Source: Cedecea neteri (GTDB taxonomy: Bacteria > Pseudomonadota > Gammaproteobacteria > Enterobacterales > Enterobacteriaceae). Taken from it: 64,000 nucleotides of DNA. The first letter of the stretch is position 1. Every line of letters begins with the position of its first letter. Location: positions 1,240,001 through 1,304,000 of the forward strand of contig NZ_CP009451.1 in NCBI RefSeq assembly GCF_000757825.1, in the 5' to 3' direction. This document shows positions 1 through 64,000 of the stretch, piece after piece. Made by a program: the position numbers and the translations under genes. The notes under the pieces are model-generated. The model was given only the letters and a program-made list of their open reading frames with translations. It did no database searches and was not told where the DNA came from.

Positions 1-145
1 GAGGGGCTAACGTTTGCAGCCAGATATCCAGCCCGTCGTGCACGTTTTCAGAAGGGGGCAACGCCGCTGCCGACCGTGGCATATTCAAGTCGATATCGAC
101 AGGTATATGCTTTATCTCCCAATGATTCGAACTGTTTTCTTTCAT
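1..145 (-). CDS. 5' end of a gene cut by the window edge, candidate HrpS-type regulator
   Basis: Reading leftwards from an ATG at 145, the frame stays open for 48 residues to the window edge. A GGGGGA ribosome site lies just before the ATG. The visible N-terminus ends with GLDIWLQTLAP. In short HrpS-type enhancer-binding proteins a segment of this kind directly precedes the AAA+ Walker A domain, because these proteins lack a receiver domain. The assignment to HrpS (activator of sigma-54-dependent hrpL) is an inference from this short stretch, from the T3S genes alongside, and from the RcsAB/HrpY-like box about 200 bp upstream. The catalytic domain is outside the window, so the family cannot be proved here. 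There is no stop or frameshift in the visible part. Confidence 0.5.
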   Translation of the reverse strand, partial: MKENSSNHWEIKHIPVDIDLNMPRSAAALPPSENVHDGLDIWLQTLAP

Positions 146-949
146 AAATCCCCCGCTGCCTGGCTTATTCAAGGTCTGGCGTATGAGTCCCACTTATGAA
201 CCATAAACGTGAACCATAAAATGATTGCTGCCTGCTGCCGTGAGTCACCTGGGCAGCCCGCTGAATTAATGAGTTTTGTTTATGAGAAGCAGCGATAACC
301 TATCACCGAGTCGAAGATTCACAATCAGGCAAAATTTTAGCGGCCTGTAGGAATATCCCTACACTGGAATACGGAATTAACTGTTCCGATGTCTGGATGG
401 CAGGCTATTTTTTGCGTCACATAATTATCGGGAGGCAATGCTTACTGAGGTTAATTCCGTGAGCCACGCTGAAAAAAAATGTGGATTTTACAAGGTGTAT
501 CCAAATGTATTAAAAAGAATCAAAAGTTATCAGATAAAATTTAACTCAATGATTTTTATGTATAAATTTATTAAAAACAGAAAAAACATTGTTTATTACT
601 CACCGGCAGAGGAAAAAATGAAGTTTTTTCTGACAGGTGCAAATTGTGAGACGGATCCTCCGACAGGATTTCCTCACAATCGGCCAGAGCAATAATATAT
701 ATTTACTATTATTTACAATAAGAACCCACAACAGACACACCTATTTCTTTTTGAAATATATTTCACTTTTAGTATTTATGTTTAATTGGGAACATTCCTG
801 GTCGTATTTGCTGCCATTAATCACGCCAATTTGGCCTGTCAAAGAAATAAACTGCTTTGTAACTAAAAAAAGCAACCGCCTCTTATCGAAGAAACGGCCG
901 CTAAATTAGGCCTTTTTGTAAAGAAGAGAGCAAAAATAAACGCCCGCTA
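146..949. other. AT-rich spacer without a convincing gene
   Basis: About 800 bp between the left-edge gene and the harpin gene. Positions 430-900 are clearly AT-richer than the rest of the window, which fits horizontally acquired DNA. The one open frame of note (438-695, plus strand, 85 codons) has a GGGAGG only 2 nt before its ATG and no recognisable domain, so it is not called as a gene. The RcsAB-like box at 348-361 is the only regulatory signal I can support. Confidence 0.6.
348..361. promoter_or_regulatory. RcsAB-box-like palindrome upstream of the candidate hrpS
   Basis: TAGGAATATCCCTA matches 12 of 14 positions of the RcsAB box TAAGAATATTCCTA. It lies about 200 bp upstream of the candidate hrpS start. 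RcsB and the Hrp response regulator HrpY are both FixJ/NarL-type DNA-binding proteins, and hrpS is a known target of such regulators in plant-pathogenic enterics. That this box acts on the left-edge gene is inference. Confidence 0.45.
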
Positions 950-956
950 TCAGGCG
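932..956 (-). terminator. Terminator of the harpin-transglycosylase gene
   Basis: On the minus strand, CGCC pairs with GGCG around a short loop that contains the stop codon, and a T-rich run follows. The hairpin overlaps the end of the coding region. Confidence 0.55.
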
Positions 957-1975
957 AATTTCGCCATGTGGCTGTTCACTTCATTCACGTAATTCGGATC
1001 GCCCAACGAGACGCTGGACAGGTTGTGCAGATTCACCTGATCGTCGCCGGAGTTATAGGCGCGCAGGGCGGCATCATAGCTGCCAAATTTCTCTTTGCCT
1101 TCTTTAAGCATCAGCGCCGAACACATGATCTGGTTGGCCGGCGAGTTCATGTCACTGCCCAGCTTATCCGGATATTTGCTCTGCATCGCACGGTAGGTGT
1201 CCGGGTTGATCTGGTTCATGCCGCTGTCGGTTAGCCCGTTGCCAGGGTTGGTCGACTTCGCGTTCACATCCCCGCCCGACTCCTGCATGGTCAGCGCGGC
1301 CAGCAGCTTGGCCGGGACGCCGGTTTCAGCGGAGGCTTTTTCATATTCTCCGCCAAACTGGGAGACGATTTTTTGCAGCGTAGGATCGCTGGTTTTCAGG
1401 CTGGTATCACCCGGAGGCAGGCTATCCGCAGACGGCCCGGACGCACCAGATGGCCCGCCAGAAGGTGCTGCTGCGAGGTTGTTCAGCGGGCGGCCGGCAT
1501 CTCCGGCTCCATCGCTACCGCTGCTGCCCATGCCAGAACCTGAGCCTGAGCCGGAACCAATACCGCTCGTCGGTGAAGAGGAGTCGTCGTCGCCCTTATT
1601 TTGCCCGCTATTCATGTGGAAGAGCTGCATCAACTCTTTCAGGAACTGCTGCAGCATCTGCTGAAGCTCCTGCATCATGCCGTCGGCGGAACCGCTGCCG
1701 TCGCTTTGCGAAGCGTTAGCCGGGCTGCTGGCCGGGCTGTTATTGCCCGTTGGCGAAGCGCCAAAGTTGATCGCCGACGGCTTATCGGCCGCACCCGTGT
1801 TGGCAAAGTTCAGCGCCAGCGGAATCGCCAGCGTGTTCCCGCCGTTATTCAGCAGCAGTTTGGCGGTAATGTTGCTCCCGCCGTTTTGTGAGTCAGGTGA
1901 CGCCCCGTCCAGGCCTGGAAAATGGTTTTCCGGCAAAAGAGGTGAGAACCCGCCCGGTCCTGATGATATCTGCAT
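950..1975 (-). CDS. Harpin-like T3S protein with C-terminal lytic transglycosylase domain
   Basis: A 341-residue protein. Residues 1-190 are low-complexity, rich in Gly, Ser, Asn and Gln, with a stretch of alternating GS, and nearly free of cysteine, as in harpins. Residues of about 200-341 form a soluble-lytic-transglycosylase fold, with the catalytic Glu in TMQESGG (E232), then a GLTDSGMNQIN motif and RAYNSG. The architecture resembles HopP1-type helper proteins of Pseudomonas syringae, which are thought to open the peptidoglycan and assist translocation. I chose the ATG at 1975 over the GTG at 1984 because AGGGGAG lies 8 nt upstream of it. An hrp box at 2072-2099 indicates HrpL control. 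It is transcribed divergently from the second transglycosylase gene. The match to harpins is by composition and domain order, not by alignment. Confidence 0.8.
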   Translation of the reverse strand: MQISSGPGGFSPLLPENHFPGLDGASPDSQNGGSNITAKLLLNNGGNTLAIPLALNFANTGAADKPSAINFGASPTGNNSPASSPANASQSDGSGSADGMMQELQQMLQQFLKELMQLFHMNSGQNKGDDDSSSPTSGIGSGSGSGSGMGSSGSDGAGDAGRPLNNLAAAPSGGPSGASGPSADSLPPGDTSLKTSDPTLQKIVSQFGGEYEKASAETGVPAKLLAALTMQESGGDVNAKSTNPGNGLTDSGMNQINPDTYRAMQSKYPDKLGSDMNSPANQIMCSALMLKEGKEKFGSYDAALRAYNSGDDQVNLHNLSSVSLGDPNYVNEVNSHMAKFA

Positions 1976-2071
1976 ACAACACACTCCCCTAAGTGATACC
2001 CAGTAGCAATCACCGGCCGCCGCCTAACCTTGCAATGACGCCCGGTTTTGCCCGCGTCCGGCATGTTCAAC

Positions 2072-2099
2072 TGAGTGAGAAGCGGAGTTAAAGAGTTCC
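2072..2099 (-). promoter_or_regulatory. hrp box (HrpL promoter) of the harpin-transglycosylase gene
   Basis: On the minus strand GGAACT is followed by 15 bp and TCACTCA. The HrpL consensus is GGAACC, 15-16 bp, CCACNNA. It lies about 100 bp upstream of the start codon. Confidence 0.75.
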
Positions 2100-2116
2100 T
2101 TATGTGGCAAAAAATG

Positions 2117-2144
2117 GGAACCTGGGCACGCTTTTCGCCACACA
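2117..2144 (+). promoter_or_regulatory. hrp box (HrpL promoter) of the IagB-type transglycosylase gene
   Basis: GGAACC, 15 bp, CCACACA is a perfect HrpL-type promoter. It is 31 bp upstream of the ATG at 2175 and back-to-back with the box at 2072-2099, so both divergent genes should respond to HrpL. Confidence 0.85.
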
Positions 2145-2174
2145 TTGCCAGTGAAAATCAAAAGAGACGCATCT

Positions 2175-2675
2175 ATGCAGACTACATCGTGGCGATGGGG
2201 CCTTTTGCTGCTTAGCCTTCCTGCCGTGGCGCAGGCCGAGTGTTTTACCCGCGTCGGGCACGCCTTCGGGATTTCCCCCGCCTTGCTGGAGGCCATCGCC
2301 TGGAAAGAGTCGAAATTTACCCTTTCTTCGGTGAACGCCGCCAACTCGAACCACACCGAAGACGTGTGCATGATGCAGGTGAACAGCGTGCATTTTGGGC
2401 GGCTTAAGCAGTTGGGCGTTACGCGTGAAAACCTGCTGCACGACCCGTGCACCTGCATCGCCACCGGCGCATGGGTTTTGCACGGGCTGTTCCGCCAGTA
2501 CGGCCGCTCGTGGAATACCGTCGGCATGTACAACACCGGCCCGTCGGAAAAGCGCCAACAGCTTCGAAGCCGCTATGCTGATGACGTTCAGCGGATTTAT
2601 AAGGTGCTGCAAAAGCAGCAGCCCGCGCGGCGTGAAGAGGATATGTTTGTCAGCAACGAAACGCTCCACCAATAA
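2175..2675 (+). CDS. T3S-associated lytic transglycosylase, IagB/HpaH type
   Basis: A 166-residue secreted muramidase-like protein. Residues 1-21 form a signal peptide (hydrophobic LLLL core, AQA cleavage site). The SLT domain has its catalytic Glu in AWKESKF (E45), followed by NHTEDVCMMQVN and YNTGPSE. Such enzymes locally cleave peptidoglycan so that the T3S apparatus can cross the periplasm. I chose the ATG at 2175 because AAAGAGA lies 8 nt before it and a signal peptide starts there; the upstream TTG at 2145 lies right behind the hrp box. It is followed by a bidirectional terminator shared with dspF. Confidence 0.85.
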   Translation: MQTTSWRWGLLLLSLPAVAQAECFTRVGHAFGISPALLEAIAWKESKFTLSSVNAANSNHTEDVCMMQVNSVHFGRLKQLGVTRENLLHDPCTCIATGAWVLHGLFRQYGRSWNTVGMYNTGPSEKRQQLRSRYADDVQRIYKVLQKQQPARREEDMFVSNETLHQ

Positions 2676-2676
2676 T

Positions 2677-2703
2677 AAAGCCGGGAAATTTCCCGGCTTT
2701 TTC
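2677..2703. terminator. Bidirectional terminator between the transglycosylase gene and dspF
   Basis: AAAGCCGGGAAA pairs perfectly with TTTCCCGGCTTT, followed by further T residues. It lies between two convergent genes. Confidence 0.85.
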
Positions 2704-2716
2704 CTTGCCACAAATA

Positions 2717-3142
2717 TTAACGCGCAGCGGCAGCCTCCAGTAGAGACGGCAGTTCGGTCAGAAACTCTCTGACCTCGCCGCTCTGGCCGATGAAGGCGCT
2801 TAACCAGCGCGCAAACTGCTCCGCGTCCAGGGCAGACATCTCGCACTGGGTGCACAGACGAATTGCATTTTCCCCGTCAAGCGCCAGCCAGCAGCCGCGC
2901 ATCGCGTTCATTTCAAAGTTCATCGCCAGCAGATTCGGCAGCAGCGCAGCGTCCTGCCCGGTTAGCTGTCCGACCCGGCAATGCAGCACAACCGAGCTGC
3001 TCTCCGGCGGCAGTTCAATCACCGCGGCCTCTTGCTGTTGGGCATTCGTCAGCTGGCAGATGCCCTCCTCCAGGCGCAGCGAGATCTTCTGCTGTCGTCC
3101 CCAGGCATCAAGCCACTGTTGAAGCTGTTGTTGCATCGTCAT
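2717..3142 (-). CDS. dspF: DspF, T3S chaperone of DspE
   Basis: A 141-residue acidic protein of CesT/AvrF size and composition, with no signal peptide or membrane segment. It lies immediately downstream of dspE: only 4 nt separate the dspE stop from its ATG, and its ribosome site AAGGAGG is inside the last dspE codons, so translation is probably coupled. Chaperones of this class bind the N-terminal region of DspE/AvrE, keep it competent for export and protect it from degradation. The family call rests on length, composition and the invariant position next to dspE. Confidence 0.88.
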   Translation of the reverse strand: MTMQQQLQQWLDAWGRQQKISLRLEEGICQLTNAQQQEAAVIELPPESSSVVLHCRVGQLTGQDAALLPNLLAMNFEMNAMRGCWLALDGENAIRLCTQCEMSALDAEQFARWLSAFIGQSGEVREFLTELPSLLEAAAAR

Positions 3143-3146
3143 TCCC

Positions 3147-6100
3147 TTATCCTCCTTTCACCATAAAGCCGGCATCGGCGGCGTCTTTCAGCGCCGACTT
3201 CACCTCTTTTTCTGCCTGAGCCACGCCGCCGTCTACCGTGTAGCTGAGCGGCGCGCTGTCGTCGTCCCCGTAGCTGAAGTTGATCGTGCCCAGGTTTTCA
3301 TTCATCGACAGCGACACGCCGTTAGAGCCGCCGAGTAAAAAGGACGGCGTTGAGAACCCGTCGGATTTACTCTGCGTCTTGGTAAAGGCGATGGATTTCA
3401 GGCGCAGCTTGTCGCGGTCTTTTAGCAGGTCAACGATCGAGTCCTGAGTGACCGAGTGGTTTGCCCATTGGTCGGCCAGTTTTTCTCGCGGTTTGGTTTT
3501 CAGTTCGAGGGAGACCACCGCCTGCGAGCTGCTGTTATCCTGCAACCCGCGCAGCAGCGCTTTCAGCCGATAGTCTTCGCCCATCATCTGGGTAATACGG
3601 TCGGCGTTGCTCGGCGAAAATTCCCCTTCCATAAAGTGGCGCACAAAGTGGAACAGTCCGTTGCTGTCGATGCGCGAAAGGTTCTTGTAGGTGGACTGGT
3701 ACTCCGCCTTATTCACCAGCTGTTGCTGATTCAGCATGGCATTTTGCTGACGCACGGTCTGCTGCAGCGACTGTAGCGCAGCCTGCGGGCCGTTGCCCGT
3801 CAGCTCGTGATGTCGCGACGGCGGAATAAAGCGCGCAAAGTGGCTTTCCAGCTTGCCCAGCCGTTCAGCCGCTGACATTGGCAGACGCGGAGCATCTTGC
3901 GCAGGGGTGAGCTCGCTCAGCAATTTGCGGCTGGCAAGATCGGTGAATTCGCCGCGCAGCCCGTCAATCAACGCATCAACCTCGGCATTGCCCGGCTCCG
4001 GCTGGGTCGTCTGCACGGAAAGGGAGTCAGCCTGCTGCTGGCGTTTGGTTAGCTGCGCCAGCGTATCCAGCAGCGGACGGCGCGCCTTTGCGTTATCAAC
4101 CGGCGGATACCAGCGGGTGAAATGGGCGTCCAGCTGGCTCAGCTTATCGGCAACGGAAACCGGCAGCTCGCCTTCTTTTGGCTCCTCTTTCAGCCTGGCC
4201 AGCAGCTGCGTGGAGGCGCTGTCGGTAAACTGTTTGCCCAGCGTGGTCATCAGCTTTTCCAGGTGAACCCCCTCCACCGGCTGGGCATTTTTTAAGTCAA
4301 CGGTGAGGCTGTGCGTCGTCCGGTTGTTGATCGACAGCTGCACGCTGGCCCCGACGCCAACGCCGACCGAGAAGGGATCTTTGTGCTTCGGCTGAATCGT
4401 GGTGCTGACCGGAATCGCAATGTTGGCCCCGGCGTTCATCTGGTTAAACGCCCTTAAACGATGGTCGCTGTGGCTGACGCCCTGCCCTTCAGCATTGCGG
4501 GACTCCGTGCGCTCGCGACTGCCCGCCAGCAGGTTGGTATTGGCATACACGCCGCCGCCCAGACGTGCGCTGGTGGGGAAGTCTTTCTCGTGGCTGTCGG
4601 TAAACGGGAAGCCCACGCTCGCCAGCGCCGCGGCGTTAATGTCCACGCTGAAGCTCTGGGTCGCCCCGCTTTTCACGCTATGGTTTGCGCCACGGTTCAA
4701 GAACTCCAGCGGATCCAGCGTGCCGCTGCTCAGCTGCTCGATAAAGCCGGGGATCTCGTGCTCTGCCAGTTCAAACGAGACGCCGTGCTGGGACTGAAGC
4801 TGCCCGCCCAGCGTGACGCCGCCGCCAAGACGCACGCCCTGCGACAGCGGATGTTTGTGGTCACCGTCGAGGTACGTTTTATGGGTTTTGTTGTAGTCGG
4901 TCAGCACGTTGTAGCCCACGCCGACGATGCCGGTGGCCGACACGGCACCTGTTCGCCCGAAGCTGACGTTGATCCCCGTATCACCACGGGAAAAGCTCAT
5001 CGTGTAGCCTCGGTCGGCCCCCACTTTGCCGCCCACGCCCGCCACAACCTGAGTGCCCGGCGCCACCGTCGCGGTCGCCGAAGCCCCATAGGTGCGGCTA
5101 AAGGCGAGGTTTTCGCCGCTTTCCAGCGACAGCACGGTCGACACCATTTTGCCCTGCATTTCGCGCTGGCTTTCAGCCTGCATCACGGTTTTGGTGTTGA
5201 TGTTGACGCCGTGGTTTTCCTTGCTGAACGCTTTGGTCATCGCCTTGATAGCGTCGTAGTTGGCCTCGAGCGCTTTATGGTTGCCGAAGCCCTGGGTGGT
5301 GACGGTTTTAATCACGTTCCCGCCCCAGTCGCTGTCCCGCAGGCGGGCCACGCTGGCGGCAATCTCCGTCATTTTGGCCGAACGTTCTGGCTCGCTTAGC
5401 AGCGACGCCTGCTGCAGCTCATCGACAGAATCATGCAGAGATTTCAGCGTCAGCACGTCCAGCATCACCCTGGATTTCACCAGCCCGATGTCATCGTGGA
5501 TATCGCGCTGGCGCCCCATCGGGACCTGTTCCTTCTGGTGGTTAAGCGTGATTTGCCGCGCCTCCAGCCCGGCAATAATCGCCCCTGCGTGGTTGCTTTT
5601 ATCGGCGGGATAGCGCCGAAGCAGCTCGTTAAGCTGCCCGGTGAGGTTATCCTGCCGGCTGCTCGACGGGTTCAGCGTGCCGCTGTGGCTATGGTTCAGG
5701 CCAAAGCGCGAAGGCGTAGATGCCTGCCGACGCTCATCGCGCATGCCATAATGCTGGCCGATCTGCTCACAATAATGAGTGCTGCTGTCGGAAAGCTGGC
5801 GCGCAAAGCTGCTCATCTCTTCCAGCAGCGCCTTTTCCTGCGGCTGCCACTGGCGCCCCGCTTCACCGCCCATGATCTCGAGCCTCTGGCTTAGGCCAGG
5901 GCGCGGGGCGATCCTTGCCGGCTGCTGCGCAAGCGCCTTCAGCCGCTGGGTCAGGTCTCCCTGCTGTTGGTAAACGTCCTTCAGCCCTTCACGCCCGGCG
6001 TAGCGATGCTGAATAGAGTAGGCGGCGGTTTTTACCGGCCGCGGCCACTCAAGCGACGGGCGGAAAGCAAAGGTGCTCAGGCGAGTGCGGAACGAGGTGC

Positions 6101-8588
6101 GAACCTGTTTGCCGTCCTGCCCGGTCTGGCCGAGGAAGTTAACCTCGCGCTTGAAAGTGATGCCGGTGCCCGGTAAACGCCAGTCTTTTGACGCTTTGGT
6201 CAGCCGCTCGTAGTTCTGGCGCGCCACGTTCGGCTCTTCCATTGGCGCGGTGGCCGGCTCGCCTTTTTCCCAGGCTCCGGCCTTGAAGAGAAACGTATTG
6301 CGCTGCTTGTCCAGCGCGCTAACTTGCCCTTTGGCAGAGGTTTGCAGCGCACTGAGTTCGGGCTGGCTACCGTCTTCGTTGGCGGGTAAAACGGCCTTTG
6401 CCAGCTCGTCGGCTTTGCCGCTGTTCCAGTTTTTTTCCGGCAGGCTGAACAGCCCGCCTTCTTTGCTTAGCAGCCAAAGCTGTTTGTCTTCCCCGAGGGC
6501 AAGATCGCTGATTTTGGACGCCTCTTCTTTCCCCGCGCTGCCGGGCACCAGCTTCTCGATCTGCTCCCGAAGTGCCGCCTGGCTCAAGGTCTGGGTAGCG
6601 TTCTGATTACGGCGGGTCGTGGTGTCGATGTGGTGGAAACCGATATCCCCTTTTTCGTTCACCGCCAGATAGCGGCGGCTATCGATCACCGTAAACGCCT
6701 GCGCCTTCCCGGCTTTGTCCAGCCCGGCGGTCGCCAGATCGGCGCTAACGCTTTTGGTCACCTGCGGCAAGGCAAAAACGTTGCTGCCGTGATCAACTTT
6801 GTTGCTGCTTAGGTTCACCTTGAGGCGCTTTAGCTCGCCGTCTTTCATCAGCCACGGCTGGCCGTCCAGGCCGCACTGAAGCTTATCGGCCTTTTCGTCC
6901 GAGGCGGCCCACAGCCCGGTGGTTTCATTGAAGTAATGCACCTTGCCGTCGTGCAGAGCCAGCTTGCCGAGCCGCCCAAGATCCACCACGTCGTGGGCGG
7001 CTGGCGTGACCTGCGGCAGGCCTTTCTGGTAGTCCAGCACCATGCTGTCGGTGAGATTCCAGCTGCTTTGCGGCTTAAGGTCGCCGCCGTGCCAGTGGAA
7101 GGTAATGGCGTGTTTCTGGTCGTATTTATCCTTGACGATCAGGTGCAGGCGGTCGGTTTCATCGGCCAGCATATCTTCGACGCGCGCCTCATCGCCGACG
7201 GTCGCGGTGACGTATTGCGTAATGTTATCCAGCAGCGGTTTATGCCTTGCTTCACCAAAACTTAACGCCGTGCTCTGCTCGTTAGGTTTGTCACCGCAAT
7301 GCAGGCGACCGTTATTGTCCAACGCGAACAGCAGCGGGCCATGCAGCGCGGTTTTTTTCAGCGTCATGTTCTCAGGCAGCGTCAGCGTTTTGGGCTGAGG
7401 GTCGGCCGCCGCCAGGTTGGCTACCCAGGCAACCTGCGGCTTCTTCTCATCGTCGCTCATCAGCACCAAAGCGTCGCGCTTCGGACCTATCGCGTAGTGA
7501 TCGATTTTGTTCTCGAAATTGACCTTGATAGTCTCGCCGACGGCGCTGCCGAGCTGTTTGTCGTCGTTCACTCGCCACAGCATGCCGTCGCTCTGGCGCG
7601 ACAGGGAAGAAAGCTTATCGTCTTCGCCGGAGAGCGATTGCCAGGCGTTGGCGGCGCTGTCAAAGCTGTAGAGTTTTTTGTCATGCAGCCGGTAGCGCGT
7701 GCCGTCGCCGTCGGTCACGCTGTCCGTCAGACGGTCACGCACGCCGGTTTCCGGCAGGCGCACTTTTTCGCCGCCAATATCGACGGTCTGGCGGTCATGC
7801 CAGGAGAGATGCTGCCCTGCAGGCTCCAGGCTTTGGCGACGCATAAATCCCCGGTGGGGCTGCTGCACTTCCTGCCATTCCACCTTCTGCTGGCTGTGGC
7901 TGATAGCAATAAAAGCGCCGGGCTGGCTGCGCAGCGTCATCAGCCGCCCTTCTTTATCCAGCAACACATGCTGATGGCCGTCATCGCTGGCGAGGTGGTT
8001 TTGGTAACGCAGGCGATCGTGGCCGATGGTTTTTTCCATCAAGGCCTGCAGCGGCGCGGACGTCGACGGGGTATCAATCTCCAGACGCCCCTTTTTATCG
8101 AGCGAGAGCCGGGTTTCCAGCAGCATGTTTTTTTCCGGCTCAATCTCCGGCGCCAGCTCGGCAAACTGGCTGCCTGGCGTCCCCACTTCATTGCTGGGGA
8201 TCGCGTTCAGGTCGGAAATATCAGGCTGGCTATAAACGCTCGCGGAGCTGGCGCTGGGTTGGCTATAAAGGCTTGGGCTGCTGGCCCGTGAAGCATTTTC
8301 AGTGACGGGAATCGCCGTGGGCGTAACTTCTTGCCGACCGCGATGCCGCCCTATAAAGCGGCTAAACATCCCTTTTTGCGACGTTTGCGCCGTCTCGGTT
8401 CCCTGTTTCAACCCGGCGGGCGCGGGCGTAGCGGCCTGCGTGTGTAATGACCCGGACGCGGTTTGCGTGGGCGGGGCCTTGCCCTGTTTCATCGCCGAGG
8501 GCGGCGAGCGATCCTGCTGTAGATGAGCAATTTCCCGATCGCGGATTGCGCGTCCGGGCTTGATAAAAGCCGATATTCCCAGTCCCAT
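3147..8588 (-). CDS. dspE: DspE, AvrE-family T3S effector
   Basis: A very large effector of 1813 residues, typical of the DspA/E-AvrE family. The N-terminal 200 residues are Ser/Pro/Gln-rich and disordered-looking, as expected for the secretion and chaperone-binding region. Residues of about 200-780 carry repeated short segments (such as LDKKGRL, LDNNGRLH, KDGELKRL), consistent with beta-propeller-like repeats. Two WxxxE motifs, WEKGE at 773 and WQPQE at 914, match the family pattern. A Gly-rich segment around 1210-1300 is followed by a long C-terminal part ending in GFMVKGG. AvrE-family effectors enter plant cells, and published structural work describes them as water/solute channels causing apoplastic water-soaking. 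It is preceded by an hrp box and followed by dspF. The reading frame is intact. Confidence 0.93.
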   Translation of the reverse strand: MGLGISAFIKPGRAIRDREIAHLQQDRSPPSAMKQGKAPPTQTASGSLHTQAATPAPAGLKQGTETAQTSQKGMFSRFIGRHRGRQEVTPTAIPVTENASRASSPSLYSQPSASSASVYSQPDISDLNAIPSNEVGTPGSQFAELAPEIEPEKNMLLETRLSLDKKGRLEIDTPSTSAPLQALMEKTIGHDRLRYQNHLASDDGHQHVLLDKEGRLMTLRSQPGAFIAISHSQQKVEWQEVQQPHRGFMRRQSLEPAGQHLSWHDRQTVDIGGEKVRLPETGVRDRLTDSVTDGDGTRYRLHDKKLYSFDSAANAWQSLSGEDDKLSSLSRQSDGMLWRVNDDKQLGSAVGETIKVNFENKIDHYAIGPKRDALVLMSDDEKKPQVAWVANLAAADPQPKTLTLPENMTLKKTALHGPLLFALDNNGRLHCGDKPNEQSTALSFGEARHKPLLDNITQYVTATVGDEARVEDMLADETDRLHLIVKDKYDQKHAITFHWHGGDLKPQSSWNLTDSMVLDYQKGLPQVTPAAHDVVDLGRLGKLALHDGKVHYFNETTGLWAASDEKADKLQCGLDGQPWLMKDGELKRLKVNLSSNKVDHGSNVFALPQVTKSVSADLATAGLDKAGKAQAFTVIDSRRYLAVNEKGDIGFHHIDTTTRRNQNATQTLSQAALREQIEKLVPGSAGKEEASKISDLALGEDKQLWLLSKEGGLFSLPEKNWNSGKADELAKAVLPANEDGSQPELSALQTSAKGQVSALDKQRNTFLFKAGAWEKGEPATAPMEEPNVARQNYERLTKASKDWRLPGTGITFKREVNFLGQTGQDGKQVRTSFRTRLSTFAFRPSLEWPRPVKTAAYSIQHRYAGREGLKDVYQQQGDLTQRLKALAQQPARIAPRPGLSQRLEIMGGEAGRQWQPQEKALLEEMSSFARQLSDSSTHYCEQIGQHYGMRDERRQASTPSRFGLNHSHSGTLNPSSSRQDNLTGQLNELLRRYPADKSNHAGAIIAGLEARQITLNHQKEQVPMGRQRDIHDDIGLVKSRVMLDVLTLKSLHDSVDELQQASLLSEPERSAKMTEIAASVARLRDSDWGGNVIKTVTTQGFGNHKALEANYDAIKAMTKAFSKENHGVNINTKTVMQAESQREMQGKMVSTVLSLESGENLAFSRTYGASATATVAPGTQVVAGVGGKVGADRGYTMSFSRGDTGINVSFGRTGAVSATGIVGVGYNVLTDYNKTHKTYLDGDHKHPLSQGVRLGGGVTLGGQLQSQHGVSFELAEHEIPGFIEQLSSGTLDPLEFLNRGANHSVKSGATQSFSVDINAAALASVGFPFTDSHEKDFPTSARLGGGVYANTNLLAGSRERTESRNAEGQGVSHSDHRLRAFNQMNAGANIAIPVSTTIQPKHKDPFSVGVGVGASVQLSINNRTTHSLTVDLKNAQPVEGVHLEKLMTTLGKQFTDSASTQLLARLKEEPKEGELPVSVADKLSQLDAHFTRWYPPVDNAKARRPLLDTLAQLTKRQQQADSLSVQTTQPEPGNAEVDALIDGLRGEFTDLASRKLLSELTPAQDAPRLPMSAAERLGKLESHFARFIPPSRHHELTGNGPQAALQSLQQTVRQQNAMLNQQQLVNKAEYQSTYKNLSRIDSNGLFHFVRHFMEGEFSPSNADRITQMMGEDYRLKALLRGLQDNSSSQAVVSLELKTKPREKLADQWANHSVTQDSIVDLLKDRDKLRLKSIAFTKTQSKSDGFSTPSFLLGGSNGVSLSMNENLGTINFSYGDDDSAPLSYTVDGGVAQAEKEVKSALKDAADAGFMVKGG

Positions 8589-8627
8589 TCTGTTACCCCT
8601 TAACAGTCAAACAAGATCTCCGCTTAG

Positions 8628-8655
8628 TAGGTGATGAGAAATCGGTTCCGGTTCC
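8628..8655 (-). promoter_or_regulatory. hrp box (HrpL promoter) of dspE-dspF
   Basis: On the minus strand GGAACC, 15 bp, TCACCTA, about 40 bp before the dspE ATG. A second GGAACC follows directly after the first; only the first has the correct spacing. Confidence 0.8.
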
Positions 8656-8876
8656 AGGCTAAATTTCTCCTAACCGCGTGTAAAACCTGAATAAACCAGC
8701 CACAGCAAGGCCTGCGGCGGCGTTTAAACTTAAAATAAAATCAGAAAAAACCGATAGCCGGGGCATTTTACGGCCAGAGAAAAAGCGGAAATATCGCCGG
8801 GGATTGACCCATGACAAGGTCGCCGAAAGGCCTCGCTCTCTATAATCGGCCTTCTTCCGCACAGGGGTAAATAACC

Positions 8877-9998
8877 GTGGATTATCAACTCAATATCAAC
8901 TGGCCAGAGTTTATGGAAACGTACTGGCAGAAAAAGCCAGTGGTGATTAAAAATGCGCTGCCGGGTTTTGTCGACCCAATCACGCCCGACGAGCTTGCCG
9001 GCCTTGCGATGGAGAACGAAGTCGACAGCAGGCTGGTCAGTTTTAAAGAGGGCAAATGGCACGCCAGTAATGGGCCTTTTGAGCACTTTGATAATCTTGG
9101 CGAGACCGGCTGGTCGCTGCTGGCCCAGGCCGTTAACCACTGGCACGAACCCGCCGCCGCGCTGGTGCGCCCTTTCCGCGTGCTGCCGGACTGGCGCTTA
9201 GACGACCTGATGATTTCGTTTTCCGTGCCGGGCGGTGGCGTTGGCCCGCACATTGATAACTATGACGTGTTTATCATTCAGGGCATGGGCAGCCGCCGCT
9301 GGCGCGTCGGCGACAGGCTGCCGCTCAAGCAGTTTTGTCCGCATCCGGCGCTGCTGCACGTTGAGCCGTTTACGCCGATTATCGACGAAGATTTAGCCCC
9401 CGGCGACATCCTCTACATTCCGCCAGGCTTCCCGCACGACGGCTTTACCCATGAAACGGCGCTCAACTATTCGGTCGGCTTCCGGGGGCCAAACAGCCGC
9501 GATTTAATCAGCAGCTTTGCCGATTACGTGCTGGAAAATGACCTCGGCGGCGATCACTATAGCGACCCGGATCTCACCTGCAGGGAAAACCCAGGCAAAG
9601 TAGAAAACTACGAGCTGGAACGCCTGCGCAGCATGATGACGGCGTTGATTAGCCAGCCGGAAGCGTTCAACCAGTGGTTCGGCAGCTTTGTGACCACGCC
9701 GCGCCACGAGCTGGATATCGCCTCCGCCGAACCGCCTTACGAACCGGAAGAAGTGGCCGCCGCACTGGCCGGCGGAGAACAGCTGCTTCGCCTGAGCGGG
9801 CTTCGCGTACTGCAGGTTGGCGAGCATTTCTTCGTGAACAGCGAGCCGCTGGACGTCACGCATCAGGCTGCGGCCGTGGCGATGTGCCGCTATACCCGGC
9901 TGACAAAAGCCGAGCTGGGCTCAGCCGTGGAAGATGCCGAATTCATCAGCCAACTGACGGGGCTGATTAACCAGGGATACTGGTACTTCGAAGATTAA
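8877..9998 (+). CDS. roxA: RoxA (YcfD), ribosomal protein uL16 arginine hydroxylase
   Basis: A 373-residue JmjC/cupin-type Fe(II)/2-oxoglutarate oxygenase that hydroxylates an arginine of ribosomal protein L16 in the cytoplasm. The iron ligands are visible at the same positions as in E. coli YcfD: H125 and D127 (PHIDNYD) and H187 (GFPHDGF). The start is a GTG with AGGGG 9 nt upstream. It is oriented away from the T3S genes and followed by its own terminator. It looks like the chromosomal gene at the border of the Hrp island. Confidence 0.95.
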   Translation: MDYQLNINWPEFMETYWQKKPVVIKNALPGFVDPITPDELAGLAMENEVDSRLVSFKEGKWHASNGPFEHFDNLGETGWSLLAQAVNHWHEPAAALVRPFRVLPDWRLDDLMISFSVPGGGVGPHIDNYDVFIIQGMGSRRWRVGDRLPLKQFCPHPALLHVEPFTPIIDEDLAPGDILYIPPGFPHDGFTHETALNYSVGFRGPNSRDLISSFADYVLENDLGGDHYSDPDLTCRENPGKVENYELERLRSMMTALISQPEAFNQWFGSFVTTPRHELDIASAEPPYEPEEVAAALAGGEQLLRLSGLRVLQVGEHFFVNSEPLDVTHQAAAVAMCRYTRLTKAELGSAVEDAEFISQLTGLINQGYWYFED

Positions 9999-10012
9999 GT
10001 TTGCCCGACTGA

Positions 10013-10038
10013 AACCTGGCTGCCTCAAGCCAGGTTTT
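10013..10038 (+). terminator. Terminator of roxA
   Basis: AACCTGGCT, 6-nt loop, AGCCAGGTT followed by TTCG, 14 bp after the roxA stop. Confidence 0.75.
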
Positions 10039-10102
10039 CGCCTCTTCACCCACCAATGCCTTTCGCTAAGCGACAAATATATTCTATGAAAGACTGGCTA
10101 AA

Positions 10103-10674
10103 ATTCCGTTCACTCGTAGAACGGTTTTCCCTACACGTTCAGAAACGGTGAACGAGTGAGGGGGAAATACGCCATTCCCCCTCACAACCCCCGGCGCCGG
10201 CGAGCTCATCGCCGCTGAAGCGGTAAACCCACCGGCCATCACCCAAACATTCGGGGTCGTTCGCGATTCGTTCCCGACGATCGCTCTCTTTCGCTGCTCC
10301 CGGCAGCTCAACCCCGCCTGAGTTGGGTCATAACCGGGGGCGATGAGAGCCGGGAACAAGGGCGTGGCTGTGAGACTTGCAGCGACTGTGACGCTCTGTG
10401 TAGCGGCGAGTTTGAAGCGAGGCTCGGTTCCGGCTTAAATCGCCTCCGTTTTCTCTCCGACTGGCCAAGGTCCGGCCGTCGGGAACGGCCGGAGGCTGAG
10501 AGCGTCGGGAACGCATCTCAGCCGACCCAGGACTGGGAGATAAAACTGAGGTTTACCGCTTGCGGCGATTTATTTGGCCGGGAGTCCGGGGTCTCGGGGA
10601 AGTGACGGTGACTTCCCCGAGTCGTTCACAAGTTCTGTGGTGACATGTGAAGCAGGGCTGGAAGTGAACGGAAC
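10103..10674. repeat. Structured noncoding repeat, copy A
   Basis: A 572-bp element, a close relative of 18741-19278 in the same orientation. Its ends are inverted (TTCCGTTCAC at 10104, GTGAACGGAA at 10664). It contains at least six hairpins. The outer ones are 10156-10185 (11 bp, GTGAGGGGGAA stem) and 10593-10621 (11 bp, CTCGGGGAAGT stem, loop GACGGTG). Inner ones at 10263-10284 and 10293-10307 both have loop TCCCG; those at 10471-10493 and 10494-10523 both have loop CGGGA. Copy A carries about 38 bp near 10370-10410 that copy B lacks. Open frames inside it are broken differently in the two copies, so I see no protein. It resembles a structured RNA or small non-autonomous mobile element. I cannot assign a known family. 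Confidence 0.85.
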
Positions 10675-10812
10675 TTGAGCCACTCCCTCATAGAACCTAT
10701 TTGTGACTAAGAGACAACACCAATCCCCCGAGAAATCTCACCAAAAGAAGCCAAACTCACCAGAACTTACTACAGTTACTGGGGGGTCTCCCGTACGGCA
10801 TCAGGTGACAAC

Positions 10813-11568
10813 ATGGCGCTTTATTCCATCGGAGAAGTGGCTGCACTGTGCAATATCAATCCGGTAACCCTTCGGGCCTGGCAGCGGCGTTATGGGCTGC
10901 TAAAACCTAAACGCAGTGACGGCGGACACCGGTTGTTTGATAGCGCAGACATCGCGCGCATTCGCGAGATCCAAACCTGGATTGAGCAAGGCGTACAGGT
11001 CAGCAAAGTCAAGGCGCTGCTCAGTGGTGAAAACCGTGAAAAAGAACATGCCTGGGGCGAGCGCCAGGAGACGCTGCTGCGTCATTTGCAAAGCGGCAAC
11101 CCGAACCTGCTGCGGGCGTGGATTGCCGACATCGGGCGCATCTACCCGGCGCAAACGCTCGTTCACCACCTCTATCTTCCCCTTCGCCGCCGCCTTTACG
11201 GGCAGCAGATTGCGCTGTGTGCGTTGCTTAGCCTGCTGGATGGCGCCCTGATTAATTACATTGCCACGTGCATTGCCACCTCGCGCAAGCAAAATGGTAA
11301 GGATGCTTTAGTGGTGGGCTGGAACGTGCAGGACACTACGCGACTATGGATGGCGGCGTGGATTGCCAGCCAGCAGGGCTGGCGGGTGGACGTGCTCGCC
11401 AACTCGCTGAGCAACCTGAAACCGGAGATTTTCGACCGGCAGACGCTGCTGGTGTGGTGCGGCGACTGCCCCGGAGAACGGCAGATAGATCAGATTGAAT
11501 CGTGGCGCAGCGCAGGACTGCCGGTGTTTGCGCTGGGCAACATTGAACGCAGGCAGCCCGCCGACTGA
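10813..11568 (+). CDS. mlrA: MlrA, MerR-like activator of curli/biofilm genes
   Basis: A 251-residue regulator. Residues 1-70 form a MerR winged-helix domain (SIGEVAALCNINPVTLRAWQ start, then GGHRLF). The C-terminal half has the conserved core ALVVGWNVQDTTRLW, and a cobalamin-type sensor domain without the usual ligand histidine is expected. In E. coli, MlrA acts with RpoS and c-di-GMP signalling at csgD. The neighbour yohO followed by yehWXY-osmF is the E. coli order, which supports the name. The start has only a weak ribosome site (CAGGTGAC). Repeat copy A lies immediately upstream. Confidence 0.93.
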   Translation: MALYSIGEVAALCNINPVTLRAWQRRYGLLKPKRSDGGHRLFDSADIARIREIQTWIEQGVQVSKVKALLSGENREKEHAWGERQETLLRHLQSGNPNLLRAWIADIGRIYPAQTLVHHLYLPLRRRLYGQQIALCALLSLLDGALINYIATCIATSRKQNGKDALVVGWNVQDTTRLWMAAWIASQQGWRVDVLANSLSNLKPEIFDRQTLLVWCGDCPGERQIDQIESWRSAGLPVFALGNIERRQPAD

Positions 11569-11677
11569 AAGGGCGACAAGAGGGAAAATCAGGCTTTTTC
11601 CCTCTTCGTCACAATCAAAGGTTCATTAACAACCCCGCTTCCCTTTATAATCGCTTCGTTAACAAACGGAGCAACGG

Positions 11678-11785
11678 ATGAAACTGTCAAAAATTGCCCT
11701 TGTGGGCGGAATGCTTGTCATGGCGGTCGGCGGTATCGGCGGCGTGATGCTGGTTGGCTATATCGTTATTTTGCATGGCGCGTAA
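11678..11785 (+). CDS. yohO: YohO, 35-residue small membrane protein
   Basis: A short gene with GGAG 8 nt before the ATG, encoding a positively charged N-terminus (MKLSK) and one Gly/Val-rich membrane helix ([11 protein letters not shown]), as in E. coli YohO, which lies at the same place between mlrA and yehW. Its last 20 nt overlap the 3' end of yehW on the opposite strand. The function is not known. Confidence 0.85.
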
Positions 11786-12497
11786 TGTAGCCTTCCAGGC
11801 GCTCAAACAGGCGGTCGGTGACAATTGCCGCCAGCGCCACCAGCACGGCACCCTGAATCACGTAGGCGGTATTAAAGCCGCTGAGCCCGATAATAATCGG
11901 TGACCCGAGCGTGTTGGCTCCCACGGTGGAGGCAATCGTCGCGGTGCCGATATTAATGATAACCGACGTTCTTATGCCCGCCAGAATCACCGGCGCGGCG
12001 AGCGGCAGCTCCACCTTTCTCAGCATTTGCCAACGGCTCATCCCGACCCCGAGCGCAATTTCACGTGCGGATTCTGGCACCGCGCCGATGCCCGCCAGCG
12101 TGCCCTGTAAAATCGGCAATAGGCCGTAGATAACCAGCGCGATAATCGCCGGCTCTTGCCCAAAACCCATCACCGGTACCGCCACGGCAAGGACGGCAAC
12201 CGGCGGGAAGGTTTGCCCGGCGGCGGTGATCGTCTCCACCAGCGAACGGAATTCTTCCCCCGCCGGACGAGTCACCAGGATCCCCAACCCGACGCCAATC
12301 ACCACCGCAACCAGGCTAGAAATACCCACTAACGTCAGATGCGCCAGCGCCAGAGAGGTGAAACTGTCCTGTTGATACATCGGCCTGGTCAGCTGCGGGA
12401 ACAGCCAGCTAAACAGCCCGCTGGTGTAAGGCAGCAGCACCAACAGCGCGATAAAAAGCGCGATAAGCCACAGCAGAGGGTCACGCAGCAGGCGCAT
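11766..12497 (-). CDS. yehW: YehW, permease of the YehZYXW/OsmF ABC importer
   Basis: A 243-residue inner-membrane permease with about five to six hydrophobic helices and an EAA-type cytoplasmic loop around residues 143-170 ([14 protein letters not shown]). It is the last gene of the osmF-yehY-yehX-yehW operon and overlaps yehX by 17 nt. The complex is related to glycine-betaine importers; in E. coli it has low affinity for betaine and is under RpoS control. Its 3' end overlaps yohO. Confidence 0.93.
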
Positions 12498-13425
12498 TTT
12501 CCCTCCTCACTAAATCGCTAAAGTGCAGCACGCCGCAGGGCTGATTTTGCTCATTCACCACCGGCAGCTGCTGGCACTGGCGGTCGATGAACAGCGACAG
12601 GGCTTCACGCAGCGTCATGTCCGCCCGAATAGGTTCTCCGTCCAGGCGCTCATCGGCACGAATACTGTCCGCCACGTGGCGCAGCGACAGCAGCCTGACG
12701 CCCAGTTCGCTGCGGCCGAAGAAGTCGCGCACAAAATCGTTAGCCGGGTTGGTCAGCAGTTCCAGCGGCGTCCCCTGCTGAATCACTTTGCCGCCGTCCA
12801 TCAGCACGATGTTATCGGCAAGCGTCAGCGCCTCGTCAATGTCGTGGGTTACCAGCACGATAGTACGCCCCAGCAGCTGATGAATACGGATCATCTCCTG
12901 CTGTAGCGTCGCGCGGGTGACCGGGTCAAGCGCGCCAAAAGGCTCATCCATCAGCAGCACTTCCGGGTCGGCCGCCAGCGCACGAGCCACGCCCACACGC
13001 TGCTGCTGCCCGCCGGAAAGCTGGTGCGGATAACGGTCGCGGAACTGCGTCGCGTCCAGGCCCAGCAATTCCAGCAGTTCGTCAATACGTTCGGCTACCC
13101 TCGCCTTCGGCCACTTCAGCAGCTCCGGTACCGTGGCGATATTCTGTGCCACCGTCCAGTGAGGAAACAGGCCGATAGACTGGATGGCATAGCCCATGCG
13201 GCGGCGAAGCGCCTTCGGGTCAAAGCGGCGAATTTCTTCTCCGGCAAAGCGGATAAGCCCTTCGTCGTGCTCCACCAGCCGGTTGATCATCTTCAGCGTG
13301 GTGGACTTGCCTGAACCGGAGGTGCCGATCAGCACGGTGAACTGCCCTTCGCGAATGTTCAGCGTCAAATCACTGACCGCCGCTTCGCCATGGAAGTATT
13401 TGCTGACGCGATCGAACTCGATCAT
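12481..13425 (-). CDS. yehX: YehX, ATPase of the YehZYXW/OsmF importer
   Basis: A 314-residue ABC ATPase. Walker A is GTSGSGKST (34-42), the Q-loop is near 82, the signature [10 protein letters not shown] is at 136-145 and Walker B VLLMDEP is at about 156. A C-terminal CBS-type region (about 250-310) is shared with osmoprotectant ATPases such as OpuCA/ProV. The ATG shares one base with the yehY stop (TAATG), so the two are probably translationally coupled. Confidence 0.94.
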
Positions 13426-14576
13426 TATTTTGCCTCCAGCAGTGAAATAAACAGCTTAAACAGCGCGTCGATAATAACCGCCAGCGCGATGACCGGCATG
13501 ACGCCAAGCAGAACCAGATCCAGCGCGCTGCTCAGCAGGCCCTGGAAAATAATCGAACCAAACCCGCCCGCGCCAATCAGCGCGGCAATCACCGCCATAC
13601 CGATCGTCTGCACGCAGACAACCCGCAGGCTGCGCAGCAGCACCGGCAGGGCAAGCGGCACTTCCGCCCGCCAAAAAATTTGGGCGCGAGACATGCCCAT
13701 CCCCTGCGCGCTTTCCACAATATTACGCGGCACCTGCTGCAGGCCAGCCACTACGCCACGTACCAGCGGCAGCAGCGCATAAAGCACCAGCGCAATCAGC
13801 GCGGGCGCTACGCCAATGCCGCTCACGCCGATTTTACCCAGCCATGGCAGCCATGCGGCAAGGCCGGCCAGCGGCGCAATAAGCAGGCCGAACAGCGCCA
13901 CCGAAGGCACCGTCTGAATCACGTTGAGCAGGGAAAATACGCCGGACTGCCAGGCAGGGCGGTGATAGCAAAGGATCCCCAGCGGGACGCCAATCAGCAA
14001 CGCAGGCACCAGCGTACCGACCAGCAGCGCCAGGTGGCGGCTCAGGGCGTCGTCAAAAACATCCTGCCGGTTGACGTACTCTTTCATCAGCGAAAGATCG
14101 CTGAAGTAGCCGCTCGCCAGCAGCGCGACGGGCACGATCCAGATTTGCAGGTTAAGCAGCAGCCGCCACAGCGGGCTGGCGGTGAGGCGATTGGCGGCGT
14201 CGGCGCACAGCAGCAGGCTCAGCGCTAACATCAGCCACAGGCCGCTGCCGGGCGAAGTGCGGGCCAGCGAGCTGCCCTCAAGCGCGAACTGGCTTGCGGT
14301 GTGCCCCATCAGCAGCAGCAGGCCGATAAACAACACCTCGCCGGTGACAATCGTCGCCAGCAGAGCAAGAGGTCGCCCCGGCGCCAGCGTCAGGCCAGCC
14401 AGAATCAGGAGAGGAAGCGCGAGCCAGTAATGAAGCGTGCCGGGAAGCTGGGTGATGCCAAACGGTTCACCGGAAACCAGGCGGTTAGGCGCGTTGTTGA
14501 TGATCGGGAGTAACATCAAGGCTGCTGCCAGCAGTAACACCAGCAGCAGCAATACCCTGTTATGAATTTTTAGCAA
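13425..14576 (-). CDS. yehY: YehY, large permease of the YehZYXW/OsmF importer
   Basis: A 383-residue permease with an N-terminal hydrophobic extension (about four helices) before the conserved BPD_transp_1 domain. The EAA loop is near residue 300 ([15 protein letters not shown]). This extended form is characteristic of YehY, in contrast to the short YehW. It sits between osmF and yehX. Confidence 0.93.
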
Positions 14577-14592
14577 ACGTTATTCCAGCGGG

Positions 14593-15504
14593 CTATTTAA
14601 CAAAGCCTTTTTGTTTTAAGTAATCAGCGGCCACTTTTTTAGCATCCTGACCTTCCACCGCAATCTTCGCGTTCAGCTGCTGCAGCGTTTTCTGGTCAAG
14701 AGAAGTGAACACCGGTTTCAGCCAGTCGGCAATCTGCGGGTATTCTTTCAGCACGGCTTCACGCACCACGGCGGTTGGCGCTGAAACGGCCTGCACGCCT
14801 TTCGGGTCGGTAAGGGTTTCCAGGCCTAATGCCGCAACCGGGCCATCGGTGCCGTAGGCCATCGCGGCGTTAACCCCGGAGGTCTGCTGCGCGGCGGCTT
14901 TGATGGTTACCGCCGTGTCGCCCCCGGCCAGAGACAGCAGCTGGCTTTGTTCCAGCTTAAAGCCGTAAGCTTTTTCAAAGGCCGGTAGCGCGTCGGAACG
15001 TTCGATAAACTCGGCGGAAGCCGCCAGCTTAAAGGTGCCGCCTTTTTTCAGGTATTCGCTGAGATCTGCCAGGGACACCAGATGGTTTTTCTCCGCCAGA
15101 TCCTTACGAACCGCGATGGTGTAAGTATTGTTGGCCGGAGCCGGAGTCAGCCACACCAGGTGGTTTTTGTCGTAGTCGAGCTGCTTAACTTTTTCATAGC
15201 CCTTCCGGGCGTCTTTCCAGGCCGGATCGTTTTCAGTTTTAAAGAAGAACGCCCCGTTGCCGGTATATTCAGGATAGATATCCAGCTCGCCGGAGGTTAT
15301 CGCCCCGCGCACGACCGGGGTGGTGCCAAGCTGAACCTTGTTGATGGTTTTCACATCATTGCTTTCCAGCACCTGCAAAATAATGTTGCCGAGCAGCGAG
15401 CCTTCGGTATCAATTTTCGAGCCGACCTTCACCGGATCCGCCGCCTGCGCGCCTGTCGCCAGCATCACTAACCCTGCCAAACCCCAACGTGTTGATAAGT
15501 TCAT
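14593..15504 (-). CDS. osmF: OsmF (YehZ), periplasmic binding protein of the osmoprotectant importer
   Basis: A 303-residue periplasmic solute-binding protein of the OpuAC/ProX-like glycine betaine family. The signal peptide spans residues 1-21 (cleavage after GAQA). The first motif of the mature part is VKVGSKIDTEGSLLGN, typical of OsmF/OpuCC proteins. It is the first gene of the operon, 16 bp before yehY. On the minus strand CTATTCT near 15550 could be an extended sigma-S-type -10 element, in line with the RpoS dependence known for E. coli osmF, but I cannot confirm it. Confidence 0.94.
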   Translation of the reverse strand: MNLSTRWGLAGLVMLATGAQAADPVKVGSKIDTEGSLLGNIILQVLESNDVKTINKVQLGTTPVVRGAITSGELDIYPEYTGNGAFFFKTENDPAWKDARKGYEKVKQLDYDKNHLVWLTPAPANNTYTIAVRKDLAEKNHLVSLADLSEYLKKGGTFKLAASAEFIERSDALPAFEKAYGFKLEQSQLLSLAGGDTAVTIKAAAQQTSGVNAAMAYGTDGPVAALGLETLTDPKGVQAVSAPTAVVREAVLKEYPQIADWLKPVFTSLDQKTLQQLNAKIAVEGQDAKKVAADYLKQKGFVK

Positions 15505-15868
15505 AGTTATTCCTCGTTGTTCTTTACTTAAAAATCATGCAGTAAAGAAAGAATAGCCGAGTTTGAATCAGCTGGGGAAAGCACTAAGCGGTATATGATA
15601 TGCGAAGTCGTTAGAACAGAAGGATGCCCTGAATTTTCCGGTCTGTCGGCTGCCTGCCCGGCTAAATCCCTACGTTTACTGTCATTTATATTTTTTTTAC
15701 CCGCCGCTTTTGCTTTTTTACCTTCTTTTTATACGCCAGTGAATATGCTCTTTTCGTCGCCGAGAGGCTCCGATAAAGACCATCATGAACTCACTTATTC
15801 ATCACTCACTCGTTAAAAACATTTTTACGCTTTTCGCTTTTCCTCAGGCTACGGCCAGTGAGGAAACC
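15505..15868. other. Divergent promoter region between osmF and the ligase gene
   Basis: 364 bp, T-rich in the middle (15680-15740). It must hold the promoters of osmF (minus) and of the PuuA-like gene (plus). If the latter started at the ATG at 15785, its leader would be shorter. I see no convincing operator palindrome or gene here. Confidence 0.5.
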
Positions 15869-17203
15869 GTGACTCAATCTGCCTCGATAAAGCCCGCGCA
15901 GGAGCGAACGAAAGCGTTTGCCGAGGAAGTGCGTCGCTATCTGCAGGCTCATCCCGACACAAAACATATTGATATCTACCTCAATGACGTCAACGGCGCT
16001 TTTCGCGGTAAACGCATCGCGGTAGACAGCCTGCTGTCGCTCTCGGCCGGCTGCTATTTTCCGCAGTCCGTTTACGCCATGGACCACGAAGGTAAGCCGT
16101 TTAGCCAGGCACCGGGTCACGATGAATACGATGAGCCCGACGGGCTTTGCCTGCCGGTGGCCGGGACGTTAAGGCCCTGCGCACACGACCCGCAGCACAA
16201 CGCGCAGCTGCTGTTAACCATGAAACAGGCCGACGGCAGCGGCTACGCGCTGGAGCCCAGAGTTGTGCTGGCAAACGTCCTGCAGAAGTTTCATTACCAC
16301 GGGCTGTTCCCGGTGGCGGCGCCGGAAATAGAGTTTTACCTGGTGAGCAAAGCCCAGCAGGAAGCCCCGGCTCAGGGCTGTTTTTATATGCCGGTGCCTT
16401 CTGATTACACCGCCTTTATTGAAGCGCTTGAACAGGCCGCCGCTGACCAAAAACTGCCGCTAAGCGGCATCGTCTGCGAAGCCGAAGCCGGGCAGTTTGA
16501 GCTGAACCTGAAGCATGCCAAAGACATCATCGGCATTTGTGAGAGCGTGCTGGCGCTGCGCCGCTTAACCAGCATTGTGGCCGATAAATTTGGCTATCAG
16601 GCTAACTTCATGGCGAAACCCTTTTCGCACCTGGCCGGGAACGGCCTGCATTTTCATATCAGCCTGAACGACCGCAAAGGCGAGAACGTCTTCGCCTCCC
16701 CGGCGGAAGCCCTGAACGAGATGACCCAGCTATGCCTGGCCGGGATGCTACAAACGATGCCCGCCGCGGTGGCCGTTATCGCCCCGCACGTGAACTCCTT
16801 CAGAAGGCTACGCAAAAACCTCAACGAGCCGCTGTTCAGCTCATGGGGCTATAACAAACGTAGCGCCGCCCTGCGCATCCCCTGCTCCGACGATAACAAC
16901 CGCCGCATTGAGTACCGCCTTGCCGGGGCCGACGTTAACCCGTACCTGGCGATGGCCGTCATTCTTACCGGCATGCTTTACGGGCTGGAAAATATCGACA
17001 GCGATACCCTGAAAAACTCGGCGCTGTTTGCCCCCGAACTGCCGCTGTTCCAGCACGTGGCAATCGTTGAGTTTCAGCAAAGCCATTACATGACCGAAAG
17101 CCTGGGCGAAGCTTTTTCCCGCCAGTGGGTAACCCACAAGCTGTCGGAACTGGCCTGGTTTGAAACGATTGTGACGCAGGAAGAAGCGGCGCTGTCCCGC
17201 TAG
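15869..17203 (+). CDS. Glutamine-synthetase-like ligase related to PuuA
   Basis: A member of the GlnA fold, closest in pattern to gamma-glutamylpolyamine synthetase PuuA: DVNGAFRGKRI near the start, EIEFYL, EAEAGQFELNL, the GNGLHFHISL metal-site segment, SFRR and RIEYRLAGADVNPYL. The catalytic metal ligands look intact, so an ATP-dependent ligation of an amine to glutamate or a similar acid is likely; the substrate is unknown. I prefer the GTG at 15869 (GAGG 5 nt upstream, 444 residues, N-terminus in register with PuuA) over the ATG at 15785, which has no clear ribosome site and adds 28 atypical residues. It is not in a puu cluster; it is paired with the GT20 gene 36 bp downstream. E. coli has no gene here between osmF and bglX. 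Confidence 0.85.
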   Translation: MTQSASIKPAQERTKAFAEEVRRYLQAHPDTKHIDIYLNDVNGAFRGKRIAVDSLLSLSAGCYFPQSVYAMDHEGKPFSQAPGHDEYDEPDGLCLPVAGTLRPCAHDPQHNAQLLLTMKQADGSGYALEPRVVLANVLQKFHYHGLFPVAAPEIEFYLVSKAQQEAPAQGCFYMPVPSDYTAFIEALEQAAADQKLPLSGIVCEAEAGQFELNLKHAKDIIGICESVLALRRLTSIVADKFGYQANFMAKPFSHLAGNGLHFHISLNDRKGENVFASPAEALNEMTQLCLAGMLQTMPAAVAVIAPHVNSFRRLRKNLNEPLFSSWGYNKRSAALRIPCSDDNNRRIEYRLAGADVNPYLAMAVILTGMLYGLENIDSDTLKNSALFAPELPLFQHVAIVEFQQSHYMTESLGEAFSRQWVTHKLSELAWFETIVTQEEAALSR

Positions 17204-17239
17204 TGCTTTATTAACCTAAACGCCGACCTGAGGTGGTGT

Positions 17240-18661
17240 ATGTCTCGTCTTATTATGCTGTCTAATCGCTGCGAGCCAGAGCGCGGACAGAGCGGCGATC
17301 CTTTCCTGCCGGTGCTCCACTCCATCCTGAAGAAACATTCGGGACTTTGGTTTGGCTGGAACGGCGAGGTGGCAAGCGGTAATAAACACCGTAAAGAGCG
17401 TTTTTTCAGCCAGCCCGCCTATCAGCAGTACAGCTGGGCACTAACGCCGAACGAATATGACAATTTTTACCAGGGCTATATTCACCAGGTGCTGTGGCCG
17501 GTTTTTCATAACCGCCCGGATCTGATCCACTATAAAAAAGAGTATTTCACTACCTGGAAAAACTATAACCACGACGTCAAGGCGCGGGTGGCCGCCAAAA
17601 TTGAGGCCGACGATCTCGTCTGGGTGCAGGACTACCATTTACTGTTTACCGGCAAGATGCTGAAAGAAGACGGGCACGCCAACCGCTGCGGTTTCTTCCT
17701 GCATCAGTCCTTCCCGCCTGGCGACGTGCTGCGCTCGGTGCCCGAGCACGACAGCATTATGCAGGCGCTGTTCAGCTACGATTTACTTGGGTTTCAGTCA
17801 AGCGGCGACGTGAATAACTTCCTCGCCTATGCGCTGCGATTTTACCGCGTGGAACGGCTGGCGGATAACCTGATTCAGCTCAATGGTCACCCCATCAGGC
17901 TTGGCATTTTCCCATGCGGCATTGATAAAACGGTGCCGGCGCTTTCATTAACGAATGCCGAAGCGGTGCGCAACTATCCGCGTCAGATAATCATCAGCAA
18001 CGACACCGTCAGCGACATCAGCGGCGTGCATTGCCATCTGGCTACTATGGAAACGTTTCTAAGCAGCCACCCTGAGTTCCTGCGCGACGTTAGCCTGCTG
18101 CAGATCTCAGACGCTTCCAGAGGCTACTCCTGGTCGGCGCGGGATCTCTGCACCCGGCTGGAACGCCAGTGCGGAGAAATTAACGACCGATTTGGCGATG
18201 CGTCCTGGTATCCCATCAACTACATTCGCAACCAGCTTTGCCACGCTGACCTGATTTACGCCTTCTACCGCAACGCGCACGTGGCGATGTTCACCCCGCT
18301 TTCGGAGGGGATGAGCCTGCAGGCCAAGACGTTTGTTCTCGCGCAGAATGCCGAAGATCCCGGCGTGCTGATGCTGTCCGCCCTGACGGGGACAGCGGAG
18401 CAGTTAACGGACGCGGTGTTGATCAATCCCTACGACGCCAGCGAAGCCAGCCATGCGCTTTATTCCGCGCTGACGATGCCGCTGCACGAACGTAAACGTC
18501 GGCATCAGCAGCTGCTGGCAAAAGTGGAGAGGTATGACAGCCAGTGGTGGGCCAGAGCGTTTCTTGATGCGCTAAATGTAGAGCCTGTTCAGGCTTCCCA
18601 GACGGTGATCCCGTTCCGCGCTTCTCATCACGGTATTTTCACACCACAGAATTTGTATTAA
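17240..18661 (+). CDS. GT20 trehalose-phosphate-synthase-like protein with altered active site
   Basis: A 473-residue OtsA-fold protein. Several family landmarks are present: SNR at 8, GLWFGW at 35, WPVFH at 86, VQDYHL at 129, FFLHQSFP at 152 and DPGVLMLS at 373. The motif that in OtsA reads VERLDYSKG and supplies the Arg and Lys that hold UDP-glucose is here NDTVSDISG (254-262): Arg to Thr256, Lys to Ser261. The acidic DGMNLVAKE loop is changed to EGMSLQAKT (356-364). Normal trehalose-6-phosphate synthesis is therefore doubtful; the protein may use another donor or act as a pseudo-glycosyltransferase. It has a good ribosome site (GAGGTGG) and follows the ligase gene closely, so the two form an operon. 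No trehalose phosphatase gene is nearby. Confidence 0.85.
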   Translation: MSRLIMLSNRCEPERGQSGDPFLPVLHSILKKHSGLWFGWNGEVASGNKHRKERFFSQPAYQQYSWALTPNEYDNFYQGYIHQVLWPVFHNRPDLIHYKKEYFTTWKNYNHDVKARVAAKIEADDLVWVQDYHLLFTGKMLKEDGHANRCGFFLHQSFPPGDVLRSVPEHDSIMQALFSYDLLGFQSSGDVNNFLAYALRFYRVERLADNLIQLNGHPIRLGIFPCGIDKTVPALSLTNAEAVRNYPRQIIISNDTVSDISGVHCHLATMETFLSSHPEFLRDVSLLQISDASRGYSWSARDLCTRLERQCGEINDRFGDASWYPINYIRNQLCHADLIYAFYRNAHVAMFTPLSEGMSLQAKTFVLAQNAEDPGVLMLSALTGTAEQLTDAVLINPYDASEASHALYSALTMPLHERKRRHQQLLAKVERYDSQWWARAFLDALNVEPVQASQTVIPFRASHHGIFTPQNLY

Positions 18662-18740
18662 TGATCAGAATTATGCGCTTTGGGCGGTTTGTACCACTTC
18701 CATCTTGTCTATTTCGGGAGAATTATTTAGTCCACGCATA

Positions 18741-19278
18741 ATTCCGTTCACCCGTAGATCTGTTTCCCCTTTACGTCCAGGGCACGGTGAACGTGTCAGG
18801 GAGATAACGCCATCTCCCTGACAACCCTGGCGCCCGGCGAGCTCATCGCCGCTGAAGCGGTAAACCCACCGGTTATCACCCAAACATTCGGGGTCGTTCG
18901 CGATTCGTTCCCGACGATCGCTCTCTTTCGCTGTTCCCGACAGCTCAACCCCGCCTGAGTTGGGTCATAACCGGGGGCGATGAGAGCCGGGAACAAGGGC
19001 GTGGCTATAAGTTTGAAGCGAGGCTCGGTTCCGGCTTAAATCGCCTCCGTTTTCTCTCCGACTGGCCGGGGTCCGGACGTCGGGAACGGCCGGAGGCTGA
19101 GAGCGTCGGGAACGCGTCTCAGCCGACCCAGGACTGGGAGATAAAACGGAGGTCTGCCGCTTCAGCGGTCGATTTATTTGGCCGGGAGTCCAGGTTCTTA
19201 GGGGAGTGACGGTGACTCCCCTAAGACGTTCACCTGTGCGGGGGCTGCATATAAAGCAGGGCTGGAAGTGAACGGAAT
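18741..19278. repeat. Structured noncoding repeat, copy B
   Basis: A 538-bp second copy of the 10103-10674 element, same orientation. Its ends are a perfect 11-bp inverted repeat (ATTCCGTTCAC at 18741, GTGAACGGAAT at 19268). The left hairpin is 18794-18823 (12-bp stem) and the right one 19197-19225 (11 bp, same GACGGTG loop as copy A). TCCCG-loop hairpins are at 18900-18921 and 18930-18944; CGGGA-loop hairpins are at 19072-19094 and 19095-19124. Stem changes relative to copy A are mostly paired (see findings), while loops are unchanged. I see no target-site duplication. Confidence 0.85.
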
Positions 19279-19358
19279 CTTAGCTGAATCTGCATAAATA
19301 GCGATTTTCATGGCAAAAATATTTCCCGGTAAGATCCCCTGCCACAGTTGATATTCCA

Positions 19359-19934
19359 CTAGCCTGCCTGGCTACTCCTTGCCCGGATTTTAATCTCAAT
19401 CGAAATCCTGTCATCCACCACGGCCTCAAATTTATCCATGTTAAAGGCCGCGCGTGAAATCACCGTTGTCGCGCGTAACGAGATGACGCTTTTCTCTGCC
19501 GCAGCGGCGGGATCGCCGTCCATGTTGGCCTCAAGAACCACCGCGCGCCGGACATTTTTTACCTGCAGCAGGCCAAAAATCCGGTAATGCCCCAGCCCTT
19601 CGGCCACGACTCTGCTGCTTGTAAACGAGAGCGAGGGGTAATGTGCTGTATCGAAGAATAACCCGCCCTGTAATTGATAAGTGAGTAAGCTATTGGATGC
19701 CTGGAGCGTAGCGGCCGGGATGCGCACGCTGATGCTGTCATGCACGTCATTTCCCTCATCCAGTAAAAGTGAGCCGGTAACCCCGTCGAGATGCGCCTGC
19801 GATGTGCTACCGAAGGCATGCCATGAGAGCGCAATGGCGGTTTGAGGCGTGATGACGCTGTAATTTTCCGGCATCGCATACGCTAAGGGGCTGACCAACA
19901 GGCCGAGGGTTATTTTCAGAAAAATGCGCAGCAT
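19359..19934 (-). CDS. YceI-family periplasmic protein
   Basis: A 191-residue secreted protein. The signal peptide is residues 1-20 (PLAYA cleavage). The YceI lipocalin-like beta-barrel features are visible: an early FGSTSQAHLDGVTGSL segment, PSLSFTSS, and a C-terminal ISRAAFNMDKF followed by the VDDRISIEIKI strand. This family binds polyisoprenoid or other amphipathic lipids in the periplasm. The sequence is divergent, so the ligand is uncertain. It stands alone between repeat copy B and the folC-like gene, transcribed opposite to both neighbours. Confidence 0.75.
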   Translation of the reverse strand: MLRIFLKITLGLLVSPLAYAMPENYSVITPQTAIALSWHAFGSTSQAHLDGVTGSLLLDEGNDVHDSISVRIPAATLQASNSLLTYQLQGGLFFDTAHYPSLSFTSSRVVAEGLGHYRIFGLLQVKNVRRAVVLEANMDGDPAAAAEKSVISLRATTVISRAAFNMDKFEAVVDDRISIEIKIRARSSQAG

Positions 19935-20174
19935 GGTGTTTTTCCGTTGGCGAACATAACCCGCTAACGTTTCACGACAGCCTTTTATTCATTTTATTTT
20001 CCTGATTTTTTATTTAAGCGAACAACAGTAAAAATGAGAAAAACCCGCGGCTTTGGACGTCTAATTTTCCAATAACCACACAAAAACAATTAAACCAAAA
20101 ACAATACACTTAATTACATTTATTACCCGGAAAATGCCTTATCCAGATAGCAATGATGTTTAACCAGGGAATAC

Positions 20175-21431
20175 ATGATGAGCAAAAGCCCAGACATACC
20201 CGATCTCACCTCTGACTTACCCCGCTGGCTGGCTTATATCGACAGCCTTCATTCGCAGGTGATTGATATGGGATTAGACAGAATCAAAGACGTAGCAGCA
20301 AAACTCGATGTGTTAAAGCCCGCGCCTTTTGTCTTTTTAGTCGGCGGGACCAACGGGAAAGGCACCACCTGCCACACCCTCGAGAAAGTCCTGATGCAGT
20401 CAGGGTACAAAGTGGGCGTATTCAGTTCACCCCACATGATTCATTATAAAGAGACGGTGCGCATTCAAGGCCAGGAGCTGTCGGATGCGGCCCACATTGC
20501 TGCTTTTGTTGAAATTGAAAAAGCACGCCAGGCCACTACGCTAACCCCTTTCGAATTCAATACGCTGGGCGCATTCTGCCTGATTAAATGGGCTCAGGCA
20601 GACGTGGCGATTATTGAGGTTGGCATGGGGGGCCGGGACGATGCGACCAACATTCTTACCGCAGATGTCTCCGTCATCACCAACGTGGCGCTGGACCACG
20701 AAGACTGGTTGGGCAAAGGCACCGAGGCCATCGGCGAGATCAAAGCAGGTATCTTCCGCAGCGGACATCCGGCGGTGATTGGGCAACAACAGGCCCCGGA
20801 GTCCTTGCTCCGCTATGCGCAGCAGATTGGCGCTATCCCCCATCAAAATGGCGTGGACTGGCATATCACAGAGGGCGGCGATGGATGGACGTTTAGCGAC
20901 AAGCTCGGCGAAATCACCCCGTTAAGGCAGCCGAAAATGCCACGCGATAACGTGGCTACCGCAATAGCCGCGCTGCGTATCAGCGGGCTTAAATTTGAGC
21001 TGGCTGCGCTGCATGATGTTATTCATAAAGCCAACTTACCCGGTCGCTTTCAGGTAATTGACCACAAACCCACCGTGATTTTAGATGTGGCGCATAATCC
21101 ACACGCTGCCGCGTATTTAGCGCAAAGATTGCGTAACTACCCCAAAAAAGGAAAATACCGTTTTGTTATCGGCATGCTTATTAATAAAGACATCAAAGGC
21201 ACCGTCGATTATTTAAAGGATCTGTCCGAGGAATGGTATTGCTGTGGCATTCAGGCGGGCCCAAGGAGCTCTCGGGCGGAAGATATTGCGCAGTATTTAC
21301 CTGCGGCAAAAAATTTCCCGGATATTTTATCCGGCTGGGATGCAGCCAAACGTGATGCCAGTGCGGACGATGTGATTGTCGTTTGTGGATCGTTTTATTC
21401 TGTTGCACCCGTACTGAACGAACTGAATTAG
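20175..21431 (+). CDS. FolC-like Mur ligase (folylpolyglutamate/dihydrofolate synthase paralogue)
   Basis: A 418-residue cytoplasmic ATP-dependent ligase. The P-loop is GGTNGKGTT (57-65). Then come FSSPHM, EVGMGGRDDATN, NVALDHEDWLG and the C-domain motif ILDVAHNPHA, all as in FolC, which adds glutamate to dihydropteroate and folates. This is not the usual accD-folC-dedD context, so it is probably an extra copy. It may act on the normal substrates or on a specialised glutamylation, and might give antifolate tolerance; none of this is shown by the sequence. It ends in a terminator shared with bglX. Confidence 0.85.
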   Translation: MMSKSPDIPDLTSDLPRWLAYIDSLHSQVIDMGLDRIKDVAAKLDVLKPAPFVFLVGGTNGKGTTCHTLEKVLMQSGYKVGVFSSPHMIHYKETVRIQGQELSDAAHIAAFVEIEKARQATTLTPFEFNTLGAFCLIKWAQADVAIIEVGMGGRDDATNILTADVSVITNVALDHEDWLGKGTEAIGEIKAGIFRSGHPAVIGQQQAPESLLRYAQQIGAIPHQNGVDWHITEGGDGWTFSDKLGEITPLRQPKMPRDNVATAIAALRISGLKFELAALHDVIHKANLPGRFQVIDHKPTVILDVAHNPHAAAYLAQRLRNYPKKGKYRFVIGMLINKDIKGTVDYLKDLSEEWYCCGIQAGPRSSRAEDIAQYLPAAKNFPDILSGWDAAKRDASADDVIVVCGSFYSVAPVLNELN

Positions 21432-21440
21432 ACCGAGGTA

Positions 21441-21473
21441 AAAAAGCCACCTCCGAGTGAGGTGGCTAATTTT
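21441..21473. terminator. Bidirectional terminator between folC-like gene and bglX
   Basis: AGCCACCTC, loop CGAGT, GAGGTGGCT, with an A run on one side and AATTTT on the other. It serves both convergent genes. Confidence 0.8.
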
Positions 21474-21486
21474 AAATATAACCCGT

Positions 21487-23784
21487 TTATTTCAGCTCAA
21501 ATTCACCCTGCTGCACGCGGGCAGAATCGAGGCCGATAAACACGTTGAACTTGCCCGGCTCCGCGTCGTACTTCATCTTCGCGTTCCAGAACTTCAGGGC
21601 GTTGATGTCGATTGGGAAGCTGACGGTCTGGCTTTCACCCGCTTTCAGCGCCACTTTCTTAAAGCCTTTCAGCTCTTTCACCGGGCGGCTCATGGAAGCG
21701 GTCACGTCCTGCAGGTACATCTGCACCACGGTTTCCCCTTCACGCCCGCCGGTATTGGTGACGGTGACCGAGGCTTCGACTTTGCCGTCGCGCTGCATGG
21801 TCGGCGCGGAAAGCTTCACGTCACCCACTTTAAAGGTGGTGTAGCTCAGCCCGTAGCCAAACGGATACAGCGGCCCGTTCGCTTCATCAAAGTAGCGTGA
21901 GGTGTATTTGTTTGGTTTTTCCGGGTTGTACGGACGGCCGGTATTCAGGTGGCTGTAGTATGTCGGAATTTGCCCGACCGAGCGCGGGAAGGACATTGGC
22001 AGCTTGCCGGACGGGTTATAGTCACCGAACAGAACGTCGGCAATTGCGTTCCCGCCTTCGGTGCCGCCGTACCAGGCTTCCAGCAGGGCATCCGCCTGCT
22101 GATCTTCTTTCACCAGCGCCAGAGGACGGCCGTTCATCAGCACCAGCACCAGCGGTTTGCCGGTGGCCTTCAGCGCGGTAATCAGGTCACGCTGGCTCTG
22201 CGGCAGCGTCAGGTTGGTGCGGCTGGACGCCTCATGCGCCATGCCCTGGGCTTCACCGACCACGGCGACCACTACATCGGCGTTTTTCGCCGTATTCACC
22301 GCGTCGTCGATCATCGCTTTCGGCGTGCGCGGGTCAACGGTGACTGCAGGTTCGTACTGGTTCAGGAACTCGACAATGTCTTTTTCATCGGTGACGTTCG
22401 CGCCTTTGGCAAACACCACTTTGCCCTGCTGACCTACGGCATTTTTGATGCCTTCCAGCGGGGTGACGGACTGCGCGGCCACGCCTGCGGCAGACCAGCT
22501 GCCCATGGCATCACGTTTGCTGTCCGCCAGCGGGCCAATCACCGCAATGGTGGAAGTCTTTTTCAGCGGCAGCGTTTGCAGGCGGTTTTTCAGCAGTACC
22601 ATGCTTTCGCGCGCCACTTCTCGCGCTTCTTTGCGGTGCAGGCGGCTTTCGGCGTTGGTGTCTGCCGGGTCAGAATCTTTTGGCCCAAGGTGACTGTACG
22701 GATCGTTAAACAGCCCCATGTCGTATTTCACGTTCAGCACGTGGCGGGTGGCGTCATCCAGCTCTTTCATCGGCACCGCGCCGCTTTTCACCAGCTCTGG
22801 CAGGTATTTGCTGTAGTACTCGTCGCTCATGCTCATGTTGATGCCGGAGTTGAGCGCAATGCGCACCGCGTCTTTCGGATCGCTGGCCACGCCGTGTTTG
22901 ATAAGCTCTTTAATCGCGCCGTGATCGGAGATGGTAATACCTTTGAACTTCCATTCGTCGCGCAGCAAATCTTTTAGCAACCAGCTGTCTGCTGAGGCCG
23001 GCGTACCGTTCAAAGAGTTCAATGCCACCATCACGCCGCCGCTGCCCGCGTCCAGCGCGGCTTTATATGGCGGCATGTAGTCGTTAAACAGGCGCTGCGG
23101 GCTCATGTCGACGGTGTTGTACTCTTTTCCGCCCTCCACCGCGCCATAGGCCGCGAAGTGCTTCACGCTGGTCATCACCGAGTAGCGGTCCGCCGGGCTT
23201 TTGCCCTGCATCGCTTCAACCATGGTGCGCCCCATAATCGAGGTCAGGTAAGTATCTTCGCCAAACCCTTCGGAGACGCGGCCCCAGCGCGGATCGCGCG
23301 AGACGTCGACCATCGGTGCCCAGGTCATGTTCAGGCCGTCATCCGCCGCTTCATAGGCAGAAATACGCCCCACGGTTTTCACCGCATCGAGGTTAAACGA
23401 GGACGCCAGGCCGAGGCTGATTGGGAACACGGTGCGCTGACCGTGCACCACATCGTAGGCGAAGAAGAGAGGAATTTTCAGGCGGCTGAGCTGCATCACC
23501 TGGTCCTGCATGGCGCGGATGTCCTGGCGGGTAACGGTGTTGAAAATAGCCCCCACCTGGCTGTCTTTGATCATCTCGCGGATAGCTTCTTTCGGGTTAT
23601 CCGGGCCGACGCTGATTAAACGTAGCTGACCGATTTTTTCGTCGGTGGTCATTTTTTTCAGCAGGTCGGTGACGAAGGCATCACGCGCTTCCGGCGTTAA
23701 AGGGTGCGGGCCAAACATTTCGTCGGCCAGCGCAGGCTGCAGCGCCAGGCTTACGGCAACCCCTACAGAACAGAGCCATTTCAT
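21487..23784 (-). CDS. bglX: BglX, periplasmic beta-glucosidase
   Basis: A 765-residue GH3 enzyme, the same length as E. coli BglX. The signal peptide ends after PALA (about residue 20). The catalytic nucleophile is D287 in the TISDHGA motif. KHFAAYG and the C-terminal fibronectin-III-like domain (from about 660) are present. It hydrolyses beta-glucosides in the periplasm. I chose the ATG at 23784 to give the MKWLCSVG start shared with E. coli; an in-frame GTG 15 nt upstream is less likely. Confidence 0.96.
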   Translation of the reverse strand: MKWLCSVGVAVSLALQPALADEMFGPHPLTPEARDAFVTDLLKKMTTDEKIGQLRLISVGPDNPKEAIREMIKDSQVGAIFNTVTRQDIRAMQDQVMQLSRLKIPLFFAYDVVHGQRTVFPISLGLASSFNLDAVKTVGRISAYEAADDGLNMTWAPMVDVSRDPRWGRVSEGFGEDTYLTSIMGRTMVEAMQGKSPADRYSVMTSVKHFAAYGAVEGGKEYNTVDMSPQRLFNDYMPPYKAALDAGSGGVMVALNSLNGTPASADSWLLKDLLRDEWKFKGITISDHGAIKELIKHGVASDPKDAVRIALNSGINMSMSDEYYSKYLPELVKSGAVPMKELDDATRHVLNVKYDMGLFNDPYSHLGPKDSDPADTNAESRLHRKEAREVARESMVLLKNRLQTLPLKKTSTIAVIGPLADSKRDAMGSWSAAGVAAQSVTPLEGIKNAVGQQGKVVFAKGANVTDEKDIVEFLNQYEPAVTVDPRTPKAMIDDAVNTAKNADVVVAVVGEAQGMAHEASSRTNLTLPQSQRDLITALKATGKPLVLVLMNGRPLALVKEDQQADALLEAWYGGTEGGNAIADVLFGDYNPSGKLPMSFPRSVGQIPTYYSHLNTGRPYNPEKPNKYTSRYFDEANGPLYPFGYGLSYTTFKVGDVKLSAPTMQRDGKVEASVTVTNTGGREGETVVQMYLQDVTASMSRPVKELKGFKKVALKAGESQTVSFPIDINALKFWNAKMKYDAEPGKFNVFIGLDSARVQQGEFELK

Positions 23785-23960
23785 CGGATTCACTCTCACA
23801 AGCGTTTGTTAAGGCGTGCAGTTTGCCACATCGCCACCACGGTAAGAAGAGCGTAGCAAAGCCTGGCTGCTGATTTCGCGGAGATTTCCTCGTTACGCTC
23901 ACGTTTTTCGGCGCTATGCTTAATGACAGGCTTTTTGATGCCACCACAAGGAGTGGACCC

Positions 23961-25703
23961 ATGTCTGTTTTGATGAATTCCGATAATAAAACGCTGATAA
24001 ACGAACTCTCTCGCCACGTTGGCTCGCACCATGTTTTAACCGATCCGGCCAAAACGGCCCGCTACCGTAAGGGCTTTCGTTCCGGCCAGGGGGAAGCGCT
24101 GGCGGTGGTGTTCCCCGGCTCCCTGCTGGAGCTGTGGCGCGTGTTAAGCGCCTGCGTCGCCGCCGATAAAATCATTATTATGCAGGCCGCCAATACCGGC
24201 CTGACCGAAGGCTCGACGCCAAGCGGCAGCGACTACGATCGCGATATCGTGATCATCAGTACGCTGCGTCTCGACAAGCTGCACCTGCTGGATAAAGGCG
24301 AGCAGGTACTGGCCTACCCCGGCACCACGCTTTACTCGCTGGAAAAAGCGCTTAAACCGCTGGGCCGCGAACCGCATTCGGTGATCGGCTCCTCCTGTAT
24401 TGGCGCGTCGGTTGTCGGCGGTATTTGTAATAACTCCGGCGGTTCGCTGGTGCAGCGCGGCCCGGCCTATACCGAGATGTCGCTTTTCGCCCGCATTGAT
24501 GAAAGCGGCAAGCTACAGTTGGTGAACCATCTGGGCATTAACCTGGGCACCACGCCGGAGCAAATTCTCAGCACGCTGGACGACGAACGCGTGAAAGACA
24601 GCGACGTGCAGCACGACGGCCGTCACGCGCACGATCACGATTACGTGACCCGAGTGCGCGACGTTGAGGCCGACACGCCTGCGCGCTACAACGCTGATCC
24701 GGATCGCCTGTTTGAATCTTCCGGCTGCGCGGGCAAGCTGGCTGTCTTTGCGGTACGCCTCGACACCTTCCCGGCGGAAAAGCGCCAGCAGGTGTTTTAC
24801 ATCGGCACAAACCAGCCTGATGTGCTGACCGAAATTCGTCGCCATATTCTGGCCAACTTCGAAAACCTGCCGGTCGCCGGGGAGTACATGCACCGCGACA
24901 TTTACGACATCGCTGAAAAATACGGCAAAGATACGTTCCTGATGATCGACAAGCTCGGCACCGACAAAATGCCGTTCTTCTTCACCATGAAGGGGCGCAC
25001 CGACGCGATGCTGGACAAGGTGCCGCTGTTTAAGCCGCACTTTACCGACCGCTTTATGCAGAAGCTCGGCGGCGTTTTCCCGGCTCACCTCCCGGAGCGG
25101 ATGAAAACCTGGCGCGATAAATATCCTCACCATCTGTTGCTGAAAATGGCCGGAGATGGCATCGACGAGGCCAAAGCCTGGCTGAGCGAGTACTTTAAAA
25201 CCGCCGAGGGTGATTTCTTCGTCTGCACCGCAGAAGAAGGCAGCAAAGCCTTCCTGCACCGCTTTGCCGCCGCCGGAGCCGCGATTCGCTATCACGCCGT
25301 GCATGCGGATGAGGTAGAAGACATTCTGGCGCTGGATATCGCCCTGCGCCGCAACGACGGCGACTGGTTCGAAGAGCTGCCGCCGGAAATCGGCGATAAG
25401 CTTATCCATCGCCTCTATTACGGCCACTTTATGTGCCATGTTTTCCACCAGGATTACATCGTCAAAAAAGGCGTGGACGTGCATGAGCTGAAAGAGCAGA
25501 TGCTGGCGCTGCTGCATGAACGCGGCGCGCAGTACCCGGCTGAGCATAACGTCGGCCATCTCTACAAAGCGCCGGACACGCTGAAGCAGTTCTACAAGGC
25601 CAACGACCCGACCAACAGCATGAATCCGGGGATTGGTAAAACGACCCGGCGTAAAGGCTGGGCCGAAGACGACGGCGCTCAGGAGCACGGCTCGCAGAGA
25701 TAA
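23961..25703 (+). CDS. dld: Dld, quinone-dependent D-lactate dehydrogenase
   Basis: A 580-residue FAD-linked membrane-associated respiratory enzyme that oxidises D-lactate to pyruvate and feeds the quinone pool. The FAD-binding segment (ANTGLTEGSTPSG; GSSCIGASVVGGICNNSGG) and the C-terminal cap domain match E. coli Dld throughout. I chose the ATG at 23961 because AAGGAG precedes it and the N-terminus aligns; the frame is open further upstream but without similarity. It is divergent from bglX, as in E. coli. Confidence 0.96.
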   Translation: MSVLMNSDNKTLINELSRHVGSHHVLTDPAKTARYRKGFRSGQGEALAVVFPGSLLELWRVLSACVAADKIIIMQAANTGLTEGSTPSGSDYDRDIVIISTLRLDKLHLLDKGEQVLAYPGTTLYSLEKALKPLGREPHSVIGSSCIGASVVGGICNNSGGSLVQRGPAYTEMSLFARIDESGKLQLVNHLGINLGTTPEQILSTLDDERVKDSDVQHDGRHAHDHDYVTRVRDVEADTPARYNADPDRLFESSGCAGKLAVFAVRLDTFPAEKRQQVFYIGTNQPDVLTEIRRHILANFENLPVAGEYMHRDIYDIAEKYGKDTFLMIDKLGTDKMPFFFTMKGRTDAMLDKVPLFKPHFTDRFMQKLGGVFPAHLPERMKTWRDKYPHHLLLKMAGDGIDEAKAWLSEYFKTAEGDFFVCTAEEGSKAFLHRFAAAGAAIRYHAVHADEVEDILALDIALRRNDGDWFEELPPEIGDKLIHRLYYGHFMCHVFHQDYIVKKGVDVHELKEQMLALLHERGAQYPAEHNVGHLYKAPDTLKQFYKANDPTNSMNPGIGKTTRRKGWAEDDGAQEHGSQR

Positions 25704-25762
25704 GTTTCTCCTATGGCGGGCAATCTATGTTTCACGCTTTTTTGGGCATAGATTAATGAGGC

Positions 25763-25790
25763 GGGGTGAAGACTATCTTCACCCTTTTTT
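25763..25790 (+). terminator. Terminator of dld
   Basis: GGGTGAAG, loop ACTAT, CTTCACCC followed by six T residues. Confidence 0.88.
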
Positions 25791-25808
25791 CTGCCTAAGG
25801 AGCGAAAG

Positions 25809-26363
25809 ATGTCCGCAGTAGAAACGTTGCCTTTCCCTTCAGTCCACATCAGGGAAGCAACGCCCGACGATATTCCTGCCATTAAAACGATTTATGCCTG
25901 GCACGTGCTGAACGGCAAAGGATCGTTTGAAGAGACCCCACCTGACGAACAGCAGATGACCGGGCGCCTGGCGGCGGTTCGCGCTCACGGCCTGCCGTGG
26001 CTGGTCGCGATGATTGACGAGCAAGTCGTGGGCTACTGCTACGCCACGGTTTACCGCCCTCGCCCCGGCTATCGCTACACGATAGAAGATTCGGTCTATA
26101 TCGACGCCAGCATGACCGGGCGCGGCATCGGCAAAGCCCTGCTGAGCGAGCTCATTACCCTGTGCGAAAAGGGGCCGTGGCGGCAGATGATCGCGGTGAT
26201 TGGCGACGGGGATAACAATACGGGCTCGTGCAAATTACATAGCCAGCACGGGTTTGAAACCGTCGGGCGGCTGCGTAGCGTGGGGTTTAAGCTGGGCGAC
26301 TGGCGGGATACTTTAATGATGCAGCGCCCCCTCAACGGTGGAGACGGGACGCTGCCGGACTGA
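25809..26363 (+). CDS. GNAT acetyltransferase of the phosphinothricin/methionine-sulfone type
   Basis: A 184-residue N-acetyltransferase. The acetyl-CoA loop is TGRGIGKALLSELI (about 99-112), preceded by the YTIEDSVYID strand typical of the Pat/Bar/MnaT group, with SQHGFETVGRL near the end. Such enzymes acetylate the amino group of phosphinothricin, methionine sulfone or sulfoximine; the true substrate here is not known. It has its own ribosome site (AAGGAG) after the dld terminator. Its stop abuts the pbpG stop with no gap. Confidence 0.82.
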   Translation: MSAVETLPFPSVHIREATPDDIPAIKTIYAWHVLNGKGSFEETPPDEQQMTGRLAAVRAHGLPWLVAMIDEQVVGYCYATVYRPRPGYRYTIEDSVYIDASMTGRGIGKALLSELITLCEKGPWRQMIAVIGDGDNNTGSCKLHSQHGFETVGRLRSVGFKLGDWRDTLMMQRPLNGGDGTLPD

Positions 26364-27305
26364 TTACTCTTCTTCCGATCCTGCCGCGGTGTTGTTCGCT
26401 ATTTGCGCCGCTTTAGAGCGCTTATAGCTTAATGCCGCCGCCGGAACAGGAGTCACTTTGCCGGTTTCCATCCAGTTGCGCAGGCGGTTAGCGTCGGCGA
26501 AGTGGGTGTATTTCCCGAAGGCATCCAGCACCACCAGCGCGACCGGGCGACCGTTAATCACGGTGCGCATCACCAGGCAGTGGCCCGCGTTGTTGGTGAA
26601 GCCGGTTTTGGTGAGCTGGATATTCCAGTTTTCGCGGTACACCAGATGGTTGGTGTTGCGAAACGGCAGGGTATAGGCCGGGTTGCGGAAGGTTGCCATA
26701 TCCTCATGCGTGGTGCTGAGCTGACCCAGCAGAGGGTATTTCTGCGTCGCCACCAGCAGTTTGGTCAGATCGTTCGCGGTGGAGACGTTCTCAATCGACA
26801 GGCCGGTTGGCTCGACGTAGCGGGTATGGGTCATTCCCAGCGACTTCGCCTTAGCATTCATCGCGCGGATAAACGCCTCGTAGCCGCCAGGGTAGTGGTG
26901 AGCCAGGCTCGCCGCCGCGCGGTTTTCCGAGGACATCAGCGCCAGCAGCATCATGTTTCTGCGGCTGATTTCGCTGTTCAGGCGAACGCGGGAGTAAATA
27001 CCCTTCATTTCCGGCGTATGGCTGATGTCCACTTTCAGCATTTCATCCATCGGCAGATGGGCGTCCAGCACCACCATCGCGGTCATCAGCTTGGTGATAG
27101 AGGCGATGGGGCGAACCAGATCCGGATGGCTGGAATAAAGAATTTTATTGGTTTGCAAATCGACAATCATGGCGCTGCCGGAGGCTATCTCCTGGCCGGC
27201 GCTGGCCGCGTGGGTGGCGACCTTGCTGGCTTCTGCCTGCGGGGCAAAAGGCACAGTCATCATCAGCGCAAGGCTGAACAACGATAAACGGATTTTTGTC
27301 GGCAT
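26364..27305 (-). CDS. pbpG: PbpG (PBP7), D-alanyl-D-alanine endopeptidase
   Basis: A 313-residue low-molecular-weight penicillin-binding protein that cuts DD-crosslinks in periplasmic peptidoglycan. The signal peptide ends near residue 26. Serine-peptidase motifs are S69-ITK, S126-EN and K233-TG. I chose the ATG at 27305 because it gives the E. coli-like [14 protein letters not shown] start; the frame extends 18 codons further upstream without similarity. Confidence 0.95.
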
Positions 27306-27376
27306 GGTGACACTTCTGTAATGATTCCGGAAAAGTATAGGCTCACCGCAGGCATTCATCTGAATAATATAAACAT

Positions 27377-27412
27377 GCGGGGCGCCGGAATCATACTCCG
27401 GCGCCCCGCTTT
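27377..27412 (-). terminator. Strong hairpin between yohC and pbpG
   Basis: A perfect 13-bp stem (GCGGGGCGCCGGA with TCCGGCGCCCCGC) and a 7-nt loop, downstream of yohC. Only a short T-rich stretch follows, so it may act as a terminator or as an mRNA-stabilising hairpin. Confidence 0.6.
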
Positions 27413-27466
27413 ACTGCCAGTTAAGAATCGTAACGTTATATCAAAACTTTCCGATAATTCACCCCG

Positions 27467-28054
27467 TCAGAACAGGCGATACCCGTAACCCCACAGGATA
27501 ACCGCGACGGCCAGCAGCACTTCCAGCACCAGTACGCCAATCGCCAGGGTTGAACTGGAAAAACTCATCCCCTCTTCTTTGTCGATGCCAAGGAAGTCCG
27601 GCACGCCGACGTAGAGCAGATAGCCGGTGTAAACCAGCGCGATGGCGCCTACCGCTACGCACAGCCAGACCAGCGGATAAAGCGCCACTATCCCGCTTAA
27701 GAACAGCGGCGTAGCGACATAGCCGGCAAAGACCATACAGCGGGCAAGCGACGGACGCTGCGGGTAGTTGCGCGCCATCCACCACATAACCCGGCCCATT
27801 ACTGCGACACCGACAAGCATCAAGGCGTAGAAGAGAATACCCAGATACAAGCCGGTAAACATAGAGAGCTGAACGTAGGTGCCGTCCCCGAAATTCCAGC
27901 CGATTTGCGTGGTGCCGATAAACGCGCAGATGACGGGAATGGCCGCCATCAACAGCACATGGTGTGTGTAGTGATGCGAGACGGACTCGTTCTCGCGCCT
28001 GATTTCCTGCATTTCCCGATTAGGATGGGAAAACAATCCCCAGACATGGCTCAT
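27467..28054 (-). CDS. yohC: YohC, Yip1-family inner-membrane protein
   Basis: A 195-residue protein with five predicted membrane helices (about 34-52, 68-88, 105-125, 128-150, 165-190). It closely follows E. coli YohC in sequence (MSHVWGLF start, SHHYTHHVLLMAA, RNYPQRPSLA). Function unknown. I chose the ATG at 28054 because CCGGAGG precedes it. Confidence 0.92.
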   Translation of the reverse strand: MSHVWGLFSHPNREMQEIRRENESVSHHYTHHVLLMAAIPVICAFIGTTQIGWNFGDGTYVQLSMFTGLYLGILFYALMLVGVAVMGRVMWWMARNYPQRPSLARCMVFAGYVATPLFLSGIVALYPLVWLCVAVGAIALVYTGYLLYVGVPDFLGIDKEEGMSFSSSTLAIGVLVLEVLLAVAVILWGYGYRLF

Positions 28055-28194
28055 ACAACCTCCGGACCTGCGGCGCAAATGCTTGCGATACACCAAGTAT
28101 AATTCACCTTCAGGTTATTATTTAACCAGCCAAAAAATATCTCTGATTCTGTGCAGACAGGCGGCGATGAGTTGTATGCTTGAGGGAAAATTTC

Positions 28195-28320
28195 ATACCC
28201 TAAATAATTCGAGTTGCAGGAAGACGGCAAGGCCGGGAATCCTCAGGAGCATAGCTAACTATGTGACTGAGGTGAGCGGGAGCAGCCAACGCACCTGCAA
28301 CTTGAAGTATGACGGGTATA
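28195..28320. repeat. ERIC element
   Basis: A 126-bp enterobacterial repetitive intergenic consensus unit. Its ends are ATACCC and GGGTAT. The core AACTATGTGACTGAGGTGAG resembles the ERIC2 primer region, with TCGAGTTGCAGG and CCTGCAACTTGA as inverted arms. It lies between yohC and yohD, just upstream of the yohD ribosome site, so it is probably transcribed as part of that leader. Confidence 0.9.
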
Positions 28321-28341
28321 CATGGAGGAGAGTCCTGCTTA

Positions 28342-28905
28342 ATGGATATCAATGGCTTAATAGAACAGTATGGCTATGCCGCGCTGATTATCGGCAGCAT
28401 GGCGGAAGGTGAAACCATTACCCTGCTAGGCGGCGTGGCCGCGCATCAGGGGCTCCTGACGTTCCCTCTGGTGGTGGCGTCCGTCGCGCTGGGCGGCATG
28501 ATTGGCGATCAGGTTCTGTTTCTGGTGGGCAGGCATTTTGGCAGCGCCCTGCTGGCACGCTTTAAAAAACATCACAAGAAAATTGCCAAAGCGCAGGCGC
28601 TGATCAACCGCCACCCTTATCTGTTCGTAATAGGTAGCCGCTTTATGTACGGCTTTCGCATCGTCGGGCCGATTATCATCGGCGCCAGCAAGCTGCCGCC
28701 AAAGCTGTTTATCCCGCTGAATATCTGCGGCGCCATCCTCTGGGCCACGCTATTTACGACGCTCGGCTACCTCGGCGGCGAAGTGGTCGGCCCGTGGCTG
28801 CACAGCCTGGATACTCATCTGCGCCACTGGATTTGGCTTATTGTGGCGGTGGTGCTGGTTGTGGGCGTCCGGCTGTGGTTTAAGCACCGGCAAAAAGACG
28901 ATTAA
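28342..28905 (+). CDS. yohD: YohD, DedA-family membrane protein
   Basis: A 187-residue DedA/SNARE-associated (VTT) membrane protein. The conserved EGETITLLGG, GDQVLFLVGRHFG and the F-R-x(3)-G motif (SRFMYGFRIVGP) are present. Members support membrane homeostasis, including undecaprenyl-phosphate recycling. I chose the ATG at 28342 (GGAGAG upstream, E. coli-like start); the frame reaches back into the ERIC repeat. It overlaps the end of the tetR-family gene by 4 nt. Confidence 0.93.
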   Translation: MDINGLIEQYGYAALIIGSMAEGETITLLGGVAAHQGLLTFPLVVASVALGGMIGDQVLFLVGRHFGSALLARFKKHHKKIAKAQALINRHPYLFVIGSRFMYGFRIVGPIIIGASKLPPKLFIPLNICGAILWATLFTTLGYLGGEVVGPWLHSLDTHLRHWIWLIVAVVLVVGVRLWFKHRQKDD

Positions 28906-29468
28906 TCTTCCGCCACGGGCAGCAACGCAAGCCACGCCCGTAGCAGCATTAGAGCTTCCTGGCCGCTGCCGTCGCGCTGGGCTTTGACTATCGCCCCGTC
29001 AATCACCAACGCCAACATTGCTGCCTGCTGCCTGCCGCCTGCGCTATCGGGCAAATAGTCAGCCAGGTATTGCACCATCGCCTGCTTGTGGGCGCGGGCT
29101 ATCGGCAGCGTTTCCGGCAGCGCCTCTGCCATTTCTACCGCCGAGTTGATAAACGCGCAGCCGCGAAACGCCTCGTCCTCAAACCAGTTCTGCAAAGTGG
29201 CCGCTAACGCCTCAGCCAGCCCTTTCCCTTCGCCAGTTTGTGCTTCCAGCGTGCGGCTAAACCACGCCATCCAGCGCTGATGCCGATAATCCAGAAAAGC
29301 CCGGATCAGGTCATCTTTTGCCGGAAAATGCCGGTAGAAGGTCACTTTGGTGACGCTGGCTTCTTTGATGATTCGGTCGATACCGGTGGCGCGAATGCCG
29401 TCGCGGTAAAACAAATCGTGCGCGGTTTGCAAAATACGGTCGCGCGCGCCGGGGGTCGCAGTAGGCAT
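28902..29468 (-). CDS. TetR-family repressor
   Basis: A 188-residue regulator. The N-terminal helix-turn-helix (ILQTAHDLFYRDGIRATGID, then VTKVTFYRHFPAKDDLI, residues about 10-55) is typical of TetR. The C-terminal ligand domain has RGCAFINSAVE. I chose the ATG at 29468 because CAGGAG lies 7 nt upstream. It is divergent from the NTF2-like gene with two palindromic operators between them, so it probably represses itself and that gene. Confidence 0.88.
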   Translation of the reverse strand: MPTATPGARDRILQTAHDLFYRDGIRATGIDRIIKEASVTKVTFYRHFPAKDDLIRAFLDYRHQRWMAWFSRTLEAQTGEGKGLAEALAATLQNWFEDEAFRGCAFINSAVEMAEALPETLPIARAHKQAMVQYLADYLPDSAGGRQQAAMLALVIDGAIVKAQRDGSGQEALMLLRAWLALLPVAED

Positions 29469-29501
29469 GATCTCTCCTGTTAAAAATCTATCATGACGCA
29501 T

Positions 29502-29519
29502 GTAGACAAATCTGTCTAC
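29502..29519. promoter_or_regulatory. TetR-type operator 1
   Basis: GTAGACA, 4 bp, TGTCTAC: a perfect inverted repeat in the divergent promoter region, 33 bp from the tetR-family start codon. Confidence 0.8.
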
Positions 29520-29537
29520 CCAGGCTAGCTTAGATAC

Positions 29538-29555
29538 GTAGACAGACCTGTCTAC
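29538..29555. promoter_or_regulatory. TetR-type operator 2
   Basis: A second copy of GTAGACA, 4 bp, TGTCTAC with a different spacer, 36 bp from the first centre to centre, 20 bp before the NTF2-like gene. Same-sized arms with a varied spacer indicate a real recognition sequence. Confidence 0.8.
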
Positions 29556-29575
29556 ATATTCACAGGAGCAAAACC

Positions 29576-30043
29576 ATGACAGTAAAACCCCCGGTTCCGC
29601 CGTTTACGCTTGAGACGGCAAAACAAAAAGTCCGCCTGGCGGAAGATGCCTGGAACAGCCGCGACCCTGAGCGCGTCTCGCAGGTTTACGCCCTGAATAC
29701 CCACTGGCGCAACCGTGCAGAATTTGTTGATGGCCGCGAGGCCGTGGTGGGCTTTTTAACGCGCAAGTGGCAGCGTGAGCTGGACTACCGGCTGATCAAA
29801 GAGATCTGGGCGCACGACGGCAACCGTATCGCGGTGCGCTTCGCCTATGAATGGCATGACGACTCCGGCAACTGGTTCCGCAGCTTTGGCAACGAGAACT
29901 GGGAATTTGACGAGCAGGGCCTGATGATTAACCGCCACGCCTGCATCAACGACACGCCGATCAAAGAGAGCGAACGCGCTTTCTTCTGGCCGCTGGGCCG
30001 CCGCCCGGACGATCATCCTGAGCTGAGCCATTTCGGTTTTTAA
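29576..30043 (+). CDS. DUF1348/NTF2-like (SnoaL-type) protein
   Basis: A 155-residue soluble protein of the cystatin-like alpha+beta barrel class. The family signature is [14 protein letters not shown] near residue 20, then [38 protein letters not shown] and a C-terminal [10 protein letters not shown]. Members are small catalytic or ligand-binding proteins of unknown role. It follows the twin operators, so the adjacent TetR protein most likely controls it; this suggests induction by a small molecule. Confidence 0.83.
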
Positions 30044-30134
30044 CGGTTTTGCCGCCGGAGCCGGTTTTCTTTCCGGCGGTGTAGCGTCTAAAATTCCTGC
30101 TGGCCAATGATGGCCTCACCAATGCGGAGGATTT

Positions 30135-30872
30135 ATGACGCAAAATATCTATGACGATCCGGCATTTTTTGCCGGTTATGCCACGCTGGACCGCTCAATA
30201 AAGGGTCTGGATGGCGCGCCTGAGTGGGCAAAAGTCCAGGCTATGCTGCCGCCGCTGGCGGGCAAGCAGGTGCTGGATTTGGGCTGCGGCTACGGCTGGT
30301 TCTGCCGCTATGCGCGTGATGCCGGTGCAGCAAAAACGGTCGGGCTGGATGTTTCCACCCTCATGCTGGCGAAAGCTCGTGAAATGACCGAAGGGGCGGG
30401 CATTGAGTACCGGCAGGAAGATCTTGCCACGCTGCAGCTTCCGGCGAACAGTCTCGATTTAGCCTACAGCTCGCTGGCGCTCCACTATCTGGAGGATATT
30501 CGCCCGCTGTTCGCCACGCTTTACCAGGCGCTGGTGCCGGGCGGCAAGCTAGTCTTTACCGCCGAACACCCGATCTATACCGCGCCGCTGGAGCAGGCCT
30601 GGCTTAAGGATCAGGCGGGGCAGCGCAGCTGGCCGGTAAATCATTATCAGCAGGAGGGCGTGCGCATCAGCAACTGGTTTGCCGAAGGCGTTAAAAAACA
30701 GCATCGCAAACTGGCCAGCTGGATAAATGCCCTGATTGAGAGCGGCTTTGTGCTTGAAAAACTGGACGAATGGGGCCCGGAAGCCGAACAAATAGCCCTT
30801 AATCCCGCCCTGGCAGAAGAGGCCGAACGGCCAATGATCTTCCTGCTCGCGGCCGGTAAACCTCAGCGCTAG
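30135..30872 (+). CDS. Class I SAM-dependent methyltransferase
   Basis: A 245-residue cytoplasmic methyltransferase. Motif I is VLDLGCGYGWFCRYA (about 45-59), the acidic residue that binds the SAM ribose is in VGLDVS, motif IV is LAYSSLALHYLED and motif VI is LVPGGKLVFTAEHP. The substrate is not evident; the pattern resembles small-molecule (ubiquinone/biotin-type) methyltransferases. GGAGG 5 nt before the ATG supports the start. Confidence 0.85.
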   Translation: MTQNIYDDPAFFAGYATLDRSIKGLDGAPEWAKVQAMLPPLAGKQVLDLGCGYGWFCRYARDAGAAKTVGLDVSTLMLAKAREMTEGAGIEYRQEDLATLQLPANSLDLAYSSLALHYLEDIRPLFATLYQALVPGGKLVFTAEHPIYTAPLEQAWLKDQAGQRSWPVNHYQQEGVRISNWFAEGVKKQHRKLASWINALIESGFVLEKLDEWGPEAEQIALNPALAEEAERPMIFLLAAGKPQR

Positions 30873-30986
30873 TCCGCAGCAACACCGCTTTTTTCTTCAT
30901 TATTCCGTTTACGGGGAGGCAACTCCCCCCGTCTTCGTATCCTTGCCTATACTCATAAAGACCAAACAAAAAGGTAAGGAGCGCTA

Positions 30987-31070
30987 ATGAAAATTATTTT
31001 ATGGGCCATTCTGATCATCTTCCTCATTGGGCTGCTGGTGGTGACCGGCGTATTCAAAATGATCTTTTAA
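30987..31070 (+). CDS. yohP: YohP, 27-residue inner-membrane protein
   Basis: A very short gene with AAGGAG 7 nt before its ATG. The product is a single hydrophobic helix with a conserved VVTGVFKMIF end, practically identical to E. coli YohP, a small protein that is inserted post-translationally and accumulates in stress. A terminator follows 8 bp after the stop. Confidence 0.92.
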   Translation: MKIILWAILIIFLIGLLVVTGVFKMIF

Positions 31071-31077
31071 AAGCGCG

Positions 31078-31103
31078 GGCGCCACGGTTTGTGGCGCCTT
31101 TGC
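31078..31103 (+). terminator. Terminator of yohP
   Basis: GGCGCCAC, 5-nt loop, GTGGCGCC, then TTTG. Confidence 0.75.
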
Positions 31104-31216
31104 AACACTCTCCTCTCGCCGAGCCTTATTCTGCTCTCAACTTTCAATGCTGCCCTGTTCAACTTGCCGTCAGTATCCGGTCGGGCGTATCATCACGCCA
31201 ATTGATTGGAGAAATA

Positions 31217-32137
31217 ATGACTATCAAAGAAAATGATTTCCGCAAAATCGATCTTAATTTGCTGATCGCTTTTGCGGTGCTGTTCCGCGAGCAAAGCGTG
31301 TCGCTGGCGGCCGACAAGCTGCACCTCGGGCAGCCCGCAGTGAGCGGCGCGCTGGCAAGGCTGCGTGATATGTTCGACGACCCGCTGTTTATCCGCAGCG
31401 GCCACCGCATGCAGCCCACCGCCCGCGCAAGCGAACTGCACACCGAGCTGATGCCCCTGCTGGAGCAGCTGCAAAGTGCCCTTTTCCAGCAGGCGGAATT
31501 CTGCCCGGCCAGCGCCAAAGCGACCGTCACCATCGGCATGACCGACTGGGTTGAAATGTGGCTGATGCCAAAACTCATCCCCGCGCTGAAACAGGATGCG
31601 CCGGGCATGCGCATTAACGTCGTGGCAAGCGATCCGTTTACCGATGCTCAAAGGCTGGAAGGCGGCGAGCTGGATATGTCGATAAGCGTGGCGAATCAAA
31701 GCGCCCGCTGGCTGGAGCGGGAGGTGCTGACCAGCATGGGTTTTGTGACGCTCTGGCAACCGCAGCAAGTAGAGGCCAGCGCTTCGCTGTCGCTGGAAGA
31801 GTACGTAGCCCATCAGCACGTGCTGGTCAGCTATCGCGAAGCCAACAGCAGCCAGATAGGCACTCTGCTGGCGAAGCTCGGGCAGACGCGCCACGTCAGC
31901 TACACTACGCCGCATTTTGCCGCGCTGCCGGGCCTGCTGATGCAAATGCCCGCGCTGGCAACCGTGCCTGCGGGGCTGTCAGAGAGCTGGCAGAAAACCT
32001 GGGGGCTGACTGCCAGCCCGGTTCCCGTTGAAATACCGCCGTTTGAGGTCGCTCTGCTCTGGCATCAGCGCCATAACAGCGACGCCGCGCTGATGTGGCT
32101 GCGCGGGTTTATTCAGCGGCTGGTGAATGTCGCCTGA
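31217..32137 (+). CDS. LysR-family regulator
   Basis: A 306-residue LTTR. The N-terminal winged helix (FRKIDLNLLIAFAVLF, VSLAADKLHLGQPAVSGALARLR, DDPLFIR) is of the NodD/NahR/LeuO-like subgroup. The effector domain covers about 95-300. I chose the ATG at 31217 because TTGGAGA precedes it; the frame is open upstream through yohP but without similarity. It is convergent with the bgl operon, so it is not an obvious regulator of it. Its target is unknown. Confidence 0.87.
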   Translation: MTIKENDFRKIDLNLLIAFAVLFREQSVSLAADKLHLGQPAVSGALARLRDMFDDPLFIRSGHRMQPTARASELHTELMPLLEQLQSALFQQAEFCPASAKATVTIGMTDWVEMWLMPKLIPALKQDAPGMRINVVASDPFTDAQRLEGGELDMSISVANQSARWLEREVLTSMGFVTLWQPQQVEASASLSLEEYVAHQHVLVSYREANSSQIGTLLAKLGQTRHVSYTTPHFAALPGLLMQMPALATVPAGLSESWQKTWGLTASPVPVEIPPFEVALLWHQRHNSDAALMWLRGFIQRLVNVA

Positions 32138-32174
32138 CAGAGGGCAAGGTGAAGAGCCCTCCTGTGGTTACAAC

Positions 32175-35447
<3,273 letters not shown>

Positions 35448-35481
35448 TCACGCCCGCAGGCGAAATGTGCTGAGTAAGGTT

Positions 35482-35556
35482 AAAAAAAAAACCTGAGCCG
35501 GCCGCCCCGCAGGGAAGCTAATGCTCAGGTTTTGCCTGCCGAAGCAGTAACAATCC
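35482..35556 (-). promoter_or_regulatory. BglG antiterminator target plus terminator before bglF
   Basis: On the minus strand GGATTGTTACTGC, TTCG, GCAGGCAAAACC (35556-35528) matches the ribonucleic antiterminator of the E. coli bgl operon. Its 3' end overlaps a terminator: GCTCAGG (35523-35529) pairs with CCTGAGC (35492-35498), followed by a run of about ten T residues. Binding of active BglG should block the terminator. Confidence 0.93.
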
Positions 35557-35566
35557 GTCTTGTTGT

Positions 35567-37458
<1,892 letters not shown>

Positions 37459-37482
37459 ATTTACTCCTTATTTATAACGTCA

Positions 37483-38811
37483 TCAAAGTAGATTAAACCG
37501 ATATTCAATGCGCACACTTCCCCCAACGCCTTTCGCGCGACGGAAAGTACTATTATCACTGGCGAGAGAAGGCGCTCCGGCAGAGGTTAATTTCCAGCTA
37601 TAGCTCGGACCGAACCCGGCAAATACATTCAAGCCTTTAATCTGCGGGCTATTCCAGAGAAAATAGCCGCCATACTCCCACTCTTTTAAACTCACGCCTT
37701 TATATTCCATGCCAAAGCCGTAATTACCGTACACGCCGACTAATAGCTCAGGCAAAATTTGATACTGGCTGTATAAATACAGCATCTGTTCCCCGTCATT
37801 GATATAGTCATTACCTTCACCGTCGGCCTTGCTATTAAAGGCACCTCTCGTATTTTTACCAAAATGCCAATAGAAGTGGCCTAAACCATTATCCAGCCTG
37901 GCCTGGGTATGCGACCAGCCGAACCCGGATTCAGAACGCCCGTACTGATAGCCGACAAGTGCAAACAGGTGTTGTGCGCTGCGGCTAAACCCACGGGCAC
38001 CCTCCCATTCGCTAAGGCCACGGGCGTAATAGTAGGTGCTCCTTGCCAGCAGGTTGAAGTCATCCGTCAGCGGCACGAGAGCGTTGGCCTCAAGCCCGTG
38101 ACGCAGAAGATAGCTATCACTCTCGGCGGCGATATAGCTGATTTTAGTGCCCTTAGCGGGTACCCAGCTCAGCTCTCCGGTGGCGATATAGTCAATTTGC
38201 TTGTTGGATTTCAGGGTTCTAAAACGGCGCTTTTCCGGCTCATCTCGTTCCGAAAAACGGTTAACGACGGCGGCCTTTGCGCCAAAGGCATCCCAGGCTA
38301 GTTCAGAGCTAACGCCTTCCCAGGTACTCGGCGCGGCGCGGCTGCGGGTCACATTTAGCGCGGCAAATTTATAGAGCTGCCGCCAGCCTGCCCACAGCGA
38401 CAGGTGGCGCTGTGGATCGCCCCAGCGCGCTTTGGCGTACAGTTGCCCGAGCTTATTGAAGCCCTGTGCTTTACCGTTTTTATCCCGCAGTAAATCCCTG
38501 CCGTAGAACGCGTCGTTAGCATAGAGTTTAGCCACCCCATACCACGAAGCATCGACCCCAACATGATCCCACAGCCAGCCGCTTTGCCAGTCCAGGTGCA
38601 GCGCCTGAGCCCAGGCAATCTGGTCCCCGATGCCCCGATCTGCCATCGCATCTGACGTGTTAAGCATCCAGACATTTTTTAACGTGGCGTCGAGATGGCT
38701 GTCCGTGAGCAGCCCGCCGTCATAGTGGGAATAATCCGCCAAAGCATCTGGAATTCCTCCCAAACTCAGCAGCAGTATCATGCCGCCTGTTATTTTTGTG
38801 TGTGAGCACAT
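37483..38811 (-). CDS. OprD-like outer-membrane porin
   Basis: A 442-residue protein with a signal peptide (about 1-25, ending DALA) and many short amphipathic strands ending in an aromatic-rich C-terminus (VRIEYRFNLL), as in outer-membrane barrels. WGDPQRHLSLWAGWRQL and the long FNKLGQLYAK segment resemble the OprD/chitoporin group. It is the first gene of the regulon and has its own BglG target in the leader, so it is the likely entry pore for beta-glucosides. Family assignment is by pattern only. The start at 38811 has a weak ribosome site; an internal ATG at residue 11 would also leave a signal peptide. Confidence 0.75.
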   Translation of the reverse strand: MCSHTKITGGMILLLSLGGIPDALADYSHYDGGLLTDSHLDATLKNVWMLNTSDAMADRGIGDQIAWAQALHLDWQSGWLWDHVGVDASWYGVAKLYANDAFYGRDLLRDKNGKAQGFNKLGQLYAKARWGDPQRHLSLWAGWRQLYKFAALNVTRSRAAPSTWEGVSSELAWDAFGAKAAVVNRFSERDEPEKRRFRTLKSNKQIDYIATGELSWVPAKGTKISYIAAESDSYLLRHGLEANALVPLTDDFNLLARSTYYYARGLSEWEGARGFSRSAQHLFALVGYQYGRSESGFGWSHTQARLDNGLGHFYWHFGKNTRGAFNSKADGEGNDYINDGEQMLYLYSQYQILPELLVGVYGNYGFGMEYKGVSLKEWEYGGYFLWNSPQIKGLNVFAGFGPSYSWKLTSAGAPSLASDNSTFRRAKGVGGSVRIEYRFNLL

Positions 38812-38842
38812 GGTAAACGTCCCTTGTTTTAATAAAAAAAAA

Positions 38843-38918
38843 TTAAAAAAAAACCTAAGTTTCGCCCCCGACTACCGGAGAAAAAACTTAGGTTTTGCCT
38901 GTTAGACAGTAACAATCC
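38843..38918 (-). promoter_or_regulatory. BglG antiterminator target plus terminator before the porin gene
   Basis: On the minus strand GGATTGTTACTG, TCTAA, CAGGCAAAACC (38918-38891). The overlapping terminator pairs ACTTAGG (38886-38892) with CCTAAGT (38854-38860), followed by a run of about ten T residues. It lies about 80 bp before the porin ATG. Confidence 0.9.
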
Positions 38919-39040
38919 TTTATTTATTTTACGCCGTCATACTGTCATCTCACTGAAATAAGCTCCAGCATTAAAAAGAAGAAAGATGGAAATTTGTGAA
39001 GCCGATTCAGAATTGAATGTAAGAAAGGAAGTTATACAAC

Positions 39041-39079
39041 AAAAAAAAGCCCATTAATTAAAGCATCAATTAACGGGTT
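39041..39079 (-). terminator. Terminator of dusC
   Basis: On the minus strand CCCGTTAATT, 8-nt loop, AATTAATGGG, then eight T residues. Confidence 0.85.
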
Positions 39080-39091
39080 CTATAGGAAAAT

Positions 39092-40027
39092 TTATTTCAA
39101 CGCACCAATCACGTGGGCGATATCTCCGGACGTTTTTAGCGTACGAATAACCGTAAACAGTTCCGTTGCCTCTACGTATTCTTTACGCAAATAGCCAAGC
39201 CACTGCTTAATACGCGCCACGTGGTACATACCCGTGTCGCCCTGTTTTTCGAGGCGGCTGTATTTTTGCAAAAGCGTAACGACGTCGGCCCACGGCATAC
39301 GTGCTTCGTTATATTTAATCACGCGGCTCAGGTTCGGTACATTTAACGCCCCGCGGCCGATCATCACAGAGTCACACCCCGTCGCCGTAAGGCAGTCCTG
39401 CGCGCTTTGCCAGTCCCAGATTTCACCGTTAGCGATGACCGGAATCGACAGCCGCTGGCGAATTTCGCCGATAGCACCCCAGTTGATAAGCTCGGCTTTA
39501 TAGCCATCTTCTTTGGTGCGCCCGTGAACCACCAGCTCCGTCGCCCCCGCCTGCTCCACCGCATCGGCAATTTCAAACTGCCGCGCGCCGCTGTCCCAGC
39601 CGAGGCGAATTTTTACCGTGACCGGTAAATGCGCGGGAACGGCCTCACGCATGGCTTTCGCCCCACGATAAATAAGTTCAGGATCTTTCAGCAGAGTAGC
39701 GCCCCCGCCGCTGCCGTTGACCAGCTTAGACGGGCAACCGCAGTTCAGGTCAACGCCCCAGGAACCCAGCTCGACCGCGCGAGCGGCGTTCTCAGCCAGC
39801 CACTGTGGGTACTGCCCTAACAGCTGAACGCGGACCAACGTTCCAGACGGCGTGCGGCTGGCGTGGTTAAGTTCAGGGCAAAGTTTGAGAAAGGATTTAG
39901 CCGGTAAAAGCTGATCGACCACGCGAAGAAATTCGGTGATACAGAGATCGTAGTCGTTAACCTCGGTAAGAAGTTCGCGAACTAAAGAGTCGAGAACGCC
40001 TTCCATCGGGGCAAGAAGAACACGCAT
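39092..40027 (-). CDS. dusC: DusC, tRNA-dihydrouridine(16) synthase
   Basis: A 311-residue FMN enzyme that reduces uridine 16 in tRNA. The Dus motifs are visible: LAPMEGV at the N-terminus, catalytic C98 in [17 protein letters not shown] and the FMN-phosphate site [11 protein letters not shown]. Length and sequence match E. coli DusC (YohI). In E. coli it is followed by yohJK-cdd; here the neighbour is rhlE. Confidence 0.95.
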
Positions 40028-40057
40028 GACGCATCCGATAATATTTGTGTTGTTGTC

Positions 40058-40177
40058 CCCTCACCCCGGCCCTCTCCCCAAAGAGGAGAAGGGGGAAAAC
40101 ATAGCCCCTCGCCCCGAAGGGGAACACAGGACGTCTTTAATCCCCTCTCCCTTTTAGGGAGAGGGTTAGGGTGAGGG
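40058..40177. repeat. Interspersed inverted repeat between dusC and rhlE
   Basis: The two arms are CCCTCACCCCGGCCCTCTCC (from 40058) and GGGAGAGGGTTAGGGTGAGG (from 40157), matching at about 19 of 21 positions when folded. Two smaller internal hairpins are rich in CCTC/GAGG. This type of extragenic repeat is common in enterics and pseudomonads; a short related hairpin is at 48040-48057. It may also act as the terminator of rhlE. Confidence 0.75.
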
Positions 40178-40187
40178 TATAAAAAAC

Positions 40188-41591
40188 TTACTGCGCCGAG
40201 GCTGGCTTACGCGGTGGACGACGACGACGGGCGTTTTCACCTGCCGGCTTCGCTGCACCTTCGCCCTGCGGTTTACCGCTGCGACGCGGGCCGTTGTTAC
40301 GATCGCCGGAGGCATTAGCGCTACCGCCGTTGCCGCTGCGACGTTGGCCCTGCCCCTGGCTTTGACCACCGCGACCGCCCTGGCCACCACGACCGCCGCC
40401 GCCGCCGCCACGCTGCTGGCGACCGTTCACGATAGGCTCGGCTGGAATCGACGGATCAACCGCGTATCCCTCCAGCGCCATGCGTGGGATCTCACGCTTC
40501 AGTAGACGCTCAATATCACGCAACAGCTTATGCTCATCGACACAAACCAGAGACAGTGCTTCGCCCGTGGCCGCCGCACGACCGGTACGGCCAATACGGT
40601 GCACGTAGTCTTCCGGGACGTTCGGCAGCTCGTAGTTAACGACGTGCGGCAGCTCTTCGATATCCAGCCCGCGAGCCGCGATATCGGTCGCAACCAGCAC
40701 GCGAATGCCGCCGCTTTTGAAGTCGGCCAGCGCGCGAGTACGGGCACCCTGACTCTTGTTACCGTGGATTGCCGCCGCGGTAATGCCGTCTTTTTGCAGC
40801 TGCTCAGCAAGGTGGTTAGCGCCATGCTTGGTGCGGGTAAACACCAGCACCTGCTGCCAGTCGCCTTCGCCAATCATCTGCGACAACAGTTCCCGCTTGC
40901 GCTTTTTATCCACAAAGTGAACGTGCTGAGTGACCTGCTCAGAAGCCGTGTTGCGGCGAGCCACTTCCACTTCTTCCGGGTTATGCAGCAGCTTTTCAGC
41001 CAGGCCTTTAATGTCGTCGGAGAAGGTTGCCGAGAACAGCAGGTTCTGGCGACGCGCAGGCAGCTTAGCCAGCACGCGGCGGATATCATGGATAAAGCCC
41101 ATGTCCAGCATGCGGTCGGCTTCATCCAGTACGAGGATCTCGATTTGGTCGAGTTTCACGGCGTTCTGATGCTCAAGATCCAGCAGACGACCCGGGGTCG
41201 CTACCAGCACATCCACGCCACCGCGCAGCTTCATCATCTGCGGGTTAATGCTCACGCCGCCGAAGACAACCAGCGAGCGGATATTCAAATATTTGCTGTA
41301 GTCGCGGACGTTCTCACCAATCTGCGCCGCCAGTTCGCGGGTAGGGGTGAGGATCAGCGCACGCACCGGGCGACGGCCCTTCAGGTGAGGCGCGCTGTCG
41401 GTCAGGCGCTGTAACAGCGGCAGGGTAAAACCTGCGGTCTTGCCGGTACCGGTTTGGGCACTGGCCATCAGGTCACGGCCTGCTAACACTACCGGAATTG
41501 CCTGACGCTGGATTGGGGTAGGCTCACGATAGCCCTGCTCTTCCACCGCACGCAAAATATCGGCATTCAGGCCGAGAGAATCAAAAGACAT
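40188..41591 (-). CDS. rhlE: RhlE, DEAD-box RNA helicase
   Basis: A 467-residue ATP-dependent RNA helicase involved in ribosome assembly and RNA turnover. The Q motif is [10 protein letters not shown], Walker [11 protein letters not shown] (43-52), then [30 protein letters not shown] and HRIGRTGRA. The C-terminal 90 residues are Gly/Arg-rich and basic, typical of RhlE tails. The ATG has GGAG 5 nt upstream. It is divergent from cecR, as in E. coli. Confidence 0.95.
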
Positions 41592-41807
41592 AGGAACTCC
41601 AGAACCGCCCTGACCGCAATGTGCGGTGTAGTTTCCAGGGGGAACATCACGCGCCAGCGCTAAGCTGGCGAAGAGAGGAGGCGCAAACCACGGCGCCGTT
41701 CGCGAGCAGTGTAGCAGTTTTTGTGATCTTCCGCATAAATTCTCACTTTCGGCGCAGTCAACAGAATAAAGCCTTGTGCTGGACAGGCTCGATAACTTTG
41801 CTTACGC

Positions 41808-41827
41808 TTAATCAATCGATTGATTAA
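41808..41827. promoter_or_regulatory. CecR operator
   Basis: TTAATCAATCGATTGATTAA, a perfect 20-bp palindrome 16 bp before the cecR ATG in the divergent rhlE/cecR region. The position and the autoregulation known for CecR make it the likely binding site. Confidence 0.8.
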
Positions 41828-41843
41828 CTTTTAAGAGGTCGGT

Positions 41844-42539
41844 ATGACGCCTTCGCCGACGCCCGTCACCAGCCGCGGAGAGCAGGCTAAAAATACGCTA
41901 ATTACCGCCGCGATAGCGCAATTTGCCGAATACGGCATGCATGCTACTACGCGCGATATCGCCGCTCAGGCCGGGCAAAATATAGCCGCCATTACCTATT
42001 ACTTTGGCTCCAAAGAAGCGCTGTATATGGCCTCCGCTCAGTGTATTGCCGACTTCATCAGCGGTAATTTTCACGAGCACGTTGCCGCCGCAGAGTCGCT
42101 ACTAAACCAGACCGAGCCGGACAAACAGAAAATACGCCATCTTATTCATACCGCGCTCGGGCAAATGATCGCCCTGCTGACCGCGGACGACACGCTTAAT
42201 CTGAGCAAATTTATCTCCCGCGAACAGCTTTCCCCCACCGCTGCCTATCAGCTTATTCACCAGCAGGTTATCGACCCCATGCACTCCCTGCTGACCACGC
42301 TGGTTGCGCACTACACCGGGCGGGATCCTTTTGATACCGACACGATTTTGCATACCCATACGCTGCTCGGCCAGGTGCTGGCCTTCCGGCTTGGGCGAGA
42401 GACGATTCTGTTACGCACCGGCTGGCCGCAGTTTGACCAGGCAAAGGTGCAGCAAATAAGCCGCGTGGTGCTGAGCCACGTTGATTTCATCCTGCAGGGA
42501 TTATCCGTAAACAGAGGACACGCTAGTGATGAACAGTAA
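41844..42539 (+). CDS. cecR: CecR (YbiH), TetR-type regulator of the ybh exporter
   Basis: A 231-residue TetR-family regulator. The helix-turn-helix [23 protein letters not shown] (about 30-52, here given in part) and the segment [16 protein letters not shown] match E. coli CecR, which controls rhlE and ybhGFSR and affects sensitivity to cefoperazone and chloramphenicol. It overlaps ybhG by 14 nt, so regulator and exporter form one operon. Confidence 0.94.
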
Positions 42540-43536
42540 GAAGCCGGTGATTGCCGTCATTGTCATTTTAGTGCTCGTGGCCGCGGCCTTTGGTGGCTGG
42601 AAATGGTATCAAAGCCAGCAGAACAGTGAGCTAACGCTTTACGGCAACGTGGATATTCGCACCGTTAACCTGAGCTTCCGCGTTGGCGGTCGTCTTGCAG
42701 CGCTTGAGGTTGACGAGGGCGATGCCATCAAGGCCGGTGAGCCATTGGGGTTGATTGACAAAGCGCCTTATGAAAACGCCCTGCGTCAGGCAGAGGCAAA
42801 CGTGGCGGCGGCGCAGGCCAAATACGATTTGATCATTGCCGGCTATCGCGATGAAGAAATTGCTCAGGCGGCCGCTCAGGTTAATCAGGCCCAGGCCGCC
42901 TATGATTATGCGCAGAACTTTTACCAGCGCCAGCAGGGACTTTGGGCGACAAAAACCATCTCGGCGAATGACTTAGCCAACGCCCGCTCCTCAAGCGACC
43001 AGGCAAAAGCCACGCTGAAAGCGGCCCAGGACAAACTCAGCCAATACCGCAGCGGCAACCGCCCGCAGGAAATTGCTCAGGCTCAGGCCAGCCTGCAGCA
43101 GGCTAAAGCGCAGCTGGCACAGTCTCAGCTCGACCTGCAGGACACCACCCTGCTCGCTCCTTCTGACGGCACGCTGTTAACCCGCGCCGTTGAGCCCGGC
43201 AGCATGCTTAACGCAGGCAGTACGGTACTCACGCTTTCACTTACCCGCCCGGTGTGGATCCGCGCCTATATCGACGAAACCAATCTTAGGCAGGCCAAAC
43301 CCGGCAGCGAACTGCTGATTTACACCGATGGCCGCCCGGACAAGCCTTACCACGGCAAGGTAGGTTTTGTGTCACCGACTGCGGAGTTCACCCCAAAAAC
43401 GGTTGAAACACCGGATCTGCGCACGGATTTAGTCTATCGCTTACGTATTATCGTCACCGATGCAGATGACGCGCTGCGCCAGGGCATGCCGGTCACGGTG
43501 AAATTCAACGGCGGAACACAGCATGAGCAGCAATGA
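42526..43536 (+). CDS. ybhG: YbhG, HlyD-type periplasmic adaptor
   Basis: A 336-residue membrane-fusion protein. It has one N-terminal membrane anchor (about 8-27), lipoyl/barrel-sandwich halves flanking a long alpha-helical coiled coil rich in Ala/Gln (about 80-215), and a C-terminal beta-barrel. It connects the YbhFSR transporter to the periplasm. The GTG at 42526, overlapping cecR, has GAGG at good spacing; an ATG directly follows. Confidence 0.94.
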
Positions 43537-45271
43537 CGCGGTAATTCGCCTGCAGGGGCTGGTAAAACGCTTCCCCGATCTGGAAAAACCGGCGGTCGCC
43601 AGCCTTGATTGCGAAATTCACGCGGGAGCAGTGACCGGGCTGGTTGGCCCCGACGGCGCGGGGAAAACCACGCTGATGAGGATGCTTGCCGGTTTGCTGC
43701 AACCTGGCGAAGGAACGGCCTCGGTTATCGGCCTCGACCCGATTAAAGACGATCGCGCCCTGCGTGCTGAACTGGGCTATATGCCGCAAAAGTTTGGCCT
43801 GTACGAAGATTTAACGGTGATGGAAAACCTCACGCTTTATGCCGACCTGCGAGGCGTGACCGGGGAGCAGCGTAAGAGCACGTTTGCCCGACTGCTGGAG
43901 TTTACAGCCCTGGGGCCATTTACCGGGCGCCTGGCGGGCAAGCTCTCCGGTGGGATGAAGCAAAAACTTGGCCTGGCCTGCACCCTGGTCGGCCAGCCTA
44001 AGGTACTGCTGCTGGATGAGCCCGGCGTGGGCGTTGACCCTATCTCAAGGCGTGAACTGTGGCAGATGGTGCACGAGCTGGCGGGTGAAGGCATGCTGAT
44101 CCTCTGGAGCACGTCATATCTGGACGAAGCCGAGCAGTGCCGGGAAATTTTGCTGATGAACGAAGGTGAGCTGCTTTATCACGGCGCGCCGACAGCGCTG
44201 ACGCAGAAGATGGCCGGGCGCTCGCTGCTGGTCAGCCATGAGCACGAAAACAACCGCCAGCTTCTTCAGCGGGCCCTGAAGCTACCGCAGGTCAGCGACG
44301 GTGTGATTCAGGGACGCTCTGTACGGCTTATCCTTGCTAAGGATTCCAACATCAGCGAACTGGCTAACGCGTTGGATGTCTCTGAGTCCAGCCTGAAAGA
44401 AACCGACCCGCGCTTTGAAGACGCCTTTATTGATTTACTGGGCGGGGCCACCACTAACGAATCCCCACTCGGCGATATTCTTCATACCGTTGAAGGCGAG
44501 TCCGGCGAGACGGTGATTCAGGCCGAAGAGCTGACCAAAAAATTTGGCGACTTTGCGGCAACCGACCACGTTAACTTTGCCGTTAAGCGCGGTGAAATCT
44601 TCGGGCTGCTCGGCCCCAACGGCGCGGGAAAGTCCACCACCTTCAAGATGATGTGCGGTTTGTTAGTCCCCACTTCGGGTAAGGCGCTGGTGCTGGATAT
44701 GGACCTGAAAACCAGCTCAGGCAAGGCGCGCCAGCATCTTGGCTATATGGCTCAGAAATTCTCGCTTTACGGCAACCTGACGGTGGCGCAAAACCTACGT
44801 TTCTTCTCCGGGGTTTATGGCCTGCGTGGGCGCGCTCAGCAGGACAAAATTAACCGCATGAGCGAGGCGTTTGCGCTGCAGCCTATCGCCAATAGCACTA
44901 CGGACTCGCTTCCACTGGGCTTTAAGCAGCGGCTGGCGCTCGCCTGTTCGCTGATGCACGAGCCGGACATTCTGTTTCTTGATGAACCAACCTCCGGCGT
45001 CGACCCGATTACCCGACGCGAATTCTGGCTGCATATCAACAGCATGGTGGAGAAAGGCGTCACGGTGATGGTGACCACTCACTTTATGGATGAGGCCGAA
45101 TACTGCGACCGTATAGGCCTGGTGTACCGGGGCAAGCTGATTGCCAGCGGCACGCCGGACGACCTGAAGCAGCAGGTGGCGGATGACGACACGCCGGACC
45201 CGACCATGGAGCAGGCGTTTATCGGGCTGATTCACGAATGGGATAAGGAACATAGCGATGAGCGAACATAG
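43523..45271 (+). CDS. ybhF: YbhF, double ABC ATPase of the exporter
   Basis: A 582-residue protein with two nucleotide-binding domains. The first has Walker [10 protein letters not shown], signature [12 protein letters not shown] and Walker [13 protein letters not shown]. The second has Walker [10 protein letters not shown], a looser signature [12 protein letters not shown] and Walker [13 protein letters not shown]. Energises the YbhS/YbhR membrane pair (drug efflux, Na+/Li+ export reported in E. coli). It overlaps ybhG by 14 nt and ybhS by 14 nt. Confidence 0.95.
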
Positions 45272-46397
45272 CCAGAGGGTATCGTGGCGCCGCGTCCGTG
45301 CCCTGTGCGTGAAAGAAACGCGGCAAATTGTGCGCGACCCCAGCAGTTGGTTAATCGCCGTGGTTATCCCTTTGCTGCTGCTGTTTATCTTCGGCTACGG
45401 CATCAACCTCGACTCCAGCCGCCTTCACGTCGGCGTTCTGATCGAGCAGCAGAGTGAAGACGCTCTGGATTTCACCCATGCCATCAGCGCCTCGCCGTTT
45501 ATTCAGCCCACCATCAGCGATAACCGCGAACAGCTTATTCAGCTGATGCAGGCCGGGAAAATACGCGGCATGGTCACTATTCCCACCGACTTTGCACAAA
45601 ATATGGCGCGGCCCGGCGCCACGGCCCCGATTCAGGTCATTACCGACGGCAGTGAACCGAACACGGCTAACTTTGTTCAGGGCTATATGCAGGGGATCTG
45701 GCAGCTTTGGCAACAGCAGCGGGCGGAAGATCGCGGCGAACATTTTGAGCCGCTAATCGACGTGCAGCTTCGCTACTGGTTTAACCCCGCCGCCATCAGC
45801 CAGCACTTTATTATTCCCGGTGCGGTGACCATCATTATGACGGTTATCGGCGCGATACTGACCTCACTGGTCGTGGCCCGGGAATGGGAGCGCGGCACCA
45901 TGGAGGCGCTGCTTTCAACCCAGGTGACGCGCACCGAACTGCTGCTCTGCAAGCTGGTGCCTTACTACGTGCTGGGCATGCTGGCGATGCTGCTTTGTAT
46001 GCTGGTGACGGTGTTTATCCTCGGCGTGCCGTGGCGCGGCTCGCTGATTCTGCTGTTCCTGATAACCAGCCTCTTTTTACTCAGCACGCTGGGCATGGGC
46101 TTGCTGATTTCCACCATTACGCGCAACCAGTTCAATGCCGCTCAGGTCGCGCTTAACGCCGCCTTTTTGCCGTCCATCATGCTGTCAGGCTTTATTTTCC
46201 AGATAGACAGCATGCCGGCCATTATCCGGGCAGTAACCTATGTTATTCCGGCACGCTACTTCGTCAGCACCCTACAAAGCCTGTTTTTGGCCGGCAATAT
46301 CACCTCGGTGCTTATCGTCAACACGCTGTTTTTAATTGCCTCGGCGGTGATGTTTATCGGCCTGACGGCGCTGAGAACTAAACGTCGGCTCGATTAA
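45258..46397 (+). CDS. ybhS: YbhS, ABC-2 membrane subunit
   Basis: A 379-residue ABC-2-type permease. It has an N-terminal helix (about 30-48), a large periplasmic domain (50-180) and five C-terminal helices. [18 protein letters not shown] is the conserved cytoplasmic loop. Partner of YbhR and YbhF. Confidence 0.94.
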
Positions 46398-46407
46398 GGG
46401 AGAAAGC

Positions 46408-47514
46408 ATGTTTTATCGTTTATGGACGCTAATTCGCAAAGAGCTTCAGTCGCTGCTGCGCGAGCCGCAGACCCGCGCCATCCTGATTTTGCCGGTGCTG
46501 CTACAGGTGCTTTTGTTTCCGTTTGCCGCCACCCTTGAGGTGACTAACGCCACCATCGCCATTTATAACGAGGATAACGGCAGCCATTCTATTGAGCTGA
46601 CCCAACGCTTTGCTCGCGCCAGCGCCTTCAGCAACGTGCTGCTGCTAAAAAGCCCGCAGGAAATACAGCCGACCATCGACAACCAGAAAGCGTTACTGCT
46701 GATTCGCTTCCCGGCTAATTTCTCGCGCGACATCGCCAGCCAGCAGCCGGCGAAGCTGCAAATTCTGCTCGACGGGCGCAACTCAAACAGCGCCCAGATT
46801 GCCGCCAACTATCTCCAGCAAATCGTTAATAACTACCAGCAAGAGCTGATGACGGGCATGCCGAAGCCAAACAATAGCGAGCTGACGATCCGCAACTGGT
46901 ATAACCCAAACCTGGATTACAAATGGTTCGTGGTGCCGTCGCTGATAGCGATGATAACCACCATCGGGGTGATGATCGTGACATCGCTTTCCGTCGCCCG
47001 TGAACGTGAGCAAGGCACGCTCGACCAGCTGCTGGTTTCTCCTCTGGCCACCTGGCAAATCTTTATCGGCAAGGCGGTTCCGGCACAGATTGTCGCGCTG
47101 GTTCAGGCCAGTATCGTGCTGGCGGTAGGGATTTGGGGCTATCACATCCCCTTCTCCGGCTCGCTGCTGCTGTTTTACTTCACGATGATTATCTACGGGC
47201 TGTCGCTGGTGGGATTCGGGCTGCTGATTTCCGCCCTCTGCTCCACCCAGCAGCAGGCGTTTATCGGCGTGTTTGTCTTTATGATGCCGGCGATCCTGCT
47301 TTCCGGCTATGTCTCGCCGGTAGAAAACATGCCGGTGTGGCTGCAGGATTTAACGTGGATAAACCCGATTCGCCATTTCACCGACATCACGAAGCAGATT
47401 TACCTGAAGGATGCGAACTTTGGGATTGTCTGGCAGAGTTTATGGCCGCTGCTGGTGATTGCGGCCACGACAGGATCAGCGGCGTACTGGATGTTTAGGC
47501 GCAAGATTGCCTGA
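46408..47514 (+). CDS. ybhR: YbhR, ABC-2 membrane subunit
   Basis: A 368-residue ABC-2-type permease with the same layout as YbhS; the conserved loop is [16 protein letters not shown]. It starts 10 bp after ybhS. Its 3' end overlaps ybhQ on the other strand by 39 nt. Confidence 0.94.
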
Positions 47515-47883
47515 TTTGTCTTTCGCGAGCAGAGAGTAAATAGCCGGTCCCGCGAGCATCGCCAGGCCGGCCAGCCCCAGAAGAAGGTGGCTCTGCACCA
47601 CGCGTGACAGTAGCCACAGGGCAATCATCGCATTGCCGAAATACCAGGTGGTGGTCAGCTCTTCGAGGAAGTCACCGATGTCGCGCAGCAGGCCGGTATG
47701 AAAACGCTGGAAGATAAACATCATGACCACGGTGGCGACATAAAGCAGGCACAGCCCTACTCCCACGGGGATCAGGGTTGCCGTTTTCCAGCCAACGAGC
47801 AGGACAGCGACCACCGCAAGATGCAGCATAATCTGCCAGCAACCCAGTCCGGTTCTCACTCTTACACGTTGTTGCCACTTCAT
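47476..47883 (-). CDS. ybhQ: YbhQ, small inner-membrane protein
   Basis: A 135-residue protein with about four membrane helices, matching E. coli YbhQ (MKWQQRVRV start, [18 protein letters not shown] end). Function unknown. It is convergent with ybhR with a 39-nt 3' overlap. The ybhP-ybhO-ybhN-ybhM genes that separate ybhQ from ybhL in E. coli are absent here. Confidence 0.92.
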
Positions 47884-48032
47884 GTTTTATCTCCTGGAGT
47901 ATTTCTTCCTGTTAATCAGAGTACGCAAGTGTACGGAAATTTCCTCAATACGCCCCCTTTTTGTGACAGGTATTGCAATATATTTCCGTTCTGGCAGGCA
48001 AAAGTGCTGGAAAGAAAAGCAAAACTGCGGGG

Positions 48033-48057
48033 GTAAAACCCTCTCCCGAAGGAGAGG
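48033..48057 (-). terminator. Terminator of ybhL
   Basis: On the minus strand CCTCTCC, loop TTCG, GGAGAGG, then GTTTTA, 12 bp after the ybhL stop. Confidence 0.7.
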
Positions 48058-48068
48058 ATATGGGTATA

Positions 48069-48779
48069 TTAGCGGCGGTTACCGAAGATACGCAGCAGCA
48101 TCAGGAACAGGTTAATAAAGTCCAGATACAGCGTTAAAGCGCCAAGAATGGAGTACTTACGCAGCATTTGCGCGTCGCGGGTATCAATCTGCTCGCCGAT
48201 ATTTTTCAGTTTCTGCGTGTCGTAAGCGGTTAAGCCCACAAACACCACCACGCCGATATAGGTAATAGCCCACATCAGCGCATCGCTTTTCAGCCAGAAG
48301 TTAACCAAAGAGGCGAGAACGATACCGATCAGCGCCATAAACAGCATGTTGCCGAAGCCGCTCAGATCACGCTTAGTGGTGTAGCCATAGAGGCTCATGG
48401 CACCAAACATCCCGCCGGCAACCACGAACGTGCTGGCGATAGACGAATAGGTGTATACCAGGAAAATACTCGCCATGGTCAACCCGGTCAGCGCCGAGTA
48501 AAGCATAAACAGCGACGTCGCGACGCCAGCGCTAAGCTTATGCACCATGCCTGAGAGCACAAAAACCAGCCCCAGTTGGACGATAATCAGGCCAAAGAAG
48601 GTAATTTTACTGGAGAAGACAAACTGCATTACCGCCGGAGTATTGGCTGCATACCAGGCAATAAAGGCGGTCAAAAGCAGACCGCAGGTCATCCAGCCGT
48701 AGACCTGCGCCATAAAGGTCTGGAGGCCAGTGTTGGCACGCTGCACGATAGTCTCATTGGGACGCGGGAATCGGTCCAT
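48069..48779 (-). CDS. ybhL: YbhL, Bax-inhibitor-1-like membrane protein
   Basis: A 236-residue BI-1/TMBIM-family protein with seven predicted helices. The C-terminal signature with two acidic residues is TAYDTQKLK and LTLYLDFINLFL. Related bacterial proteins are pH-sensitive calcium-leak channels; the role in enterics is unsettled. I chose the ATG at 48779 because AGAGGAAG precedes it; the open frame extends 26 codons further. Confidence 0.93.
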   Translation of the reverse strand: MDRFPRPNETIVQRANTGLQTFMAQVYGWMTCGLLLTAFIAWYAANTPAVMQFVFSSKITFFGLIIVQLGLVFVLSGMVHKLSAGVATSLFMLYSALTGLTMASIFLVYTYSSIASTFVVAGGMFGAMSLYGYTTKRDLSGFGNMLFMALIGIVLASLVNFWLKSDALMWAITYIGVVVFVGLTAYDTQKLKNIGEQIDTRDAQMLRKYSILGALTLYLDFINLFLMLLRIFGNRR

Positions 48780-48869
48780 GATGCTTCCTCTGTGTTGTGA
48801 ATTTAGCTTTTGACGCGAGCTGTTTGGCTCACCCGCTTTAAGATTAACACATCCCACAGGCCGCGCAGC

Positions 48870-49322
48870 CTACCAGCGTTTAGCCGCCTGTTTATCGCTG
48901 TCTCTCGCCTCAACCCAGCGGTCGCCTTCCTCAGTCGCCTCACGCTTCCAGAACGGCGCGCGGGTTTTCAGGTAATCCATAATGAACTGGGCGGCTTCAA
49001 ACGCCGAACTACGGTGTGCGCCCGTCACGCCGACAAAAACAATTTCGTCCCCCGGCCACAGTTCGCCGATGCGATGAATCACCGTCACGCGCTGGAGCGG
49101 CCAGCGGCTTCTGGCATCTTCAACGATTTCGGCCAGCGCTTTTTCGGTCATCCCCGCGTAGTGTTCGAGCGTCAGAGCGCTAACGCTATCTCCCAGATTA
49201 TGATTGCGGACCTTGCCGGTGAAGGTTACGACCGCGCCGTCCTCATCACACTGAGAAAGCCACTGGTACTCTTCGCCGACGTTAAAATTCTCGCGGCCAA
49301 CAATAATACGCGTGCTGTCCAC
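48870..49322 (-). CDS. moaE: MoaE, large subunit of molybdopterin synthase
   Basis: A 150-residue catalytic subunit that transfers sulfur from MoaD thiocarboxylate to precursor Z. The active-site lysines are in YLKTRAPFWKREA, and GAVVTFTGKVRNHN is conserved. It starts with a GTG directly after the moaD stop. Confidence 0.95.
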   Translation of the reverse strand: MDSTRIIVGRENFNVGEEYQWLSQCDEDGAVVTFTGKVRNHNLGDSVSALTLEHYAGMTEKALAEIVEDARSRWPLQRVTVIHRIGELWPGDEIVFVGVTGAHRSSAFEAAQFIMDYLKTRAPFWKREATEEGDRWVEARDSDKQAAKRW

Positions 49323-49568
49323 TTAACCCCCTGTCACAGGTGGGAAGAAAGCGACTTCGTCACCTTTAGCAAGCGGATGGTCGAAGCTCACCAGCGTTTG
49401 GTTTACCGCCGCCAGCAGCTTGCCGGATTCCAGCGCCAGCGCCCAGCGATCGCCTCTGGTGGCTAACGCTGCACGTAGCTGCTCTACATCCCGGTAGGTT
49501 TCATCCAGCGTCAGGCTGTCGCAGTCGACCAGCTCGCGCACCTGGGCAAAAAACAAAACATTAAGCAT
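49323..49568 (-). CDS. moaD: MoaD, sulfur-carrier subunit of molybdopterin synthase
   Basis: An 81-residue ubiquitin-like protein ending in the required Gly-Gly (PPVTGG). I chose the ATG at 49568, which overlaps the moaC end by 8 nt and gives the usual [13 protein letters not shown] start. Confidence 0.95.
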
Positions 49569-50046
49569 TTTGTTCCACCCTGAAGTCACCGGATTTTCCA
49601 CCGCTTTTTTCCAGCAAACGCACCGGGCCGATAACCATGTCTTTTTGCACCGCTTTGCACATGTCGTAGATGGTCAGCGCCGCGACGGACGCCGCCGTCA
49701 GAGCTTCCATCTCAACGCCGGTTTTACCGCTCAGACGGCACAGCGACTCAATACGTACGCGGTGGTGTTCAGTCTGGGCTTCCAGCTGCACTTCTACTTT
49801 GCTCAACAGCAGCGGATGGCACAGCGGGATCAGTTCCCAGGTACGTTTCGCGGCCTGAATACCCGCGATGCGCGCCGTGGCAAACACGTCACCTTTGTGG
49901 TGGCTGCCGTCAACGATCATTGCCAGCGTTTCCGGCTTCATGGTAACAAATGCTTCTGCGCGAGCTTCGCGCGCCGTTTCAGCTTTGGCGGACACGTCCA
50001 CCATATGCGCTTCTCCGGCGGCGTTAATGTGGGTGAGTTGCGACAT
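49561..50046 (-). CDS. moaC: MoaC, cyclic pyranopterin monophosphate synthase
   Basis: A 161-residue enzyme that works with MoaA to convert GTP to cyclic pyranopterin monophosphate. [13 protein letters not shown] and [12 protein letters not shown] mark the active site. It starts 3 nt after the moaB stop. Confidence 0.96.
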
Positions 50047-50049
50047 AAC

Positions 50050-50562
50050 TTACTTCTTAAGATGTGGGTGGAAATTGCAAGGACGCTGGCGGGCATCCAG
50101 CTGTGCCTGAATGATATTTTCCCAGGCGGTGCGGCAGGCTTTGGTTGAGCCCGGCATGGCGAAAATCAACGTTTTGTTTGCCATACCCGCCACGGCGCGA
50201 GACTGCAGCGTAGAGGTTCCAATCTCTTCAAAAGAGAGCATGCGGAACAGTTCCCCGAAACCTTCAACCTCGCGATCGAACAGTGGCAGCAGCGCCTCTG
50301 GAGTTTGATCTCCATCCGTAAATCCGGTTCCACCGTTAATCAGCACAACCTGAATTTGCTCATCGGCAATCCACTGCGAAACCACAGCGCGGATGGCATA
50401 ACGGTTTTCTTTGACGATAGCTTTATCCACCACCAGATGCCCCGCTTCCGTCGCGACTTCCAGCAGATAGTGACCTGAGGTGTCGTCTTCTTCGCCGCGG
50501 CGGCTGGACACCGTCAAAATAGCAATTCGTGCCGGGATAAACTCTGCGCTTACCTGACTCAT
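50050..50562 (-). CDS. moaB: MoaB, molybdopterin adenylyltransferase-like protein
   Basis: A 170-residue MogA/MoaB-fold protein with the molybdopterin-binding motif INGGTGFTDGDQTPEAL and AMPGSTKACRTAW near the end. In E. coli MoaB is dispensable for cofactor synthesis. It starts 24 bp after moaA. Confidence 0.95.
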   Translation of the reverse strand: MSQVSAEFIPARIAILTVSSRRGEEDDTSGHYLLEVATEAGHLVVDKAIVKENRYAIRAVVSQWIADEQIQVVLINGGTGFTDGDQTPEALLPLFDREVEGFGELFRMLSFEEIGTSTLQSRAVAGMANKTLIFAMPGSTKACRTAWENIIQAQLDARQRPCNFHPHLKK

Positions 50563-50586
50563 CGATATTCTCCTTTTGGGCAGACT

Positions 50587-51573
50587 TTAGCCGCCGATAT
50601 ACGACAAATTTTGGGTGATGCCGGTGTTACCGTCATGCAGGAAATGGGTTTGCTTTTTCTGCGCCAGCGCGGAAGCGATACGCCCTTCCAGCTCGCTCTG
50701 TTGGGCGTCATCCGCCAGCAGATCTCGTAGCGCAATCCCCTGTTCGCCAAAAAGGCAAAGGTGCAGGTTGCCGACCGAGGAGACGCGCAGCCGGTTACAG
50801 CTGGCACAGAAATCTTTCTCGTACGGCATGATGAGCCCGATTTCCCCTTCATAGTCGGGGTGACAGAAGACCTGAGCGGGGCCATCGCTGCGCTGACGAA
50901 GCTGGTGAACCCAGCCGCGTTCAAGCAGCTGGTCACGGATGGTTTTGCCGGAGATATGGTGTTTGCGGAAAAGCGTGCCGCCGTCGCCGGTTTCCATCAG
51001 CTCAATAAAGCGTAGCTGGATAGGGCGAGGTTTGATCCAGGCAAGGAAGGTTTCGAGCTGATTATGGTTTACGTCACGCATCAGCACGGTGTTCACCTTC
51101 ACACGCTCAAAACCGGCGTTGAAAGCGGCATCAATCCCGTCCATCACCAGGCGGAATTTATCCTGGCCGGTGATGGCATGAAACTGGCGGGCATCGAGGC
51201 TGTCGACGCTAACGTTAAGGGCGGTCAGCCCGGCATCACGCCACGCGTTAACGTCCCGAGCCAGGCGATAGCCGTTGGTGGTCACGGCAAGCTGGCGAAT
51301 AGAGGCGTTTTCACGCACCGCGGCGATGATGTCGGTAAAGTCCCGTCGCAGAGAGGGTTCACCGCCGGTCAGGCGTACTTTTTCCGTCCCCAAAGCCGCA
51401 AAAGCCCGGGTGACGCGGCGGATTTCATCGACGTTGAGAAAGCTTTTATTGGCCACACCGTGGGGCTTGTAGCCGTCGGGCAGGCAATAGCTGCAGCGGA
51501 AATTGCAGACGTCGGTTATTGATAAGCGCAAGTAATAGAACTTACGCGCAAAAGCATCGGTAAGCTGGGACAC
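50587..51573 (-). CDS. moaA: MoaA, GTP 3',8-cyclase
   Basis: A 328-residue radical-SAM enzyme, first step of molybdenum cofactor synthesis. The SAM cluster cysteines are C23, C27 and C30 ([10 protein letters not shown]). A second cluster is formed by FCASCNRLR and LHLCLFG, and the C-terminus ends in the essential Gly-Gly (SYIGG). I chose the GTG at 51573 because AAAGG lies about 9 nt upstream and the start aligns with E. coli MoaA. Confidence 0.95.
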
Positions 51574-51594
51574 TGAGTACACCTTTCCAAATAC

Positions 51595-51700
51595 GGGAGA
51601 TGCAGTCATTTCTTCCTGCACCCTGGCAACCTCGGGGGCTGCGGCCAGGGCACCTTATCTTGTGACTTAGGTACCAGGGCTTGAGTGTGTGTTACTGCGA
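51595..51700 (-). ncRNA. Moco RNA motif (moaA leader)
   Basis: The leader upstream of moaA folds into GC-rich helices. The clearest is GCCCTGG pairing with CCAGGGT around the purine-rich internal segment (51618-51651). Position and sequence resemble the molybdenum-cofactor-sensing leader of E. coli moaABCDE, which lowers expression when cofactor is present. The exact boundaries are estimated. Confidence 0.65.
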
Positions 51701-51907
51701 TAGTAGCGCGACATCTTGCTTCGCGCTATATCAGTTTTCGTTATATAAATCTATACATAACGGAGTTATTGCTTAATTTCGCTACAGAGTACTTAAAAAG
51801 ATAATTTTTACTTTGACGTGAATCATTATCCACGGAGCAAGAATCGTCTTTCTAGCGCTTTTACGCTACCTTAAGCGCCTGTATGCCTCTTAAGGATTAT
51901 CTTTTCT

Positions 51908-52816
51908 ATGCGTAATCGCACGCTTGCAGATCTCGATCGGGTAGTCGCGCTTGGCGGTGGCCACGGTCTGGGCCGCGTAATGTCATCACTTTCCTCGTTG
52001 GGTTCACGTTTGACCGGCATAGTCACCACCACCGATAACGGCGGTTCTACTGGACGTATTCGGCGCTCGGAAGGCGGCATTGCCTGGGGAGATATGCGCA
52101 ACTGCCTGAACCAGCTGATTACCGAACCAAGCGTGGCGTCGACCATGTTTGAATACCGTTTTAGCGGTAACGGCGAACTTTCAGGGCATAACCTCGGAAA
52201 CCTGATGTTAAAGGCGTTGGATCACCTTAGCGTGCGCCCTCTGGAGGCCATCAATTTAATTCGTAACCTGCTAAAAGTGGATGCACAGCTGATCCCTATG
52301 TCGGAACACCCGGTCGATTTGATGGCGACCGATGACCAGGGCAACACCGTTTATGGCGAAGTCAGCATCGATCAGTTGCTTAACCCGCCACAGGATCTGG
52401 CGGTTTACCCTAAAGCACCGGCCACGCGTGAGGCCCTTGAGGCCATTGCCGAAGCCGATTTGATCCTGATTGGCCCCGGGAGTTTTTATACCAGCCTGAT
52501 GCCTATTCTGCTGCTTGAAGAGATGGATCAGGCGTTGCGCCGCACCCCAGCGCCGATGGTGTATATCGGAAATTTGGGCAAAGAGCTTAGCCCTGCCGCG
52601 GCCAGCCTTTCACTGCGCCAAAAACTGGAGCTGATGGAACAACATATTGGAAAACGTGTTGTGGATGCCGTGGTAGTTGGCCCCCAGGTCGACGTCAGCG
52701 AAGTGAGCGACAGGCTGGTGATTCAGCTGCCGCTGGAAGCCAGTGATATTCGATATCGGCACGACCGCCAGCTGCTGCGAGCCGCTTTAGAAGAAGCGGT
52801 GCAGCAGCTCGGCTAA
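51908..52816 (+). CDS. ybhK: YbhK, YvcK/CofD-like protein
   Basis: A 302-residue protein of the gluconeogenesis factor (YvcK) group. The nucleotide-binding [14 protein letters not shown], then [21 protein letters not shown] and [13 protein letters not shown] are conserved. YvcK-type proteins bind UDP-sugars and link central metabolism to envelope synthesis; the precise role in enterics is unclear. It is divergent from moaA and convergent with uvrB. Confidence 0.94.
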
Positions 52817-52826
52817 GCCTCACCGC

Positions 52827-54842
52827 TTACGAAGCGGCGATAAACAGTTCGCGCAGCTTGTGAAGCTGGTCGCGAATCTGCGCCGCTTCTTCAAACTCAA
52901 GATTCTGTGCGTGTTCCAGCATCTTCGCTTCAAGCTGGTGTATTTTCTGCTGCAGCGCTTTCGGCGTCATCACGATTTCATCATCTTCAATCACGCTACG
53001 CGCTTTGGTTTTAGCCCGCCCTTTGGTCTTCGCCATGCCTTCGCCAAGCTGCAGGACGTCTACCACTCGCTTATTAAGCCCCTGTGGCGTAATACCGTTC
53101 TCTTCGTTGTAACGCTGCTGCTTCTCGCGGCGGCGCTCGGTTTCGCCAATCGCCTTCGCCATCGACGGGGTAATTTTGTCGCCGTAGAGAATCGCTTTGC
53201 CGTTAATGTTACGCGCCGCGCGACCGATGGTCTGGATAAGCGAACGCTCGGAGCGCAGGAAGCCTTCTTTGTCCGCATCGAGAATCGCCACCAGCGACAC
53301 TTCCGGCATATCCAGACCTTCTCGCAGAAGGTTTATCCCTACCAGCACGTCAAACTCACCCAGGCGCAAATCGCGGATGATCTCCATACGTTCTACGGTG
53401 TCGATATCCGAGTGCAGATAACGGACACGCTCGCCGTGCTCTTCGAGGTATTCGGTCAGGTCTTCCGCCATACGTTTCGTCAACGTTGTCACCAGCACGC
53501 GTTCGTTAACGGCCACGCGCTTGCGAATTTCCGAGAGCAAATCATCCACCTGAGTGCCCACGGGACGCACCTCAATCAGCGGATCGAGCAGCCCGGTAGG
53601 ACGTACAACCTGGTCAACGATGTCCTCGCCGGATTTCTCAAGCTCGTAGTTACCCGGCGTGGCGGAAACGTAGATAGTTTGCGGGGCCAGCGCTTCAAAC
53701 TCTTCGAATTTTAGCGGGCGGTTATCCAGCGCGGACGGAAGGCGGAAGCCATATTCCACCAGCGTCTCTTTACGCGCACGGTCTCCTCGGTACATCCCGC
53801 CAATTTGCGGAATGGTGACGTGGGATTCATCCACCACCAGCAGGCCATCGGCCGGAAGGTAGTCAAAAAGGGTTGGCGGTGGCTCGCCGGGACCACGCCC
53901 TGAAAGATACCGAGAATAGTTTTCGATACCCGAGCAATAGCCCAGTTCGTTCATCATCTCGAGATCAAACTGGGTACGCTGGGCAATACGCTGTTCTTCC
54001 AGCAGTTTATTATTGGCGAGCAGAAATTTACGGCGCTCGGCCAGCTCAACCTTGATGTCTTCCATCGCCTGCACAATGCGCTCACGCGGCGTAACGTAGT
54101 GCGACTTAGGGTAGATGGTGAAGCGCTGAATGGTTTGATCGATCTGCCCGGTCAGCGGATCAAACAGCGACAGTCTCTCAACTTCTTCGTCGAACAACTC
54201 CACGCGCAGCGCAAGATCATCCGACTCTGCCGGGAAGATATCCACCACCTCCCCTCTCACGCGGAACGTGCCGCGCTGGAAAGCCTGATCGTTACGCGTG
54301 TATTGCAGCTCGGTCAGGCGGCGCAGGATCGAACGCTGGTCGATGATCATGCCCTTCGTCAGGTGAAGCATCATCTTGAGGTACAAATCAGGGTCGCCCA
54401 GGCCGTAGATTGCCGACACGGAGGCCACCACGATAACGTCTCTGCGTTCAAGCAGTGCCTTCGTCGCCGACAGACGCATCTGTTCAATGTGCTCGTTTAC
54501 CGAGGCGTCTTTTTCAATGAAAGTGTCCGAGCTTGGGACATAGGCCTCTGGCTGGTAGTAGTCGTAGTAGGAGACGAAAAACTCAACCGCGTTGTCCGGG
54601 AAAAACTCTTTCATCTCGCCATAAAGCTGCGCTGCCAGCGTTTTATTCGGTGCCAGCACCATCGTCGGACGCTGAAGGTCGGCAATAACGTTTGCCACCG
54701 TGAAGGTTTTACCCGACCCCGTTACGCCCAGCAGCGTCTGGTGCGCCAGTCCGTTTTCAAGCCCGTCTTTCAGGCGATGGATTGCTTCTGGCTGGTCGCC
54801 AGAAGGCTTAAATGCTGAATTCAGTTTGAACGCTTTACTCAT
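52827..54842 (-). CDS. uvrB: UvrB, excinuclease ABC subunit B
   Basis: A 671-residue DNA-repair helicase-like subunit. Walker A is GVTGSGKT (39-46). The beta-hairpin region [12 protein letters not shown], the DESH box ([11 protein letters not shown]) and the C-terminal UVR domain (about 630-665) are present. I chose the ATG at 54842 to give the standard MSKAFKLNS start. A LexA box precedes it. Confidence 0.97.
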
Positions 54843-54917
54843 GAACGGGCTACCTGATGAAGAAACGAGCGGGCCGGAGAGTAATTTTACCCGGCAGCGC
54901 GATTTTTGCCAGTAGAA

Positions 54918-54937
54918 AACTGTATAAAACACCAGTT
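54918..54937 (-). promoter_or_regulatory. LexA (SOS) box of uvrB
   Basis: CTG, 10 bp (TATAAAACAC), CAG, in a sequence close to the consensus TACTGTATATATATACAGTA, about 75 bp before the uvrB ATG. Confidence 0.85.
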
Positions 54938-55630
54938 CTCATTTTTACTACGCCTGCTAACCAATACATTTTGCCGTTTTGTTTGCCCACAATTTCCCCC
55001 TTTGCCAGATAAATCTCCAGCCGCCAGCGGTTATCCCCAAATTTTTTCGCCTTTTAACATTTGTCAAGGGAGGTAAGGAAACCACAGGCCCATTGTTTGA
55101 CAGTTTTATTGCAGCAGTTGATTTTATTTAAGCGATTGAATTTAAGTAGATATTTCATAAAGACCGGTTTCGCGCCAATTTGCCCGCAGGCCGCGCCCGC
55201 TCTCGCTTTCATCAAGTTTTCTAACTCTAATGCACAAGGTTATCCACAGGAATAGTGGATAACTGCAGCAAGCCCTTTTGCTTAGCCACTCGGAAAAACC
55301 CCTGATCTTTCTGTGCCGGGGTCGAAAAAAAAATTTCGCTAATTTTTTTGCTTCTATTCATTCGATTTCGCTATACCCGGCCATGTTGAGCAAGATCTCG
55401 AAATCGAGATATATCCTGAGGTTAAAAGGCGTTTTATTGCACCAAATTCGTTCTTTTTAGCACCTGTCAGGTGCAGCGAAGCGGGAGCCTCTACCTCATC
55501 CTCCCCCCGCCCGGGAGACAATACTCAGTTTTATCCTGGAGAGAGGGTCGTTTTCAGGCTTTATCACCAAGCTGGCAAGCTAATTGCAGCATATCCATGG
55601 GGAAGCCTCCCCCAACCAAGGAGATGAGCC
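54938..55630. other. Long spacer between uvrB and the ATPase gene
   Basis: About 690 bp without a supported gene. It holds the DnaA-box palindrome at 55239-55263 and a 16-bp palindrome ATCTCGAAATCGAGAT at 55395-55410 that could be an operator for the downstream ATPase gene. Short A/T-rich runs lie near 55325-55350. The last 60 bp carry a GGGGAAGCCTCCCC hairpin and the AAGGAG ribosome site of that gene. Confidence 0.55.
55239..55263. promoter_or_regulatory. Inverted pair of DnaA boxes upstream of uvrB
   Basis: GTTATCCAC, 7 bp, GTGGATAAC: a perfect inverted repeat. The left half reads TTATCCACA, the strong DnaA box. A DnaA site in the uvrB regulatory region is known in E. coli, so a role there is plausible, although it lies about 400 bp from the start codon here. 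Confidence 0.6.
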
Positions 55631-56341
55631 ATGCTGAGCTTACGCGCTGTTAATCAGTTCTACGGTGACAATCACATATTGTGGAATCTCGACCTCGAAC
55701 TAACGCCGGGCGAATGCACCTGCGTGCTTGGCGCGCCCGGACAGGGGAAAACCACGCTGGTAAACTGCATTACCGGCTACTTGCCCGTACAAAGCGGCAG
55801 CATGCTGTGGCAGCAGGCAGGATTGCCACCGGAGGATCTGGTCAATAAGCCCGTTGAGAGCCGAGCCGCGCTTGGTATCAGCTACGTTCCACAGGACAGA
55901 CGCATCTTTTCCCAATTGAGCGTCGAGGAGAACCTGCAAATCGCGATGATGGCGGGTCACCGGACGCCCCGGGTCATCCCTGCGCTCATTTACGATCTTT
56001 TTCCCGAACTCTACAGCCTGCGGCAGGTGAGAAGCGGTGAACTCCACACGGATTTGCAGCAGCAGTTAGCGCTTGCCAGAGCGCTGGTCTTACAGCCTAA
56101 GCTGCTCATACTGGATGAGCCCACTCTGGGCGGAGGCCAGCGCTTCATCACGGAAATGGGCAACCTTATTCGGCGCCTGAACCGCGACTTTGGCCTGACC
56201 ATTCTGCTGGTTGAACAGCGTCTGTCGTTTATACGTCGTGTAGCAGACAAATTTTGCCTGTTGCACAAAGGCAGAAATGTCGCTCAAGGCAATGTTTCTC
56301 AGCTTGATGATAAGCTCGTCGCGGGCTGGCTGGAGCCTTGA
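55631..56341 (+). CDS. Orphan LivF/UrtE-like ABC ATPase with degenerate signature
   Basis: A 236-residue ATPase most like UrtE/LivF subunits of urea or branched-chain amino acid importers. Walker A GAPGQGKT (34-41), the Q-loop in SYVPQDR and Walker B LLILDEP (158-164) are intact. The ABC signature, normally LSGGQQQ, is here LHTDLQQQ (138-145), losing the SGG that contacts ATP in the partner subunit. No permease or binding-protein gene is adjacent. It may be a remnant kept under weak selection, or a non-transport regulator. It has a good ribosome site (AAGGAG). Confidence 0.82.
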   Translation: MLSLRAVNQFYGDNHILWNLDLELTPGECTCVLGAPGQGKTTLVNCITGYLPVQSGSMLWQQAGLPPEDLVNKPVESRAALGISYVPQDRRIFSQLSVEENLQIAMMAGHRTPRVIPALIYDLFPELYSLRQVRSGELHTDLQQQLALARALVLQPKLLILDEPTLGGGQRFITEMGNLIRRLNRDFGLTILLVEQRLSFIRRVADKFCLLHKGRNVAQGNVSQLDDKLVAGWLEP

Positions 56342-56353
56342 ACGCTCTCCCTC

Positions 56354-56872
56354 TTACAGGTTTTCCAGCCGTGCCTGAAATGCCGGATTCAGAGCGGTTA
56401 ATGCCCGGCGAAGATTGCACTGGCGGGTCACTTTTGCAACATCCAGCAGCGGCGCAGGTATCGACTTCACGCCGGTGCTATTCATCCAACGTAAAACCGT
56501 TTCTAGATTCCACAACGCGGTTTTTCCGTCGTGTATCGGCGTGGGAAACGCTTCGCGGGAAACCATCACTTTTCGAATATACTGCCGGGAAACGCCCAGC
56601 AGTTCGGCTACGTCGCTCAGCCCAACTAAATCAGGTGCGGCTTCAACCAGCGAAGCACCTGGAATAATGCGAGAGACGTCCTTTAGCGCGCTCAGCAGTG
56701 CATCTTCTGCACCGTTGGCTTGACGGGTGAAGTTCAGGGCGATACGCCCCGTTACGCCTATGCCAATAAGGGCATCATCACAGCCCCCTGCTCCCAGCAT
56801 GCCAACCCACTGTTCAGGTTCCTTCTGGCTATTGGGCAGGTTAAAAATAAGCGTAAACGTGTATTCCGCCAT
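56354..56872 (-). CDS. Helix-turn-helix DNA-binding protein
   Basis: A 172-residue protein. The N-terminal 90 residues form an alpha/beta domain of no known type. Residues of about 85-130 hold an AlpA/MerR-like helix-turn-helix (LSDVAELLGVSRQYIRKVM). It follows the 86-residue gene by 15 nt on the same strand, with a palindromic operator in front of the pair. It could be the antitoxin/autorepressor of a toxin-antitoxin-like module. Function is inferred from organisation only. Confidence 0.75.
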   Translation of the reverse strand: MAEYTFTLIFNLPNSQKEPEQWVGMLGAGGCDDALIGIGVTGRIALNFTRQANGAEDALLSALKDVSRIIPGASLVEAAPDLVGLSDVAELLGVSRQYIRKVMVSREAFPTPIHDGKTALWNLETVLRWMNSTGVKSIPAPLLDVAKVTRQCNLRRALTALNPAFQARLENL

Positions 56873-56887
56873 GATGCGTTCTCCTTG

Positions 56888-57148
56888 TTAGTGCAGGACG
56901 CTGCGGGATGCTATGTTTGCACATCCGTCCACAAGCCTGCGAATTTGCCTGGCATGGTTCTCTGCATTTCGCGGCGTGCTCCACACGCAGCTGATGCAAA
57001 ACTCTCCGCAGCGGCAGGCTTTATCGTTCCACGGACAATAAAGTTTTCCCCAGCAGTGAGAACCGCCCTCTTTGACCCGCCATCCTTGAAATTCGGCGTA
57101 GCTTAATGCCGCTTCTATTTCTTTTTGCGGGTGCCGTTTTCTTGCCAT
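56888..57148 (-). CDS. Small GSH-motif, cysteine-rich protein, possible toxin
   Basis: An 86-residue basic protein. Its N-terminus (KEIEAALSYAEFQGWRV, then GGSHCWGKLYC) resembles the HicA-type fold, in which a Gly-Ser-His segment carries the catalytic His. Five cysteines between 32 and 54, plus one near the end, could bind a metal. GGAGGA 4 nt before the ATG gives strong translation. It is the first gene of the two-gene operon with the HTH protein. HicA relationship and toxicity are inference. Confidence 0.7.
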   Translation of the reverse strand: MARKRHPQKEIEAALSYAEFQGWRVKEGGSHCWGKLYCPWNDKACRCGEFCISCVWSTPRNAENHARQIRRLVDGCANIASRSVLH

Positions 57149-57180
57149 ATCTCCTCCGGCTAAAAAAGCATCTCATAAAG

Positions 57181-57196
57181 GTTGTCACATGACAAC
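57181..57196. promoter_or_regulatory. Palindromic operator of the two-gene module
   Basis: GTTGTCACATGACAAC, a perfect 16-bp palindrome 33 bp upstream of the 86-residue gene, well placed for autoregulation by the HTH protein. Confidence 0.7.
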
Positions 57197-57324
57197 TTAA
57201 ATTATGAAATACTCTATACTCTTTGCCGGCAGAGAAAAATCTTCGTCTTTGGGGAATGTGTTAAAGCGGGAGCCAGCCCGAGGCGCTGCTGCGAGCGTGG
57301 CTTTTGTTGCGTTAGTTTTGCGGC

Positions 57325-58014
57325 TTATACCGCAATGACGGAGAGATCGATATAGTGGCCAAGCGAGGTTTCATCGCTGATATCCTCAAGCCAGGGGATC
57401 TCCCCCAGCAGAGGTGCCGGGAGCCGCTGCCTGAGCGTGGCCAGATACTCTGCGTGCCTTTTGCCTGCTGGCTGAACGCCGTTTGCGATCCAGCCAACAA
57501 GCGGCAGCCCTGCGGCAAGTACGGCCTGTGCCGTGAGCATCGCATGGTTAATACAGCCCAGCTTAACCCCTACCACCAGAATGACCGGCAGCCGTTCACT
57601 GATGGCCCACTCGGCAAACGTAGTGGTGTCAGAAAGTGGAGTAAACCAGCCTCCCGCCCCCTCCACCTGAATCCAGTCGGCTTTACCGGTAAGATTTTGC
57701 AGGCCTTCAGACATTGCGGAAAAGGTGATGGGACGCTGCTCTTCAGCGCTAATGATGTGCGGAGAAGTAGGTTCAATGAAAGCCAGCGGATTAATTTGCT
57801 CATACGGCAACGCGACCGAACCGTTGCGTTGCAGAGCCAGCGCATCGCTGTTACGGATGCCCTCTGGCGTCATTTCACTGCCAGAAGCTACGGGCTTATA
57901 GCCCACTGAACGATACCCGGCTGCGCTGGCCGCCTGTAGCAGCGCACAGCTGGCAACGGTCTTCCCTACTTCAGTATCGGTCCCGGTCACAAACCACTTC
58001 TTAATCACGTTCAA
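57325..58014 (-). CDS. bioD: BioD, dethiobiotin synthetase
   Basis: A 229-residue ATP-dependent enzyme closing the ureido ring of dethiobiotin. The P-loop GTDTEVGKT is at 11-19, and VEGAGGWFTPL is conserved. Last gene of bioBFCD; overlaps bioC by 14 nt. Confidence 0.96.
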   Translation of the reverse strand: MNVIKKWFVTGTDTEVGKTVASCALLQAASAAGYRSVGYKPVASGSEMTPEGIRNSDALALQRNGSVALPYEQINPLAFIEPTSPHIISAEEQRPITFSAMSEGLQNLTGKADWIQVEGAGGWFTPLSDTTTFAEWAISERLPVILVVGVKLGCINHAMLTAQAVLAAGLPLVGWIANGVQPAGKRHAEYLATLRQRLPAPLLGEIPWLEDISDETSLGHYIDLSVIAV

Positions 58015-58759
58015 TCACTCCAAAAATTATCTGCCAACTGAGGGAAAACTGCCCATCTTGCTTTGGCCATGTTTCGCTGAGCCGATTCAACTGCCCACGC
58101 GTCATCAGGGTATTTTTTCGGCCTTCATGCAGGTGAGTCGCGCCGACGCCTTTCAGCGAACGCATCGCGCTCATCACGTCGGGAAACTGCTGGCTAACGG
58201 TCCGGCAGGTCAATGCGGTTCGCCAGAGACTGCAGGCTTGTTCTATCTCGGTAACGGATAAAAACTGATTAGCGTGCGCCCTTTCATCCACGCCGCGCCA
58301 GGCCTGTTGCAGTTCAGGCAGCGAGCCTGCCGCCAGCGTGGTAAAGGCAATGCAACCGTCCGGTTTTGCCACGCGATACAGCTCGGATAGTCCCTGACGA
58401 AGGTCGCTGCACCACTGCACGGCAAGATTACTCCAGACCAGATCGACTTGTTCATTCGCCAACGGAATGGACTCGATATCACCCTCAAGGAAACGGTGCG
58501 CCGACCGGGTTTTCTGGCATTGCTCAAGCATCGCTTTGGAAATATCCAGCGCCAGAACATCGCTTCCCTTCTCCCGCCATATACGGCTGTACCAGCCCGT
58601 ACCACAGCCGGCGTCCAGCACGCTGGATGCACGACGACCATGTAGCCCCTCCAGGAGGTAATCTCCGCAGGTCCGCTGCAAATCGGCAAAGCGTTCGTAG
58701 CTGCCTGCTGCCCGGCCAAATGCTGCCGCGACTGAGGCCTTGTCAACCAGCTGCGTCAT
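58001..58759 (-). CDS. bioC: BioC, malonyl-ACP O-methyltransferase
   Basis: A 252-residue SAM methyltransferase that starts pimeloyl synthesis. Motif I is [13 protein letters not shown], and [24 protein letters not shown] and [17 protein letters not shown] are BioC-specific. I chose the ATG at 58759, which overlaps bioF by 17 nt and matches the family start. Confidence 0.95.
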
Positions 58760-59894
58760 AAAGCGCCTCCAGCAGGGCATCGATATCGTCTGACGTATGG
58801 GCGGCCGTGAGGGTGATACGCAGGCGCGCGCTGCCGGGCGGTACGGTCGGAGGGCGAATAGCCGTTAGCCAGAAGCCCCGCTCCCGCAGTTGAGAAGCGA
58901 GATCCAGCGTGCGCTGATTCTCGCCCACAATCAGCGGCTGAATAGCGCTGTTCGAATCTGCAAGCTTCAGGGAGAGCTGCGTGGCCCCCCGTCGAAAGCG
59001 CTGAATATTTTCAGTAAGCCGTTCTCTGAGCACATCACCCTGCTGAACCACTTTTAATGCAGTTTGCAATGAGACTGCCTGCGCCGGAGGCATGGCGGTG
59101 CTGTAGATCAGATGGCGAGCAAATTGCAGCAGATAATGAGCAGTTTCCTCGTTACACAATACCGCTGCGCCGCTGCCGCCAAAGGCTTTACCAAAGGTGA
59201 CGACCAGGATGTCTGGTCTGATATTTTGCTGATGGCAGCTACCGCGGCCTTCGTGACCCACTACGCCAACGCCGTGGGCGTCATCGACCATCAGCCAGCC
59301 ACCAGCCTGTCGTGTCGCCTGCGCAATATCAGCCAGCGGCGCGCTGTCCCCATCCATGCTGAAAATACCCTCAGTCAGGGTCAGCCGCTCGCCCTCATTC
59401 GTTTTTCCAAGCTGCGTAGCAAGTGCATGAACGTCGTTATGATGGAACCTGCGCAGCTGGGCCGGACTTTGCATCGCCGCTTCCATCATCGAGGCATGGC
59501 AAAGCTTGTCGGCGATAATCGTGTCCGTTTTTTGCGCCAGCGCGGAGATAGCCGCCTGATTGGCGCTGTAGCCGGAGATAAACAGCAGCGCTCGCTCAAA
59601 TCCCAGCCACTCGGCAAGCTGTTCTTCAAAAGCCTGATGCGCACGGCTATAGCCCGTCACATGCCCGGAGCCTCCGCTGCCAACGCCAAACTGCGCGGCA
59701 CCTTTTTGCCAGGCATCCACAATTTGCGGGTGATGGCTTAGCCCCAGGTAGTCGTTACTGGAGAAGTTGAGATATTCCCGGTCGTTAGCGGTAAAAATAC
59801 GCCCGTTTCCGAGCGTACTGGCCTGCCGGGTGCGGAAGCTTGCGCTCGCCCGCCGTTCGCTTAAGGCTTCAGAGATTCGCTGCTGCCAGCTCAT
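58743..59894 (-). CDS. bioF: BioF, 8-amino-7-oxononanoate synthase
   Basis: A 383-residue PLP enzyme. The cofactor lysine is K236 ([10 protein letters not shown]), the same position as in E. coli. DDAHGVG and LSHHP are conserved. Overlaps bioB by 4 nt (ATGA). Confidence 0.96.
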
Positions 59895-60931
59895 ACCGCC
59901 GCCGCGTTGTAGTAACTGTCGGTATCGGCGTTCAGTAGCTGCCCGGCGAGCCGTTCCTGCTGTTCGTTATCACCCATTTCGGTGGTGGTTTGCTGCGGGT
60001 TCAGCCCCAGCTTACGGAACAGCTGCAGATCCTTGTCCTCTTCCGGGTTTGGCGTCGTCAGCAGTTTGCAGCCGTAGAAGATGGAGTTTGCCCCGGCCAT
60101 AAAGCACATCGCCTGTGTCTGCTCGCTCATTTGTTCGCGGCCTGCTGAAAGGCGCACGTAAGAGGCTGGCATCATGATTCGCGCCACGGCAATGGTACGA
60201 ATAAAATCAAAGGCATCCACGTCTTCGTTATCCGCCAGCGGCGTCCCCTTCACCTTCACCAGCATGTTGATTGGCACGCTTTCAGGCGGGGTGGGTAAAT
60301 TGGCTAGCTGCAGTAGCAGGCCGGCGCGGTCGGTGACTGTTTCGCCCAGTCCGACGATGCCGCCGGAGCAGACTTTAATCCCTGCATCACGCACTTTATC
60401 GAGGGTATCAAGACGTTCCTGATAGGTTCGCGTGGTGATGATATTGCCGTAGAATTCCGGGGAGGTGTCCAGGTTGTGGTTGTAGTAGTCCAGCCCTGCC
60501 GATGCCAGACGCTGCGCCTGTTCATTGGTCAGCGTACCCAGCGTCATGCAGGTTTCCAGCCCCATGGCGCGAACGCCTTGTACCATCTGCTCAAGGTAGG
60601 GCATATCTCGCTCATGCGGGTTCTTCCAGGCCGCGCCCATACAAAAACGCGTCGAGCCTGCGTTTTTAGCCTTGCGGGCGGAGTCCAGCACCTGCTCAAC
60701 TTCCATCAGGCGTTCGGCTTCCAGGCCAGTTTTGTAGCGTGCGCTCTGCGGGCAGTATTTACAGTCTTCCGGGCAGGCGCCGGTTTTGATCGACAGTAAG
60801 GTACTGACCTGTACCTGCCGCGGATCGAAGTGCTGACGGTGGGTTTGTTGGGCTTCAAACAGCAGATCCAACAAAGGTTTTTGAAATAAAGCAGTGACCT
60901 GCGACATTGTCCAGCGTGCGTGGTGAGCCAT
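59891..60931 (-). CDS. bioB: BioB, biotin synthase
   Basis: A 346-residue radical-SAM enzyme inserting sulfur into dethiobiotin. The SAM cluster cysteines are C53, C57 and C60 ([10 protein letters not shown]). The sequence is nearly co-linear with E. coli BioB to the YYNAA end. First gene of the leftward operon, under the bidirectional bio operator. Confidence 0.97.
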
Positions 60932-60978
60932 GGGGCCTCTCCAAAAGGGGTGTTTTAGAAAATCGATTGACGTTATAC

Positions 60979-61012
60979 TCGTAAACCTAAATGTTTTTTA
61001 AATGGTTTACAA
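60979..61012. promoter_or_regulatory. BirA operator between bioA and bioB
   Basis: GTAAACC (from 60981), 16 bp, GGTTTAC (to 61010), an imperfect copy of the TTGTAAACC-16-GGTTTACAA BirA site. It lies between the divergent bioB and bioA starts and overlaps both promoters, so biotin-loaded BirA should repress both. Confidence 0.93.
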
Positions 61013-61020
61013 GTCACCCT

Positions 61021-62307
61021 ATGACTCCTGCTGATTTAGCGTTCGACCAGCGACATATCTGGCACCCTTACACTTCAATGAGTCAGCCGCTGCCGGTTTA
61101 TCCCGTTGTGGCTGCGACCGGCTGCGAACTGCAGCTGGATGACGGACGCCTGCTCGTCGACGGCATGTCGTCCTGGTGGGCGGCTATCCATGGCTACAAT
61201 CACCCACGGCTGAATCAGGCGATGAAGGCCCAGATAGACAGCATGTCGCACGTGATGTTTGGCGGAATCACCCACCCGCCTGCCGTTGAGCTTTGCCGCA
61301 AGCTGGTGGCGATGACGCCCGCGCCGTTGGAATGCGTGTTTCTGGCCGATTCCGGTTCAGTGGCCGTCGAGGTCGCCATGAAAATGGCGCTGCAGTACTG
61401 GCATGCAAAAGGCCAGCCGCGCCAGCGCTTCCTGACCTTCCGGAACGGCTATCACGGCGATACTTTTGGCGCGATGTCGGTCTGCGATCCCGATAACTCT
61501 ATGCATAGCCTGTGGCAGGGCTATTTGCCTGAACATCTGTTTGCTCCGGCTCCGCAATGTAGGTTTGGCGATGAGTGGAACGAGATGGACATGGTTCCGT
61601 TTGCACGCCTGATGGCCGCACACCGGGAAGAGATTGCTGCGATTATTCTGGAGCCGGTGGTGCAGGGAGCCGGGGGAATGCGTTTCTACCATCCTGAATG
61701 GCTACGTCGCATCCGCCGCATGTGCGATAGGGAAGGAATCTTGCTGATTGCCGATGAAATCGCAACGGGCTTTGGCCGCACCGGGAAGCTGTTTGCCTGT
61801 GACCACGCGGGTATTTCACCGGACATTATGTGTCTGGGCAAAGCATTGACCGGCGGCACCATGACGCTCTCCGCTACGCTTGCCACCCGTCACGTTGCGG
61901 AAACCATCAGCGACGGTGAAGCCGGATGCTTTATGCATGGCCCAACGTTTATGGGGAACCCTCTGGCCTGCGCCGTTGCCGGCGAAAGCCTGGCGCTGCT
62001 GGCAGAGGGAGACTGGCAGCAGCAGGTTCCGGCCATTGAGCATCAGCTTCGGGAAGGCTTGCTGCCGCTTGCAGCAAGTGAGCACGTTGCCGATGTCCGC
62101 GTTTTGGGCGCAATAGGCGTTGTAGAAACACACAGGCCTGTCGATATGGCGGCGTTACAGCGTTTCTTTGTCGAACAGGGCGTCTGGATCCGTCCGTTTG
62201 GCCGCCTGATTTACCTGATGCCACCTTATGTCATCAGCCCTGCGCAGTTGGATAAATTGATTTCTGCCGTTGCAACAGCGGTGGAAGACCCTGCGTTTTT
62301 TAGTTAG
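61021..62307 (+). CDS. bioA: BioA, adenosylmethionine-8-amino-7-oxononanoate aminotransferase
   Basis: A 428-residue PLP aminotransferase using SAM as amino donor. The cofactor lysine is K274 (CLGKALTGG), [13 protein letters not shown] is conserved, as is the N-terminal [10 protein letters not shown] chose the ATG at 61021, since the frame upstream runs into the operator. Confidence 0.96.
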
Positions 62308-62320
62308 CTCCTGCCTCAAC

Positions 62321-62352
62321 CACGCCGGCATCGCCTGCCGGCGGGTTCTTCT
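62321..62352 (+). terminator. Terminator of bioA
   Basis: CGCCGGC, 7-nt loop, GCCGGCG followed by GGTTCTTCTT. Confidence 0.7.
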
Positions 62353-62471
62353 TACTCGCTAACCTGTTTCTGAAATTAATTTACACAAATAAATCCAGTT
62401 AAGTTATTAATCCCTTCCCGCCTCGCTGCCGATTAACGTTTCACCAGTTTCACATCACAGAGAGACAGAAA

Positions 62472-62711
62472 ATGAAGAGAATCGTTGTGCTCAGCTTCTG
62501 CCTGATGGCAGGCAATGCCTTTGCCGACACGGGGTCGCCACAGCTAAAGTCGGAATCGCAGTCGGTGATTCGCCAGGCGGGTTATCAATGCGATACCGTG
62601 AACAGCGTTTATCCTGCGGCATTTGGCGGCTCACTCACCGTCTCCTGCGACAGTGACCACAAATATATTATTCGCAAGAAAGACGGCCAGTACACCGTAG
62701 AAAAAGATTAA
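62472..62711 (+). CDS. Small exported protein of unknown function
   Basis: A 79-residue protein. Residues 1-18 are a signal peptide (cleaved after AFA). The mature part has two cysteines (QCDTVN and VSCDSD) likely to form a disulfide and a C-terminal YIIRKKDGQYTVEKD strand pair, a pattern seen in small periplasmic proteins. The ribosome site is AGAGAGA. It is located between bioA and ybhC, where E. coli has ybhB. I do not recognise the family. Confidence 0.75.
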   Translation: MKRIVVLSFCLMAGNAFADTGSPQLKSESQSVIRQAGYQCDTVNSVYPAAFGGSLTVSCDSDHKYIIRKKDGQYTVEKD

Positions 62712-62755
62712 CCGCGCCCTTTTCATCATCGGATAATGCCCTCTTCCCTCTTTCT

Positions 62756-62790
62756 GAAGCCGATTTGCACAAATCGGCTTCCCGTTTCGC
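62756..62790 (+). terminator. Terminator of the small exported protein gene
   Basis: GAAGCCGATTT, loop GCAC, AAATCGGCTTC, a perfect 11-bp stem followed by CCGTTTCG; the T run is short. Confidence 0.6.
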
Positions 62791-62855
62791 TCAACTTAGT
62801 ATAAAAAGCAGGTTTTGAAATAACCCTCTATTCCACCGTACAGCAAGGAGCAACC

Positions 62856-64000
62856 TTGAACACATTATCGGTTTCTCGTCGCGCCGCAGCCCTGGCTTTC
62901 GCCGTGGCGCTGAGTGCATGTAGCTCAACCCCACCCCAGGACAAACCGTCTACTCAGGTGGCGCCGGGAACCCAGTCCCGCCCGATCCTGGCGGCTGACG
63001 AAGCGCAGAATTTTGTGGCTGCACGCTACTTCACGTCAATGAATCCAAATGAAGCCGCGTGGACGCCATCCTCGATTCGTACTCCTCAGCAACCTGATTT
63101 CGTGGTTGGCCCTGCTGGCACAGCCGGGGTAACCCACACGTCAATTCAGGCCGCCGTCGATGCAGCGATTATCAAGCACAGCAGCTCCCGACTTTATATC
63201 GCCATTATGCCGGGTGAATATGAAGGTACCGTGTATATTCCGGCCGCCTCCGGGAGCGTAACGCTGTACGGGACTTCAGGTAATGCAGACGATGTTAAAA
63301 TTGGCCTGACGCTGGACTCCGAAACCGACCCGGTAACGTGGCGCCGCACCGTTAACCCGGCGGGTAAATACATGCCTGGGAAGCCTGCATGGTACATGTT
63401 TGACAGCTGCCAGAGCCGCCGTAGCGCGACCGTTGGCGTGATGTGTTCCGCCGCCGTTTGGTCGCAAAATAATGGTCTGCAGCTGCAGAACCTGACTATC
63501 CAGAACACCCTGGGTGATAACGTGGATGCCGGTAACCACCAGGCCGTGGCGTTGCGCAGCGATGGCGACAAAGTACAGTTGAACAACGTTCACCTGCTGG
63601 GCCGTCAGAATACCTTCTTCGTCACCAACAGCGACGTTCAGAACCGCATGCTGACCAACCGTCAGCCACGCACGCTGGTGACCAACAGCTACATCGAAGG
63701 GGATGTGGACGTGGTCGCCGGCCGTGGTGCAGTGGTGTTCGATAACACCGATTTCCGCCTGGTGAACAGCCGCACTAAAGAAGGTTCGGTGTTCGCGCCA
63801 GCCACTCTGCCGAACATCTACTACGGCTTCCTGGCAATCAACAGCCGCTTTACCGCAGCCGGTGACGCTCAGCTGGGTCGCTCCTGGGATTTAGCCGGCA
63901 GCGAAAACGGCCAGACTGCAAATGGTCAGGTTGTTATCCGCGACAGCGTGATCAATGAAGGCTTCAACACGGCTAAACCGTGGGGCGATGCGCTGGAGTC
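62856..64000 (+). CDS. ybhC: YbhC, outer-membrane lipoprotein of the pectinesterase family (cut by window end)
   Basis: The first 381 residues are visible. The TTG start has AAGGAG 6 nt upstream. The lipobox LSAC (19-22) gives a lipidated Cys22. The pectin-methylesterase-like beta-helix shows PDFVVGPAGTAGVTHTSIQ, QNNGLQLQNLTI, GRQNTFFVTNS and EGDVDVVAGRGAVVFD. In E. coli YbhC has acyl-CoA thioesterase activity and no pectinesterase activity. The neighbour bioA agrees with E. coli order. Confidence 0.93.
   Translation, partial: MNTLSVSRRAAALAFAVALSACSSTPPQDKPSTQVAPGTQSRPILAADEAQNFVAARYFTSMNPNEAAWTPSSIRTPQQPDFVVGPAGTAGVTHTSIQAAVDAAIIKHSSSRLYIAIMPGEYEGTVYIPAASGSVTLYGTSGNADDVKIGLTLDSETDPVTWRRTVNPAGKYMPGKPAWYMFDSCQSRRSATVGVMCSAAVWSQNNGLQLQNLTIQNTLGDNVDAGNHQAVALRSDGDKVQLNNVHLLGRQNTFFVTNSDVQNRMLTNRQPRTLVTNSYIEGDVDVVAGRGAVVFDNTDFRLVNSRTKEGSVFAPATLPNIYYGFLAINSRFTAAGDAQLGRSWDLAGSENGQTANGQVVIRDSVINEGFNTAKPWGDALE

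Follow-up and report, generated by a model that had tools for sequence, protein, structure and literature searches.

Large palindromic elements with Tn5-type ends and covarying hairpins in Cedecea and Buttiauxella, probably a family of non-autonomous transposons whose stems change by DNA processes

The stretch of DNA under study (the window) comprises 64,000 nucleotides of contig NZ_CP009451.1 of Cedecea neteri. It contains two copies of a hairpin-rich element, copy A (10103-10674) and copy B (18741-19278), found where a preliminary description had placed them. These coordinates cover the inner part of a larger unit, some 660 bp in length, which continues beyond them for around 44-61 bp on either side. 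Taken whole, the element forms a long imperfect palindrome with 60% GC inside, and its RNA fold has a z-score of -9.5 on the plus strand and -8.4 on the minus strand. The parts of the two copies are:

10051-10059, no strand: left target-site duplication of copy A, CACCAATGC (8/9 against 10718-10726, position fixed by the Tn5-like ends)
10060-10075, plus: left outer end of copy A, decayed Tn5/IS50-type, CTTTCGCTAAGCGACA (11/16 against the end consensus)
10104-10113, plus: left inner inverted repeat of copy A, TTCCGTTCAC (exact sites)
10156-10185, plus: hairpin H1 of copy A, loop containing TACGCC (covariation, 44 distinct copies)
10293-10307, plus: hairpin of copy A with a TCCCG loop
10343-10438, plus: 31-codon open frame MRAGNKGVAV...KRGSVPA of copy A, at the palindrome apex (weak coding-like signal in Cedecea)
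10474-10490, plus: hairpin of copy A with a TCGGGAA loop
10502-10514, plus: second hairpin of copy A with a TCGGGAA loop
10593-10621, plus: hairpin H7 of copy A, loop GACGGTG (covariation, 30 distinct copies)
10664-10673, minus: right inner inverted repeat of copy A
10702-10717, minus: right outer end of copy A, TTGTCTCTTAGTCACA on the minus strand (15/16 against the Tn5-like end consensus)
10718-10726, no strand: right target-site duplication of copy A, CACCAATCC
18681-18741, plus: left outer region of copy B, end decayed past recognition (best end score 8/16, boundary inferred from other copies)
18742-18751, plus: left inner inverted repeat of copy B
18795-18822, plus: hairpin H1 of copy B
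18930-18944, plus: hairpin of copy B with a TCCCG loop
19197-19225, plus: hairpin H7 of copy B
19268-19277, minus: right inner inverted repeat of copy B
19278-19324, minus: right outer region of copy B, end decayed (best end score 7/16, boundary inferred from other copies)

The left outer end of copy A lies 44 bp outside the inner repeat, a spacing common to many copies, and TTCCGTTCAC has 67 exact sites in the genome, compared to six for the reversed control. The apex is variable, with a mostly conserved length. The element had been described as something other than a protein gene, and indeed no frame spans it in either copy, the longest frames overlapping the regions of A and B being 91 and 70 codons. 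That the apex codes for a short membrane peptide seems very improbable. Among 77 distinct Cedecea apices, 58 share a length of 103, and in these the frame is 31 codons in 47, 23 in ten and ten in one; the synonymous share is 0.43 against 0.29 expected, with a period-3 permutation p=0.027. A reverse frame, which has stops in all 58 rows, scores nearly the same (0.41 against 0.28), however, and inspection by eye showed neither the peptide in the 17 inspected of 37 units from Buttiauxella and one further genus (g90) nor a good ribosome site.

The element had not been recognised as a known RNA family, and Rfam gave no match at the gathering threshold in the whole window; at a loose threshold the copy A region gave only two matches to microRNA precursors, with E of 0.07-0.08. 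The suggestion of a phage-type regulator found nothing to stand on. Copy A had no blastn match in 50,697 phage records, viral contigs gave 0 matches by 27-mer, and no C4-type antisense RNA was matched in Rfam, either in the window at the gathering threshold or loosely in the copy A region. A C4-like antisense regulator, for which nothing speaks beyond the overall appearance of hairpins with complementary loops, is thus of negligible probability, the copies also being dispersed and intergenic. An origin from phages or plasmids was rejected as well, blastn with copy A giving no match in plasmids or E. coli genomes either.

In the source genome the element is found at at least 38 places, with 59 matched pieces and 11 copies of full length, a lower bound as 40 of the 73 candidates were scored. 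The family is present in 8/8 Cedecea and 12/12 Buttiauxella genomes (one weakly), as well as in g90. The surveys across genomes took at most ten or at most two copies per genome, which makes the copy numbers and distributions minimum estimates. A total of 78 two-ended copies was collected, three of them from Buttiauxella, and 77 were used for the same-site comparison after removal of one duplicate. No description of the repeat was noticed among the open-licence PMC papers listed.

The preliminary description had named a mobile element as one option, and this agrees with the outcome, given the dispersal and the Tn5-type ends. Both outer ends match at 12/16 or better in 18 of 40 Buttiauxella and g90 loci chosen among the best matches; these units are 613-711 bp long with ends near CTGTCTCTTATACACA, and in nine of the 18 both ends match at 15 or 16 of 16. 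The unit ends are of the CTGTCTCTT type and have their 16 bases in common with the mosaic end of Tn5. Among the other two-ended copies only 12/76 have both ends at 12/16 or better; copy A has 11 and 15 of 16, while neither end of copy B is recognisable as Tn5-type. The right outer 20 bp are 52% alike in random pairs and the inside of the element 88% on average, and this apparently lower conservation of the ends is not predicted by neutral decay of a miniature inverted-repeat transposable element (MITE).

Target duplications of 9 bp are found in 4/18 of the Buttiauxella and g90 units (9/9 in L276 and L279, 8/9 in L277 and L291), and copy A has one of 8/9. The agreement is below 8/9 in the other 14, and in L284 the duplication is exact after a shift of 1 nt. 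In 30 units (the 18 and 12 from Cedecea) the mean agreement is 4.23/9 against 3.49 when permuted, the maximum of 2000 permutations being 4.20; this margin is small and due to a few units.

A 1492-bp element in genome G224, which belongs to the same bacterial family, carries the ends CTGTCTCTTATACACA and CTGTCTCTTGATCAGA and is flanked by the 9/9 duplication CGTGTAAGC. It has an open frame for a transposase of 456 aa; this protein has the domains PF14706 and PF01609 and matches the Tn5 transposase at 3.2e-85. Other genera of the same bacterial family have elements that combine such ends with a Tn5-like transposase; by eye the ends of the palindromic units resemble those of these elements over only about 20 bp. 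The Tn5-type transposase domain PF14706 was found in 0/8 Cedecea and 0/12 Buttiauxella genomes, so the motor is missing from the examined genomes in which the element lives. When the whole family was scanned for CTGTCTCTTATACACA, many of the matches turned up at the ends of draft-genome contigs, and these are probably remains of sequencing adapters; the analysis relied only on internal sites adjoining a transposase or element sequence.

Judged from the gap as a whole rather than from a base-by-base alignment of the breakpoint, site A is empty in C. davisae (G006), where the gap is 146 bp without the element compared to 814 bp here. The target motif is found on both sides in 8/18 units, compared to 0.12% of 5000 random points. 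When it comes to genomic placement there is a strong bias: convergent gene gaps account for 32/52 of those with copies against 24/181 of the other gaps (odds ratio 10.5, p=1.8e-11). Seven of the 78 two-ended copies were omitted for short flanks and placement was resolved for 65 of the remaining 71; 49 of these 65 are convergent, same-site copies across several species not being independent counts. In 28 of the 49 convergent cases, counted by hand, no more than 100 bp separates the inner repeat from either called stop codon. Copies at one site occur in both orientations. At the six flipped loci the flank homology breaks off near the outer ends, at a distance of 20-114 nt from the inner repeats, and re-insertion at the same hot spot is therefore an explanation equal to inversion or gene conversion in place. 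Pairing of flanking half-stems across the insertion is 5.80, against 5.78 when permuted.

The paired stem differences between A and B that the preliminary description reported are all there, and exact. In the left hairpin H1 three base pairs are swapped, GTGAGGGGGAA/TTCCCCCTCAC in A against GTCAGGGAGAT/ATCTCCCTGAC in B; in the right hairpin H7 three more are swapped, CTCGGGGAAGT/ACTTCCCCGAG against CTTAGGGGAGT/ACTCCCCTAAG, around an identical GACGGTG loop. The TCCCG hairpin has the single swap of C-G to T-A. An alignment of many copies had been proposed as a check, and H1 and H7 covary more than most controls do. In 44 distinct left hairpins H1 pairs in 92.6% of 484 cells, with changes on both sides in 10/11 pairs and a covariation score of 0.627, compared to 0.177 when shuffled and at most 0.150 in slid controls. 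For H7 (30 distinct right hairpins) the figures are 97.3% of 330 cells, 6/11 pairs and a score of 0.456, compared to 0.240 and at most 0.192. Neither score was reached in 500 shuffles, while the weaker measures were sometimes matched, pairs with double changes by 10/500 (H1) and 45/500 (H7) and the count of pair types by 93/500 and 222/500; these frequencies are not probabilities, since the hairpin rows are related copies.

The rows were gathered by a pattern that required the loop. It gave 45 matches for the left hairpin, of which L068 was left out: this match sits at a chance TTCCGTTCAC site with no element sequence, and it does not form the stem. Without requiring the loop, NACGCC is found in 52/60 distinct left hairpins and GACGGTG in 31/37 distinct right ones. 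A tree-based covariation test on the whole element (52/58 rows kept) gave four column pairs with E<0.05, none of them a true stem pair. The stems were misaligned in the underlying MAFFT alignment, which spoiled this test, and loop-anchored hairpins were therefore used. RNAalifold gave a diffuse structure for the full alignment.

The covariation had been read as the signature of selected structure. The element does look noncoding, structured and covarying; selection for one RNA strand is what the pairs fail to bear out. Structured RNA is expected to clearly favour G-U. H1 and H7 together have 18 G-T and 18 A-C cells (20 and 16 in an alternative count with slightly different rows), so there is no overall preference for G-U at paired positions of one strand and no single RNA strand is indicated. 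The two hairpins lean in opposite directions, H1 with 3 G-T and 14 A-C and H7 with 15 G-T and 4 A-C, which reading the element as a MITE does not explain. At least one non-Watson-Crick pair is present in 25/44 (H1) and 19/30 (H7) distinct hairpins. The paired changes are real, but they seem to reflect the palindromic nature of the DNA and not a single RNA strand. It is improbable that the element is a structured noncoding RNA from one strand, with stems under selection and spread by transposition, even though strong covariation, largely conserved loops, very stable folds and an inside more conserved than the ends would fit. Against this stand the equal G-T and A-C counts, the non-Watson-Crick pairs in more than half of the hairpins, both orientations at one site and the lack of an Rfam family; copies A and B also have no sigma-70-like promoter pattern and one terminator-like pattern each, compared to 0.9 in shuffles.

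Taken together, the element is probably a family of large non-autonomous Tn5/IS50-type elements (MITEs) with stems changed by DNA processes. The unit would consist of a variable apex flanked by two inverted, hairpin-rich arms, each some 250 bp long, and would be bounded by ends of roughly 16-19 bp. Cutting at these ends may be the work of a Tn5-family transposase provided in trans, which would insert the unit, often into the tip of a small CYCTCY...RGAGRG palindrome, and create a 9-bp duplication. After insertion the ends would decay, while the inner sequence is exchanged between copies or the copies are replaced; the places they occupy lie mainly between convergent genes. The stem differences between A and B would then be hairpin "alleles" common to several copies, and pairing would be preserved in the DNA itself, through copying of one arm from the other, through exchange among copies or through selection that acts on the two strands alike.

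In long inverted repeats one arm can be copied from the other, and since the copies also appear to exchange sequence, covariation alone is no proof of selection. That template switching (quasipalindrome correction), together with exchange among copies, is the sole source of the covariation, the stems being unselected, has slightly less than an even chance of being right. The changing stems H1 and H7 are the two longest near-perfect hairpins, and most of the remaining arm sequence is nearly invariant, the other variable parts being the apex and a stretch beside the inner repeats. The stems of L190 and L110 resemble fusions of two different alleles, each contributing one half, and a paralog from the same genome is closer than the same-site copy in 14/18 full-length pairs, although this pits the best of many against one. 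The loops of H1 and H7, which are largely unchanged across genera, speak against the stems being unselected. Less likely, at well below an even chance, is a bidirectional 3'-end element, either a terminator, an mRNA end protector or a supercoil/gyrase site, where both strands are under selection because both convergent transcripts run into the palindrome. The convergent bias, the closeness to both stop codons and the overall strand-neutral pairing are consistent with this. The same map, however, would also be expected from a preference for small terminator-like palindromes combined with the loss of harmful insertions, intrinsic-terminator patterns are not above shuffles and same-site copies in several species are not independent. 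One may further speculate, with little confidence, that a Tn5-type palindrome has been co-opted as a standard boundary of convergent genes in two genera, the arms acting as cruciform DNA or as two-strand RNA hairpins by which both transcripts are terminated or protected; strand-neutral covariation would then be the trace of two-strand selection.

IS50/Tn5 belongs to the IS4 family. The element resembles it in having ends of 16-19 bp and, in some units, a 9-bp target duplication, and differs in being a two-armed palindrome of 613-711 bp without a transposase gene, PF14706 being absent from the examined genomes of the host genera. REP/BIME and REPINs are, like the element, extragenic palindromes, often in inverted pairs (PMC3116915, PMC2817692). 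They differ from it in that they are short, tied to REP-associated tyrosine transposases and not known to have Tn5-type ends. ERIC, IRU, RU-1 and other enterobacterial MITEs are likewise dispersed intergenic palindromes with terminal inverted repeats, target duplications and secondary structure (PMC2229807, PMC10969869). Members of the ERIC/IRU/RU-1 type are A+T-rich, stay <200 bp and mostly carry TA at their ends (PMC2229807), and the element with its greater length, GC-rich inside and Tn5-type ends falls outside it. According to PMC2229807, YPAL/RU-2 of Yersinia shares with the element that it is not A+T-rich and that targets span or adjoin dyad symmetry, but it is 168 bp with internal inverted repeats and duplications of 3-26 bp. 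The CIR repeats of Caulobacter also have two long inverted-repeat arms and a linker, but occur in other hosts, and no terminal inverted repeats are listed for them (PMC2229807).

The bacterial miniature elements thereby gain a large, two-armed and Tn5-ended class linked to a known transposase family. Even striking covariation in stems is not necessarily a sign of functional RNA, and the count of G-T versus A-C offers a simple strand test for palindromic repeats. With the placement between convergent genes and dozens of copies, the question of a bidirectional 3' boundary is directly testable.

The two-armed, hairpin-rich palindrome of about 660 bp is a real, widespread repeat family, for which the best description is a large MITE with Tn5-type ends and two structured arms. 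In the genome holding the window, a single contig of 4.88 Mb, a search with copy A gave at least 59 matched pieces at 38 or more places, at least 11 of them full length (40 of 73 candidates were scored), and there are 67 sites of the inner end TTCCGTTCAC, compared with 6 of its reversed control. The relevant features of the window are:

10103-10674, inner unit of copy A, adjoined by mlrA and a gene for a JmjC/ROXA-like protein
10343-10438, frame of 31 codons in the apex of copy A
18741-19278, inner unit of copy B, preceded by a gene of glycosyltransferase family 20, the family of trehalose-phosphate synthase
51565-51699, minus strand, molybdenum cofactor riboswitch (RF01055)

Matches were found in all eight Cedecea genomes, which include C. 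davisae DSM 4568, G003 (filed as Enterobacter sp. Ag1), Enterobacter sp. Cy-643 (G001) and Enterobacteriaceae bacterium RIT693 (G002), and in 12 of 12 Buttiauxella genomes, G068 having a single weak match. With no more than two candidates scored in each genome, a Buttiauxella query matched at least 23 of 295 genomes from the bacterial family, 15 of them more weakly than 1e-10. Using blastn, copy A had zero matches among E. coli genomes, plasmids and phages, and no prior description of the family was noticed in the open-licence PMC papers searched.

In three copies of the element from the same C. neteri genome (L113 2218-3177, L109 2058-3017 and L112 1853-2812) the apex contains a near-identical transposase gene of the IS110 family (PF01548, PF02371), set within a small CT-rich palindrome. 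Identity is 98.9% between L113 and L109 across 1433 bp, surrounding repeat included, and 98.4% between L112 and L109 across 1413 bp. The 31-codon frame, which is hydrophobic, also occupies this position in other Cedecea copies. Of 58 apices with the common length, 47 keep it open; its coding-like signal is weak.

By eye, the resemblance between flanks of different copies continues for about 44-61 bp beyond TTCCGTTCAC, because the units run out to Tn5-type ends, as seen in Buttiauxella and one further genus (g90). At 18 of the 40 loci fetched from these two genera the units are 613-711 bp long and start with CTGTCTCTTATACACA, CTGTCTCTTAGTCACA or a near variant, with the inverse at the other end. 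These ends correspond to the Tn5 mosaic end, as given in papers naming it. Two of these 18 two-ended units have an exact 9-bp duplication, two more have one that matches at 8 of 9 positions, and in another it is exact after a one-base shift; in the remaining units the agreement is poor. Over 30 units the mean agreement was 4.23, a narrow excess over 4.20, the largest of 2000 permutations. The outer ends of the Cedecea copies have decayed. Copy A retains 15 of 16 positions at the right end, 11 of 16 at the left and 8 of 9 in the duplication, while neither Tn5-type ends nor a duplication could be recognised when copy B was scored.

A candidate transposase motor for such ends exists in the bacterial family. 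Of 392 family genomes, 17 contain the DNA-binding domain of Tn5-type transposases (PF14706), 15 with a match above the family cut-off; the domain was found in none of the 8 Cedecea or 12 Buttiauxella genomes. In G224 the gene lies inside a 1492-bp element with the ends CTGTCTCTTATACACA and CTGTCTCTTGATCAGA and the duplication CGTGTAAGC, and its 456-aa protein matches the Tn5 transposase of known structure (E=3.2e-85). A Tn5-type end is located about 125-131 bp from the domain in G220, G319, G030 and G119. Shorter units with such ends also occur: a 404-bp single-arm relative from another genus (L263 1307-1710) has perfect Tn5-type ends and different internal hairpin loops, and miniature elements of 155-157 bp (L336 1501-1657, L346 1501-1655 and L347 1360-1516) have ends matching at 14 to 16 of 16 positions. 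The Tn5-type sequence at contig ends of the draft genomes G031, G183 and G059 is probably sequencing-adapter remains.

Among eight genomes, site A holds a full element in three and a remnant in another three, one of which lies at a contig end, and is empty in C. davisae, where 146 bp separate the genes compared with 814 bp in the genome of the window; G003 was left out of the occupancy calls as its site lies at a contig end. Site B has an element or remnant in seven of eight genomes, reversed in G007 and G003; G007 carries two full tandem copies there (L033 657-1231 and 1501-2075). In 29 same-site pairs, with both flanks common to two species, the orientation is the same in 21 and reversed in eight, the latter at six loci, where homology between the flanks breaks off near the outer ends, at 20-114 nt from the inner repeat. 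For 14 of 18 full-length same-site pairs a copy elsewhere in either genome is closer than the same-site copy, a comparison that sets the best of many against one. Taken together, these observations indicate either that copies exchange sequence or that sites are re-used.

The paired stem changes between copies A and B listed in the preliminary description were all present when read and aligned. In loop-anchored alignments the 44 distinct hairpins of the left type (H1) are 92.6% paired and the 30 of the right type (H7, loop GACGGTG) 97.3%, and both have many double-change cells, clearly exceeding the levels in shuffled and slid controls. The count of pairs with double changes (reached by 10 and 45 of 500 shuffles) and that of pair types (93 and 222 of 500) are far less distinctive. 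The further claim that this covariation marks a selected RNA is unsupported as stated. If a single RNA strand were under selection, G-U should be tolerated far better than A-C, and the non-Watson-Crick cells of both hairpins pooled comprise 18 G-T and 18 A-C. Such symmetry is compatible with DNA hairpins, with copying from arm to arm or with selection acting on both strands, and does not prove the absence of an RNA. H1 mismatches lean toward A-C and those of H7 toward G-T, opposite leanings that have one polarity with respect to the outer ends and probably stem from few independent events.

Of 65 resolved two-ended copies, 49 lie in convergent gaps, 15 in tandem gaps and one in a divergent gap. 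At 68 loci of 8 kb or more, with genes called by a simple longest-frame rule, the 52 gaps that hold an element comprise 32 convergent, 17 tandem and three divergent ones. Among the other gaps of 60 bp or longer at these loci, 24 of 181 are convergent (p=1.8e-11). The motif CYCTCY/RGAGRG flanks 8 of 18 Buttiauxella and g90 units on both sides, compared with 0.12% of 5000 random points, and insertion into small terminator-like palindromes may thus account for much of the placement in convergent gaps. The most interesting reading left is the possibility that the element has a boundary function between convergent genes.
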